Shown: one piece after another, positions 1 to 64,000 of the stretch
Numbering within the stretch: position 1 is the first letter of the stretch
Layout of the letters: each line of letters begins with the position of its first letter
Origin: Carettochelys insculpta
Lineage: Eukaryota; Chordata; Testudines; Carettochelyidae
Direction: 5' to 3'
Length of the DNA stretch: 64,000 nt
Assembly: GCF_033958435.1 (NCBI RefSeq)
Contig: NC_134138.1
Location: 267,011,798-267,075,797 of the forward strand
The notes under the pieces: generated by a model
Database searches by the model: none
Seen by the model: only the letters and a program-made list of their open reading frames with translations
What the model was told of the DNA's origin: nothing
Program-made: the position numbers and the translations under genes

Positions 1-1555
1 GATTCCTGCCTTAACTGACCCAGTTTGAGAAAAGTTGCTTATAGCAGAAATACCCTTTGATCAAGAAAGGTATTGTTGAACGATGACAATATGTTTTCCT
101 AATTTTCTTTTCTTGACCTAATTATTGTAGTTCCTGCCATCACTGTCACTTTGAAGAAACTGACTCAAGCTGAGAAAAATACATTGAATGTAGCTAATCC
201 AATATGCAATTTAATCAGACAGTTCAGCCAAATAAGTAAATGTGCAACATTTCAGGACCCGCCTCGTCTTTGATGTTAAAACCATTTCTTCTGAGAATGG
301 CTGTTGATTCAGGAAACGTGGTACTCGGTTTCTCTTGATTCCATCCCTTCAACAGCACACTTGAGTCGCAAACAGATTTGATCCACTTGCCCAGTAAATA
401 TGAAGTCTCTCACTTTGATCTGTTCTGTAGACATTTTAGGGACACTTATAAGTAAACCAGCCACACTTAAATGACTATTGCTAACAACTTCCTCAGCCAG
501 CATAAAGTCAATGGTGACAGAGGATGGGGTGATTTAAACGAGCATGGGAAGATGATGCAGTAGTGTTCATAGAAAAAGGAAGAAATCTGCTATTTTTATT
601 ACTTCCTCTAAAGACTAGAATGGAAGTTCCAATACTCCTTCCATTTTTCCTCTCCATCCATTATGGATGCAGTGGCTGGTCTGGGTGGGAGCAGGGCTCT
701 GAGTTAGAATGATTTTCCAGTTGGCGTGTTGGATGACAGGTGCTCTGTGCAATGAGTATTCTGGGGCAAGAGGTAAATGTCAATATGATGTTGTTGAGTC
801 TGGTTGGCTGGACTAGAAATGTCTGTAGTGAGACAGACCAAATAACTGATGTCAAACACCTTGTTCAAAATTTACAACTTGTATGTTGAATATTTAAATG
901 TAGAAGCAAATCCAATTTTTCAGGTTAGTGGGAGTTGCAAGTTCAAAGGTGAAGAGAGCTCCTCTGTGATGCCTTTACAGTATGGAAAGTTTGAGGTTCT
1001 ATCCCTGTTACAGCTGGTGCCAAACTGCTGTGACTTCAGAGCCAAATAAAGCTTTCCTGCTTTCAAGCCCCAGTGCCTTTGAGTGGATGAGAACAGCAGC
1101 AACAACAAAACTGATCCGTGTTCTAAATTACAACTTGTCCACTCCATTCTTTGGCACTTGCAGCCAAACAGAGGAGTCATTATATGCACCATTCTCTGTG
1201 GTACTGAGGGGCCATTCTTATAACCCTGGTACTCCGGAGAATGCCCTGCCATGGTTACCTTGGGCTTTCTGTAGTCTATATATTTCTATCTCTTTTCTCA
1301 TCACAATCCCACCCTTTCCTGGCTGCTGTAGAGTAGAGAGAATCTCTTAATCTCCCCTTGCATGCAGGAACGAGGTGGGGTCTGGGTAACTTGTGTTCAT
1401 TGACTCATGAGTGTCAATCTGACAGTGCATTTGTGACTGGCACTCAACTCACGCTGTAGGAAATGAAGGAGAGTGTGTGGAACTTGATTTAGCCCACAGA
1501 TACTGCTGATGCCACTATTGTATTACAGTTGCACCTATGAGTCTCCTTCAGGATC
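1..1555. other. No gene recognised; probable unique or decayed intergenic DNA
   Basis: Only short open frames occur, none with a recognisable domain or codon-like conservation. I see no clear transposon terminus or tandem repeat. Confidence 0.5.
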
Positions 1556-1745
1556 AGGGCCCCATTATATAAGGTGCTGTACAAATGTAGTAAGAGCAGT
1601 CCCTGCACCAAACAGCTTTACGTTTGGCAAACTGAGGCACCCAGGTTAAATGACTTGCCCTGGGAGTGTAACAGGGCATGCTGAGTCAGGAGCTAGTTCA
1701 GCACCCTCTCATTCCAGTACCCACCGCTCTATAGTCATTGGGACC
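1556..1745 (-). repeat. Ancient MIR/CORE-SINE-like repeat fragment
   Basis: The segment holds 'aaactgaggcac' followed by 'taaatgacttgcc', which read in reverse are the hallmark of MIR-type SINEs. A preceding stretch ('gccccattatataaggtgct', then 'gctgtacaaatg') resembles an old sauropsid interspersed repeat often found beside it. It is strongly diverged, and the family assignment is from memory of consensus features only. Confidence 0.45.
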
Positions 1746-1977
1746 TAACTGGAAGATAGGGAGTTGAGGGAGGATTTCAATAAATTGAGGAGAGAAACAG
1801 TTTGAGAGAGAAGCATTCCCAGCATGTGGGAGTTCTATATGTTGACAGGAAGGAGCTGCTGGAAGAGTTGGGCACCTGAAGGAGGGCTGAAGTAGGCAGG
1901 ACTAGATTCTGCTAGTGCTGGCCCCTTCTCCAAACACAAGTGGGGACTATAGTGCTGTTTACATGTATTTATGATGT

Positions 1978-3146
1978 AGGAAAAGTGAAGTACTCAATGC
2001 TTTTTTTGCCTCGGTCTTCACAGAGAAAGTCAACTCCCACATGACGGTCCTAGACAATGCAGTATGGGAAGGTGGAGGGCAGCCATGTGTGGGGAAGGAA
2101 CAAATTCTGAGCTATTTAAAAAAACTAGATGTACACAAATACATGGGTCTGGATATAATGCACCCAAGGGTACTGAGGGAATTGGCAGATATCATTTCTT
2201 AACCTTTGGCCATTATCTTTGAAGACTCTTGGAGATTGGGAGAGATCCTGAATGACTGGCAAAAGGCAAACATAGTGCCCATCTTTAGAAGAGGAAAGAA
2301 GGACAATCCAGGGAACTATAGACTGGTCAGTTTTACCTCAATCCCTGGGAAAATAATGGAGGGGATCCTCAAGGAATCCATTTTGGAGCACTTGGAAGAG
2401 GGGAAAGTGATCAAAGTAGCCAACATGGATTCACCAGGGGCAAGTCCTGCCTGAGCAATCTGAATAGCTTCTATGACAAGATAACCAGTTCTGTGGACAT
2501 GGGGAAGTCAGTGGATGTGATATACCTTGACTTCAGCAAAGATTTTGAACATTCTTGCCCATAAATTAAGGAAATATGGCTTGGATCCTTGGACTATAAG
2601 ATGGATAGAAAGATGGCTTGATGTTTGGGCCCAATGGGTAGTGGTCAATGGCTCAATATCTGGATGGCAATCAGTTTTAAGCATAGTGCTGCAAGGCTGG
2701 GTTCTTGGGCCGGTGTTATTCAACATCTTTATTAATGACCTGGATGAGGGACTGAATTGCACCCTCAGCAAGTTTGCAGATGACACAAAATTAGGAGGAA
2801 TGGTAGATACATTGGCGGGTAGAGAGAGAATCCAGAGTGACCTGGATGAATTGGTATACTGGGCTAAAAGAAATCTGATGTGGTTCAACAAGGAGAAGTG
2901 TAGAGTCCTGCACCTGGTGCGGAAGAATCCCAAGCATTGTTATAGGCTGGGGACCGACTGGCTCAGCAGCAGTACAGTGGAAAGGGACCTAGGGATTATG
3001 GTGGATGAAAGGCTGGATATGAGTAAACAGTGTGCCCTTGTAACCAAGAAGGCTAACGGCATACTAGGGTGCATTAGGAGTAACATTTTGAGCAGATCTA
3101 GAGAAGTAGTTGTTCCCCTCTATTTGGCACTGGTGAGGCCACATAT
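1978..3146 (+). mobile_element. CR1 LINE, 5' portion of an older copy interrupted by a second CR1
   Basis: The plus strand encodes decayed CR1 ORF2 reverse transcriptase. A block at 2206-2454 contains the linker between endonuclease and RT, with the NPGNYR motif. A second block at 2527-3156 carries the RT palm, including the catalytic FADDTK motif near 2773-2790. The two blocks are in different frames, and the usual D-F-x-K-A-F-D motif around 2530-2550 is broken. The copy stops abruptly at 3146 inside the motif region before 'LEYC' and resumes at about 6143 with the matching downstream sequence, so it was split by the minus-strand CR1. It is non-functional. Confidence 0.85.
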
Positions 3147-6140
3147 AGAATCATAGAACACTAGGACTGGAAGGGACCTCGAGAGGCCATCGAGTCCAGC
3201 CCCATGCCCCAATGGCAGGACCAAGTACTATCTAAACCATCCCTGATAGATGTCTATCTAACCTGTTCTTAAATATCTCTGGTGATGGAGATTCCACAAC
3301 TTCCCTTGGCAATTTATTCCACTGTTTGACCGCCCTGACAGTTAGGAACTTTTTCCTAATGTCCAACCTAAACCTCCCTTGCTACAGTTTAAGCCCGTTG
3401 CCTCTTGTTCTATCCTCAGAGGCCAAGAACAAGTTTTCTCCTTCCTCCTTATGACTCCCTTTTAGATACCTGAAAACCGCTATCATGTCTCCCCTCAATC
3501 TTGTCTTTTCCAAACTAAACAAGCCCAATTCTTTCAACCTTTTTTCATAGGTCACATTCTCTAGACTTTTAATCATTCTTATCGCTCTTTTCTGGACCCT
3601 CTCTAGTTTCTCCACATCTTTTTTGAAGTGCGGTGCCCAGAACTGGACACAATACTCTAGCTGAGGCCTAACCAGTGCAGAGTAGAGCGGAAGAATGACT
3701 TCTCGTGTCTTGTTCACAACACTCCTGTTAATGCATCCCAGAATCATGGTTGCTTTTTTTGCAACAGCATCACACTGGTGATTCATATTTAGCTTGTGGT
3801 CCACTATAATCCCTAGATCCCTTTCTGCTGTAGTCATTCCTAGACAGTCTCTCCCCATTCTGTATGTGTGAAACTGATTGTTCCTTTGTAAGTGGAGCAC
3901 TTTGCATTTGTCCTTATTCAACTTCATCCTGTTTACCTCAGACCATTTCTGCAATTTATCCAGATCATTTTGAATTATGACCCTATCCTCCAAAGTAGTT
4001 GCAACCCTTCCCAACTTGGTATCATCTGCAAACTTAATAAGCGTACTTTCTATGCCAATATCTAAATCATTGATGAAGACATTGAACAGAACCGATCCTA
4101 ACACAGACCCCTGCGGAACCCCACTTTTTATACTTTTCCAGCAGGATTGAGAACCATTAAGAACTATTCTCTGAGTACGGTTATCCAGCCAGTTATGCAT
4201 CCACCTTATAGTAGCCTCATCTAAATTGTATTTGCCTAGTTTTTTGATAAGAATATCATGAGAGACCGTATCAAATGCTTTACTAAAGTCTAGGTATACC
4301 ACATCTACCGCTTCTCTCCTATCCACAAGGCTCGTTATCCTATCAAAGAAAGCTGTCACATTAGTTTGACAAGATTTATTCTTTACAAACCCATGCTGGC
4401 TGTTTCCTATTACCTTACCACCTTCCAAGTGCTTGCAGATGATTTCTCTAATTACCTGCTCCGTTATCTTTCCTGGCACTGAAGTTAAGCTGACTGGCCT
4501 GTAGTTCCTGGGTTATTCTTATTTCCCTTTTTATAGATGGGCACTATATTTGCACTTTTCCAGTCTTCTGGAATCTCTCCTGTCTCCCATGATTTTCCAA
4601 AGATGATAGCTAATGGCTCAGATACCTCCTCTATCAGCTCCTTGAGTATTCTAGGGTGCATTTCATCAGGCCCTGGTGACTTGCAGACATCTAATTTTCC
4701 TAAGTGATTTTTAACTTGTTCTTTTTTTATTTCAACTTCTAACCCTACCCCTTTCTCACTAGCATTCACTGTGTTGGTCACGCTTTCAGACTTCTCAGTG
4801 AAGACCAAAACAAAGAAGTCATTGAGCATCTCTGCCATTTCCAAGTTCCCTGTTACTGTTTCTCCCTCCTCACTGAGCAATGGCCCTACCCTGTCCCTGG
4901 TCTTCCTCTTGTTTCTAATATATTTATAAAAAGCCTTCTTGTTTCCCTTTATGCCTGTAGCTAGTTTGAGCTCATTTTGTGCCTTAGCCTTTCTAATCTT
5001 TCTCCTGCATTCTTGTGTTGCTTGTTGTTTGTTTTCATCCTTTGGAATTTTTCCTTGTTTCCATTTTTTATGCAATTCCTTTTTTATTTTGAGATCATGC
5101 AAAATCTTCTGGTTAAGCCAAGGTGGTCTTTTCCATATTTTCTATCTTTCCTAAGCAGCGGGATAGCTTGCTTTTGGACCCTTAATAATGTCCCTTTGAA
5201 AAACTGCCAACTCTCCTCAGCTGTTTTTCCCCTCACCTTTGCTTCCCATGGGACCTTATGTACCAGCTCTCTGAGTTTACCAAAATCTGCCCTCCTGAAA
5301 TCCATTATCTCTATTTTGCTGTTTTCTGTTCTACCCTTCCTTAGGATTGTGAACTCTATGATTTTGTGATCACTTTCACCCAAGCTGCCTTCCACCTTCA
5401 ATTTCTCTACCAATTCCTCCCTATTTGTTAAAATCAAATCCAAAACAGCTTCCCCCCTGCTAGCTTTTTTCAAACTTTTGGAATAAAAAAATTGTCTGCA
5501 ATACAATCCAAGAACTTACTGGACAGTCTGTGCCCCACTGTATTAGTTTCCCAACATATATCTGGATAGTTGAAGTCCCCCATCACCACCAAATCTGGGG
5601 CCCTGCTTGACTTAGTTAGTTGTTTGAAAAAAGTCTCATCCACCTCTTCCACCTGGCTAGGCAGCCTGTAGCAGACGCCTGTCAGGACATCACCCTTGTT
5701 TTTTACCCCTCTTAGTCTAACCCAGAGACTCTCAACACGTCCATCTCCTACATCCATCTCCACCTCAGTCCAAGTGTATACATTTTTAATATATAAGGCA
5801 ACACCTCCCCCCCTTTCTTCCATGTCTGTTCTTCCTAAGCAGGCTGTACCCTTCAATACCAACATTTCAATCATGTATATTATCCCACCAAGTTTCTGTG
5901 ATGCCAACGATGTCATAGTTATATTTATTTACTAGCACTTCCAGTTCTTCCTGCTTATTACCCATACTTCTTGCATTTGTATACAGGCATCTAAGATATT
6001 GATTTGATCTTGCCTCCCTGTTTTGCCCTGACCCTCTTTTTACTCTGACATTGTTGCCCATGCTGCCTCCCATTTCTGACCCATCACCCAGGTTTCCATG
6101 TTCTCCACTTACCTGTGTAAGGCACTGAGGCACCCAGTGT
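3147..6140 (-). mobile_element. CR1 LINE, 5'-truncated, inserted into the flanking CR1
   Basis: Read on the minus strand, this 3-kb element runs from the end of the apurinic-type endonuclease domain (about 6133) through RT to a typical CR1 3' tail. The tail is the reverse of 'atagaatcatagaacactag' at about 3147-3166, which shows the 8-bp ATTCTATG-type terminal repeat. It lies antiparallel inside another CR1. About 30-40 bases of the host CR1 seem to be missing at the junction compared with the related copy at 52258-52330. CR1 elements insert by target-primed reverse transcription and are usually 5' truncated, as here. Confidence 0.88.
3382..6133 (-). pseudogene. CR1 ORF2 (endonuclease-reverse transcriptase), frameshifted
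   Basis: Order on the minus strand: a partial endonuclease (6133-5480) with motifs 'ITETWW' and '[10 protein letters not shown]', a linker (5506-4485), then RT and the C-terminal region (4479-3382). The RT shows 'YLDFSKAFDTV', '[10 protein letters not shown]' and the catalytic 'FADDTK' (about 4032-4015). Five overlapping frames are needed to read it. The clearest break is a single-base loss near 4511, just before the RT palm; others lie near 5900, 5490 and 5090. Apart from these the protein is well preserved, so the copy is moderately young. The N-terminal endonuclease and ORF1 are absent. Confidence 0.85.
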
Positions 6141-6142
6141 AA

Positions 6143-6623
6143 AAAGGATGTGCATGTGCTGGAGTAGGTTCAGCAGAGGGCAACAAAAATGATTAAGGAG
6201 CAGGAGCACAAGACCTACGAGGATAGGCTGAGGGATTTGGGCTTGTTTAGTTTACAGCAGAGAAGACTTAGGGGTGATTTAATAGCAGCCTTCAACTTCT
6301 TGAAGGGGAGCTCTAAAGAGGAGGGTGAGAAACTGTTTTCAGTGGTGTGAGATGGCAGAACAAGGAGTAAAGGTCTGAAGTTGAAGAGGGAGAGGTGTAG
6401 GTTGGATATTAGGAAAAACTACTTCACCAGGCGGGTGGTGAAGCACTGGAATGTGTTGCCTAGAGAGGTGGTGGATTCTCCATCCCTCGAGGTTTTTAAG
6501 TCCCGGCTTGACAAAGTCATGGCTGGGATGACTTGGTTGGGGTTGATCCTGCTTGAAGCAGGGGGCTGAACTAGATGACCTCCTGAGGTCCCTTCCAGCC
6601 CTGTGATTCTGTGATTCCATGAT
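6143..6623 (+). mobile_element. CR1 LINE, 3' portion of the interrupted older copy
   Basis: This continues the plus-strand CR1 that stops at 3146. It encodes the last part of ORF2 (a block near 6381-6569 with '[20 protein letters not shown]') and ends in the CR1 3' untranslated region with 'gaggtcccttccag' and degenerate 8-bp repeats ('gattctgtgattccatg') at about 6595-6620. A closely related piece lies at 52214-52785. Confidence 0.85.
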
Positions 6624-6625
6624 TT

Positions 6626-9115
6626 ACAGTCCCTACTGGCTGTGGTCTGCTGGAAGAACACAGTAAAACAGTGGTGATGAAGGAGATCTGGAGTGCTTGG
6701 GATCTGTGATTAAGGCTGTTCAGGGAACCACTGTCTGACAAGGAGCACAGGAAGAATGGCCACTCTAAATGAGCTGGGCCACAAGTGACACCATGATCCT
6801 CCACAGATTTCCTGTGACCTTAGCCGAGTCCCTTAGCCTACCTTATGTCTCTGTTCCCCATCTGTAAAATGGGATAATGACATGGGTGTTAAGGACACAA
6901 TCCATTAGTGATTATGAGGTGCGGAGATACTCTCATTCTGAAAACCATGTCAATACTAGAGAGTGAGAACTGAACCTACATCTCATGAGTCACAATCCAG
7001 TGCTTTACCCAGAAGGGCATTCTTCTTGTCGAGAGCTGTATGTGGCTCTAGAGACAGAGGCCAAGTATCTTTGGTTTGAAATGATTTTTACAGCAATTAC
7101 AACTAGGTTATAACATGGTTCTCAGAATTTTTCAGCCATGCTAGTCAAGCAAAGTGTGTTAAAGATGAACTAGCAGCACTGTTTATAGACACTGGTTTTG
7201 TCTAGTTTTCTGGAAAGGACCAAATTTCTGTATCAGACCCTCCACAACTCCCTTCTTGATACTATTTTGAGAAAGGCTCTAATATGACAAAATGTCATCA
7301 GAGGAAGGTTTCAGATTGTATCGCATAACCTTGTAGAGACTAACAGCTGTGCACCAGACCTTCTGGTCCAGTCTTCTGCAACCAAGATTAATTTAGCCCG
7401 CAGCAATTTTTCTTCACTAGGATCCTACAAAAGAAAGTGAAGTTTAATTAGCATTTTGAAGTGGGCAGCCATGAAGTTAATGATATTCAATAAAGAAAAA
7501 TTGTTTTAACCTTATTTGCACTTTTCAATTTACTTATTAGAGGCCATCTGTTAAATTTTAAGCAAGTGTACTGGGGAGCTAAAATCTCAGATTGGCAAAT
7601 GAGGTCTTAACTGCAAAGGCAGTAGGGAGAAAATGTTGCCATGAATGAGCAGTTAATATTTTTCCTGTAATTTCTTGTGCAGGCATCCAGAAGCAAAGGG
7701 TAACACTTCAAGGTCCTAGTTTGGCTGGTTATCTAGGACTTAAGCTCACAAAGAGCTGAGCAGCCCTGTGAAGTGTCACTTGTTCTCAATTCCCACTGAC
7801 TTCAGCATCTTACAGGACTGGGCCCATGATGCACAAGAGTGGGGTTCCTAGGCGCTATGATACAGATAATGAGAACAGTGAGAATAATAGACGTTCTTTG
7901 CAGTGAACTATAAAGAGTCAATTTTTCAGAGCTGAGTGCCTGGAGTTAAATGCTTGATCCATTATTCAGTCCATCTTGCAAACATTTCTGAGTAATCCCG
8001 TTGGACTCAGTAGTAGCATAAAGCCATTCAGGTACACAAGTATGTGAAGGATCAAAGCCATTGGCATCTGAATCCCTGATCCTGCAAGCACACATGCTCA
8101 TGTGGTCAGTTCCCACTGAAGTCAGCTGGACTCTGGCTAACTGCACGTGTTTAAGTGTTTGTAGGAGTGTGGCCAGATAAATGCCTTGCCTTTGACTGGT
8201 GCTGAACCCAACAGCTCCCATTGATTTCAAATTAGTGTTGTAAATATCTCTGTTCTCACTGGCATTGGACATTGTTGCATAAATGACCAAACCAAAAGAT
8301 GAAATACTTGAAGCAGTATTCCAAAACCTTGTAACTGGAAGCAAATAGCCATCTGTATTCAATGTCTGTTGCAAGCACTGAAATAGCATGCAAATGCAAG
8401 AAGTAATCTTTATAAAGCTTTATTTTTGTGCAGTCGCAGGCTTAAAATGCTGTTCAGGTCTATGCGGGGTGGAGAAACTTGAGGTGACTTTTGTTTTAAG
8501 ACTATTTTGGATTTATAACTGAGCTGGCTAAAGTGCTTTTCATCAAAGTACAAAAAGTTTCATGCTCTAATTAATGGCAAGTGATACGTAGTGCAATAAA
8601 CTGCCATCATTTCAGTGTTCTTATAAGACTATTTATGACTGGATTTTGAAACTGATAATGATTCTGCCACTTGTCCTCATAATTTATTATTCCAAGGAGA
8701 GACTAGCATTGTTAAGGATTCACCATCCATTTTGCAGGAAGAGTGCTGAATTCAGCTTTTTGTGTGTGTTAATGAGTGTTTAGTGCTATCTGAGAAATAC
8801 CAGTGATGAGGAGCAGAGACTACCTGTGGGGGCTGGCAGAGAGAGGGGCAACCAGTGGTCTCCCTTGAGAAAGGAAAGACCAGGGCCGTGTGCCCCAAGT
8901 AGAAGCACTGTCAGTATAGCAGAGCAGGGTGAACTGCAGTAAATCAAGTTGCTCTTCTAGACCAGTATAAGAGTGGTATGCTCGGGGCTGGCATTGAGCC
9001 TTTCAGAAATCAGAATCTTTCAGGAAAGACCAGGCTGCATCCGGACTCCCTAAAGTAAAGAAGTCTTTTCACTGACTTCAGCGAGCTTTGGATTTGCCTC
9101 TTTACATGGACTTCA
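6626..9115. other. No gene recognised; decayed ancient repeats
   Basis: Besides the MIR-like piece at 6810-6940, short traces such as 'cccactgacttcagc' (about 7793) and 'tcccactgaagtcagctgg' (about 8107) recall old sauropsid LINE/SINE debris. No coding domain is recognisable. Confidence 0.4.
6810..6940 (+). repeat. MIR/CORE-SINE-like fragment
   Basis: The order 'tgaccttagccgagtccctt' then 'ccccatctgtaaaatgggat' matches the MIR core (a tgaccttgggcaagt-like block, then ctgtaaaatgggg). A tRNA-related head in inverted order may follow at about 6965-7020. Confidence 0.55.
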
Positions 9116-9123
9116 ACTTTTGG

Positions 9124-9216
9124 TTGATGCATCTGACAAAGGGGGTCTTTGCCCATGAAAGCTTATGCGCCAATAAATCTGTTAGTGCAGAAGGTGCCAC
9201 AGGACTTCTCGTTTCG
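9124..9216 (+). mobile_element. Penelope-like element, short 3' stub
   Basis: It contains the PLE terminal block from 'gatgcatctgacaaag' through 'gaaagcttatgc' to 'ggtgccacaggacttct', shared with the copies at 50440-50530 and 60950-61040. An 8-bp direct repeat 'acttttgg' flanks it (9116-9123 and 9217-9224). PLE insertions typically make duplications of about this size or larger. Confidence 0.7.
9129..9168 (+). ncRNA. Hammerhead-like motif in PLE stub, degenerate core
   Basis: CTGACAA (9133-9139, one change from CTGANGA), a hairpin, GAAA (9157-9160), the palindrome AGCT, then ATGC, which can pair with the GCAT just before the core. The core change predicts an inactive copy. Confidence 0.35.
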
Positions 9217-9511
9217 ACTTTTGGGTGCACAAAGCCCCTTTTAAAAAAAGTGGTCTCATTTAGAGACCAGGTTGAAGGCTGTCTTGTGAATTTAGAGCAT
9301 GATTCTGATCTCTCAGCAGTGCAACCCTAGGGTAAAACCTTTGTGAGATCAGAAATGGGGCTAATATTTCATCTCCTGACCATGAGAAGTTTTGGCTTTT
9401 GTGTGGGCTCTGAGAAAGACCAGGCGTACCAGTCATATAGACCTGCAGGCAAGGGCTCCAAGGCCTACAGTTAGCTGGCATGTCCCGATGTATTGCCCAT
9501 TTGCTGTAGAA

Positions 9512-10182
9512 CAGAGGTTCCCAACTTTTTCAGTAATATGGCTCACTTCAATGAGACAAACAATTCCACAGCACACCCACTTTTTTCAGCTGAATCAATT
9601 TGCTCATAAACATCACGTTTACTTGCGTTTACTAAGGCTATGGTGTTACTAGAGAGGTTTGCAACACAGTCACCCACACAACAAGCTAAACAAGGATCAA
9701 ACGCATTAATGTTTCAAATCTACCACAGAATACACTGTCTTAAACAGTGAGCACAGATACACTTTCAAAATCTGCTCAACGCCATGCTAGGGATGTTGAC
9801 TAAATGATAAACTGCTGAAAGCAGGCTCCCCTGCCGCCAGCCCAGTGGAGCCAGGCTTTGTCTGGCTGTGAAGATGGCGTCACTAGGAGAGCTTTTCATC
9901 TGCCTCCCAGCCCCAAATGGGGTCCTGCAGAGTTGGCATTTCCCCTTGTGGTGGCTCTGCAAAAAGCCATGCAGTGGGGGAATTCACGAACCACGCACCA
10001 GCTGAGACTCATGCAGCTTTGCTGCTTGTTCCCCAGCTGGTGCAGGGTCATCATTTTCCCCCCACCTCAGTAGTGGCTCTGCAAATGGCCACAGTGAGGG
10101 GAAATTGATGAAATTTCATGGTATACTTGAACAGTTCTCATGGCACACCAATGTGCCATGACATATGGGTTAAAAACCACTG
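9512..10182 (+). mobile_element. hAT-like non-autonomous DNA transposon
   Basis: The termini are inverted: CAGAGGTTCCCAACTTTTT at the left and, read in reverse, CAGTGGTTTTTAACCCATA at the right. The flanks carry an 8-bp duplication, ctgtagaa (9504-9511) and atgtagaa (10183-10190), matching at 7 of 8 positions. An 8-bp duplication and CAG ends are typical of the hAT superfamily. I see no transposase frame in the 671 bp; the interior holds a GC-richer segment around 9830-10080. Confidence 0.75.
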
Positions 10183-10190
10183 ATGTAGAA

Positions 10191-13100
10191 TGAACTACTG
10201 CAGACAAAAAAAAATGCTTTCCCATCACTAGCTCCAGCAATAGACTAATGGTATTTCTGCTGTTTTGCAATCATGCTGGAGTAAATCCTGCCTTGTTACA
10301 CCCATATGACCTGGTGGAAGCGGAGAGCAGAATTTGACCCATACTCTGTCTAAAGAGCTGAGTGATAATCCTCCATTTGTTATAATCATCATGTCAAAAG
10401 GGAACTTGCTCATTTATTGGAGGTTATCTGTGTCAAGAGAAGTTATGGTTCCATCGCTACCTGGGGGCCCATCAGCAGACAAAGACTGAGAGCAGTGACT
10501 CAGAATGACTTTTGAAGCAACGCCCAGTAGCTCTGAAGACAAGAACATAACTTAAGCTGACGTTTAGAATAACCTGATGCACCAATCAAACCATCCCACT
10601 GAATTATACATCTTTTTCCTGCTGCCTGTTTTCAGAGGAAGGGGGCAAGACTGGGAGAAGAGTGCTTTTTACACATCAGTTGGCTTTTGTTACCTTTCTG
10701 GTAGCTGAGTGACAGAAACGCTGCTGTAGAATAGTGGCTCAATTCTGCTGTTGTGGTTTATTTCTGTGGTGGAAAGAGACCCAGCATTTGAAATGAGTGA
10801 GGGCCTGTTCAGCAAAGCATTTAAGTTTGTGCTTCTCCTTGAATGGGATTTAAGCACACACTTAAATTTAAGCATGTGCTTAAGGGTTTTGCTAAAGAGA
10901 AATGATCTTAAGCATATTTAAAAGTTCTGTTTTTCTGGATCAGGGCCTGAACTGATGTTTTAATAAATCAGTAAAGAGATACCATAAATAAAACTACTTT
11001 TAAAATCTTACCTGTGCTACTAATCATTTTAAGAGATTTATTTTAAAGTTTGTTAATGCTGAAGTTCAGTTGTTTTTAATTTTTTTTTCCTGCTGAAAAA
11101 ATTGAACCATGAGAAGCAGGACAGGTTCACCTTTGTGGTTCTCATTCATTGGCCTAGTTATCTTGTTTGGGTTCCTAACATTGTCGGAGGGGGACAGGGG
11201 TTACCATCCCAGCACTCCAACTCTTATGCCCCAAAATCTCCTGGGGCCCCCTCCTCAACCGGGTAAATGTTTCTTAAGTGGAGCCTGCTTGGTGTGCTGA
11301 ATCATACAGTCATTTTCGGGTGATAATTTAGCTGCATGTTCTTTAGGGAGGAACATTTAGAAAGTAGTGGAGAGGAAAAGAGTGCTTCAGGGACTCTGTT
11401 CATACAGAGCTGAGCACAATGGGGTCTTGGTCCCTTTTAATTTAGGTGTCAGTAATGTGCTTTTTTTAAAGCAGCCCCCTGACAAGAGCTGCTCATGTGA
11501 TGGTCTGGATGATAAATAACACAAGATTATGGCAATTCTGTGCTTGCTCAGATTCCAGTTTTGCATCCACAAAGAAAACTGGAAGCTCCCTTTAATAAAC
11601 CCTGTTTTTGTACATGCAGTCAGCTGCGTGGTTGCCCACTGCTCAAAGACATCAGCCATTTCCCACTAATGGGGAGTATTTATTGAAAACCACAATATTC
11701 AAGGCACAAATGGATCGGGCATTTCCCAGAATGTCAGCCCAGGAAATTCTGTTTATCTCTTTGTGTGGGTTTGAAATTAAATCGCATGTCCTATTGAATG
11801 CCAAGTCTCTACGCTTCACAAAAATAGCTTGTCTCCTAATCACACCTTTGGTTCATCCTAGTCCTTTGTGGACTTGCATCTACATCACAAAATGACCGTG
11901 CAATGCATGCCCTCTGTTTGAACTTCACACATGAGTTACAATGGCTGAGTTGGGCAGGGAAAGCTTGCAGAGCACCTGCTTGTAACATCCTGGCTCTTCC
12001 TTGTCTGGTGTGCTCTGCTTTTATCAACACCTACTTGGGATAACAAGTGAATCTGTGTAATGAAGTTTCTCTCATTTCACAAACCTGGCAAATGTCCTGG
12101 TCTCTTGTACTTAAGGATGCTGAATTTCTTGCTAGATCGACTTTATAAAGGGAATGAAGATTTAATAAGAACTGGAGTAGAGACATGAGAAGTGATTTAT
12201 GTTACTGACATGTTTTTCTTTAATTGAAAGTTTCTGTCAGATGAAAAAAGCTGCAGCATGAAATTCAGAAAGTTCCCAGTTGGGGCTACAAGAAAGGATG
12301 AGGGAGTTAAATTGCAAGTAGATTCCCTAAAGAATTCACATGCAGTGACCTTTATTTTCAACTAGGAAGACAAGAAAGAACAGACTTGAAAGCATAATGA
12401 AAGAGCACAGCGTGTCTTTTGTATGACAATCTGCTCTTAATCAAACACAAAATGGCCGCCTCTCTCTGGAAATAACAGTCTGCAGACACTTAAAGGTTCA
12501 GGACACAATAATAATCATTAGAGGGAAGATTTTCTTAAGCAAGGACAGTTGGCTGCCCAATTCCTATAGGTGTCTGACTTCCATGGGTGGTTTTGTAAAT
12601 TTTCCCTCGATAGGTGAAAACTTGATTTCCAATAAGAAATTTCATTCTTTGCTTTCTTGGGCTGGGTCCTGTTCTCTTTCCTTATAAAGGCCAGAGACAC
12701 ATTCCATCTGGTCACTTTACCTGCACTGGAGAAGAAGGGGACAGGGTTTTATTTCTGCCTCAGTTTCCCCCAGTTTGAGACAGGGATACAATTTTCCTTC
12801 TCTAATCTCCAGCCATGTTGCAAGGCTTATTTAGTTAGCAATGGGGTGCAGGACTGAGCCCCTCTGATGGAAAGGCACCCTGAATGCAGGCGTTCTGATT
12901 TCCTATTACTCAGCACCACACTGTGCTGCTCAAGTCTCAATGATAAGGTGAACTGTCATCCTGAGAAATTCATGGGAGCCTATTTACCATTCTCGGTGCG
13001 GCACTGCATGGACGACACAGCATACATTATCCCAAAGTTCAGGGGAGTTCGACGAAGGTGATTAAAGAGGAAAAAGAAAGTTGTTTTTCTTTTAACAGAT

Positions 13101-13436
13101 TGAGAGCTACATAGTGAAAGAAGAGAGGTTCTTTTTCAGCTGGGGTTCTCATTTTTCTGAAGGTCAGTCTTCCTCCAGCTCTGCTCAGAAAGACACAGGA
13201 GTAAATTTCCCACAGGGGCTTGAGCGATACCACAGAGAATTTTGGCCCAGTGTTGTTCTTTCTCTTCCAGCTGTTCCTGAGAGCTCTCTAATTTGCTTTG
13301 CAGCTTGTACTGTCTGGGGAGCAAGATCCTTAAAAGAGGAGAATGCAAGTCCTGGAGGGACCCAACCAAGCCAGGGATGTGACCCTTTGACCATTGGTCT
13401 GACCCTGTCCTAAATAACAAAATGTAAATATGCAGA
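10191..13436. other. No gene recognised
   Basis: Short open frames only. The one recognisable repeat is the palindromic segment near 10800-10950. Confidence 0.45.
10800..10950. repeat. Ancient sauropsid foldback repeat with TTAAGCAYRTGCTTAA core
   Basis: 'ttcagcaaagcatttaag' at the left and 'aagggttttgct' followed by 'gatcagggcctg' at the right surround a self-complementary 'taagcatgtgctta'. A similar degenerate copy lies at 59925-60010. The name is uncertain; I recognise the pattern, not a catalogue entry. Confidence 0.45.
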
Positions 13437-13439
13437 GCT

Positions 13440-13624
13440 AAACATCTCAGAGAGCTAGAAGGGACCTTAGGCAACCATTGAGTCCAGTCCCCTGCCCTCT
13501 TGGCAGAACCAGCCACCATCCCTTTTTCAGTCTATTTGCCCCAGATCCCTCAATGGCCTCTTCAAGGATTGAGCTCACAGCCCTGGTTCTAGCAGGCTGA
13601 TGCTCAAACCACTTAGCCACCCCT
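13440..13624 (-). repeat. tRNA-derived SINE with CR1-like tail
   Basis: On the minus strand the head begins near 13624 with 'ggggtggctaagtggtttg', an A-box-like stretch. A B-box-like 'gtgagctcaatcc' follows at 13567-13579. The body ('gaggccattgagggatctgg') leads to a CR1-like tail with 'ggactcaatg' and 'aaggtcccttctagctct' at 13452-13485. RNA polymerase III would start from the internal boxes. The CR1-like tail lets CR1 machinery copy the SINE. It is diverged and flanked by no clear duplication. Confidence 0.75.
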
Positions 13625-13629
13625 TACTT

Positions 13630-15497
13630 TCTGAGTGCTGAATCATTGCCTTTTAAAAATAAGATTTTCTAGTGCCCATCTCGCCCAGACCAGCTTTAAA
13701 GCTACAGGCACTGGACAGGTTCCAGATTTCTAGTTTCACAGGGAGAAGAGCGATGATTAAATTTTCACTCTTTTTCTGCTCCCCTGGCTCCCCACATGTC
13801 ACACGGAGGTGGTGATGCTTCTTTCCTCTGTCCTTTTTCACTCTTCTCTGTTTTACAGGAGTGACTGGTGAAGGTGGGTAGGAGGCATCGGCCATGTGAA
13901 CTCCCTCTCCTGCCAGCCTGGAGAAGGACCAGGACAACCCTTCTCTGCCCCAGGCTTCACCTCTCCCGATCCCCACTCCACCTCTTCCCCCTTCCCATGA
14001 ACAATGTGGACAGGGGAGTAGCGTGACTGGGGGTGGCACTGGCAGCAGGGGTCTGGCCCCTCTGCACTCACTTGATTGGAGAGCAACACTGCCCCAGCTC
14101 ACTTTTCACCCTTGGCCGCATCACTCTGCTTCCTGCTGGTGAGGGTGGGAGTGGTCCTGCCCCTCGCTCCAGCGATGCACCAGGAAAGCGGAGAGCCAGG
14201 GCCAGATTCCTTTGCTTGTCCTGCTGGTGCCAGTGAGTGATGGGGAGCTGGACTCCTGCTGAAGGCAGTAGGCCTCCCCACCACTAGACCGCTGGATGCC
14301 TAGGGTCACTGGCCTTGCCAGCTGCCAGCTGCTCCCTTGCCTCTGCCTACCATGGCTTGGGGGGCAGGTGCACAGGCTCCCTCATACCCTCCCCTCACAT
14401 TGCTTATGTCTGTGTACAGTGTGAACTTTTCAGAGCCTCTCATTCAGACACGGCCTTGTAGCATGATGCCTCGATTTTGTAGGTCCATGAAGGCCCCACC
14501 ATCATTCAGATATTAATAAAGGGCGCCCATGTGCCCTGCTGGCACATGTGTGTTTCAGCTGCCTCCTCTGGGGACCATAGGCCTGCAAAGGAAGCTTGGG
14601 TCATTAACTTAAGCTGTAGTGGCTTGTGCTTGTAGCTCTGGAGGCTCCCCGTTCCGTTTCCAGTGCGCCGGCCAAGATGGCAGACATCGTGCATTCTAAC
14701 TCAGCTGATAATTGCAGGTTATTTTCTGTAAGAGTTAGAGTGCACAGCAATATCACCCATGCTCTACAGAGAAACAACCCTCAGCCCAGCCCTGCTATCA
14801 GTCCCACCATGCCCCTGGCCTGGCCCCTAGCCACCTCTGCTTTCTTTTTTCCTCACTCTGTTTCGATGCATGTGACAGGTTAACCAGCTGCTTCTAGCCA
14901 GCAGCTCCAGGAGCTTTGGCATTTGTTTAGTCTTCACAGTGGATGATCTCCCTCCCTGCCACATAGTTATTGTGTTTTTAAGGTGCTTGTGGCCCTTCCA
15001 TGCTTCGGTGTGTGTCTGCTAAGTTCCAGGCCTGGCATGTGGAAGGAACGCATGATAAAAACATCTGACAAGATGAGGGTTACCGGTTACTGTTCACGCT
15101 AATGGAGCTGATGTGTTAATACAGTAGATAGTGATTAAAGTGGGTTAAAGACATTGCACCTGGGTGCATGTAAAGCTAATGAGCTTGTAACTGTATCGTA
15201 AAAAATAATCAGCTAAGGTCTGAGGATGAAGGACCCAGGACAGAGTAAAGAACCCTTCCCAGCTTGTCCCACTAGGGGGTGCACAATTGCTTTGTTCCAA
15301 GGATTCTTTTCTTCCCTTCTGCAGGCAGCAATTCCTGTTCCCCTGCTTTCTGCAGGGCTCACTTCCCACGTTGGAAAGGATCTGTTCTGTACTTCTTGAT
15401 CACTCATTCTGCTCTCCTCTGAATGGCTCATTATATGTGCTGCATTACCATTTAATCACCCACAGCTAGTTGGCTATCAGCAGGGCAGTGAATGTCA
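13630..15497. other. No gene recognised; GC-richer stretch near 13.9-14.3 kb
   Basis: The segment has overlapping open frames of up to about 150 codons caused by high GC. I see no domain in any of them. A CTCF-like site lies near its end. Confidence 0.4.
15268..15284 (+). promoter_or_regulatory. Candidate CTCF-like site
   Basis: CCCACTAGGGGGTGCAC matches the CCACTAGGGGGCGC-type CTCF core at all but one position. Sequence match only; chance occurrence in 64 kb is plausible. Confidence 0.3.
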
Positions 15498-15508
15498 AGA
15501 AGTCCATA

Positions 15509-15618
15509 TGAGCACCTTAAAGATTAACAAATGTATTTGTTAGGTAATGGTTAGTCGTTAACGTGCTATAGACAGCTTATTTTTTGTGAAGCTACAGGCT
15601 AACCTGGCTTCTCCTCTC
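15509..15618 (-). mobile_element. Penelope-like element, short terminal piece with 11-bp duplication
   Basis: It contains 'agcaccttaaagattaac' and 'gctacaggctaacctggct', both parts of the PLE terminal repeat seen elsewhere here as 'agtctataaggtgccaca' and 'agactaacacggctac'. A perfect 11-bp direct repeat agaagtccata flanks it (15498-15508 and 15619-15629). Confidence 0.7.
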
Positions 15619-15629
15619 AGAAGTCCATA

Positions 15630-16327
15630 AAACATCTACCCTAAGAGCACCCCCTCAGAGCAGAGATGTGCCTTGTTTTCTTAGCCAAAGCAGAAATTAG
15701 TAAGAAAATTATAGGCTTAGGAAAGCACCCTCCCTACTTCCCCCATTCCCACCCCAACTCCAAACATGCTGATGTGAGGGGCCTTGTCATGTGTGCAGTG
15801 GGAGGGGAGAAAATGCTGGAGGAGGCTATCTCAGATGCTAAGCTAACTGCACCCTCCTCTCTGGGATCAGGCCCCTAGCAGTTACTTGGCTTGGTGGGGG
15901 AATCAAATAATTCTCCTGCTCTGACTTGGGATCAACCATCATTACCTCGGCAGAGCTAATCCAGCAAGTTGGTTCCCTGTAGGGGCAAGGACTGGCTGCA
16001 CCCAGGACCAAAGCAGCCTTTTTAAAGTACAGTATTATTTGTTAGAATGCAAACAGGTCTTAAAACCATAAGCCAGTCTCTCTGCATGTCTGGCGTACTA
16101 GATGTCTGGAGTGCTTCCCCAGGGGGATCCTCGGATCAACAAGTTTCTTATAGTCCCCACCCCACGAGACCTCAAGGGACTGGTTGGCAGAGTCTGCTCC
16201 CTCAGTTCAAAAACTGGTTCTGTTCCTCTGCTTTAGGGAGAGTCCCTTTTAAAAACTTCTTGGTCCTTTTGATCACTCTGCTCCCCTGAGAATAGGTCAC
16301 TTAACTGCTTCTAGCTGTGTGATCTGT
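15630..16327. other. No gene recognised
   Basis: No element terminus, RNA gene or protein domain was identified. Confidence 0.4.
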
Positions 16328-16440
16328 TAGTTCTTCTTGGAGTAGGTGCAGCAGTGTATTCCACAGAGGTGTGCTTGTGCTCAGTGCACTGGAGCTGGAG
16401 AAATTTTGACCATCAGTAGCTGTAGCGGGGCAGCATTCAG
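16328..16440 (+). mobile_element. Probable DIRS terminal-repeat fragment
   Basis: 'ttcttcttggagtaggtgca' followed by 'tattccacagaggtgtgc' and 'agtgcactggagctggag' has the same layout as the DIRS terminus at 42052 (ttcttcttcgag, then gctccacgttaggtgt, then GC-rich sequence with a gcatgc-type step). It would belong to a different DIRS family. No internal DIRS coding sequence follows; a PLE begins directly after it. Confidence 0.45.
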
Positions 16441-16484
16441 GCCTCTTTTTTCCCCCCTGGACACAAGATTCTGATGCAGACAGG

Positions 16485-16838
16485 ATGGAGGGTGGTCATA
16501 GAATACATGTCTGTGTCACATTGCAAAGGCCCACGGTTACAGTAAATCTCCATTCTAACTCCCTTAGACAAAGGGTCAATGGGCACAAAACAGACATCAA
16601 AACACTCCAGATCCACAAACCAGTTAGTCAACACTTTAATGGAATGGGGCATTCTGTCAATGTTCTAAAGGTATGTGTGTTACTGAAAAGGAATTATTGC
16701 AGCATTTTGGAAAGAGAAACATCTGAGCTGGCTTTTATATTCAAATTCGTCACATTAACACATGGTTTAAATCGTGATGGGAACTTTCTGAGTCACTATA
16801 GGGGCTTGTCTGCATACTTGGCTCAATCTAATTCTTGA
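16485..16838 (+). pseudogene. PLE C-terminal GIY-YIG endonuclease remnant
   Basis: The translation shows 'LRQRVNGHKTDI', then a 'KPVSQHFN' and 'GHSVNVLKVCVL' segment and 'GLNRDGNFLSHY' at the end. This is the order of the C-terminal GIY-YIG endonuclease domain of Penelope-like elements: an R-x3-H block, the H-F-N...GHS block and the terminal LN block. The N-terminal GIY-YIG strand and all of the reverse transcriptase are missing upstream, so the protein is a fragment. A second copy of the same region lies at 50047-50220. The frame stays open to its natural stop near 16838. Confidence 0.7.
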
Positions 16839-16957
16839 CCTTCCCCCCGACCCCTCCACTCTCTGATTTGCTCACCTTGATTATCCTTTTCTGATTTGTC
16901 CTCCTTGCTTACTGTTTTTGGTTCTCTGTGCCTTTGAGTCTGTTCTGGTCTGGCTAT

Positions 16958-16994
16958 GGTCTGAAGAAGTGGGTCTGTCCCACAAAAGCTCACC
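16958..16994 (+). ncRNA. Hammerhead-like motif in PLE terminus
   Basis: CTGAAGA (16961-16967), hairpin GTGGG/CCCAC, AAAA in place of GAAA (16984-16987), AGCT, then C and ACC, which pairs with the GGT just before the core. One core change predicts weak or no activity. Confidence 0.4.
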
Positions 16995-17085
16995 TAATAA
17001 ACCATTTTGCTAGTCTTTAAAGTGCTACTTGACTGCTTTTTGTTTTGATAGCGTATAGCGTATATAGTTAGGCTCAAGATGAGTG

Positions 17086-17300
17086 CAGGTCTACACTAGA
17101 CTTTAAAGTTGATTGTAGATATGCAATTCCAGCTATGGCAATTGCGTAGCTGAAATCAATGTGTCTGTGATCGACTTATCTGGCCGTCCTTACTAAGAAT
17201 AAGGCATACAGGGGTCAACTGTCGACCCTTGATAATTCGATTTAATGTGTCCCCACTAGGCATGCAAAATTGAACCCCAGAAGGGACGATCAGGGTTGAC
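17086..17300 (+). repeat. MITE fragment with TCTACACTAGA end
   Basis: 'gtctacactagactttaaag' leads to 'gcaattgcgtagctgaaat' and 'atcgacttatctggccgt'. An inverted copy of the first 100 bp lies at 52120-52213, which supports a dispersed family. The right end is unclear. Confidence 0.55.
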
Positions 17301-18894
17301 CTCCTGGGTAGTGCCAGACCCTGTTTTTTCCTTTATTTGCAAACTGCCTCACCCATTTCTTCACTGCTCCATCCTGTATCACCATGGATCATTGCATATT
17401 AAGCAATGTATACCCATCAGTTCATTTCTACACCTCCTTTCCACTCCCCACTCTCTTTCTCTTTTCATGGACCCCATCAAATAAAACTTCTGCCTCAAGT
17501 GGCTCAATCCATCCTTCAGGAGAAGCCACAGAAGAAGTTACGTGGGTGTTAAGGTGGGGGAAGGGTTTCCACTCCTGCTATTTCCTATTCCTGTATGCTG
17601 GGTGTGGGTGAGGGGTCCTCTGGCTTATTTTAGACCTCAGGCAACTCAACAGTTATCTCTGAAAGATAAAGTTCTACATAGTCACCCTGGCATCCATTAT
17701 TCCTTCTCTGGATCCCAAAGACTGTTACGCTGCCTTCAGTTTAAGAGATGTTTACTTCCTTGTGTCAATATAGTGAGGGCACAGGAGGTTCCTCGGGCTT
17801 GTAGTGACTCATTGAGGCCACTGATTCAAGGTGCTCCTGTTGGGCCTGGTTGCAGCTCCTTGGGTGGTGAAAAATGTCTGGTGATAGTGGCAGCAGTCCC
17901 AGGGTGATTAAGAGCACAGGTCTACTCTTCCCTGGATGACTGACTAGTCAAAAGCTGCAGCAGAGGTCAGATGGCAGCCAGTGTTTGACGCAGTCTTAGA
18001 TGTCTAATCAATGAAGACAGCTTTACCCTGTGTTCCATAGAGAGGGCAGAGTTTATTGGGGTGGGGTTGGGCTTTACTCCAAGGGTTATGTTTCCAATCA
18101 GTTTGTTTCCCGATATCTCAGAAGTCTTCCAGTCACAGCATCCCAAAATTATATGAAGCTCCTAGGCCACCTTGTCTTGTGCACTTATGTGGTACCACAT
18201 GCCCTCAACTACCTAAGGGTTTCCAGAAATGAGGAACTGATGGGGCCTGGGGTTGGCTAGGTGTTTTTTATTACTTGCACTGGCAGTGCACGGCAGCAGA
18301 GGGCACCTGAGCTGCCCGGATGGTGACCACTGAGGGAAAAATTTCTGGCAACTTTCTGTGGGGCACATACACACCAAGAATGGGACAGACACATTCAACA
18401 CATCTGGAAGAACAAGAGTTAATTATTTTATGTAGGACAGAAGTAAGCCCTGCCCAACTCATCTCCAAGCTATGTTTGTCAGTTCCTGGGGTTCTGCTGA
18501 AAGTGGAGAATATCAGGAAGTTTGAGGGAGAACTAGAAAAGGAACCTAGTCTGGGCATTCTAAATTCTGGAATATTAACTTGATAAACACCCCAGGGTGA
18601 GGGGGTGCATGGAAATCAAACCTTCCTAATCAACAAGTTGAAGGGAGAAGTGCAATTTTTCCTCCAAAGCCTGACAAAAAATCTGTATCTTATTAAGCAA
18701 CTGTACAGAACCTGGCCCAGCGGAGACCTGATGTGATTATGGCCAGTGTTTCTGTGATACAGGTAATATGGGAGGATAATTAGTTAAAGTCCCTCTTTGC
18801 AGTTCAATCTTAATGAGACCAGATTCTGAATAGATCCTACTCCTCCAGCAGTCTGATTCATTTCAGTGGGGCTACTTGGGAAGGAAGGAATGAC
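17301..18894. other. No gene recognised
   Basis: Short open frames only. Contains one good CTCF-like match at 18291-18306. Confidence 0.4.
18291..18306 (+). promoter_or_regulatory. Candidate CTCF-like site
   Basis: CGGCAGCAGAGGGCAC fits the CAGCAGRGGGCRC form of the CTCF core at every core position. It lies outside the recognised transposons. Sequence match only. Confidence 0.35.
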
Positions 18895-18902
18895 TAAAGG
18901 TA

Positions 18903-20279
18903 TCCTTTAAATCTGCTTCGGTACCCAATGACTGGAAGACGGCCAATATAACGCCAATATTTAAAAAAGGCTCCAGAGGAGACCCTGGCAATTATAGACC
19001 GATAAGTCTAACATCAGTACCAGGCAAATTAGTAGAAACAATAGTAAAGAATAAAATTGCAAGGCACGTAGAACAGCACGAATTGTTGGGCAAAAGTCAG
19101 CATGGTTTCTGCAGAGGGAAGTTGTGTCTAACTAATCTATTAGAATTCTTTGAAGGGGTTAATAAACATGCGGACAAGGGGCACCCAGTGGACATAATAT
19201 ACCTAGATTTCCAGAAAGCCTTTGACACGGTCCCACACCAAAGGCTTTTATGTAAATTAGGCGGTCATGGGGTAGGAGGAAAGATCCTTTCATGGATCGG
19301 GAATTGGTTAAAAGACAGAAAACAAAGGGTTGGAATAAATGGTAAATTTTCACAATGGAGGGGGGTAACTAGTGGTGTTCCCCAGGGGTCAGTCCTGGGA
19401 CCGATCCTGTTCAACTTGTTCATCAATGATCTAGAAAATGAGGTAAACAGTGAGGTGGCAAAGTTTGCAGATGACACCAAGTTGTTCAGGAAAGTCAAAA
19501 CCAAAAGGGATTGTGAAGAACTACAAAAAGATCTCAGCAAACTGAGTGAATGGGCAGCAAAATGGCAAATGAAATTTAATGTGGGTAAGTGTAAGGTAAC
19601 GCACATTGGAAAAAATAACCCAAATTACACGTACAACATGATGGGGTCAAATTTAGCTACGACAGATCAGGGAAGGGATCTTGGAGTTATAGTGGATAGT
19701 TCTCTGAAGACATCCACGCAGTGTGCAGCGGCAGTTAGTAAAGCAAATAGGATGTTAGGAATTATTAAAAAAGGGATCGATAATAAGACAAAAGATATCA
19801 TACTTCCCCTATATAAAACTATGGTACGCCCATATCTTGAGTACTGCGTGCAGATGTGGTCTCCTCACCTCAAAAAAGATATATTGGCATTAGAAAAGGT
19901 TCAGAAAAGGGCGACTAAGATGATTTGGGGTTTGGAACGGGTCCCATATGGGGAGAGGCTAGAGAGACTGGGACTTTTCAGTCTGGAAAAGAGGCGATTG
20001 AGGGGCGATATGATAGAGGTATATAAAATCATGAATGGTGTGGAGAAAGTGAATATAGAAAAATTATTTACCTTTTCCCATAATACAAGAACTAGGGGAC
20101 ACCAAATGAAATTGATGGGTAGTAGGTTCAAAACTAATAAAAGGAAATTTTTCTTCACACAGCGCACAGTCAACCTGTGGAACTCCTTGCCCGAGGAGGC
20201 TGTGAAGGCCAGGACTCTATTAGGGTTTAAAAAAGAGCTCGATAAATTTTTGCAGGTTAGGTCCATAAATGGCTATTAG
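18903..20279 (+). CDS. CR1 ORF2 reverse transcriptase, 5'-truncated but open
   Basis: The frame is open from the truncation point at 18903 to a stop at 20277-20279, about 458 codons, without any break. It begins in the linker before RT ([16 protein letters not shown]) and continues through '[11 protein letters not shown]', '[11 protein letters not shown]', the catalytic 'FADDTK' (FADD at 19464-19475) and the thumb to the C-terminal '[11 protein letters not shown]' block. There is no native start codon; the endonuclease and ORF1 were lost on insertion. It has no promoter of its own, so it is a dead but well-preserved copy, and expression would depend on read-through. Confidence 0.85.
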
Positions 20280-20466
20280 CCAGGGGTAAAGGATGGTGCC
20301 CTAGCCTTCAGTACAAGGGCAGGAGATGGATGGCAGGAGATAAATCACTTGATCATTGTCTTCTGTTCTCCTTCTCTGGGGCACCTGGCATTGGCCACTG
20401 TTGGCAGACGGGATACTGAGCTGGATGGACCTTTGGTCTGACCCAGTATGGCCATTCTTATGTTCT
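18903..20466 (+). mobile_element. Young CR1 LINE, 5'-truncated, with 8-bp target duplication
   Basis: A perfect direct repeat taaaggta flanks the element (18895-18902 and 20467-20474). The 3' region ends in 'ggtctgacccagtatggcca' and 'ttcttatgttctta', the typical tail of one CR1 lineage with 8-bp ATGTTCTT ends. This is a different lineage from the ATTCTATG-tailed copies at 3.1, 6.6, 24.8 and 52.7 kb. CR1 insertions often lack clear duplications, so the flanking repeat is notable. A minus-strand tail of the same lineage is at 60523. Confidence 0.88.
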
Positions 20467-20474
20467 TAAAGGTA

Positions 20475-21470
20475 ACAGAATCCAGGTTAAAAAGAGTTTA
20501 ACTCAAGGCTAATAATACAGACCATTTTCTGGTAAAGATGGACTACCATCCAGGTTTTGATTTTTCCTTCTCATCTGATGGTGTAAACCAGGAGTCAGTG
20601 GAGCTACCCCAGGATAAGGATGATGTAAGTGAGAGGAGAGGTGAGGCCAATAGATTAGACAAGGGCTGATGGAAACTATTTCTCCTAAATGTACAAAGAT
20701 CCCTGGGCCTGGAACATGTATCAGATTTTCAAATCTCTTGTAATGGACACGTTGCTCCTCTGATTTGTTTTATTTTGCTTCGGGCAAGCTATGAATCCCG
20801 CTGATTGTACCAGGAGACAATGTAAAGATCTTGCCTTTCCCTCCTCCCCCAAGGAAATCTCACCAGCTGGAATGAATGCTACTTTTCTCTTCATCCCGTA
20901 CCATAGCACTAATCCTAGAGAAATCTGGAGACTTGACAGCTGAAGTTTTAATCTGGGGATGGGGGATAGTGGGTTTTTAGTTTTACTGGTCACTCATGAA
21001 AACTTTTCCATTGTTACTGACTGGGGCAATGGCTGCCAAGGTTAAAGTGGAAATGGAACCAAGTGACCAAGGGCTACCAGTGACCCTCTGTTCGCATCTT
21101 GTTTGCAAAGCATAAATTGATGTGCAACCAAGATTCTGAAATCAGTTATTCTTAGTGCGACTCTTGTTTATAAGCCCAGATTCATTGTTTGCAATTTCAG
21201 GCAGTGGGATCCAATCAATAGCTGACAATAAAATATTATTTCAAGTGATGTAGACGTTCCAGGAGGATTTGATTGATTGCTTTAATTTCTGCCTTCCTCG
21301 GTGTTTTTACTAAGCCCTGTCTTGATGTCTTTCACTCTGCCTATTTCTCTTCGGCACCCGTTGTTAAATAAAGTGACATATTTATTATGTCAGATTTATT
21401 TGACAGATTATAAGGTGACATATTTTATATGAATGGTATGTGTGTGTTCAGAAGATGGAGAAAGCTACTT
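20475..21470. other. No gene recognised
   Basis: AT-rich sequence without recognised termini or domains. Confidence 0.4.
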
Positions 21471-22632
21471 GGGGTAGGCTGTTCCAGACTTGATTTTAAC
21501 AAATAGGAAGAAACTGATTGAGAATTTGAAAGTGGAAGACAGCTTGGATGAAAGTGATCATGAAATGATAGAATTCATGATTCTAAGGAATGGTAGAAGG
21601 GAGAATAGCAAAATAAAGACAATGGATTTCAGGAAGGCAGAATTTAGCAAACTCATGGAGCTGGTAGGTAAGATCCCATTGGAAGCAAGACTAAGAGGAA
21701 CAACAATTGAAGACAGCTGGCTATTTTTCAAAGAGACATTTTTAAGGTCATAAAGGCAAACTACTTCACTGCATAAAAATGTAGGTGGTATGGGAAGACA
21801 CTAGCCTGGCTTACTGAGGAGATCTTAAATGATTTAAAAATCAAAAAGGAATCCACAAAAAGTGGAAATTAAGTCAAATTGCAAATGATGAATGTAAACA
21901 AATAACACAAGTTTGTAGAGACAAAATTAGGAAAGCAAAGGCACAAAATGAACTCAAACTAGCTAGAGACATAAAAGGTAACAAGCAAACATTCTACAAA
22001 TGTATTAGAAGCAAGAGGAAGACAAAGGACAGAGTAGGACCCTAAGCCAATGAAGAAAGAAAAATAATAACAGAAAATTGCAGAGGTGCTTAATGATGTA
22101 TTTGTTTTGGTTTTCAGTAAGAAGGTTGGTGGTGAAGGTTTGACTAGCATAGTGAATGTTGTAAGAAGTGAAGTATGTTCAGAAGCTAAAATAGGAAATG
22201 AACAACTAAAAAATTAATTGGAAAAGTTAATGTCTTTTAGTCGCCAGAGCCTGATGAAATGCATCTTAGAAAATCCAGGGAGCTAACTGAGGAGATATCT
22301 GAGCTATAAACTAGTATCTTTGAAATGTCATGGAAGATGGGAGAGTCCAGAGGACTGGAAAAGAGTAAATATAGTGCCCATCCATAAAAAGGGAAATAAG
22401 GACAACCCAGGAAACCACATATCAATCAGCTTAATTTCTGTTCCAGGAAAGAAAACGGGGCAAATAATTAAAGAATCTATTTGCAAAATTCTGAAAGATA
22501 ATAAGGTAGTAAGTAGCAGTCAGCATGGACTTGTAAAGAAACAAATAATGTCAAACCAACCTGGTAACTTTCTTTGTTAGGATAACAAACCTTGTGGATG
22601 AGGGGGAAGTGATAGATGCGGTATAACTAGAC

Positions 22633-23021
22633 GAGGGGTCTGTAACCTGCAGCTCTAGAGCCACATGCAGTTCTTAAGGACTTCCTTGTGGCTCCTGACA
22701 CTATAATTGCAAAGTAAACAAAAAAAACCCTCCTGATTATTTTCTATATTTTGGTGAACATCTAAAAGCCCAACAATGAACAACTCATAGCAAGCAATAT
22801 GTGATCTTGAAACATTGGCTAACTCCCCCTTTAATATAGGCAGTGTATTGTGGGATGTGTGTACACTGTTCTTAAAATAAAGGTTACAAAAATTATAGTT
22901 TGAAATTATTTATTAAGGACAGTCCTGTATTCACATTTATTGCAGCTCTATAATTATTGAGTTTATTTATCAAATTTGAAAAAAAAATGGCTCTTCTTGC
23001 TCTTTTGGTTGCAGACCCCTG
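22633..23021 (+). mobile_element. hAT-like MITE inside CR1
   Basis: The left end GAGGGGTCTGTAACC and the reversed right end CAGGGGTCTGCAACC form terminal inverted repeats. The flanks are aactagac (22625-22632) and acctagac (23022-23029), an 8-bp duplication with one mismatch, and removing the insert rejoins the CR1 sequence. The 389-bp interior is AT-rich and non-coding. Confidence 0.8.
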
Positions 23022-23798
23022 ACCTAGACTTTGTTAAACATTTGATAAAGGCTTGCACGACCTCTTTATAAATAGAGAAATACAACCTGGATGGGGCTAC
23101 TATAAAATGGGTGCATGACTGGTTGGATAAGCGTTCCCAGAGAGTAGTTATTAATGGTTCACAGTCACACTGGAAGGGCACAAAAAGTGGGGTTCTGCAG
23201 GGATCAGTTTTGATGCTGGTTCTGTTCAATATCCTCATCAACGATTTAGGTAATGCCAAGATAGTATGCTTATAAAGTTTGAAGATGACACCAAGTTGGG
23301 AGGAGTTGCAAAAGCTTTGGAGGGTAGGATTGTAATTCAAAATGATCTACGCAAGCTGGAGAAATGGTCTGAGGTAAATAGGATGAAACCTAATCTGGAT
23401 AAATGCAAAGTCCTCCACTAGGAAGGCACAATTGGTTTTATGTATGCAAAACAGGAACTTACTGTCTTGGAAGAAGTACTGCAGAAATGCACCTTAAAAA
23501 AACAACAGCCCACACTGCCATCATTCTGAGATGTATTAACAGGAGTGTTGTAAGCAAAACATAAGAAGTAATTATTTCACCATACTCTGCACTACCTAGT
23601 CCTCCACTGCAGTATTGTACCCCGTTCTCGGCACCACATTTCAGGAAAGATGTGGTCAGATTGAAGACATCCAGAAAAGAGCAACAAAAATGATTAAAGG
23701 TCTAGAACCCATGACCTATGAGGAAAGGTTAAAAGAAATAGGGTTTGTTTAGTCTGGAAAAGAGAAGACTGAGAGGGGATGATAACAGCTTTTGAGTA

Positions 23799-24523
23799 CA
23801 CTCATCCCTCATTTAACAAGTACTCTACTTATGAGTAGTCGCTAAAACAAGGGACACATATACTTAGAATTGTTCACTATGCAAGTGCACTTCCCCACTT
23901 ATACAAGCTGGCCGTGGGGTCCCTGGCCAGGGCACGGGCTGACCTGCAGCCCCGCAGCTGGAGCTGAGCTGGCTGCGGGGTCCCTGGCCGGGGGGGCAGG
24001 GAGACCCACAGCCCCCCGGCTAGAGGCGAGCCGGCTGCGGTGTCCCTGGCCAGGGTTGGGGGGAGACCGGCAGGGCCCACTCCCACCATTCCCCTATGAC
24101 AACTCCCCGCGCATCCCCATCCCAGTCCCAACATTTCCCACAGCTCACGGCTCCCCATGCAACGCCCCCCAGCCAGCTCCCAACACACACCCCCCGGTTC
24201 TGTTCTGTTCCAAACCCCCATCTCCAGGTACCTCTGCTGCAGCCAGGAGGAACAAGCCTCCATCTCTTCCACCAGAGCTGCCTGCAGGTTTTAACCCTCC
24301 TTCCTGCTCATGGCCCCAAACTACCCCCAGCCTTTAACCCCCCTCCCAACCCCATGTTCACTTACCTTTCAAAAGCAGTGCCACCTGCTGCCAATCCAAG
24401 CACTTGGAACCAGTCAGAGACTTTTACACCTATTTTAATAGCAATTTAGTGTCCCTCTTACGAGTTTTTGCTGATGAGCAAAAAGTTAGGAACCCAGTGT
24501 GCTCATACAGCAAGGGGTGCGTG
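23799..24523 (+). mobile_element. TA-flanked DNA transposon (Tc1/mariner-like) inside CR1
   Basis: The insert begins CACTCATCCCTCATTTAAC and ends, read in reverse, CACGCACCCCTTGCTG. TA dinucleotides flank it (23797-23798 and 24524-24525), and the CR1 frame resumes directly after ('LKGWYKEGEKLFFLI'). The 725-bp interior is GC-rich and contains tandem-like units of about 60 bp with 'ggtccctggcc' at 23918, 23978 and 24041. No transposase is recognised. Confidence 0.65.
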
Positions 24524-24894
24524 TACCTAAAAGGTTGGTACAAGGAGGGAGAAAAATTATTCTTCTTAATTTATGATATGACAAGAAGCAAAGGGCTTAA
24601 CTTGCAGCAAGGGAAATTTAGGTTGGACATTAGGAAACACTTCCTAACTGTCTGGGTGGAATAAATTGCCTAGGGATGTGGAATCTCCATCATTGGAGAT
24701 CTTTAAAAGGAGGATAGACAAACATCTATCAGCAATGATCTAGATGGTGCTTGGTTGTGCTGTGAGTGTAGGGGACTGGACTTAACTACCTCTCAAGGTC
24801 CCTTCCAGTTCTAGTATTCTGCGATAATTTTTGAGATGAGTTTGGGCCCATCTATGAGTGCATCAACCAGACCATCCCACACAAGCTTTCCTAT

Positions 24895-25103
24895 AGAGCA
24901 ACGAAGGGTCCTGTGGCACCTTATAGACTAACAGAAAAGTTTAGAGCATGAGCTTTCGTGAGTTAACTCACTTCTTCAGATGCTGCTGAAGTTAAGTGAG
25001 TTAACTCACGAAAGCTCATGCTCTAAACTTTTCTGTTAGTCTATAAGGTGCCACAGGACCCTTCGTTGCTCTACAGATCCAGACTAACACGGCTACCCCT
25101 CTG
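24895..25103. mobile_element. Palindromic Penelope-like unit with 12-bp duplication
   Basis: Two arms of about 85 bp, 24897-24979 and 24986-25075, are inverted and nearly identical, running from 'gagcaacgaagggtcctgtg' to 'ttcttcag'. The right side adds 'agactaacacggctacccc'. A perfect 12-bp direct repeat aagctttcctat flanks the unit (24883-24894 and 25104-25115). The arm identity implies a recent insertion. It lies just beyond the tail of the old CR1. Confidence 0.82.
24945..24984 (-). ncRNA. Hammerhead-like ribozyme motif, intact core
   Basis: Minus strand: AGCAT, core CTGAAGA (24979-24973), an extra A, hairpin GTGAG-TTAA-CTCAC, GAAA (24957-24954), palindrome AGCT, then C and ATGCT. AGCAT and ATGCT pair over 5 bp as stem I. 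Stem III would be only AGCT, self-complementary, so a dimer is implied. The plus-strand arm has a broken core (CTGAAGT at 24986). Confidence 0.55.
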
Positions 25104-25115
25104 AAGCTTTCCTAT

Positions 25116-25740
25116 GACGCATACCATTGTGTGCTCCCTGTAGACTGCATTTGGTACAGCAACTCTATTTTACAAATGTTTCTGAGAGTTTCTGAGTGGT
25201 TCTCAGAACAATTTCTTGTATTCCTCCAACTGCCAAGGCAGGTGGTTACTTACTATGAATCTGATTATATGAGGGTCATACATAGAGAAACATAAAATTG
25301 CTGTAAATCAGCATATTTCAATTTATACCCGCTGAGGATGTGGCCTAATATACCTTCAAATGTATGATCTCAGTGAGTTTTTCTCCACATAAATGTGTTA
25401 TGGTTGTAAAGTTAGCTATCTTAGGAGCATTCAGGATAGCTGAGCTGATTGGAAGCAGAGGCCTCTGCCTTTCAGATAGCAAAAAGCTCTCATTTCCAGT
25501 TCTGTTTTGGTGTAAGATATTGGACTTAAAACTTACCTTTGGTGTGGGAATGAACATTGCCTCTCTCATACCTCATGCAGTGTATTTTCAGGCTGGAAGT
25601 TCAACAGGTGTCGTAAATAAGGCAGAATGTAGAGATCTACATTTGTCTCTTTTGGTGGCAGGTTAATTTTAAAATACATTTGACCTCACTCAGTGGGTTG
25701 GAGTGTTTAATTTAGGATATGTCTGTTCTGTAGTTATGGG
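25116..25740. other. No gene recognised
   Basis: No element ends, RNA genes or domains recognised. Confidence 0.4.
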
Positions 25741-26465
25741 CAGGGATGTCAACTTTCTAATCACACAAAACCAAATACCCTTCCTGCCCTGGTCTGAGGC
25801 CCTGTCCTTGCCCCCTCCCTTCTCTGAAGCCCCCATCCCCCATTCACCCCATCCTCCTCTTCCTCCATCTCTCCCATTCTCACTCACTTTTACCCAGCTG
25901 GGGCAGGGGATTGGGATTTGGGAGGGAGTGAGGGCTTTGTTTGGGGGTGTAGGTTCCAGGCTGGGGCCAGAAATGAGGATCTTGGGGTGCAGGAGGTGTT
26001 TCTGGGCTGGGACAGAGGGTTGGGGTGAAGGTTCAGTCTGCAGCTGGGGGTTTTGGCTCCAGAGTGGGACTGGGAAAAAAGGGCTTGGGGTGCAGAAGAG
26101 GGCTCCAGACTGGGCCGTAGGTTTAAAATGCAGGAGGGGGCTCGGGGCAGGGTTGGGGCTGGGATGTGGGCTCTGGAAGGGAGTTAAGGTGTGGGAGGGG
26201 GCTGTGACCAGGGTCAGGTGGTTGGGATGTGGGCAGAGGTTTGGGGTGGATGCTCTTGGTGCTGCTTACCTCAGGTGGCTCATGGAAGTGGCCAGCATGT
26301 CCAGCTTGTGGGCAAGGGGCCAGAGGTCTCTGTATGCTGCCCGTGCCTGCAGGTAATGCCTCTGCAGCTCCCTCATTGCTGGCAGTTACCAGGTGAGGCA
26401 GCAAAAGGGAGGTTGCCTCAGACCCTGTGCTCCCCTGTGGATAGCCCTGCTCATAGGCTGTGGTT
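25741..26465 (+). repeat. Left part of a possible split DNA transposon
   Basis: It starts 'cagggatgtcaactttctaa' and continues through a G-rich, purine/pyrimidine-biased region (25900-26240) that gives spurious long frames. The end 'gagggttggcaacctt' at about 29366-29381 is complementary in pattern to the start, suggesting the same element continues at 29160-29384. Recognition is from memory of a turtle repeat. Confidence 0.35.
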
Positions 26466-27600
26466 ACATCTCAGGCATGCTCTAGCTTGCTTTAATCTAA
26501 CTCAGTCTTAGATCAGTATAGTCGTGGCTGTGCTTGCTTCAGTGCAGGCTCCACAAGCCTGCCTCCAGTCCTGGGTAATAAACCTGAGTGGCTAGCTCAT
26601 ACTTAAGTGCCCGCTGCTGCAGCTTCACCGCTCTAGGCCCCATTCTCACTCCATTCCAGCTAGCCCTGGTATGTCTGCTTGGGCAGCCGGCATGACCCAG
26701 GCCTGCAGAAAAGACTTCTCCTTTGTCCCTCAGCAAGGAAGGGGCTAATGCCTGCCAGACTGTGAACCCTGTACTGAAAATGGATAACCTTCCTGTATAT
26801 TTCTGAATCTGTCCAAAGGGCATGCAGAGGTGGCAGTGAAGTTCTGCTGTCTTACTTTGTACAAACAGAGTTTATTGTCTCCAATGATAAAGCAACAACC
26901 TAACAGACAAATCCTATTATCCAGAATATGATTAGCATGCTAGTTAGAGTCAGAAATTGTCTTCATTTGAAATTCACTGTTGCTACAGTTATTTGCTGTG
27001 TTTTCACTGTAGTAACCTTGGTGATGCTACAAACACCTTCTCTCTTCGCTGCACACAGTTTTGGAAGAACAAACATAAAGCACAGACTAAGGGGGGTGAG
27101 CTTTGTGCCTCTTCTGGGAGTCATTTCTGTGGAAAAATTCAGCTGTGGAAGGAAGCTTACCCACTGGCAGGCAGGCGTTCCCTGTTTTTTTCTCTTTGTT
27201 TTAAATTGTTTTACTTCAGATGTTACCAGCTATACAGCATTTAAGCCCTGAAATATAAATCAAAATCACAGCATAAATATTTATCAGCAAAAGAAATACA
27301 CTACACAAGAGACTGCACAGAAGTGAAAAGCCAAACATTGCACATAGCAACAGAACAGTATTATACATTTTCACCCCATATTGTGATCTGGTGCATGGAA
27401 GTCATGGGAGCCAGTGGCCTCAACTTCATTTCAGTTAAGGGCTAAAATATACACCTGTTAAAGTCTGTTTGTTAATGCCTGTCATTCTGTTCCAGGTGTA
27501 ACCACCTTCCCTGTCTGAGCTCACATCACTCTCCCAACACACCCATGTTGCTTGTGGCTAGTGGGAGCTCTCACAGAATTCCAAGGACCACTGTTAGCAG
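26466..27600. other. No gene recognised; possible unnamed repeat at 26466-26700
   Basis: The segment from 'gttacatctcaggcatgctc' has the feel of an interspersed repeat, but I see no mate or termini in the window. Confidence 0.3.
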
Positions 27601-27609
27601 AGCTTGCCA

Positions 27610-29104
27610 GTACTTCACTCAGACAAGTCAGACCCCTGGCAGCTGGGTACTGAAGAGCGAATGGAGGGGAGGAGTGTGAGAGATGTGGAAGGGAAGAATG
27701 GATGCAATGAGTGTTGGCTGCTTTATTTCACTGGTGAATTGGTTCCTTTTCATATTAAGCTGCACATCCCGAGCACCCCTCTACTTTCTGGATTCAAGGG
27801 AAATGCTCTTTTGAGGGTGAATGAAAGGCCATTTGGGAGGCGATGGCCCAGTTGTAGCACCTTGTGGACCATCCTCTCAAAGATCGGCTGCCCCCAAAAA
27901 TTCATTTGCATCTTGAGGCTGCTTTACAACAACATGACTGGTACGGTATTGAGCAACAAGGAATGCCAAAGTGACTCCTTTGAGGTCAAAATGTAAGTCA
28001 AGCAAGGCTGTGTCATCGCCCCATCACTGTTCTGCATCTTCTTTGCCATGACACTTTACCTCATTGATGGCAAGCTTCCAGATGACATGAAGATTATCTA
28101 TAGAATGAACAGGAAGCTTTTCAATCTCAGGAGACTGAAGGCTAAAAGCAAGACCTCCATGATCACAATCATGGAGCTCTAGTAAATGAATGACAACATG
28201 GTTGCTGCTCTTTCTCCTGCAGCCCTTCAGACCATCATAAGTGCATTCGCTTTAGCACACAAGAATCTTAGCCTCACACTGAACATCAAAAAGACCAAAG
28301 TGCTCCACCAACCCTCACCGATGGAATAATCTCCATATAGCTTCTATTGAAGCCAATGGAGAACTGCTGGAAAATGTGGCGCACTTCCCATACCTTGGAA
28401 ATCATCTTTCTGCTAAAGTTGACATTGATGTTGAAATCCAGCATCGTTTGAACTGTGAAAGCTCCCTTTTGCCCACCTGAGACAAAGGACTTTCAAGAAC
28501 TGAGACATCTATCCCAAGACAAAGCTCGTTGTATACTGTGCAGTGGTTGTTCCAGTGCTACTGTACACATGTGAAATCTGGACAACATACAAATATCATT
28601 TGAAGGCACTTGAAAAATATCATCAACGCTGTCTCAGGAGAATCTGAAATATTTCTTGGGAGGATAGGCACTCAAACACTAGCGTCCTGGAAGAGTTGAA
28701 CATGACCAACATTGAAGCCATTATCATTCATCAACAACTTCATTGGATTGGTCATGTGGTTTGGATGTCTGAGCAGCGCCTTCTAAAAAAGATTCTGTTT
28801 TCTGAGTTGGAGGAAGGACAGAGGAGCATTGGGCACCAGCGGAAGCAATATAAGGACATGGTGAAGGCACACATGAAAAACTGCAGCATCAGTGCTGACA
28901 CTTGGGAGAACCTTGCCCAAGATTGTCCCCAGTGGAGAACCGTAATCCGTGAGGGGGTGGTGCAATTTGAGAGGTTCCACTGCAGTGCAGACAAGGACAG
29001 GTGGAGAAGAAGAAAAGAGAGTCAAAAACTGCCCCCCATACCTCCTGTTGTAAAATCTGTGGCTCCAGAATTGGGCTAACCAGCCTTCAACGGACTCTCA
29101 AATA
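27610..29104 (+). pseudogene. RTE-like LINE remnant: reverse transcriptase and C-terminal region
   Basis: Fragments of a second type of non-LTR retrotransposon ORF lie here. An RT palm piece at 27840-28090 has a 'KQGCVIAPSLFCIFF' block. An RLKAKSKTS-type block follows near 28130, and the C-terminal block at 28696-29079 carries 'LHWIGHVVWM' and 'RKQYKDMVKAHMKNCSI'. The expected YADD position near 28183-28200 now reads across two stop codons, so catalysis is lost. After a frameshift near 29045, a short C-x2-C zinc-finger-like end (CCKICGSRIGLTSLQ) lies at 29049-29093. The clade is inferred; RTE is my best guess. The 5' endonuclease is missing. Confidence 0.6.
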
Positions 29105-29159
29105 GGAGCATAACATGAAGATGTCCTACTTATTATCGGGTGCCTGCCAAGAAGAGAAG

Positions 29160-29384
29160 TGTGTGTGCGGAGGCCACCAGCTAACACCCAGGAGCCACAT
29201 AGATGTGTCAATGGTTTCCAAAAGTGGCACAGAGGCAGGTCAGGCAGGAGGCCTGTGTTAGTTCTGCTGTGCCACCAGGCTTTTAGTGGCCTAAAATCTC
29301 TCTATTTGGCTTCAGTAGCCTCTGGCAGATAGAGCCCAATTCTGGGAGACTTCCAGTGATACGGTGAGGGTTGGCAACCTTACA
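29160..29384 (+). repeat. Right part of the possible split DNA transposon
   Basis: Contains 'ttagtggcctaaaatctctc' and 'ctctggcagatagagcccaa', ending 'gagggttggcaaccttac'. It is read as the partner of 25741-26465, with the LINE remnant and other DNA between them. No duplication was identified. Confidence 0.3.
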
Positions 29385-29694
29385 AGGGGTGCCAAAACAT
29401 AAATTCACCCAGGGTATTATTTTCTCTAAAGCCGGCCCTGGATAGCATGAAGTGTTTTAAGCAGACCTGTATAAGTGGTGATGAAAGATGCTAAATTAAT
29501 CTTGATTAAATCTCAGATTGGTTTCCAGGAGACAGATTAATAGTCAGATTCTCAATTGGTGTAAATTGCCACATCTCTACTGACACCTATGAATATTTGC
29601 TGAGTTAGAATAGTCAAGAGTTTGACTCTAATTCTCTAACATTTTGTTGACCATAGGAAATGACTAAAGACCAAAAGCTCCAGCATTCAAATCA

Positions 29695-29835
29695 TGGCTC
29701 TGCCACTAACTCCATGAGTCTATCTCACATTTTCTCTGCCTTAGTTTCCCAGTAACACTGGAATAATACTATTGGTTGACTTCATAGAACATTGTGAGGA
29801 TTAGTTGACGGATGTGAAGTGCTTTGAAGACAGGA
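29695..29835 (+). repeat. MIR/CORE-SINE-like fragment
   Basis: 'tctgccactaact', 'tctgccttagtttccc', 'cattgtgaggatta' and 'gtgaagtgctttgaag' occur in the order found in MIR elements. Confidence 0.6.
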
Positions 29836-30905
29836 GGAAGGAGCAGAGGAATTGTTCTTTCTCACAGACAGTGTTCATTGTCTGTTGTAACCCAAGCACA
29901 GGGAAACACTTGGACCTATGTAGGATGTGCGTAATGTGACTTTGTTGTGCATCCTCTTCACAGAAAGATTTTTTAACAAAATTGCAAGCATATGAGCTCT
30001 TTTGGCTTGGTTAATCAAGGTGAACACTAAAGCACCATCTGGGAGAGGAGATAATATATCACACTTCCTGCCAGGCACAAGGGCTCTTTGTATTATTGTA
30101 TTGTTCTGTCTAGCCCTTGTGGGCAGCTACTTCACAGTCTTGGCCATTGTGTAGGTTTTATAGTAGAGGCAAATGTTAGTCAGTTCTTTGTAATACAAGG
30201 GTGCTATGGTACAATTTAGGATTTTTTTCTTTTATTGCAAAAATGAAAGACCTTCCATGATACTTTACATCGGTACTTCAGGGCTCTCCTTGCCCTACTG
30301 GGAACTCCTTGTTGTTCAGCCTGCTTCCAGAGGAGTTACTACCATCTCTTCTTCCATCCTCTATACCACGGGCATTTTTGATTTGGCTCATTGATTTGTA
30401 CATGATCCCATAATTTATGTACTTGGCGGTATTTGGCTTTGTTACGCATGTGTTCAGGCTGAGATTTTCAACAATAGTGATTGATTTTGGACGCCCAACC
30501 TGAGAGACTGTGAGAGGAACTGATTTCCAGAGTGTGTGTGCATAGCATTTTCTGAAAGTTGAGCCTTGAAGTGGTATGGGCCCTCATGCATGGAGTCACC
30601 AAAACCCACTGGCACTTCTGAAAGTCCTGGCCATGGTGCTCCTGGATTGAGTGTCCTGGAGAATGCAGTCCTTTCCTTACCTATAGAGTGGGTGCAGCAT
30701 GAGAGGCAGGAGAGCAAGTTTCCCATTGCCTCACTGACAGGACTGAACATGGGCCTGGAAGGCTCAGAGAACAATTCGGTGCCCATGGCTCATTCAGCTC
30801 TGGGGCCTTTTGCAGGGATTGCTGGAAAGGTGCTGGTGGAGGTAGAGATGTCTCTTCTGTGTCTTACTGCCCATGTTTGGTATTCTGCATCTATCTGGCT
30901 TCATA

Positions 30906-30907
<2 letters not shown>

Positions 30908-30944
<37 letters not shown>
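30908..30944 (+). repeat. (TC)n microsatellite
   Basis: About 37 bp of TC dinucleotides with one TTT interruption near the right end. Confidence 0.9.
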
Positions 30945-30945
<1 letters not shown>

Positions 30946-31127
30946 GAGATGGGCCTGAGCCCAAGAGTTCAGATCTGGAGCCAAACTTCCCACAACCCTG
31001 GGTGTGTTGGAGTCTGTCAGCATGTCTGTGTGTGAGGTCATGGTCTTGGTTTTCTCCCACATTGAGCTATGTTTGGGTCTGGTTTTAGAAATATGTTCTT
31101 TCTTTTCTAGCTAAACCAGAATCAAAG

Positions 31128-31215
31128 AACACAGTCCTGTACCATCTTACAGACTAGCAAAATATTGTTGATTAGGTGATGAGCTTTCATGGGAAAGAAC
31201 CACTTCTTCAGATCT
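31128..31215 (-). mobile_element. Penelope-like terminal fragment
   Basis: The minus strand reads from 'ctgaagaagtggttctttcc' to 'agtctgtaagatggtacagg', the same subfamily as the terminus at 16961. Flanking duplication not resolved. Confidence 0.6.
31177..31215 (-). ncRNA. Hammerhead-like motif in PLE fragment
   Basis: AGAT, CTGAAGA (31211-31205), a weak hairpin (GTGG/CCAT), GAAA (31188-31185), AGCT, C, ATCA. The core is intact, but stem II is imperfect and stem I is 3 bp. Confidence 0.4.
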
Positions 31216-31710
31216 GGAGAATTACCAGAATGATTGTCTCCAGGTGTTTGATCCAACCTCATCTGTATGATATTTAAATTTATTTTAAATTCCTTTCTCT
31301 TCAAAATCTAAAGCTCCCTGATAGCACACCAGGCAAAGTCCTGCTGACAGCAGGCCGTTTTCAAAATCTTAGTAGAATAGACTAGGGCAAAGGTACCCAG
31401 GTAGGTTGTCTAATTTTTAATTGTTTATGTGCATTCATGAGCTGCCCATCACTGTGGTATCTTGTCTTCACAGAACTCAAGATAACTTGACTGGGGAGTC
31501 ATTAGCAGGAAGTTTTCAAACTACAGGGGATCCTTATCTTTGGGCACTGGCCCAGCCTAAGTTCTTATTCAGACAAAAAGTCAGAGTTCAGTGAAGTGTA
31601 TGAGATGCAGCTGGGGCTCAGTGTTAAAGTTAGGTTGAAAAACAAGCCCCGTATGGGATGTTAAAAATCGAAATATTACCCTGGAAATGTACTTATTGGG
31701 AAAGCCCAGA
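31216..31710. other. No gene recognised
   Basis: Nothing identifiable. Confidence 0.4.
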
Positions 31711-32132
31711 GGCTACCATTACACTAGTGAGTTTTGCCACCAGAACCGGTAGAACGTCCACACACAAAAAGTGTTTTGTCAACAGTTTGTTGACAAAACT
31801 CAGCACTTTGAGAGGCAGAACTCTGCAGGTGAGCGTTGGAGCATACCACTGCTGTCAACAGATTCTGTCAACAAAAACACTGTGTGGATGCTCTGAGGGG
31901 CCTGCTCTCGACAGACGGAGCATCCAGAACAATGCACAGCCCTGTCTGCTGTGCTTCTGGGTGCCTGTTTTGTTGGGAGAGCAGTTGGGCAGTCCGGCTG
32001 CTCTTTTGACAGAGCGGAGCACGCTCCCGATTGGCTTTTGAGTGTGGCCACACTCTGCCAAAAGAAGTTTTGATGGGAAATCTCTTCCAATAGTGACTTC
32101 TGTCAACAGATCGCTGCAGTGTAAACATAGCC
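31711..32132 (+). mobile_element. MITE with GGCTAYNTTTACACT-type ends
   Basis: The left end GGCTACCATTACACTAG and the reversed right end GGCTATGTTTACACTGC form imperfect inverted repeats. The interior repeats 'tgtcaaca'/'tgttgaca' motifs many times near both ends (for example 31777-31797, 31855-31875 and 32100-32109), giving strong foldback potential. No transposase; target duplication not resolved. Confidence 0.6.
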
Positions 32133-32892
32133 ACGTAGAATTAAACAGAGATAAGGCCTATAGAGTAGTGGTGTCCTACCCAGAACCTAAAGGAGCTGTA
32201 TTCATCATCAGATCTAAATTTGTCAGCATTTTCTTTAAATTTTAATACGTCAATTTTCAAGAGGTTTCATCCCACTGTGATGAAAACCCCGCCGTACGGA
32301 AACCTGATTTCCAAAATGCGTTTGCTAAATAAGAACACCCAGGAGCAAGCTGATGTTTCTGATTTTGTTCACAAAAATGCCATTGCAGTTTTGAAATTAA
32401 AGATGCATAAATGCCTCGTTTGCCCTGTGTGCTTTCATATCATCAAGGCGGCTGGTCTGAATGCTGTATTAGCCTTTAAGGTGACTGTAATTGTGGAATT
32501 TCTTAGTTCTTTTTATCTTTCTTAGCAAGTGTAGTTTGTTCAGCTTTTCTGTTGGGTTGTCAGGTAACAGCTGCTAAAGGCACTGAAGATACCAGTGCGT
32601 GACTGCTAGTGAATAACCGCTAGTGTATGGTTAACTAGTTGAGCTGATCAGAGTGAGCTGATCTGAGGATACTGGGGAGATGAGACGGGTGACTTAACCC
32701 AACTTGTCTCTCCAAAACTTACAAACATCGAGAGAATAAAAACTCCATGGCTGCACTGATGAACTTGCACCCATTCATGCCAACACTGAGTTTCTCGAGA
32801 GCATTAAACTACTGAGGGATTATCTGGGAGCCTTCCCTTCACATCTCTTTTTGTCCCTTTTTATTTAGATGGCCTTATGGTTTCAAAAGCAC
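32133..32892. other. No gene recognised
   Basis: A 101-codon open frame at 32220-32525 has no recognisable domain and is probably chance. Confidence 0.35.
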
Positions 32893-33078
32893 CAGTGTTC
32901 CCTGTAAGCTGAGCACTTGGGCAGCTGCCCAGGAGAGATTTGGGTGCTGCCCAGCTGATTAGCAGAGCGCCTACAGCCAGCAATCTGTGTTTCTCCTGGT
33001 GGTTCACATGTAGACATGCGTTGGTGCACATATGCAATTTACTCCAGACATGGATGGAAAAAATTAGAGGCAACACTG
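32893..33078 (+). mobile_element. Small DNA transposon with CAGTGTT ends
   Basis: It starts CAGTGTTCCCTGTAAGCTGAG and ends, read in reverse, CAGTGTTGCCTCTAATTTTT. An inverted related copy is at 50571-50765, sharing 'tctcctgggcagc' and 'tttctcctggtggttcac'-like blocks. The CAG ends suggest hAT, but I could not find an 8-bp duplication. Confidence 0.6.
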
Positions 33079-34785
33079 CCTGTCAGCCCTCATTATACCA
33101 TAACAATAACCATTTTTCCTTCCCAAAGCCTTTCAAAAGCCATTAGGCAACCAATCTACAGCTCCACTTTTGGGAGGATGCACACTGCCAGCTAGCCCTG
33201 CCTGTTTGACAGATGGGAAAACTGAGGCAGACAGCTCACAAGATGTGGCCATGATCCATAAGTGTCAGAGCTATAAATTCCATAGTCACAGTCATTTGCT
33301 CTAACAGTTAGGACCTGTCCCTCCTTACTGGTAGGTGTCAAGAAACACACAGGGTAATAAGAAATGTACAAGCAGAATAAGGCACTCAGCTGACAAAGCA
33401 TATACATAAAGCCCTAGTCCGACTTGCATGTAAGTCCTCTTGAAAATTTGCTTCTATCATGCTGTATACAGTTAAATCAGTTGGAGTACTTCCTGCTTGT
33501 TTCTGCTCTTTCTTTAATCGGTGTCTGCTTATCTGCCTCCTCCAAGTGTATGTGGCCCTTGGGAGAGAGATGTTTGGGAAGCACCAACCACATCCAGGAT
33601 GCTACCATAGACAACAATGGAAAGCTTTATTGAACAGATAAGTTACACACTGGCCATACATGGGGAAAGCATTCCTAGATGGGAAACCACTCCCAGTCAG
33701 ATCCACTGGCAGAGGTACTGTAAGTAAATGAAACTCTTGGGCAAACAGAGCAATTTATGATGTGAATTGTGCTGCCTTTATTGTAGAGACAAATATATCC
33801 CTCCCCCATTCACTTTTATCACACCAAGGTCAGAATGGAGATCTGAAGAGTGACACATGACTATAGTGACTGATGAGCTCACTGGGCTTTGACACAGCTG
33901 TTTCCCCTCCACCCCTACCCCATCAGCATTAAACTAGAGACAATCAACAGATGTTTCAAATGTGCCACAGTAATAACCTCTTTCATATTCAACTTTCATT
34001 TAGTTCCACAATTCCCTTCCCGGCCACTCATTTGTGTAGCATTTTATTCATGCTCTGAAGCTCTCCTGGGACTCTAATTCAGCCATGGTGGATGTGCATC
34101 AACTACCCTTTGAAAATTAATTGGTGTGACACCACAGATGCTTGTAAGTCTTGCTTTACCCAGGGTGGGGCCTGGAGAAGCAAATTACTTTGTGTCTCTG
34201 GGGGAGCTTTGGAGAGAACCTGTGGTAATGGAAATCCCTGAATGGACTGGTCATGTGGGTGAGGAGGATTTTGTTCTTGGGCTGAATGGTCAGGGAGTCC
34301 ACAGCAACATTGGGCCACTCGGTGTGGACATTGCTGGGGCAAACTAAGAGGTACCTAGCTGGCATTTATATTGTCCTGTTTGATGGACAACCATGTTAGC
34401 ATTCACTAGGAACTTTTCAGTTCACACCAGTAGCATCCACATGGAGCAGTTAGCACCAACTGCTTTGGTGTGACTTGCAATTTATAGTGTGGACTTAGCC
34501 TAAGAAAGTGCCCTGGGTAGAAAAATGAAGCAGTTCAGCTCCTTCAGAGCTTAAACTCTCCCGAAACTTGGAGAACTGGAGGAAATTCATGCAACTCTTC
34601 ACTTGTTATCTGCAAGCAAAGTGTGCTAGTATAAAGGAAGGAATTCAGCTCTATTTCTGACAGTGGCCAGTTCAGAAATACCTTGTGTTCTTGAGTTTTT
34701 AGTTTATTTAGGCAGAAGAGGCTAATTATATACCTGGTACAGGAATTTGAGGAGGGACCTCTGAAGGAGATTTTTTAATCACAAG
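33079..34785. other. No gene recognised; one MIR-like piece
   Basis: Apart from the MIR-like segment, the trace 'gtgtggacttagcct' near 34489 may be the end of a decayed GTCTACAC-type MITE. Confidence 0.35.
33205..33310 (-). repeat. MIR/CORE-SINE-like fragment
   Basis: 'gacagatgggaaaactgagg' is the reverse form of the MIR core, followed by a diverged 'gtcagagct' block. Confidence 0.5.
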
Positions 34786-34789
34786 GTAC

Positions 34790-35560
34790 AAGCAAGGTGA
34801 AACTACAGGAGAGTTTGTGACTGATCTGAGATTGAAGGTCAGTCCTGCAATTTTAGGGGACTAATCAAGCACCTGGTGAATGACCAGATTATAACTGGAG
34901 TCTGGAGCTAAAAACTCAGAGAGAAAAGGTGGAAAATCCAGAATTAATGCCTGAAAAGATAGTTAGATTTTGCCAATCCACAGAAGTCTCTGAGTCCATA
35001 ATGAAGTTTATGGGAGCTGGACAGTGCTCTGACACTGCAGACGTGATTGAGTATCCAAAGTATCACAAGAAAAAAAGACTTACTGCAGAAAGGCATGTGG
35101 AGCTGACAGTCATAATTGAGCAAGAACATGGAGCTGCCTGTGGCATGACAACCATCAAAATGTGCAGCTCATGGGGAAAATTTCAAGAAATGCAATGAAA
35201 TTGCATCACTTTGCAGCAGTCGACAAGCACCAGAAGAGTGTGCATGTGCACAGTAGGGACAAAGTAGACAACAGCAGTCCAACTTGCTCAGATGAATTTG
35301 TCATAGGAGCAATGGACTTCCTCAGCAGAAGACTGAAAGCACGTAGGACGCATTTTAATTTAAAGTTGCACATGGGTGCACAAGTCAATATGTTGCCAGA
35401 AACAGTCATTAATACTTAAAAAAAAGCCATAGCCAGTGAAAAGTAAACACAGGGCTTACAGCGGTGAGCGAATCCCCCCACTAAAGCAAGAGTCAAAGTA
35501 AATGTCTAGGAAAATAACAAACTGGAAAGGCACAATTTGTAATAGTACCAGGGAAATGAG
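34790..35560 (+). pseudogene. Ty3/Gypsy-like retrotransposon gag-protease remnant
   Basis: In shifting frames the segment gives the end of a gag-like region (a short 'FVTDLRLK' block near 34815, then 'LIKHLVNDQIITGV'), a mutated zinc-knuckle region near 35163-35225, and a protease-like block ending 'LHMGAQVNMLPETV' at about 35365-35405. In active retropepsins this site is D-[ST]-G-A; here it reads H-M-G-A, so the catalytic aspartate is lost. Several stops and frameshifts occur, and no LTRs flank it. The assignment rests on motif order only. Confidence 0.5.
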
Positions 35561-36586
35561 CATGTTTTATTGGGGTAAGAGTGACAAGGTCTTGCTCTCA
35601 TGAAGACAGTGCACTCAGTGGAGGGGTGGGGACCAAAACCACTCAGGAAGGGTTTGAGGGCTTAGGGATAGGATGAGGGATAGGAAAGCTCTCAACAGAA
35701 TACAGCTTAGCACTGAAACAGCCCAGCCCCTATCCAGCTTCCCTCAGAGCAAGAGGAGGAGGCGGCTGGTCTTATTGTTCTGGGAAGCACAATGCCAGTA
35801 GAAGAGCCCAGAGGACAGATATGCACCTTGGTCACTGTAGGAGGAACAGACTGTGCCCTTCAGTGAGGTGTAGACACAAAAGAGTTAAATACCTGTGTAA
35901 AAAGGGGAAATTTTCATTTCATACAAGGGGGGAATTTTGGAGAGAGATGACTGACTGACTGATGCCAAAAAGTTTTCAGTGCTGGATGCTTCTGCAGGGT
36001 ACTTAAAGAGAACATGGTGACATACCCAGGGGTTCAATCTAGACCAGTGAGCAGTTGTATCAGCCCACCTCTAAAGTGGGGTGCCCTTTGTACTGCTTCC
36101 CTCCTCTTGCCTGCACTCCTGGACTGCTCACACACAGTGCTAGCGTGAAAGTCACTCCCAGCTGTGCATGTGTACACTTGCCAGTCACATCCAGGTGTTA
36201 ACCAGCCTGAAATGTAAAGCAAGGTGACCCCAGCACACGGCCAGTACCAGATTCTGCACCCCTCCATCTCCCTCCACCTGCCAAAAGATATGTCTTACAT
36301 GGCCCAGTCCTTTCCTGGACAATACCAGGTCATATAAAGGCCTTCATTTTTAAATAGAAATGCTATGCATAAATCGTGTTGTCCCAAATGGGATACAATA
36401 CAAGTAACGTGGCATCAAAGTCAGAAGTGGTTACAGGAAAAACAAAGATAAAGTTCAACTAATGATTTTAACAAACAATGTTAAATTCAAAGAGAGGTTC
36501 TTCTTGCCACATGCGCTCAATGTTTTTAGTGACCGGATTTCTTTTTGCTGTGGTTTGTTCATTCCCCAGACTGGGAACAATTTTTC
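35561..36586. other. No gene recognised
   Basis: Possibly further retrotransposon debris downstream of the gag-protease remnant, but no motif is readable. Confidence 0.35.
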
Positions 36587-36983
36587 TCCTTCAAGCGCTC
36601 CCTGTGGGTGCCCCACACAGGTGTCGGTGCATCCCTGTGCTGTGGATCGGAAGTTTTGCAGAGCAGTGCCCCCGCATGCCACGCATGCATAGGAGTCCGC
36701 AGATGCCGTCACTGCACTGAGGCAAGAGCGCACAGCACAGTTCTTCTTAGTTCCTTTTCTACAGCTCTCGGCTGTGGACGGACACAGAGCAGCTCTTGCT
36801 TCCTGACTAAAAGAACTAGCAATTTTCACTTCACCTCCCTCCTTTCCCTCCTATTATTATTAGTTATTTATTTTTAAATCATTTTTACCTTAAAAGAAAA
36901 AGGTGGCGACTGCTGCGGAGCCATGGCAGCATTTTTTTCTTACATTTTTTTTCCTTAAAGAGACAGCCCATCTTCTCTTTTTA

Positions 36984-38904
36984 ATGCCTAAATCTATGAC
37001 GAACTGTAATGCCTGTGGAGGCGCTATGCCCATGTTTGACAGGGTCTCCTCGTGCCTCGAGTGTTTGGGTGAATCCCAGAGCGTGTCTCAGTGCCCACAT
37101 TGCCAGGGTGTGCCAGCAAGAGCATAGAAGGGATGTGAAGTGTGGTTAAAAGCGCTACTTTGGGAAAAGTCCCTCTCATTTAGGGACACACCAAATGACC
37201 TGTGGGTGCAGCAAAAGCCCTCTGATAGGGTAGCTATGTGGGCCTGCAGAGGCTGCCAGGCTGTGACAGCTTCACCTGATCACTCTCTCAGTTGCTGAGA
37301 GCCTCGTGTTCTCCTGGGCCACCTGTGTTGGATACCATAGAGAGATACAGGTCCTCCTTGGCAAGAAGGTCTGAGGGAGAGACCAGGTAACCCACACCAA
37401 TGGGTGCCTCTGAGGCATGTGCTCCTGAGAAGCAACAAATGCCTCCACCAGTGCAGTGGTCCCTGGTGCTGGGAGGAAATACAGGTCCACCTCAGCCAGA
37501 ACTGAGGTAGAGACCAAACAAGCCACATCAGTTGGTGCTGTTGAGGCATCAGTTTCAGAAAAGCTACATAAGACTATTATTATTGGAGATACACATCTCC
37601 TAGAGCTGGAAGGGACATTGGGAGGTGATCTAGTCCAGCTCCCTGCCCTCATCGGATGCCTCAAGGATTGAGCTCACACCCCTGTGCATAGCAGAGCAAT
37701 GCTCAAACCACTAAGCTATCCCCCTCAACTGAGAGAGGACAATCCCATGATACCAAGCTGTCTCCATTCCCCTGTGGGGCTCCGGACAAGAGCTTGCTGG
37801 GGCTGCTGTCTCCTACTGCACCCCAACAGTCACAAGACCTGGCTGTACGACCCAAACAAGCAGGCAGGCCTAGACCAAATGGGGCTCAAAAATCAGAAGT
37901 GGCTTTGCTGGCAAAACTAGCAGGTTGAACAGAGCCCCATGCTTGACCCCATCAGCGGCATCCAATTGCATGACAAGGTAAGTGTCTACAGCCGCAGTAC
38001 TTCCTGCTCCCTGTGCCTTACTTGTACCCTTTTACCGTCTGGGGCCTGTTAAGGGCAATGACAGTGCCTACTTCATTTTGCTACTGATGCTTCTCCATCA
38101 TTGGCCAGGCTGTATCTGTCCAACATGACAACCCCACATCCACCCTATACAGGGAGGAGGAAGTGGTGTCTTGATCAAACCTTGTCTCACATGGGTGTCC
38201 CTCCCCACCAAAGGGATGTGTCAGCTTCGATCAATGATGCCTCAGCAGCTCCCTGGCCAGTGGCAACCACCTGCTATGTCCATGCCTATTGCCTGGTCCT
38301 TCAGGGATCCCCGGGTACCTCTCAGAACACACCAGCAGCAACAATAATGTCAACATGCTGCACAGCCCTTTTTGAGGCACACTCCAAATTCATCTTTGGA
38401 TGTGTCTGAGGATCAAACTGAGTCAGACCAATTCCTCAGTGGGGATGACTCCAATGATTGATCACATACTCAACTGCAGCTCTCCTCCTCTGAGGTTACA
38501 CTGATGTGACTGGCATACTAGAGACTCCACTAACATCATATTCCAATACCCAACATAAACTCTCCAGCATACCCTATGTTGTCAGTAAAATTGGCATTAC
38601 CATCCTGTGGAAAACACCAGTCACCTTTTGCTAGGGGGCAGCAAGGCAGACAGAACACATCTCGCAGGGTGTGGAGTTCCTCTTTACAGACACCCCTACT
38701 AACACCCTCACGGTAGCTGCTGCCAACCAGAGGGCTAAACAGATTTTAATTAAATCTGCTCCTCCTGATAAGGAGTGGAAGCGACTTGATAGCATGGATA
38801 GAAAGGTCTTCCCCTTTGCTTTCCTCCAGCTATGTATATCAAACTATACATCATTGCTGGCGAAATATACACACACACATTTGAACGAATGCCTACCTTA
38901 TTGA
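36984..38904 (+). pseudogene. DIRS gag-like protein remnant
   Basis: The 5' block (36984-37125) reads 'CNACGGAMPMFDRVSSC' then 'CLGESQSVSQCPHC', matching the cysteine-rich head of the 42523 protein (C-x2-C...MP..D...C-x2-CLGE). The 3' block (38671-38904) begins 'MEFLFTDTPTNTLTV' and parallels the 44052-44290 part of the intact-type gag ('MEFLFSHPQPNSLVV'). Between them the frame is lost and a SINE is inserted. Its function in DIRS is presumed nucleocapsid-like. Confidence 0.65.
37571..37725 (-). repeat. tRNA-derived SINE with CR1-like tail inside DIRS remnant
   Basis: On the minus strand the head near 37725 reads 'ggggatagcttagtggtttg' (A-box-like), with 'gtgagctcaatcc' (B-box-like) at 37664-37676, then 'ggactagatcacctccc' and 'cttccagctctaggag', and a short (ATT)n-like end near 37575. 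Same family as 13440-13624, but shorter, lacking the middle body. Confidence 0.75.
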
Positions 38905-39060
38905 ATTTATTCCAGATGATAAAATAGAGCAATTTACAGCTAATACTAATGAGGGCTCATTCATAGCAAAGACAGACCTACAAGCCTCCTTGAGCCCACT
39001 GACACCACTGCATGTTCCCAAGCAGTGGCAGAGGTTATGAAAAGAGCCTCATGGCTCCAC

Positions 39061-39414
39061 GTTTCTAGTTTTTCCAAAGGTGGATCAGGCAAGACTAAAA
39101 GACTGCTCCCCCCCACACACTTTGAAGGTCCAAAACCCTTGCAGAGTCCATAGACACTTCCTTGCACTTCCTGAAACACTCCACTGCCACCATTCACACA
39201 CTGGGCATTCAGGTCTCTGTGTAAGATGGAAACAAAATAAGAATCGCATCCTGGGGGTCTTTTCTGTTGTGTGGCTAGAAGAAAAAGATCAAGCTGTCTT
39301 AATTCTGAGCATGCTTAACAAGTTCAGTAAATATTTAGGCCACAACACAAGCTGGGTATGCAGATATGTAAATAGGAAGGAAATGTTTAGTTAGATGCAA
39401 TCCAGTTATTTGCT
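39061..39414. other. No gene recognised; probable tail of the DIRS remnant
   Basis: The gag-like signal fades here and no terminus is visible. Confidence 0.3.
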
Positions 39415-39900
39415 ATTTTGAGTTTGGTGTGGAACTTCAGAGGCTGGCTGAAGTATTCCCCCGCCCCATGAACTGTAATTTCTGAATTGAATCCCATGGA
39501 AGTAATTCTGTGTGCTTTACAACTTTCTTGGTATACTTTGTCTTTTGTTAATAAATTACTTTTGTAAGGCAATAATTTGATTCCTGTGTCCTAGAGGAGT
39601 GTCTGTGTATATCCAGGCATAAAACTGAAAGCTGAGCGATCAGATTGCAACTTTCTTTCTTTCTTTTGTTTTCAAGTTATCTCCTAAAGGAGGGTTAAGA
39701 GCTTGGGGTTACTCCCAGGGAGACATTCCAAGTGTGTGTGGGTTTTAAATAGAGGTTTTCTCACTTGGGTGGTGGCAGCTACCTCCCAGGGTTAGGGAAT
39801 CTGTGACCTTGGGAAGCTTTTAAGCAGAAGCCTATAGAGGCAAAGGTATATTAAGGTCTTTTGCAGGCCCCCACTTTCTGCACTCAGAATGTCAGGGCTG
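39415..39900 (+). repeat. LTR-like segment
   Basis: 'gttaataaattac' (39548-39560) could supply a polyadenylation signal. It is followed by 'attcctgtgtcctag', a (TTTC)n tract near 39651, 'ggtggtggcagctacctccc' and 'cccccactttctgcactcag'. This order resembles the R-U5 end of turtle LTR retrotransposons as I recall them. No coding region or partner LTR is adjacent, so it would be a partial solo LTR. Confidence 0.4.
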
Positions 39901-40325
39901 GTTCCATCTCTTGCATGTGCCTTCAGTACTGAGTTATCTCTGAACACCACTGGTTGGCCTCCCCCTTGTGCTCCCAAACACTGCAACAGCATCAGGGCTG
40001 CCTCATGCACAGGTGCACTGCTGGAAAATCTGTGCCTAGCATGCCTCTGCCTCACCTGGGGCACCTGTTCTGGCCTAGCCCTAATACAGTCTCACCAAAC
40101 CCTGTGAGGTAGGTGAGCAATGTAAATGCAGTCATTTAAAGACACACCGCAAAGCTTAAAATTCAGAGGCTGGGGCTGTGCAGATGCTGGAGTGCAGTGC
40201 AAGTGTAATTCAGAAAGATCACAATAATCATCACTCAAGAGCAAATCTGGGATCTCTGGTGCTTAATGCTTGAATCTGTCCTACATCAGCTGAAAAATCC
40301 CTCTCACCTAATCAAAACTGCAGGA
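39901..40325. other. No gene recognised
   Basis: Nothing identifiable. Confidence 0.35.
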
Positions 40326-40329
40326 TCAG

Positions 40330-41530
40330 AAACTCATAGAATTGTAGAAGAGAAGGATTTGAAAAGACCTCAGTTCATCTAGTTCAACCTGCTGCTCACA
40401 GCAGGACCTCCTGTACTACACCATTCTAGCCATGGCTTTGTTAAGCCTGACCTTAAAAACCTCTAGGGATGGAGACTCCAGCACTTTCCTAGGCAGCCCA
40501 TTCCAGTGCTTCACCACCATCCCAGTAAAACACTTTTTCCTATTATCGAATCTAGACCTCCACTACTGCAACTTGAGACCATTGCACCGTGTTCTGTCCT
40601 CTGCCTACACAAAGAACAGCCACCCTCCATCCTCTTTGGAACACCCCCCCTTCAGGAAGTTGAAGGCTGCTATCAAATTCCCCCATCTCCTCTTTTCATA
40701 AGTCATGTGCCCCAAACACTAATCATTTTCATTGCCCTCCATTTCACTCTTTCCAGCTGTCCACATCCTTTCTATAATGGGGGCCCCAAAACTGATGCAA
40801 TAATCCAGATGTGGCTTCATCAATGCAGAAGAGAGGAGAATAAGCACTTCCCTTGATCTGATAACAATGCTCCTACTAACACAGACCAGTATGCCATTAG
40901 CGTTCTTTGCAGGAAGTACACACTGCTGACTCCCATCCAGCTTTTCATCCACTGTAAACCCCAGATATTTTTTCTGCAGAACTGCTGCTTAGCCAGTCGG
41001 TCCTCAGCCTGTACTAACGTACAGCTCTGCACTTGTTGAACCTCATCAGATTTCTTATGGCCCAGTCCTCCAATTTGTCCAGGTCATTCTGAACCCTATC
41101 TCTATCCTCCAGTTTATCTACCTTTTCCTCCAATTTAGTGTCATCAGTGAATGTGCTGAAGGTGCAATCCATTCCATAATCCATAATCTTTAATAAAGGT
41201 GTTGAACAAACAAGCACCAGTACCAACCCCTGGGGCACTCCTCTTGATATCAGCTGCAATCTAGACACCAGTCAATCTTATACTCCATTCATCTAATCCA
41301 TACTTCTTTAACTTGCTGGCAAGAACACCATGGAGACCGTATCAGAGGCTTTGTTAAAGTCAAGGTATATCATGTACACTGCTTTTCCTATATCCACAGA
41401 AACAGTCACCTCACCATAGAAGGCAATCAGTTTGGTCAGGCATGATTTACCCTGGTGAATCCTATTCTTGATCACCTTCCTCTCTTCCAAGTGTTTCAGA
41501 ATGGATTCCTTGATGGTCTGCTCCATGATT
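40330..41530 (-). mobile_element. CR1 LINE, 3' part, decayed
   Basis: The minus strand runs from pre-RT sequence (41526, 'MEQTIKESILKHLEE') through a palm with 'DFNKASDTVS' and 'FTDDTKLEE' (about 41150) to the thumb and a CR1 tail near 40330-40400 ('ttctacaattctatgagt' in reverse). At least three frameshifts separate the blocks. The palm motif keeps both aspartates, though an alanine is changed. Confidence 0.8.
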
Positions 41531-41725
41531 TTTCTGTAGCCTCATCACTCTGGTCCAGGTGTCACTGGAAGGGACACAGTGCCATATCATAGATAACCTA
41601 GGTCTCTGTTGTGCAAGGACTCAGAGGGTGCATTTGTTTTTATTGGTGTGTTCCAGGAACAGACTCCTGCATTTCTGTATGGCAGGCTGTGGTGGTGTTA
41701 AAATGCTTCCTTTTAGAGTGGAGGG

Positions 41726-41854
41726 AGGGTGACCAAACAGCAAGTGTGAAAAATTGGAACATAGGAATATAGTGGAGGGAAAATAGGCACCTATATAAGA
41801 AAAAGCCCTGAATATTTGGACTGTGCCTATAAGATCACAACATCTGGTCACCTT
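41726..41854 (+). mobile_element. Small DNA transposon with AGGGTGACCA ends
   Basis: AGGGTGACCAAACAGC at the left and, reversed from the right, AAGGTGACCAGATG. It is 129 bp with an interior 'caccataagaaaaagccc'-like block. The target duplication was not found. Confidence 0.55.
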
Positions 41855-42051
41855 GTGCGCACCAGAGCATGAGGACAGGTGAAAGCTCAGTGCTAGAAAG
41901 TCCCCTGGCTACTGTGATATTAAACTGCACCAATTTATGCAAACATAAGACTTTTAATTCAGCCTCAGTACAGCTTGCCAGTAGCCTCTGTATCCCTATT
42001 GCCCCTTCCTTCACACTCCCAAACAGAGTTCACTGTGATGGGAAGAGGGGG
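41855..42051. other. Left flank of DIRS element; no gene recognised
   Basis: DIRS integration is not expected to duplicate target DNA, and none is seen when this flank is compared with 48047 onward. Confidence 0.4.
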
Positions 42052-42221
42052 TTCTTCTTCGAGTGTCCCTGTGGGTGCTCCACGTTAGGTGTTGGGCTCG
42101 CCCCGGCGGCGCAGGTCGGATCTTCCAAGCAGTTTCTGCCGGACCGCGCATGCACCGGTGCGCGCCGCTCCCTTGCGCGCTCCCGGCCACGTGCGCTATC
42201 CGGTCCCCGCCAGTTCCTCTT
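42052..42221 (+). repeat. DIRS left inverted terminal repeat
   Basis: Begins TTCTTCTTCGAGTGTCC and is inverted relative to about 47855-48024. Similarity ends after 'ccagttcct'. It lacks the 33-bp outer extension present at the right end. The region is GC-rich and may contain the promoter. Confidence 0.88.
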
Positions 42222-42522
42222 TAACCGCCATCGGCTGCAGACGGAATCCGCTCAGGCTACGGCCAGAGTTAGCGTTTTTAATTGTTTTAAAGTTTCTTCA
42301 GTCTTAGATTAAGTTAGTCGGCTGCTGTTTTCAAAAAAAAAAAAACCAAACAAACAAAGAAAGGAAAGGAATTCAAAGCTTCCAATCCTAGTAACAAGCG
42401 GAGCACCAGAGGCCAGGAGCCTAGGGCCATTAGCTCTCCTGCCGCGGCAGGCTTTATCTGAGAGGGGAACAAGCACAGAAAAGGTGCTAAGTACCCTATT
42501 AACAACTCAAAGACTCACCACA
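42222..42522 (+). other. DIRS 5' leader
   Basis: Non-coding leader between the terminal repeat and the gag start. It contains an A-rich run at about 42333-42352 (A with CAAACAAACAAAG), similar in composition to the insertion at 45310-45330. Confidence 0.6.
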
Positions 42523-44856
42523 ATGTCCTCTTCAGGATTCAAGAAGTGTGAGTCGTGCCGCGAGACGATGCCAGCGTCTGATGGGCACAGTCAGTGCATA
42601 AGGTGCTTGGGGGAATCCCATGTCACTCAGAAATGTTCCTTCTGCGCCAAGTTAACAGCCAGAGCAAGGAAGGACGGGGAAATGCAGCTGAAAATGCCGC
42701 TGTTCGACAAGGCCCTCCAGCCAGACGTGCTGGAGCGGCCGCAGCAGGAAGGACCCTCCGGGGCCCATAAAAGGAAAGCCGCGTCCCTAACCCCATCAGT
42801 GCAAAAACGGAGGAAAATCTCCCCAACCCAATCCCTGCCGGCAGCAACAGCGAGCGGGATGGGTGGAGCGCACAGCCCCCAGCCGCAGCTACAGCTGATC
42901 GGTGGCGGCGCGAAGACGCACGTGGCGGAGGTTCAGCCTCCAATGATCAAACAGCTGCCCCGCACTGCGGGCAGGACGGCGGCCAAGCAAGCGCCGGAAC
43001 CAGCGGCACCGCAAACAGCGGCACCGAGCCCCGGGGAACCGGCGGCGCAGAGCGCACAGGCACGCGGCCTGCAGGCACCGGGGGAGACCGCCCGCGCGGC
43101 ACAGCTGAGGAGCGTGACGAGCGCGGTGCAGACTACGGGGCCGAGATCCCTGACGCGTCAGGGGGCAGAGCCACCCCCACAGGGGAGGGGAAAGGCAGCA
43201 CAGAAAACACGGCACCGCAGTCCCTCTCCATACAGGGCTGCAGAGCTGCTTTCTCTGAGCCCTCCGCTCGTGCTGCGGACTCCAACGAGAAGGCAGGGGT
43301 CACCCCTAGCCTATCCGGAGCCCTCATCTCCATTTCTACAGCCAGCCTCCCCATGGCTTGAACCACCTTCGCTCTTCTTGGGCTTCGAGCCACTTGAGTA
43401 CTATCACAAATCGGTTTCTCAAGCGTTCCAGGTCTCCAGAAGATCTCGCTCCCCCAGACGTAGGGGGTGTGCACCAAGGGAGTGGTCCAGGTCACCATCC
43501 CAGGAGCAGTGCCTGTGTTGCCATGGTCACCCCTATCATGCGGGGCATAGACACCATAGGCATACTACCAGGGACAGATCCCCACAGATGGTTCCGTATC
43601 CCCGAGGGCAATCGTGAACGGGGACAGAGACTCAGATATCCCAGGGGGAGTTGGTTCTGGAACCCCGGGATTTTCCCTCGCAAGCTTCCAGCGAGCGGAT
43701 GTACCACCGTCAACAGGACCCGGAGGGGTTGAGAGAGGCGTGCCCTAGCGGTTCCTTGTTGTCCTCCCCAGATGAGGCTACGGCCCCGGGGGACGTCCAT
43801 CCTCTGGACGATCTCAAACAGTTCCAAGAACTGTTTAAAAGCGTGGCCTTCACGCAAGGCATCCAGACAGCAGAGGTGCAAGAGAAGCACCATAAGCTCC
43901 TTAAAAATCTGAGACCTCCGGCCTCCTCTAAAATAGCCATACCGCTTGACGAAGCAATCTTGGAGTCCGCCACCATGATATGGCAGACCCCTGCGACTAT
44001 TCCGCCTGTCCACAAGAGAGCAGACAAGAAATACTTCGTGCTGGTGAAGGGCATGGAGTTCCTATTCAGCCACCCGCAACCAAATTCTCTGGTGGTAGAA
44101 TCGTCTCAACAGAGATCAAAAATGTCTCAGTTCAAAACAGAGGGAACGGACAAAGATGCCAAGAAGCTAGAGCTGTTCGGCAGAAAGGTCTACTCCTCCT
44201 CCACCCTACTGTTGAGAATGGCGAATTACACAGCGCATCTAGCGAACCACAATTTCGACAACTACTCTAGGTTAACCTCTCTCATGGACTCGCTTCCAGA
44301 GGACAAGAAGCCGGTGCTCAAGGCAATCGTGCAAGAAGACTACGCGGCCTCGAGGACAGGAGTTCAGATCGCCCTAGTCGTAGCGGATACGGCAGCACGC
44401 TCAACAGCTACGGCAGTGGTCATGAGCAGGGAGTCCTGGCTCCAGACATCGGGTATCCCGAGGGATATGCAGGCGAAGATCGTTGATCTCCCCTTTGACA
44501 CGCAGAAGCTGTTTGCAGTATCAACCACAGCAGTCCCAGTACCACAGGGGCTACAAGCAAGGGCGACATCAACAGCACCAACAGTACAGAACTCCCAGGC
44601 GACGTTCTCAACAGAGCCGTGCGTCCTCGGGGCAGGGCCAAAGGCCACAAGTTTGACACACAGATCGAGGGCTGCACTATCGCTACCATTGCGCAATGTC
44701 ATCCGAAGCTACTGTTCCACCTTCGCCTCCGACCATTCTACGACCAGTGGCAAAAGATCACCACAGACAAATGTGTACTGGAGATCATGGCCACGGGTTA
44801 CGCGATTCCCTTCCAGTTGCTCCCACCGCCACGACCTCCACCCAGACCCCACCTAA
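42523..44856 (+). pseudogene. DIRS gag-like protein, one premature stop
   Basis: The ATG at 42523 starts a frame of about 777 codons to a stop at 44854-44856, interrupted only by an in-frame TGA at 43615-43617. Residues 8-60 hold a cysteine-rich head: C-x2-C, 'ETMPASDGHSQC', 'CLGESH', C-x2-C. A long proline- and alanine-rich middle (to about residue 270) and an arginine/serine-rich stretch near residues 320-345 ('RRSRSPRRRG') follow, then a conserved C-terminal domain from 43790 ('DDLKQFQELFKS'). The role is presumed nucleic-acid packaging. The end overlaps the RT frame by about 240 bp, as is usual for DIRS. Confidence 0.82.
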
Positions 44857-46547
44857 AGGACGCCTCCCACGAAGCAAGACTCAAGCAGGAGGTAGGCCAT
44901 CTTATGCTTGTAGGGGCAGTGGAAAGAGTGCCAGAGCAACTCCGAGGGAAAGGGTTCTACTCAAGATACTTCCTCACAGAGAAAGAGACAGGAGGCTGGA
45001 GGCCCAGCCTAGATCTTCGTCAACCGGTACTTGCGCAAGCAACGCTTTCAGATGATCACAGTTGCCTCTATACTTACGGCACTGGACGATGGAGATTGGT
45101 TCGCAGCCCTCGACTTACAAGACGCGTATTTCCACATAACTATTCACCCGGCTCACAGGCGTTTTCTCTGGGTTATGGTAGGCAAAGAACATTTTCAGTA
45201 CAAGGTTCTGCCGTTCGGCCTCTCCTCGGCCCCCAGAGTCTTCACCAAGACCTTGGCAGTGGTGTCAGCCTACCTGCACAGACAGGGGGTGTTTATATTC
45301 CCATATCTGAAAAAAAAACAAACAAAAAAATGACTGCCTACTGAAAGGGGCCTCGACGGAGGAGGTACTTCGCATGATACGTGTCACAGCAGTCACGTTC
45401 TCTTTGCTGGGCCTGGTCATCAATCTGGCAAAATCAAAGATAGACCCCGCACAGGACATAGAGTTCATAGGGGCACGTATAAATTCCATCACAGCACGGG
45501 TTTATCTACCAGATGCCTGCTTTCGTGCCATTGGTTCCCTCGTGCAAGTCATCACCTTCAGCCCTACAGTGCCGGTTCTGATGTGCTTACAGCTGCTGGG
45601 CCACATGGCAGCAGCAACGTTTGTGGTACAGAATGCCCGATTGCATAGGCGCAGCATGCAGCACTGGCTGGTGAGCGTCTACAAACTGGCAGCACACACT
45701 GTCCACAGGGTGGTGTCGCCCACAACAGAGGTGCGCAGATCCCTGCAATGGTGGGTGAACCCCAAGAACATGCTAACAGGGGTGCCCTTTCACCAACCAC
45801 AAATATCTGTTTTTCTCACTACCGACACCTCCCACATAGGGTGGGGAGCACACATGGGCGAAAAGGTGATGCAAAGACTATGGTCCTCCACGGAACAATC
45901 ACTGCACATAAATATACTGGAGCTCAGAGCAGTGTTCAATGCCTGCAAACACTTTCGAGACCATATACAAGGCAAGTAGTCGGGATCAGTACAGACAATA
46001 CCTCCACCATGTTTATATAAATCAGCAAGGAGGAGCTCGGTCCCGTGCCTTACGTGCGGAAGCAGTCCGATTGTGGAACTGGTGCATCGCCAACAATATA
46101 ACCTTGAAAGCCTCATATTTACCAGGCACTCACAATGTGAAGGCAGACCAGCTGAGCGGGTGCTTCACACTCACACACGAGTGGCAGATCCGTTCCGATC
46201 TGCTACGACCGATTTTTCACGCATGGGGTTTTCCCCGGGTAGACCTGTTTGCCACTCAACACAACAAGAAGTGCCCACAATACTGCTCCAGGGCAGGACT
46301 GGGATGGGGGTCCCTGGGGGATGCATTCGCGATCTCGTGGAGGGGCCCCCTGCTCTACACCTTTACTCCCACAGTGCTTATCCACAAAGTCTTGCAGAAA
46401 GCCAGGAGAGGGAAAGCCCGAACGATCCTAGTAGTCCCAATGTGGGATCGACAGCAATGGTTCCCCTTACTCCTGCGCATGTCGGACCGTCCACCGATGC
46501 CCCTCCCGGTTGCGCCGGATCTGCTCACGCAGCCCAGGGGTCCATAG
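44619..46547 (+). pseudogene. DIRS reverse transcriptase-RNase H, disrupted
   Basis: The RT begins in an overlapping frame (fingers near 44880-45010, 'LKQEVGHLMLVGAVERV', 'GGWRPSLDLR'). After a frameshift near 45018 the palm follows ('FAALDLQDAYFHI', 'VLPFGLSSAPRVFTK'). At 45298-45309 the frame reads F-P-Y-L, where the catalytic aspartates should follow, but an A-rich tract at 45310-45330 interrupts them. The thumb resumes at 45374. RNase H motifs are 'TTDTSHIGWGAH' (45820-45855), 'ILELRAV' (45920) and 'TDNTS' (45990). Two more frameshifts lie near 45975 and 46017. A conserved post-RNase H domain ('PRVDLFATQHNKKCPQY', 46236 on) ends at 46547; some DIRS have a methyltransferase here, but I see no DPPY-type motif. 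Confidence 0.88.
45310..45330 (+). repeat. A-rich insertion at the RT active site
   Basis: Twenty-one bases of A with two C interruptions sit exactly between the codons for F-P-Y-L and the rest of the palm. They replace or displace the catalytic aspartate codons and create a stop at 45331. There are no flanking duplications beyond the A run. Confidence 0.85.
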
Positions 46548-46581
46548 TGCATCCACACCCCCAAGGCCTGCGACTGCAAGC

Positions 46582-47636
46582 ATGGTTAATCCATGGCTCA
46601 GCTCCCTAGAGAGCACGCATATGGAGGGAGTGCAACAAGTCCTAGAAAGTAGCAGGAGGACTTCCACCAGGAAGCCCTATAAGCAAATATGGACTCGATT
46701 CACTGCATGGTGTTCTACCAAGCAATTAGCCCCCCTTGCTGCGCATATACCTGTAATACTAGAGTAATTACTGGACCTCAAGAGAGGCGGACTCTACCTA
46801 TCCTCGTTGAAGGGTCCACCTTGCCGCTATATCGGCTTTCAGACATGAAGAGGAAGGGCACACGGTGTTTGCCCCTCCCATGGTTACCAGGTTCCTCAAA
46901 GGGCTGGTAAACCTATACCCCCCTCGGAAACCACTTCCACCTTCGTGGAGCTTGGACCTTGTGCTTAATGCGCTAACGGGACCACCGTTTGAACCCTTAG
47001 CCACGGTTTCCCTCCGTCTCCTTACGATAAAGACGACCTTCCTTCTTGCAATCACGTCAGCTCGCAGGGTGAGCGAGCTTGCGGCAGTCATGGCAACGCC
47101 ACCCTGCACAGTAATTTCCAAGGAGGCGGTAACCTTATGGCTGCATCCAGCCTTTGTTCCCAAAGTTTCTTCAGAGTTTCATATTAACAAACCTATAGTT
47201 TTACCCTCGTTATCCAAAGCCTCATAACTCCAACAAAGAGGCGCGCCTACACCTCCTGGACGTGAGGAGGGCGCTGGCTTTCTATATAGACAGGACTAAG
47301 TCCTTCCGGAAAATGGATAGACACCTAGTCTCTCTCGCTCCCAAATCAAAAGGAGAAGGTCTCTCTTCGCAGAGAATCTCGAAGCACATCGTATCCTGCA
47401 TAAAAATGTGCTACGAACTCAAAATGACTCCTTTACTGGCCACGCCCAGGGCTCACTCCACTAGGGTGGTGGCGGCATCAACAGCCTTTTTCAAGGGCGT
47501 TGCGCTAAAAGACATTTGCAGAGCGGCGACCTGGTCATCCTATGACACCTTCGCCAAGCACTACACCCTTCACAGGGTATGCCAAGAGGATACCCAGCTC
47601 TCAACAGCGGTCCTCTCGGGGACAAGCTGCACATGA
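46582..47636 (+). pseudogene. DIRS tyrosine recombinase, frameshifted
   Basis: An ATG at 46582 starts the N-terminal core-binding domain ('STRKPYKQIWTRFTAW'). A TAA at about 46765-46767 and a frameshift near 46812 separate it from the catalytic domain, and a second shift lies near 47215. Catalytic residues of the tyrosine recombinase family are all present: arginine in 'TSARRVSEL' (47063-47068), H-x2-R in 'PRAHSTRVVAAS' (47454-47465), tryptophan in 'AATWSSYDTF' (47532), and the nucleophile tyrosine in 'FAKHYTLH' (47562-47564). The protein would integrate the circular DNA. The start upstream of 46582 is uncertain because the RT frame overlaps. Confidence 0.88.
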
Positions 47637-47677
47637 TCCGATTACCCATCTCCTATTTTGGGTTACTGCTGGGTAGT

Positions 47678-47778
47678 CACCTAATGTGGAGCACCCACGG
47701 AGACACTCGAAGAAGAAAGAGAAGTTACTCACCGTAGTAACGGTGGTTCTTCGAGATGTGTCCCCGTGGGTGCTCCAC
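47678..47778 (+). repeat. DIRS internal complementary region
   Basis: 47678-47717 is the reverse complement of the left outer end (42052-42091; 37 of 40 bases). 47715-47778 is the exact reverse complement of the right outer end (47983-48046; 64 of 64 bases). The two halves overlap by GAA at 47715-47717, the complement of the TTC at both outer ends. In DIRS this region is the template that lets the ends be joined into a circle. Confidence 0.92.
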
Positions 47779-47854
47779 CACCCGCCCATCCTCCCCGCTT
47801 CGGATCTCTGTCTAGTGTTTTGCAGGAGCATCCGAGGCAGTTGGTCAAGGAACT

Positions 47855-48046
47855 GGTGGGGACCGGATCGCGCACGTGGCCAGGAGCGCGCAAGGGAGCG
47901 GCGCGCATCAGCGCATGCGCGGTCCAGCAGAAACTGCTTGGAAGATCTGACCTGCGGCGCCGGGGCGAGCCCGACACCTAACGTGGAGCACCCACGGGGA
48001 CACATCTCGAAGAACCACCGTTACTACGGTGAGTAACTTCTCTTTC
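47855..48046 (-). repeat. DIRS right inverted terminal repeat with outer extension
   Basis: Inverted copy of the left terminus, with an extra outer stretch of about 33 bp that reads on the minus strand GAAAGAGAAGTTACTCACCG and onward. This extension is absent from the left end but present in the internal complementary region. Confidence 0.9.
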
Positions 48047-49984
48047 AGATCCCTTTATGCCACCTTGCTAATGGGAAGACAAGACACATGTGAACCTTAA
48101 ACTCATGCAGCCTTGCTTGTGACTCTCATTTGATAAAGAACAAAGGGATTGGCTCTGCCAGCCATGTGCCCGCTTCTTTTCTGTGTCTGAACTGACAGCA
48201 TCTCGTCTCCCCCAGTGACAGAAAGGTTGTGATTGAGAGTAATTACTGGACAAAACTGATGAGTTGTAAATAATGTAAGACAACACACCAGCGTGAGGGG
48301 TGGGGAGAGTCTGATACTTTGGGTATTGATTAGGAAAGAATGCGTAACCTTTAAAAATGCCGTACAGAAGCTCAAAGTGATTGCGAAGCAGCAGATTGCT
48401 GCTGTCTGTGTGATGAGTTGCCTCTGGAGACCGGCAGGGCTGTGGAAGCTGATTACATATGCATTCAGACAAACTTGGATTTTTCAATTTTTTCACACAA
48501 ATCTCATAAATCAAAACTGACTTCAGCTGGGATTTATGACACCTGTTTTACTGTCCATTGGGCTGGTACATCTCTTGCTTACCCAAACTGGGAAAGCGCC
48601 AAGGCCAGAGACATGCTGTAAGAATTATTCCGCCCTCTGCAAGTTAATTGTTGTGGTGTCAAGTGCAGGAGTTATTCATCCCATTCTTTCTGCTTCTTTC
48701 TTTCCCTTGCCTTGAGAAGCGAGGGGCGGCATGTTTTGTTCCTCTTTGGCGTCGTCTGTCTCGTGCTTGGAACTCAGGGCAGTTTGCTGCATGGTGGCTG
48801 ACCCTATGCTGAAATTTGGTCGTGGAGGCACTTCTGTCACTATTAATGAGATTTGTGGTGTTTGTCTAATCCAGGTCTCTGCCATGCAAGTTAGCCTAAG
48901 TGATGTATCGGAGCTTTGTCTCTGTTTCAGGGCATTCTTAGGCCGGGGGGCGAAAAACCAGCTTTCTCCACTCCTCTGCATTTTAGTGAATTCAATTAAA
49001 TGTAAACTACTAACAGAGAAAGTCTAAAAATTCTATTAAAGTGTCACTTCAATAAATCTTCTGAGGTTTAATCTTTCATCTCTGGACTTGGGGGGAGGGA
49101 AGGATGAATTATGACAGCACTAAGTTTTCCCAGAGCAGTCCCTGTGTGTTAAATTGACTGTAACTCTCCTAGTGTTAGTGTTCCAGAACCAATCTGTTTG
49201 TAAAAGCAATCTGACCTAACAGGAGGGTGTTTAATGCCGGAGATGCACAATTCAGATCTGGACGTGGATCTGGAATACACCAGCAGCTGGAGAGTACAGG
49301 TTAGGCCTATTGGGTCAGATCGTTACATCAGAAACCATATGGTTTACACCCAAATCTGGACAGTGCTCTAAATCATCCCCTCCCCTCCCTCTTCAGCAGG
49401 GGATGGAGGATTGGATCTGGAATTGTGCTTTGGATCTATGATTATTTAAAGCAGCTGAACAGTTTAGATTTTGTGGTTTTAGTTGTCTCTCTTTTCCTCT
49501 CCATTTGCCCATCTCCATGAATATTGCTGGAGGTAACAGCTGAAGCCTCAATCAAGTCCAGGAATATTTGGGGCCCCACGGGGCTCAGTGCTGTACAAAT
49601 GGCAGTCCATGTTCTCTCTGTGTGTCTCTCTCCTTCTTCAAAAGCCTTTCCCGTCCATTCTCTGGGCTTGTATACATGGAGAATTAGAGTATGCCAAGCT
49701 AGGGTATAAACTTATGTGCTAACTGGCCGGGTGCACCCTGCTGTTCTGAGTGCACTTTGACCTACCGCCATTTGCAACATTTGTGAAAGCACACTATGGG
49801 ATTTTTAATGTGCAACAAGGTCCGCGTGGCCAACCACTGTGTGACATGCTGGTGCACTGTTGCTTCTCACCCCAGCTGGCTGTGACTTTACTCTAACAGA
49901 CATGGATGTGGTCAGTGGCTTTTACTGACATTGGGCTGCAGCTGTTGTGTATTTGTCATGGGAATTTTTGTATGATCCTTTCTG
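48047..49984. other. No gene recognised; apparently low in repeats
   Basis: The stretch 48050-49080 is one of the longest parts of the window without a recognised repeat. The 49690-49900 part ('gtgcactttgacctaccgcc') may be a decayed MITE. Confidence 0.35.
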
Positions 49985-50046
49985 TTGTACGTAAAATAAT
50001 GAATGGACATAAATCAGACATCAGGAACGGTAATGTATAGAAACCT

Positions 50047-50298
50047 GTGGGGGAACACTTCAATCTCCCTGGACACTCAGTAGCAGATTTAAGGGTGACA
50101 GTCCTACAACAAAGAAATTTCAAAAATCAAATGGAGAGAGAAATCTTTGAGCTGCAATTTATTTGCAAATTTGACTCCATCAACCAAGGATTAAACAGAG
50201 ACTGGGAGTGGCTTGCCCCTTACAAAAGCAGCTTCTCTGCCCTGGGTGTTAACATCTCCATATTAGACTCTGTCACTGGGCCATATCCCCCTGTCTGA
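50047..50298 (+). pseudogene. PLE GIY-YIG C-terminal remnant
   Basis: The translation shows 'GEHFNLPGHSVADLRVTVL', then 'NQMEREIFELQFICKFDSI' and 'GLNRDWEWLAPY'. This is the same order as in the 16485 copy. The preceding 'MNGHKSDIRNG' block at 50000-50031 is separated by a TAG. The catalytic N-terminal half is absent. Confidence 0.72.
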
Positions 50299-50444
50299 TC
50301 TGATTTGTTTTTTCCTCTTTTGATACATACTACTGATGGTGGGCCATTTCCACCTTGACTGAATAGACATTGTCAGCTTTGGCCCTCCCTTTTACTGGGA
50401 CCCCACTCTTTAAATACCCCTGTGAAACCCCCACCCCCACTCAT

Positions 50445-50484
50445 GCATCTGATGAAGCGGGTCTTTGCCCATGAAAGCTTACGC
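50445..50484 (+). ncRNA. Hammerhead-like ribozyme motif, intact core
   Basis: GCAT, CTGATGA (50449-50455), an extra A, hairpin GCGGG-TCTTTG-CCCAT (one mismatch and a wobble), GAAA (50473-50476), AGCT, T, ACGC. Stem I GCAT/ACGC has one mismatch; sister copies have ATGC, which pairs fully. Confidence 0.5.
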
Positions 50485-50570
50485 TCCAAATACCTGTTAG
50501 TCTATAAGGTGCCACAGGACTTCTTGTTGTTTTCTGTTGTTCTTATGCATGAAATAAGGGTTTGTAGATG

Positions 50571-50765
50571 GTGTTCCCTCTTGTTTTTTCCATCCCTGTG
50601 TGGAATAAATTTGGTTATGGGCAGCAAGGCATGTGTGGGTGTGTATCACCAACAGAAACACATGCTGTTGGCCGTGGATGGTTGTGGGCTCTCTGCCAAT
50701 CAGTTGGGTGGCACCTGAATCTCTCCTGGGCAGCCGCCTAAGTGCTCAGCGTACAATGAACACCA
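50571..50765 (-). mobile_element. Small DNA transposon, inverted copy of the 32893 family
   Basis: Left 'gtgttccctcttgttttttc' and right 'cagcgtacaatgaacaccag' are the two CAGTGTT-type ends in opposite order to 32893-33078. The interior shares 'tctcctgggcagccgcctaa'-like sequence. Confidence 0.6.
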
Positions 50766-50979
50766 GTTCTACATGGGTGTACAATGAACTTAAATGTATA
50801 TGTCTCTCCACATTTCTGCATGGTGTCTTATAGCCTTACATGGGACTGTCCCTGTGAGCTAGGGAAATCAACAGGCTGTAGGTGTGTGGCAGAAGCCTGC
50901 ATGTCTTGTGACAAGTCTCCCCTACCAAGTGAAAATCAAAGCTCTGTCTAAACCAGTGGGCTGCTCAGACAACACAAGG

Positions 50980-51370
50980 GGTTTGTCTACACTACCACCT
51001 TCCTTTGAAGAAAGGAAGGATGGTAATTAGGGTGTTGGAAATTTACTCAAGAAGTGCTGCTGTGCATAGGCAGCACTTCACAAAGCAAATTCCCACCCGC
51101 GGCAACTTCGAAGTACTGGCACGCGTCTAGCTGTGGTTCACCCACCGGTACTTCGCAGTGCCGGGGCAACTTCAAAGTCCCCTTACACCTCAAAAGTGAG
51201 CCGCAGCTAGATGGGTGCTGGTATTTTGAAGTTTAAAACTTCGAAGTTGCTGCCGGGGGAGGAGTTTGCTTAATGAAGTGCTGCCTATGCATGGCAGCAC
51301 TTCATTAGTAAACTTCCAACACCCTAATTACCATCCTTCCTTCAAAGGAAGGCAGTAGTGTAGACAAGCC
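50980..51370 (+). mobile_element. Foldback MITE with GGYTTGTCTACAC ends
   Basis: The ends GGTTTGTCTACACTACC and (reversed) GGCTTGTCTACACTACTGC begin arms of about 60 bp that stay complementary through 'ggaaggatggtaattaggg'. Inner arms include 'gtgctgc'/'gcagcac' and 'ttcgaag' steps. 391 bp, non-coding. Confidence 0.75.
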
Positions 51371-52119
51371 AAAGGAGTATTTAAAGTGTCAGTCACAGTT
51401 TCTGGGGCCATTGATAATATTGAGACCAATTAGTTTTGTTTATTTCTTTGGAGCTGGAGGTGGGCCAAGAGGCAGAGTTAGACTCTCAGGTTGCATCCCA
51501 CACTAACTACTGCTTTGCACAGGGTTTTGCATGGGCACTGGTCACCCACATGCTTGTCAGTGTCAGCTCAGGGCATCTGTCTGGAGCCAGACTTCCTCAA
51601 AGTCTAGCAGAGTCAGTTCATTCAGGGATTCAGCATGGGCTGTATCTGCTTGGACCTTGGCAATGGGAAGAGAAATTACCCTGTGTGTGTTTGTGGGTCT
51701 TTTACTGTCTGCAGTATCTGATTGGGAGACATCGCCTTTCCTCGAGGGATTCAAGTTAAACATATAATGAATGGAGCTTTGCTGCTGCGGTATCCCTAAA
51801 TTACACTAGCTAATGTAAGTTTGGAATGGCTGATCTCAAACCAAGTGGCTTTACGGAACTGGAATTTGTTTATAATTTCCTAAACTATTTATACTGACAG
51901 ATGGGCAGGGAGGAAGGAAACAAATCAAACAACAGCTGGTACTTCTTGGCCAACACTGACAATAGAAGACTACTAAAGCTCATCCATGGCATGTCCTGAC
52001 ACTGGGGATCTAGCAATGGAGGAAGGATGATCTTGCCAGGAAGGCACTGTACTGGCACTCAGGGGCTCTGGGTTCAGTGCTTGCTTTGGCAAGAAACACT
52101 CCTGTCAACCTTCTTTCAT
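51371..52119. other. No gene recognised; possible MIR-like head
   Basis: 'ggcactgtactggcactcag' followed by 'gctctgggttcagtgc' at about 52043-52080 recalls a MIR/tRNA-type head. Nothing else is identified. Confidence 0.35.
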
Positions 52120-52213
52120 ACAGACTGACATTGAAGTCAACTGCTGATAAGTCAATTTTAGCTACGCAATTGGCATAGCTAAATTTGCATATTGATGGTC
52201 AACTTCTGTGTCT
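52120..52213 (-). repeat. MITE fragment, inverted relative of 17086-17300
   Basis: Reverse strand reads 'tctacactagacacagaagt', 'gctatgccaattgcgtagct', 'aattgacttatcagc', aligning with 17089-17185. It abuts CR1 sequence at 52214. Confidence 0.6.
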
Positions 52214-52785
52214 AGTGTAGATCTAGAGAAGTTGTTGTTCCCCTCTATTCGGCACTGGTGAGGCCACATCTGGAGTATTGCATCCGATTTAGGGTCCCCC
52301 AGTATAGAAAAGATGTGGATGTGCTGGAGCAGGTTCAGCAGAGGACAACGAAAATGATTAAGGGGCTGGAGCACATAACCTGTGACAAGAACCTGAGGAA
52401 TTTGAGCTTGTTTACTTTGCAGAAGAGAAGACTGAGGGGTGATTTAATAGCAGACTGCCACTTCCTGAAAGAAAGCTCTGAAGAGGATGGAGAGAAACTG
52501 TTCACAGTGGTGACAGATGGCAGAACAAGGACAATGGTCTGAAGTTACAGAAGGAGAGGAGTTGGTTGGATATTATGAAAAACTATTTTACCAGGAGGGT
52601 GGTGAAGCACTGGAATGCGTTGCCTAGAGGGGTGGTGGAATCTCTATCCCTAGAGGTTTTTAAGTCCTGACTTGACAAAATCCTGGCCGGGATGACTTAG
52701 TTAGGGTTGATCCTGCTAGAAGCAGGGGGATGGACTTGATGACATCCTGAGGTCCCTTCCAGCCATATGATTCTATAGCCTAAGT
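52214..52785 (+). mobile_element. CR1 LINE 3' fragment
   Basis: End of ORF2 from 'MRPHLEYCIRF' (52258) through 'LRRLRGDLIADCHFL'-like sequence to '[10 protein letters not shown]'-like codons in a shifted frame, then a tail with 'gaggtcccttccagccatat' and 'gattctatag' near 52780. Close relative of the outer CR1 at 1978-6623. Confidence 0.82.
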
Positions 52786-54925
52786 GTAAAGCTGTGATTT
52801 GCAGCAGCCTTCAGGGAGCATTTCAATACAGCTGGGAGATAGTTTCATTTAGAAAATGCTGCCATGAGTGATAGTGACTTTTTACAGTTTCAGGCATTTA
52901 TCCCCCTCATCAATACTGGTGAACAATAAGTTTACTAATGGGGTAGCCAAGTCAGCTGTTTCTAGAGTTGTTTTCATCATTCTTGATTGTGAAATTTTAC
53001 ATAACATGATATTTAAATGTACAGTATATTGCAAATTATTAATTCCTATTCTTTCCTCCTTGCAGCGACAGCAAGGCATTTTTTTCCACTTCTCCCAAAG
53101 GCTGATTCTCAGATAAGTTGACTGGTCCCACTCCAGTAATTACTATGGAAAGGAGGAAGTTTCAGAAGGATGGAGAACAACTTCACTTACTTCCAGAGAG
53201 AAAGGGTGAAAAATGAAACAGATCCATGTTCTTTGGTCAACCTATCTACTGGTGGTTAATCTAAGGCTGCCAGGAGGATGTGAAGGGCACACTGCTTTTC
53301 TTTGGGTGAATAAACCATGCATGTTCATGGCATACTGGTAAATAATAAATTAACACACATGAATTATTCATGCTCAGAAAAACAAATTTGCCCTGAAGGC
53401 ATAACACTGGAGAGAGGTTTTAAGATTTTTTTTAAGGGGGGAAGGATGTGTATAGGGCATAACTGATCAGTGGTAATTTAAATCCAAGCACAATGTGATT
53501 ACCACAGCCATGGTCTAGCCGGTGCATCTCAGCATACTGAGCTACTCATGCTACTTTAGAGACGAGGCGGGGGAGGTAATATTTTTCTAGTGGGCCTACT
53601 TCTATTGGTGAAAGAGATGAAATTGTACAGTTACAACAACTATCCTGTTTCAGTCGTTCATCCCATCAAGACTTAATTTGCTTTGAATCCCCTTTGACTC
53701 CACTTTCTTCCTTTGAGAAGCAATGGGCCCAAATCATTTCATAGTGTAACTCCATTGCTGTTATAAGAGGGATGCATTTACTAGCAGGTGATCATTTTGC
53801 TGGTGGATATGTGCATGCCATTCAGATGGTCTGGACCCTATGTATGATGTAAGGAAAGAGTCACTGAGAACCATTGTAGGTTAAGCTGCCCTTGTTTTTT
53901 AACTCCATACTTTGCTGAATTGCTTACCAAGCACCTTTGGCATGTCACATTCAGATGGCCCTGAATAAATACTTTCTGTTGCTACGGTTAAGAATAACTA
54001 GCAGATTGATAGAATGGATTCCGCTAAGGCAGGGTCTGTGTAACCAGGGCATGCATCCTTGCCATCTCAGGCTGTAGTCTTTACATAGCTTGACAGAATT
54101 GATATATGGACTCTGGCTAGTGCTTGGATGGGACCTTTTCAAATGCTATGAGAAGGACATCTAAGGTTATGAAGCACATTATGGTGTTTGTAATAGTGGC
54201 CACTGGAGTTAATGAATATTGTTTTTCTAGGGACAGGGTATTAGCTTTTGTACCCATGACCATTGTTAGGAAATTAAGCTGATTTGTTTTACCAATGTTT
54301 TTATTGCACCTTTGTGATACGCTTGTATTAGCTGATCAGTTGGTGGAGTGCAGCCTTGGGGACTGTACCAAACCAATACCCTTGCGTGCCACGAGGGGGT
54401 GCTATGTGATTGTAATGCATCATCCTATGGATGCGCTGAGCATGGGAAGTAAATAGAGATTTAATTAAGGGTGTTAATCCTGACCAGAATCAGATGGAGG
54501 TCATAGCATTCTGCCTACCTACATCACTCCTTCAGTTTCCCATTAGTGTACTATTCCCCTTCCATCCTTAACTGTTGTATAGCATTGCTGTAGGAGCTGT
54601 TAATTTGATGCCATACTGCACCCTAGAGGTGGCTGCCTATTAGTGATGAATGAAGCTTTATTTTTCTTTATCTATCTATACAAAGGTGGAGCCAGTGTTC
54701 TTCCTAGAGGCGTGTGTGTAATTATGCATCTATCGAGACCTGCAATTTTTCTGGGCTGCTTATGTTACCAGAGCTAGCAGCCAACTCCCTGATTCTTGAG
54801 AGCCAAATTGCAGCTGCCTCTTGAGTAGGTAAACTGTGAGTAAGGACTCTCTGCATTTTTCTTCTTTTTTCCAGGGCAGCTACAAGTGGATAACATGATT
54901 CAGCCCAAAGTTTTCATTCTTTGAA
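52786..54925. other. No gene recognised
   Basis: AT-rich. The fragment 'ctgcaccctagaggtggctg' at 54609-54628 may be a decayed repeat or a CTCF-like site. Confidence 0.4.
54388..54403 (+). promoter_or_regulatory. Candidate CTCF-like site
   Basis: GCCACGAGGGGGTGCT matches the CTCF core CCACNAGGGGGCGC with one change. Motif evidence only. Confidence 0.3.
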
Positions 54926-54929
54926 TGAA

Positions 54930-55997
54930 AAGTACTAGATAAAATACCAATAGTGTACAAATATATGTTGGAAAACTGTTCCCAGGGAGTAAGTATCAAT
55001 GAGTCACAACTGAGCTGGAAGGGCTTACCAAGTGAGGTCCAGCAGGAATCTGTCCTGTGTCCAGATCTGTACAATATCTTCATCAAGGATTTGGATAATG
55101 GTGTAGAAAGTATACTTATAAAATTTGTGGAGCATACCATGCTGGGAGGGGTTGCAAGCACTTTGGAGGACAGGATGAGAACTCAAAATGACCTTGGCAA
55201 ACTGGAGAAATGATCAGAATGAAACAGGGTGAAATTGAATGAGAATAAATGCTAAGTACTATGCTCAGGATGGAATAACTAATACACATGTACAAAATGA
55301 GAAATGACTTGCCAGGATGGAATACTTCAGAAAAAGATCTGGGGGTGTCATACTGGACCACAAATGAAATATGGATCAACAGTGACGCACTGCTGCAAAA
55401 AAAGCAAACCTGGGATGTATTAGCAGGCGTGTTGTCAGCATAATATGAGAAATATCTTCTGCTCTACCCCACACTGCTTAGTCCTCAGTTGGAGCATTTT
55501 GTCCAGTTCTGGCCACCACGCTTCAGGAAAGATGTGGAGAAGATGGAGAATATCCAGAAGACAGCAACAAAAATAGTTAAAGGTCTATGCCCTATAAGGA
55601 AAGATTGAAAAAATGGTTTTGTTTAGTCTGGAGAAGAGAAGGTTGAGGAGGGACATGATAACTGTGTTCAGGTACATAAAGGGTGTTGTAATGTGAAGGG
55701 TAATAAATTGTTCTTCTTAGCCATGTAGGACAGAACAATAAACAATGGGGCTGAATCGCAGCAAAGGAAATTTAGGTCAGACATTAGAAAGAAGATCCTA
55801 TATGTCAGGATAGTTCAGCTTTGGAACTAATTACTGAGAGAGGTTTTAGAATCTCTGTAATTGGTGGCTTTTAAGAACAGTTTCAACAAAATTTCAACAA
55901 AATTTGGGAGGTCTAAATAATTTTTAGTCCTGCCTTTGTGTGGTGGGTCTGAACTAGTTGACCTGTCGAGGTCCTTTCATTCCTACATTTATGTGAT
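54930..55997 (+). mobile_element. CR1 LINE, decayed 3' part
   Basis: The RT palm piece at 54953-55213 keeps 'LYNIFIKDLDNGVESILIKF', but the catalytic motif reads FVEHT near 55122-55136 in place of FADDT. The rest of ORF2 follows with many stops. The tail 'gtcctttcattcctac' ends near 55997. One of the older CR1 copies here. Confidence 0.8.
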
Positions 55998-56074
55998 TTC
56001 TATGAATTGTTGGAGAGCCTCTCGTGGCTCATCTCAGGCCCAAACCAGCTCCCACAAGCGTCAGTGATATCAAT

Positions 56075-56757
56075 GGCTATGTCTACACGTGAAGCCAACA
56101 TCGAAATAGGCTATTTCGATGAATAACGTCTACACATCCTCCAGGGCTGGCAACGTCGATGTTCAACTTCGACGTTGCGCGGCACCACATCGAAATAGGC
56201 GCTGCGAGGGTACGTCTACACGCCAAAGTAGCACACATCGAAATAAGGGTGCCAGGCACAGCTGCAGACAAGGTCACAGGGCGGACTCAACAGCAAGCTG
56301 CTCCCTTAAAGGGCCCCTCCCAGACACAGTTGCACTAAACAACACAAGATACACAGAGCCGACAACTGGTTGCAGACCCTGTGCATGCAGCATGGATCCC
56401 CAGCTGCCGCAGCAGCAGCCAAAAACCCTGGGCTAAGGGCTGCTGCCCACGGTGACCATAGAGCCCCACAGGGGCTGGAGAGAGAGCATCTCTCAACCCC
56501 CCCAGCTGATGGCTGCCATGGAGGACCCGGCAATTTCGACGTTGCGGGACGCGGATCGTCTACACGGTCCCTACTTCGATGTTGAACGTCGAAGTAGGGC
56601 GCTATTCCAATCCCCTCATGAGGTTAGCGACTTCGACGTCTCGCTGTCTAACGTCGAAGTTAACTTCGAAATAGCGCCTGACGCGTGTAGCCGCGACGGG
56701 CGCTATGTCGAAGTTAGTGCCGCTACTTCGAAGTAGCGTGCACGTGTAGACACAGCT
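56075..56757 (+). mobile_element. Foldback DNA transposon with GGCTATGTCTACACGTG ends
   Basis: The right end read in reverse is AGCTGTGTCTACACGTG, so the ends are inverted repeats of about 17 bp, extended by many 'acgtcgaagt'/'acttcgacgt' steps. AAT flanks both sides (56072-56074, 56758-56760), a possible 3-bp duplication as in PIF/Harbinger. The middle (56270-56530) is not part of the foldback and looks like unrelated, CpG-poor DNA with no recognised domain. Confidence 0.7.
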
Positions 56758-56760
56758 AAT

Positions 56761-57722
56761 GAGAGTTAGATTGGGACCCATGAAATCGGAAGCTGATTGT
56801 AATGTTGCTGAATGTCTCTGAAGGATGTCTCAGCTGATGCTCATTGACTAGTTGGATAGTAGGATGTAGCATGGCACAAGAGAAATGTGATCATCATTTT
56901 AGAAAAGATTTAGTATCACCCAATGGGAAAACATTAGTGACCTTTAAAAATGAAGGTCAGATTCTCAGCAGGGGAAAATCAGTGCAGCTGCATTTTCAAT
57001 AATTTCATTGACTGTAACAATTTAGGTCACCTGAGGTTCTGACTCAAAAGTATTACAAGACTTTTAAATGCCTTTTTCTCCAGAAAACTTCTCCAACTTA
57101 CTTATTTAATAAACTGTTTGACCATAGTTTGTGCTGTATTTTCACAAGCAAGGCTTCCCCTTAAGTAAGCTGCTTCCTCCTGTCTTCAAATCACCTTATC
57201 ATGTTTTCAGTTTCTGCCCTTGTAGAAACCCCTTATTGTTATGTTCCTTTCCCTTGCAACGTTATCTCTTGTTTTCTGATTCTATAACAAACACATTTTA
57301 CAGCTCCAGCCTCTCCTTCCACGGCATCACAGTTGAATTTTCAAAGAAACTTGTTTCATGTATTATAACCTAAAACAGAGGTGGATTTATTAGGATTTAA
57401 TGTACTGGGAACAAAGCCATCAGGCTCATTTTTTCATGTGGCAGTGGACACCATACATATGGGGGCAATTTGAGTAACTTACATGCTAAGATGTAATAAT
57501 CGCTGCAAAGTTTTGTCCAACAAAACACTCTTACTTTGATCTTTTAATTTTCTAGAAACACCTTGTTCTTTTTTTAAAAAAAAAACATTCCCCACCTTTA
57601 AAAAACAAAAACAAAAAGCTTATAGCTCCCTTAGGGTTTCCCTAAAAAAACGGGGAGCAATGTCTTATTTCCATATAACCAGCTGGATGGCCCCATCAAT
57701 CTAAGAGGCCCAAATTAACTGC
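56761..57722. other. No gene recognised
   Basis: AT-rich, with homopolymer A/T runs near 57570-57620. Confidence 0.4.
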
Positions 57723-57841
57723 TACAGGTTGAACCTCTCTCATCTGGCACCCTCAGGATCTGACTGTTGCTGGACAAGAGAATTTGCTGGATCACAGGAG
57801 CTCATTACCAACAAACACTTCCACTGTTTACTGGGCTCTTA

Positions 57842-58274
57842 GGCCGTGTCTACACTAGCCCCAAACTTCGAAATGGCCACGCAAATGGCCATTTCGAAGT
57901 TTACTAATGAAGCGCTGAAATGCATATTCAGCACTTCATTGGCGTGAGGGCGGCTGCGGCACTTCGAAATTGACACGCCTCGCCGCCGGGCGGCTCGTCC
58001 TGCTGGGGCTCCTTTTCAAAAGGACCCTGCCTACTTCGAAGTCTCCTTATTCCGATGAGCTGATGGGAATAAGGGGACTTTGAAGTAGGCGGGGTCCTTT
58101 CGAAAAGGAGCCCCGTCGGGACGAGCCGCTTGGCAGCGAGGCGTGTCAATTTCGAAGTGCCGCGGCCCGCTTGCTAATGAAGCACTGAATATGCATTTCA
58201 GCGCTTCATTAGTAAACTTCGAAATGGCCATTTGCGTGGCCATTTCAAAGTTTGGGGCTAGTGTAGATGTAGCC
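57842..58274 (+). mobile_element. Palindromic MITE (PIF/Harbinger-like) with TTA duplication
   Basis: The ends are GGCCGTGTCTACACTAGCCC and, reversed, GGCTACATCTACACTAGCCC. TTA flanks both sides (57839-57841, 58275-58277), the Harbinger signature. Arms of about 200 bp fold back on each other through 'gaaatggccatttgcgtggc', 'gcttcattagtaaacttcg' and 'tcgaaaaggagcccc' blocks. 433 bp, CpG-rich, non-coding. Confidence 0.88.
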
Positions 58275-58277
58275 TTA

Positions 58278-58338
58278 GAGTGCTACATTTCTGCTGTTTT
58301 GTTTTGTTAAAATAGAGACTAACACAGCTACCTCTCTG
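58278..58338 (+). mobile_element. Penelope-like stub with 13-bp duplication
   Basis: 'agactaacacagctacctct' is the PLE terminal sequence also seen at 25081. The flanks ttactgggctctt (57828-57840) and ttattgggctctt (58339-58351) form a 13-bp duplication with one mismatch once the MITE is taken out, showing the PLE stub landed first and the MITE later. Confidence 0.72.
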
Positions 58339-58561
58339 TTATTGGGCTCTTCCAAGACATGTAGGGGTAAATTACAGCTAAATAACAGCACAGAACACTG
58401 AGAGCCAGGCGTGATGGCTGTAAGGCTGTAAACAAACTTTTATGGTTCCATGGGAAACTTGGCCACACCCATAATAAATGGTTGTCCAACTAATTAAAAT
58501 CATGGCATATTATAGATATTGCTGTGTGAGAGAGTTCTGGATTAGAGAGGTTCAACCTGTA

Positions 58562-60522
58562 CAATATTTGATGTTTGGGTTGGATATGTTCTCAACAATT
58601 TGAGAACTGGATTTTCTTTCAGTACCTGAAATCTGAAATCCTCTTGGTCCTGAAACTCTTGTGGTCTGGCAGGATTTGGAAGAAGTTAGTTATTTTCCTA
58701 GTTAACATTGTTCACCCAATTAGAAGGTTGTCTGTCTGATCCAGTCAATAGATTTTTTGTATGTATAAAAATATTTGCCTTGAGCTAAATGATTTAGTGA
58801 TTTATTTCTTCCCCTCCCACCATTTCCTCTCCCTGCCACACTAAAGCTCAGCTGGAGCAAGGCACTGTTTAACAAAATGTGCTTTGGCCTTCCGCTTGTC
58901 CATCCTTTCTGTCCCTGGTGCGTGACAGATGTTTGAATTTAATTGTAATAATTTAGTGGTCTGGAATGATTATTGTTATGTGGGGGGCATTATTGTGTCC
59001 AGGATAGGTTTGGGGAAGACACAGCATTTTATTAAAAGAAACTGTCAGCTTTGTGTGGCAAGTGAAACATTTCAGAGATGGAAAAAAAAAAAAATAAAAC
59101 CCTCCGAAGATGTCCCATTGCCTCGGCTACTGATTAGCAGGCCAGTTTCTGGGCATCTTATGGGAAGAAAGAAAACCAAGAATATTCAGTTTTCACTGAA
59201 TATTTGGGCAGAGTGCAGGCTAGACTGTGTTGTCTAGTTTCCACTTCTCTCTAGAAATATACACTTCTGAGAAGAACCTATGTACAGTATTTATTTTCTC
59301 TGTCACTTCATCTTTTTTTCCTTCCTGGTGCGAAATTCAAGAAGAGGTTTACAACTATTCTGTAGAAACTGAGTTTTATACGGGATGAGATATGGGCCAC
59401 GGGGGTCGGAGAAATATATTCACCCAAATGAAAGAACAGATTTAAGATATAGGTGCCTGTTAGCTTTACTGTTAGGGGATCCACCATCCTGCGTGACTGA
59501 GCAAACACTGCAGTGGCCTATAAAGGATAGAAATTCCCCTCTTCATGGTGAAAATACCAGGTACTGAAAGGCACTTTAAACTAGCAGAAAAAAGCATATA
59601 ACAAGAACCAATGGCTGGACACTGAAACCAGACAAATTCAAATGAGAGATAAGGCACAAGTTTTTCACAGCGAGGGTGTGAAACAAGAACCCAATGGAAA
59701 TGGTGGATTCTCCAGGCCCAAAATCTTACTGTGAAGGCTGCGTCCTTTCTGGAACAATTCTATAGCCAAGCACAAGTTACTGGTTCAACACAAAGGGAAC
59801 TGGATGAAATTCTGTGGGTCATGCGATGCAGGAGGTCAGGCTGGAGGATCTCACGGTCCCCTTTGACCTAAAAATCTGTGAAATGCTTTGCCTTCGAATC
59901 TCACCCCATCTCACTCACCACACTTTTAGGCCTCAATTCAGCAAGCTTCTTAATCCCACCGAAGCCATTAGAATCCCTCACAAGTGTCAGTGCTTTGCTG
60001 AATCAGGGTCTTCACGAATAGTTAAAGATGCTCCTTGCAAGTGTTATTTCCTGTTGTAATTGCTGTTAACCTCAGAATAAGACAAACTTGCCTTGGTTTC
60101 AGTACAAGACTTTGTTTGCTTTGTATGCTGTGTCACTTTAGGTCTGTTACGCTGCTTTCATAGCAGGGGTGCCATTTCAGATATTGGTTTGAGGGGAGCA
60201 ATTTTAACGATGATTCCAGGGGCCACTCAGGCACTTGAAAAGTAGTAATTTAGCACGGTTAGTTGACAGTTGTCCTGTCTCTAATTCCTGTATAAAAGAA
60301 AGACAAATGAATATTAAACCCACACAGCTCTAATAACGTATTCTGACATCTTGTGAAAAGTCACTTAAGGACACTATTAGGCTTACAATTTTGATAGATA
60401 TTCTCTTTTTTACTACCTTTGTGGAGAGTGACCCCATCAGAATGCCTGGGTTCAGTCTGAGCTCTGGGAGAAGAATGGCATCTAATGGGTTACAGCAGGG
60501 GCAGACACATCTGGGTTCTATG
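58562..60522. other. No gene recognised; A-rich and ancient-repeat traces
   Basis: An A run near 59080-59095 and a possible MIR-like head near 60440-60520 ('gcctgggttcagtctgagct') are the only marks. Confidence 0.4.
59925..60010. repeat. Ancient foldback repeat, relative of 10800-10950
   Basis: 'aggcctcaattcagcaagct' at the left and 'gtgctttgctgaatcagggt' at the right are inverted relatives, as in the 10800 copy. Confidence 0.45.
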
Positions 60523-60845
60523 TAAGAACATCAGAATGGCCATACTGGGTCAGACCATAGGTCCAGCTAGCCCGGTATCCTATCTTCCAAAAGTAGCCAA
60601 TGCCAGGCTCTTTAGAGGGAATGAACACAATTACTGAATGTTTCATCCTGTCTCCTCCTGGCAAACAGAGGGAAGGGACATGCAGAACATAGTGTTGGAT
60701 CCCTGCCTAGCCTAATAGCTGCTGAGGGACCTATTCTCCATGAACTTATCTAGTGATTTTTAACCCTGTTATAGTCTTGTCCTGTACAACATCCTCTGCA
60801 AAGAGTTCCACAGGTGCACTGTGATGAAATATTTCCTTTTGGTTG

Positions 60846-61042
60846 CAAGTGTCAGAGGGGTAGCTGAATTAGTGTGTATCTTCAAAAACTACAAGAAGTC
60901 CTGTGGCACCTTATAGACTAACCGATATTTTGGAGCATATTTTGACTCTCATGCATCTGACAAAGCAGGTCTTTTCCCACAAAAGCTTATGCTCCAAAAT
61001 ATCGGTTGGTCTATAGGGTGCCACAGGACTTCTTGTTGTTTG
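60846..61042. mobile_element. Palindromic Penelope-like unit with 9-bp duplication
   Basis: The inverted arms 'agtcctgtggcacc' to 'aaccgatattttggagcata' and 'tatgctccaaaatatcggtt' to 'ggtgccacaggact' surround a central block. A perfect 9-bp direct repeat ttttggttg flanks it (60837-60845 and 61043-61051), and removing it rejoins the CR1. Structure parallels 24895-25103. Confidence 0.82.
60953..60992 (+). ncRNA. Hammerhead-like motif in PLE unit, degenerate core
   Basis: GCAT, CTGACAA (60957-60963), a weakened hairpin, AAAA in place of GAAA, AGCT, T, ATGC. GCAT/ATGC pair fully. Two core changes predict inactivity. Confidence 0.35.
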
Positions 61043-61740
61043 TTTTGGTTGTTTTAAATCTACTGCCTATTTAATTCCATTGGGTGACTTATTGTTCTTG
61101 TGATATTTCAAGGAGTAAATAACACTTCCTTATTCAATTTTTTCCATCTCATTCACGATTTGTAGAACACTGTTAAATTTCTCCTGACCCAGCGCCCGGC
61201 AAAACATCTCATTTCCAAACTGAGAAGTCCTAGTCTTCTTAATCTCTCCATAGGGAACATGTTCAATGCTCCTATTAATTTCTGCTGCCTGTCTATGTAT
61301 GTATCTTTTCCAAATCCAAAATATCTTTTTTGAGATGGGATGACCAAACCTGAACACAGTAGTCAAGATGTGGGTGAACCATTGATTTAGATAGATGCAA
61401 TGCAATATTTTCTGTATTGTTATCTTTCCCTATCCTAATGAGTCCCAGTAGTCTGTTCAAGTTTCGATTGCTACTAGAGATAGAACAGATATTTTCGGAC
61501 AACTAGCCAAAATGACTTCAAGAGATCTTTATTGATGGGTGCAGCTAATTTAGACCTCATCATTTTGTGTGTGTGTGTACAACGATATATATTTGGGATT
61601 ATATTTTCCCATGTGTATTACTGTCCATTTCTCGGCATTGAATTTCATCTGCCATTGTGTTGCCCAGTCACCCAGTTTTGTGAAATCACCTTGTAACTCT
61701 TTGGATTTGGATTTAACTGTCTTGCATATGTTTTATAATA

Positions 61741-62045
61741 TGTGACAAGGTAAGGCTGGGAGTGGGTAAGAACAAGAGGGAAAAGCAGGGCTGGCAAACA
61801 ATCAGAGTGTGAGCAGCTGGGGAGGAAGCTGCCCTGGGCCAATTGGGGCCAGCTGGTCCCACTTAAGCCTGCTTTTAAAAGAACCCAGTAGGAGAGAAGA
61901 GTGATAGAAGAGATGATAGAGGAGAGGACAGAGAGTGAGAGGAGAGAAGCAAAAGGAGTTTGCCTAGAAGCACCAGAGGAGGAGAGGAGGGACCGGACTT
62001 GATGATCTCTTGAGTTCCCTTCCAGTTGTAATATTCTATGACTCT
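61741..62045 (+). repeat. LTR- or SINE-like segment ending in a CR1-type tail
   Basis: 'tgtgacaaggtaaggctggg', 'gggccaattggggccagctg' and 'cttaagcctgcttttaaaag' resemble the start and promoter part of a turtle LTR. The last 55 bp ('gacttgatgatctcttgag', 'cccttccagttgtaa', 'attctatgact') are a CR1-type tail. The combination is not resolved. Confidence 0.35.
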
Positions 62046-62285
62046 ACATTAAATGTGGTCCTTTGCTTGCAGAACTTTTTCAGAGTTGGCATAACCCACT
62101 GCAGATTGGTCATATCTTCAGTTGATGGTATTCTGTTTAGCATGCAGGTGAAAAGATTTTATTATTGCTTGCCAGTTTTTGGGGGTGGGTTCACTGAAGA
62201 AACCAAGTTCCTGCTGGTGCCCTCTGATCCATATTAATATTAGTGGCAAATATTTTTAACAGATTATTAATCTCATTGTTATTTT

Positions 62286-62335
<50 letters not shown>

Positions 62336-62854
62336 CTGTTTGTTATATTCACTTGTTGTTAGGTGACTGGAGATAAGTCGTAGATTTGTAACAGCATTAG
62401 TATTTAAACATTGGAATAAATTACCAAGGGTTGTGGTGAATTCTCGATCACTGACCATTTTAAAAATCAAGGTTGGATGTTTTTCTAGGTCTGCTCCAGG
62501 AATTATTTTGTGGAAGTTCTGTGGCCTGTGTAATACATGACAGATGTCAGTATATATGATCACAGTAGTTCCACCTGGCCTTGGAATCTAGCGATCTCTC
62601 ATCTTAGACTTAGTCTGCAGACTCTTTGGAGCACAGACCATCTCTTTGTTGCATTTAGATGCTACCTAAATACTACAAATAATAATGAGAGCTGGTCAGA
62701 AATTGGGATTCCTGTTCTGTGAGTTATTCAGAAATGGTGGAAAAAAAGACTACAAATAAGGAATGAAAAAGTGCAATTTCCAATGCAATGGGAATTCCAG
62801 TACTGTGTTTAAAAGAAGTAAAAATAAAAAAAAAATACTGCAACTTTTTAAAAA
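62046..62854. other. No gene recognised; contains an AC microsatellite
   Basis: A CR1-like 3' trace may lie near 62405-62470 ('attggaataaattaccaagg'). Confidence 0.4.
62288..62332 (+). repeat. (AC)n microsatellite
   Basis: About 22 uninterrupted AC units; likely length-polymorphic. Confidence 0.95.
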
Positions 62855-63640
62855 ATGTTTCCAGGGCTTCCTGAGCTGCTCCAAACCCTGACAGCAACTA
62901 GGTGGAATGCTTGGCAAATTTGGGAAGCTGAGGAGCTAAGGGAGGCAGAGAGGTACCTAGATGAGGCTTTCTGCGACATTGTAGAACTGTTCCACCTCCA
63001 TTCAAACAACCCCTATGCTGTTGAGCAGGGTGAAAGACTCAGGGAAGGAGAACATTCAACTGCAGCAGAGGGAAACCATCCCGTAGTTCGGACCCTCCTT
63101 CCAGATGATGGTGTGGTGTCCTCTCACGCTGAGGATACCTCTCTGGGGGAGGGAATTCCAGTCATTAGGAAAAGGCAGGTGTTAGTAAAGGGGGATTTGA
63201 TCAGTAGAAATGTAGACAGCTGGGTTTGTGGTTGACGGGGAGAACCATATGGTGACTTGCCTGACTGGTGCAAAGGTTGCAGCTCTCTCAAGACATCTAG
63301 ATATATGTATTTGTAGTTCTGGGGAGGAGCCAGTGGTCATGGTACATGTAGGAAGCATTAGGCTGCTAGGAAAGAGACTGAAATCCAGGACCTCTATGGT
63401 AGCATTCTCTGAAATGCTTCCAGTTCCACATGCCAGTCCAGATAGGCAGGTAGAACTTCAATATTTCAGTGTGTGGATGAGAGGAGGGGAGGTGTAAGGA
63501 GGAGGGGTTTATATTCATGAGGAAATGGGGAAACGTTTGGGAAACAGGAAGCCTATACAGGAAGGATAGGCTCTACCTAAACCAAAATGGAACCAGACTG
63601 CTGGCACTTAACATTAAAACGGTTATAGAGCAGTTTTTAA
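62855..63640 (+). pseudogene. CR1 ORF1 remnant with SGNH-esterase-like domain
   Basis: A first block (62855-63230) runs to 'VLVKGDLISRNVDSWVCG', a second frame (63228-63497) carries 'MVTCLTGAKVAALSRHLD' and 'EEPVVMVHVGS', and a last block near 63565-63625 reads 'RLYLNQNGTRLLALNI'. CR1 ORF1 proteins carry a GDSL/SGNH-hydrolase domain. Its blocks are G-D-S-I near the start, V-H-x-G-T-N in the middle and D-G-L-H-L-N near the end. Here the first reads KGDLI, the second VHVGS and the third DRLYL, so the serine, asparagine and histidine are all changed. At least two frameshifts occur. Confidence 0.65.
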
Positions 63641-63754
63641 ACTAAGGGCTGGGAAAAAGCCAACGCAGGTGCAGAGGAGCACATGGATCAGAGAGAGACA
63701 GCTCTTAGAGGAGGGTCTATTAATAGACATTTTCTATGTTCTAGGAAGGAGGAA

Positions 63755-64000
63755 AGTATTCATCATCATTATCATCATTAATAACCGTGGGCTCAGCGCC
63801 CGTTGGTGTCTGATGCCTCTCTCACTATTTCCTTCCATCTTTCCCTATCCAGTGCAGAGTGGCTTAGTTTCTGTAGATTAGCTCCGCACCAATCTACTAC
63901 ATCATCTATCCATTCTCTGTGGGGTCTGCCTCTCCTATTCGAACCACCCATTATGCCAAATACTAAGGTCTTGATTTTTGTTCGTTGTTCATTCTGCAAA
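63755..64000 (-). mobile_element. LINE (RTE-like) 3' end, cut by the window edge
   Basis: The minus strand encodes a C-terminal block with 'NRRGRPHREWIDDVVDWCG' and 'LDRERWKEIVREASDTNGR', ending in a stop near 63793, then a short tail of ATG/ATT-type units (63758-63782). This block follows the RT in several non-LTR elements. It interrupts the CR1 ORF1/ORF2 sequence to its left. The 5' part lies beyond the window. Confidence 0.65.

Follow-up and report, generated by a model that had tools for sequence, protein, structure and literature searches.

How well-matched ends come to enclose broken genes is the question raised by a DIRS1-like retrotransposon that spans positions 42052-48046 of the window, the whole 64,000-nt stretch of Carettochelys insculpta DNA analysed here. 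The preliminary description had contrasted young ends with old genes, and offered as explanations mobilisation by another element's proteins or renewal of the ends during circularisation. The copy is ordinary for a known retrotransposon type, dead though fairly young, and is very probably best explained by a fairly recent insertion in the turtle followed by neutral decay.

The unit is 5995 bp long and both of its tips read TTC. The left inverted terminal repeat (ITR) (42052-42218, positive strand) starts with this trinucleotide and has its inverted match at 47848-48014, the right ITR on the negative strand; the arms are 90% complementary over their full 172 nt, and an ungapped comparison over 42064-42218 gives 144 identical positions of 155, with CpG transitions making up 8 of the 11 differences. 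Beyond the right ITR lies a right extension of about 30 nt (48015-48046, positive strand), ending in TTC and complementary only to the internal complementary region (ICR), to its right half, as in DIRS1-like elements. The ICR occupies 47678-47778, and its two halves, both on the positive strand, share a GAA at 47715-47717 that constitutes the 3-bp junction: the left half (47678-47717) is complementary to the left end at 37 of 40 positions, and the right half (47715-47778) to the right end (47983-48046) at 64 of 64. The terminal TTC at 42052-42054 and 48044-48046 is complementary to this circular junction GAA. Near the tip a short offset distinguishes the two element ends, and the version found at each end recurs in the corresponding ICR half. 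Four occurrences of a 21-mer end motif, allowing up to 3 mismatches, were found in the window, all inside 42052-48046, with none in 100 shuffles. The unit with its terminal repeats, three coding regions and ICR is therefore present as first described, as is the uninterrupted right-half match; the phrase "nearly perfect ends" suits that half, but not the left half or the ITRs.

A PAT/Ngaro layout, with split direct repeats in the order A1-B1-A2-B2, was rejected, the long terminal repeats being inverted; the direct repeat pairs of 40 and 37 nt (81-83%) within the element are there because of the ICR. In the flanking sequence inspected, no obvious repeat was seen that would suggest a target-site duplication. 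Exact end motifs gave no matches in viral and prokaryotic collections, as expected because the element is a turtle one. Two other inverted structures were observed in the window: at 57836-58280, 122-nt arms (89%) surround 108-nt arms (88%) without a gap, nested repeats that resemble a palindromic mobile element, and at 24891-25076 an 83-nt inverted repeat is 99% complementary with 20 nt between its arms.

Gene order in the unit is gag, RT-RNaseH-methyltransferase and tyrosine recombinase (YR), as in DIRS1-like elements, with all three genes on the positive strand and all three broken. The gag gene (ORF1; 42523-44518), with a LAP2alpha match above the curated score (E 9.8e-07), is interrupted by a stop and a deletion, and its C-terminal remainder lies in another frame at 44519-44656, where it aligns with the C-terminal part of gene model P0001, a sister copy from the same host. 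The pol gene (ORF2; 44610-46547), encoding RT, RNase H and a Dam-like methyltransferase, was assigned from domain matches and alignments: one piece matches RVT_1 above the curated score (E 2.5e-08), while a second matches RNase H (E 2.9e-04) and a third weakly matches Dam (E 0.0067), both under the curated score; a 222-aa RT-RNaseH piece had no match in the protein search. The YR gene (ORF3; 46552-47636) was recognized by alignment to retroelement proteins and by an HSTR motif at 47454, a motif named in PMC3266345. Its pieces have no Phage_integrase match of their own, two pieces searched against Pfam and NCBIfam, and one against the PDB, giving nothing credible. Among the retroelement proteins to which they align, three of five scanned have a weak Phage_integrase match, the best of these at E 2.2e-04, under the curated score.

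Nine lesions were counted in these genes: seven indels that change the frame, and two stops, which lie in gag (43615-43617) and YR (46765-46767). The indels comprise a net 119-nt deletion in gag at about 44518, relative to P0001; a net 5-nt deletion in pol near 45021; an A-rich tract at 45310-45330 (positive strand), a net 19-nt insertion that splits the catalytic YLDD motif; two pol frame shifts within 45977-46013; and two YR frame shifts, near 46813 and within 47206-47229. The pair at 45977-46013 was counted as two by eye, a short middle stretch making sense in a third frame; alignments give only the net effect there, so the indel total may be six. Lesions reported earlier as one stop, about five frameshifts and an A-rich insertion are real but were under-counted, and the 119-nt gag deletion had been missed. 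The A-rich insertion was considered as a copy of the leader tract of the element itself, an idea abandoned because A-rich tracts are not confined to the element (nine in the window under a looser rule, two of them inside it). Pure A/C tracts of at least 19 nt and at least 80% A number two over both strands of the window, at 42332-42358 and 45310-45330, both in the element.

Among known systems, AcDIRS2 of Anolis is nearly equal in dimensions, with 5997 bp, ICR 39-60 and rE 28 in Table 3 of PMC3266345 against 5995 bp, ICR 40-64 and a right extension of about 30 here. The portions of that paper relevant here cover the DIRS1-like AcDIRS1 and AcDIRS2 of Anolis and list the tortoise Gopherus agassizii as an earlier host. 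The present copy resembles the Sauropsida DIRS1-like elements described in them in size, ITR-ICR-right extension layout, 3-bp circular junction and gene order, and differs in its TTC/TTC trinucleotides, its GAA junction and its broken genes. Passages of PMC4495291 identify the gag of painted and soft-shell turtle DIRS1-like elements as the source of the LAP2alpha domain, and count 792 painted-turtle regions with LAP2alpha homology, with a DIRS1-type RT in 642 cases; like the elements in those passages, this copy has a gag matching LAP2alpha, and the proteins closest to its pieces come from turtles. Xenopus DIRS are treated in part of PMC9210276, and "DIRS" has no occurrences in the main text of the Carettochelys genome paper (PMC10960847).

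In the published model, the transcript would lack the outermost ends, the ICR would serve as template for them during reverse transcription, and joining at the 3-bp junction would turn the cDNA into a circle, which the tyrosine recombinase would then integrate without target-site duplication; the role of the ICR as template in DIRS replication is described in sections of PMC3266345 and PMC5633606. Renewal of the ends during circularisation, the other option raised in the preliminary description, agrees with this model and fits the end-specific signatures of the ICR halves. Since the ends of each new copy would match its own ICR, the match should measure the time since last transposition; a recent copy should show such a match whether or not it is autonomous, and the match is silent on whose proteins moved this one. 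As the conserved part of the ITR is characterized as strictly complementary in a passage of PMC3266345, ITR divergence should also date from insertion.

With CpG sites handled apart from other sites, the ICR differs from the ends at 3 of 104 positions (1 of 90 non-CpG) and the ITRs from each other at 11 of 155 (3 of 107 non-CpG), two sets that both use 42064-42091 and are hence not fully independent. These counts correspond to non-CpG substitutions per copy of 0.56% (95% interval 0.014-3.1%) from the ICR alone and 1.0% (0.28-2.6%) when pooled. The end-derived age predicts 1.75-2.65 stops, and two are seen. An indel:substitution ratio of 0.08-0.12, typical of vertebrates, was assumed for the indels, predicting 2.3-3.4 from the ICR and 4.2-6.2 from the pooled estimate, and seven are seen. 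If ends and genes were equally old, so few end differences would have a probability of 0.24-0.43 (ICR) or 0.30-0.56 (pooled) at these ratios, and of 0.66 and 0.84 at a ratio of 0.2; at a ratio of 0.04 the values fall to 0.051 and 0.044, a marginal indel excess. The two 10-kb flanks have CpG observed/expected ratios of 0.16 and 0.31. The three coding stretches lie well above this, at 0.60-0.70, and both ITRs reach 1.09, so that genes and ends alike look young.

Conserved residues were compared as well. Of the 70 RT columns at which 18 relatives agree, four are changed in this copy where 1.3-2.1 would be expected (P 0.047 and 0.16), and leaving out each relative in turn gives 0-6 changes of 75-81 columns. 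Three turtle pol proteins agree at 270 columns, and at 47 of these this copy has a different residue. Pairwise, using columns common to two of the three and the same references for both copies, this copy shows 78/325 changes vs 58/343 in P0029, 67/313 vs 51/336 in P0030, and 92/383 vs 120/405 in P0031, a comparison that is weak because P0029 and P0030 belong to one species. Together these results hold scattered hints, without a solid sign, that the genes are older than the ends, and the proposed contrast of young ends and old genes is not clearly upheld: the stops fit the end-derived age, and the indel excess is non-significant at ratios of at least 0.08.

Sister copies bear on when the lesions arose. 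P0001, a Carettochelys insculpta gene model, aligns with the gag piece at 43618-44856 at 88% identity over 74% of the piece, and another model from this species, P0025, does so at 82% over 26%. A search with this piece returned 28 matches, the seven ranked next after P0001 all being Pelodiscus proteins at only 53-58% identity; the best Pelodiscus proteins are likewise only 54-55% identical to pol. P0001 has an amino acid at the place of the gag stop and retains the 40 residues lost here to the 119-nt deletion, and P0025 also keeps the deleted stretch, the last part in another frame; P0025 stops short just before the site of the 5-nt deletion, which may be a true stop or the limit of the gene model. 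Two of the nine lesions could thus be compared with same-host copies, and both are absent from the copies that cover them. The comparison shows that the two gag lesions are not ancestral to the family; it does not demonstrate an origin after this insertion, because the sisters are 9-16% diverged (of 100 shared residues, 9 in P0001 and 16 in P0025 differ from this copy). Polarised against six other turtle proteins (five from Pelodiscus, one from Chelonia) at 79 gag columns where these agree, four changes fall on this copy and four on P0001, with both unlike the outgroup at five; when the three copies from this host are compared over 100 residues, five are private to this copy, three to P0001 and ten to P0025. 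Models P0001 (OTUD6B, Carettochelys), P0014 (zinc finger Rlf, Chrysemys) and P0030 (RAD51 homolog 2, Pelodiscus) include DIRS gag or pol sequence, which may reflect either exonisation or gene-prediction artefacts.

Decay after insertion is favoured by anatomy, end-specific ICR signatures and low end divergence, all observed in this copy, and we infer that the lesions arose after insertion. Weighing against it, a closer sublineage could have carried the lesions before this insertion, since two of nine were compared, and with diverged sisters, and the seven indels exceed the point estimates at ratios of 0.08-0.12, with the marginal excess at 0.04. The strongest rival is a damaged master, broken before insertion and mobilised in trans by the proteins of an intact relative, its ends renewed at that time. 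Broken genes alongside a 64/64 right end would suit this account, as would the small surplus of indels and of conserved RT column changes, neither of them robust, and the narrow reach of the sister comparison. However, the lesion load matches the end-derived age at ratios of at least 0.08, both comparable lesions are missing from the sister copies, and the gag branch is not longer than that of P0001; mobilisation by another element's proteins is not needed to explain the copy and, while possible, is unlikely. Slightly more doubtful still is the spread in trans of a young, already-broken sublineage whose ends were rewritten from their own ICR each round.

Post-insertion gene conversion with the ICR, which would have homogenised the ends and made them look younger than the insertion, draws on the difference between the right half (0 of 64) and the left half (3 of 40; Fisher P 0.054). 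The ITRs, which lie mostly outside the ICR match, are similarly low in divergence (3/107 vs 1/90 non-CpG, Fisher P 0.63) and a 64/64 match has a probability of 0.09-0.49 at the inferred ages, making this explanation highly improbable. It is just as hard to credit that some lesions are assembly errors, an idea in keeping with several one- or few-base shifts, one of them adjoining a G run, and with the A-rich tract, as two stops and deletions of 119 and 5 nt are atypical of consensus errors.

In itself, the copy at 42052-48046 matters little. If a broken sublineage did spread in trans, a DIRS element would require nothing in cis beyond its ends and ICR. For decay after insertion, the preferred reading, the wider meaning lies in dating: in DIRS elements, the match between ICR and ends, together with that between the ITRs, could clock the last transposition much as LTR pairs do, a clock that requires CpG sites to be counted apart.
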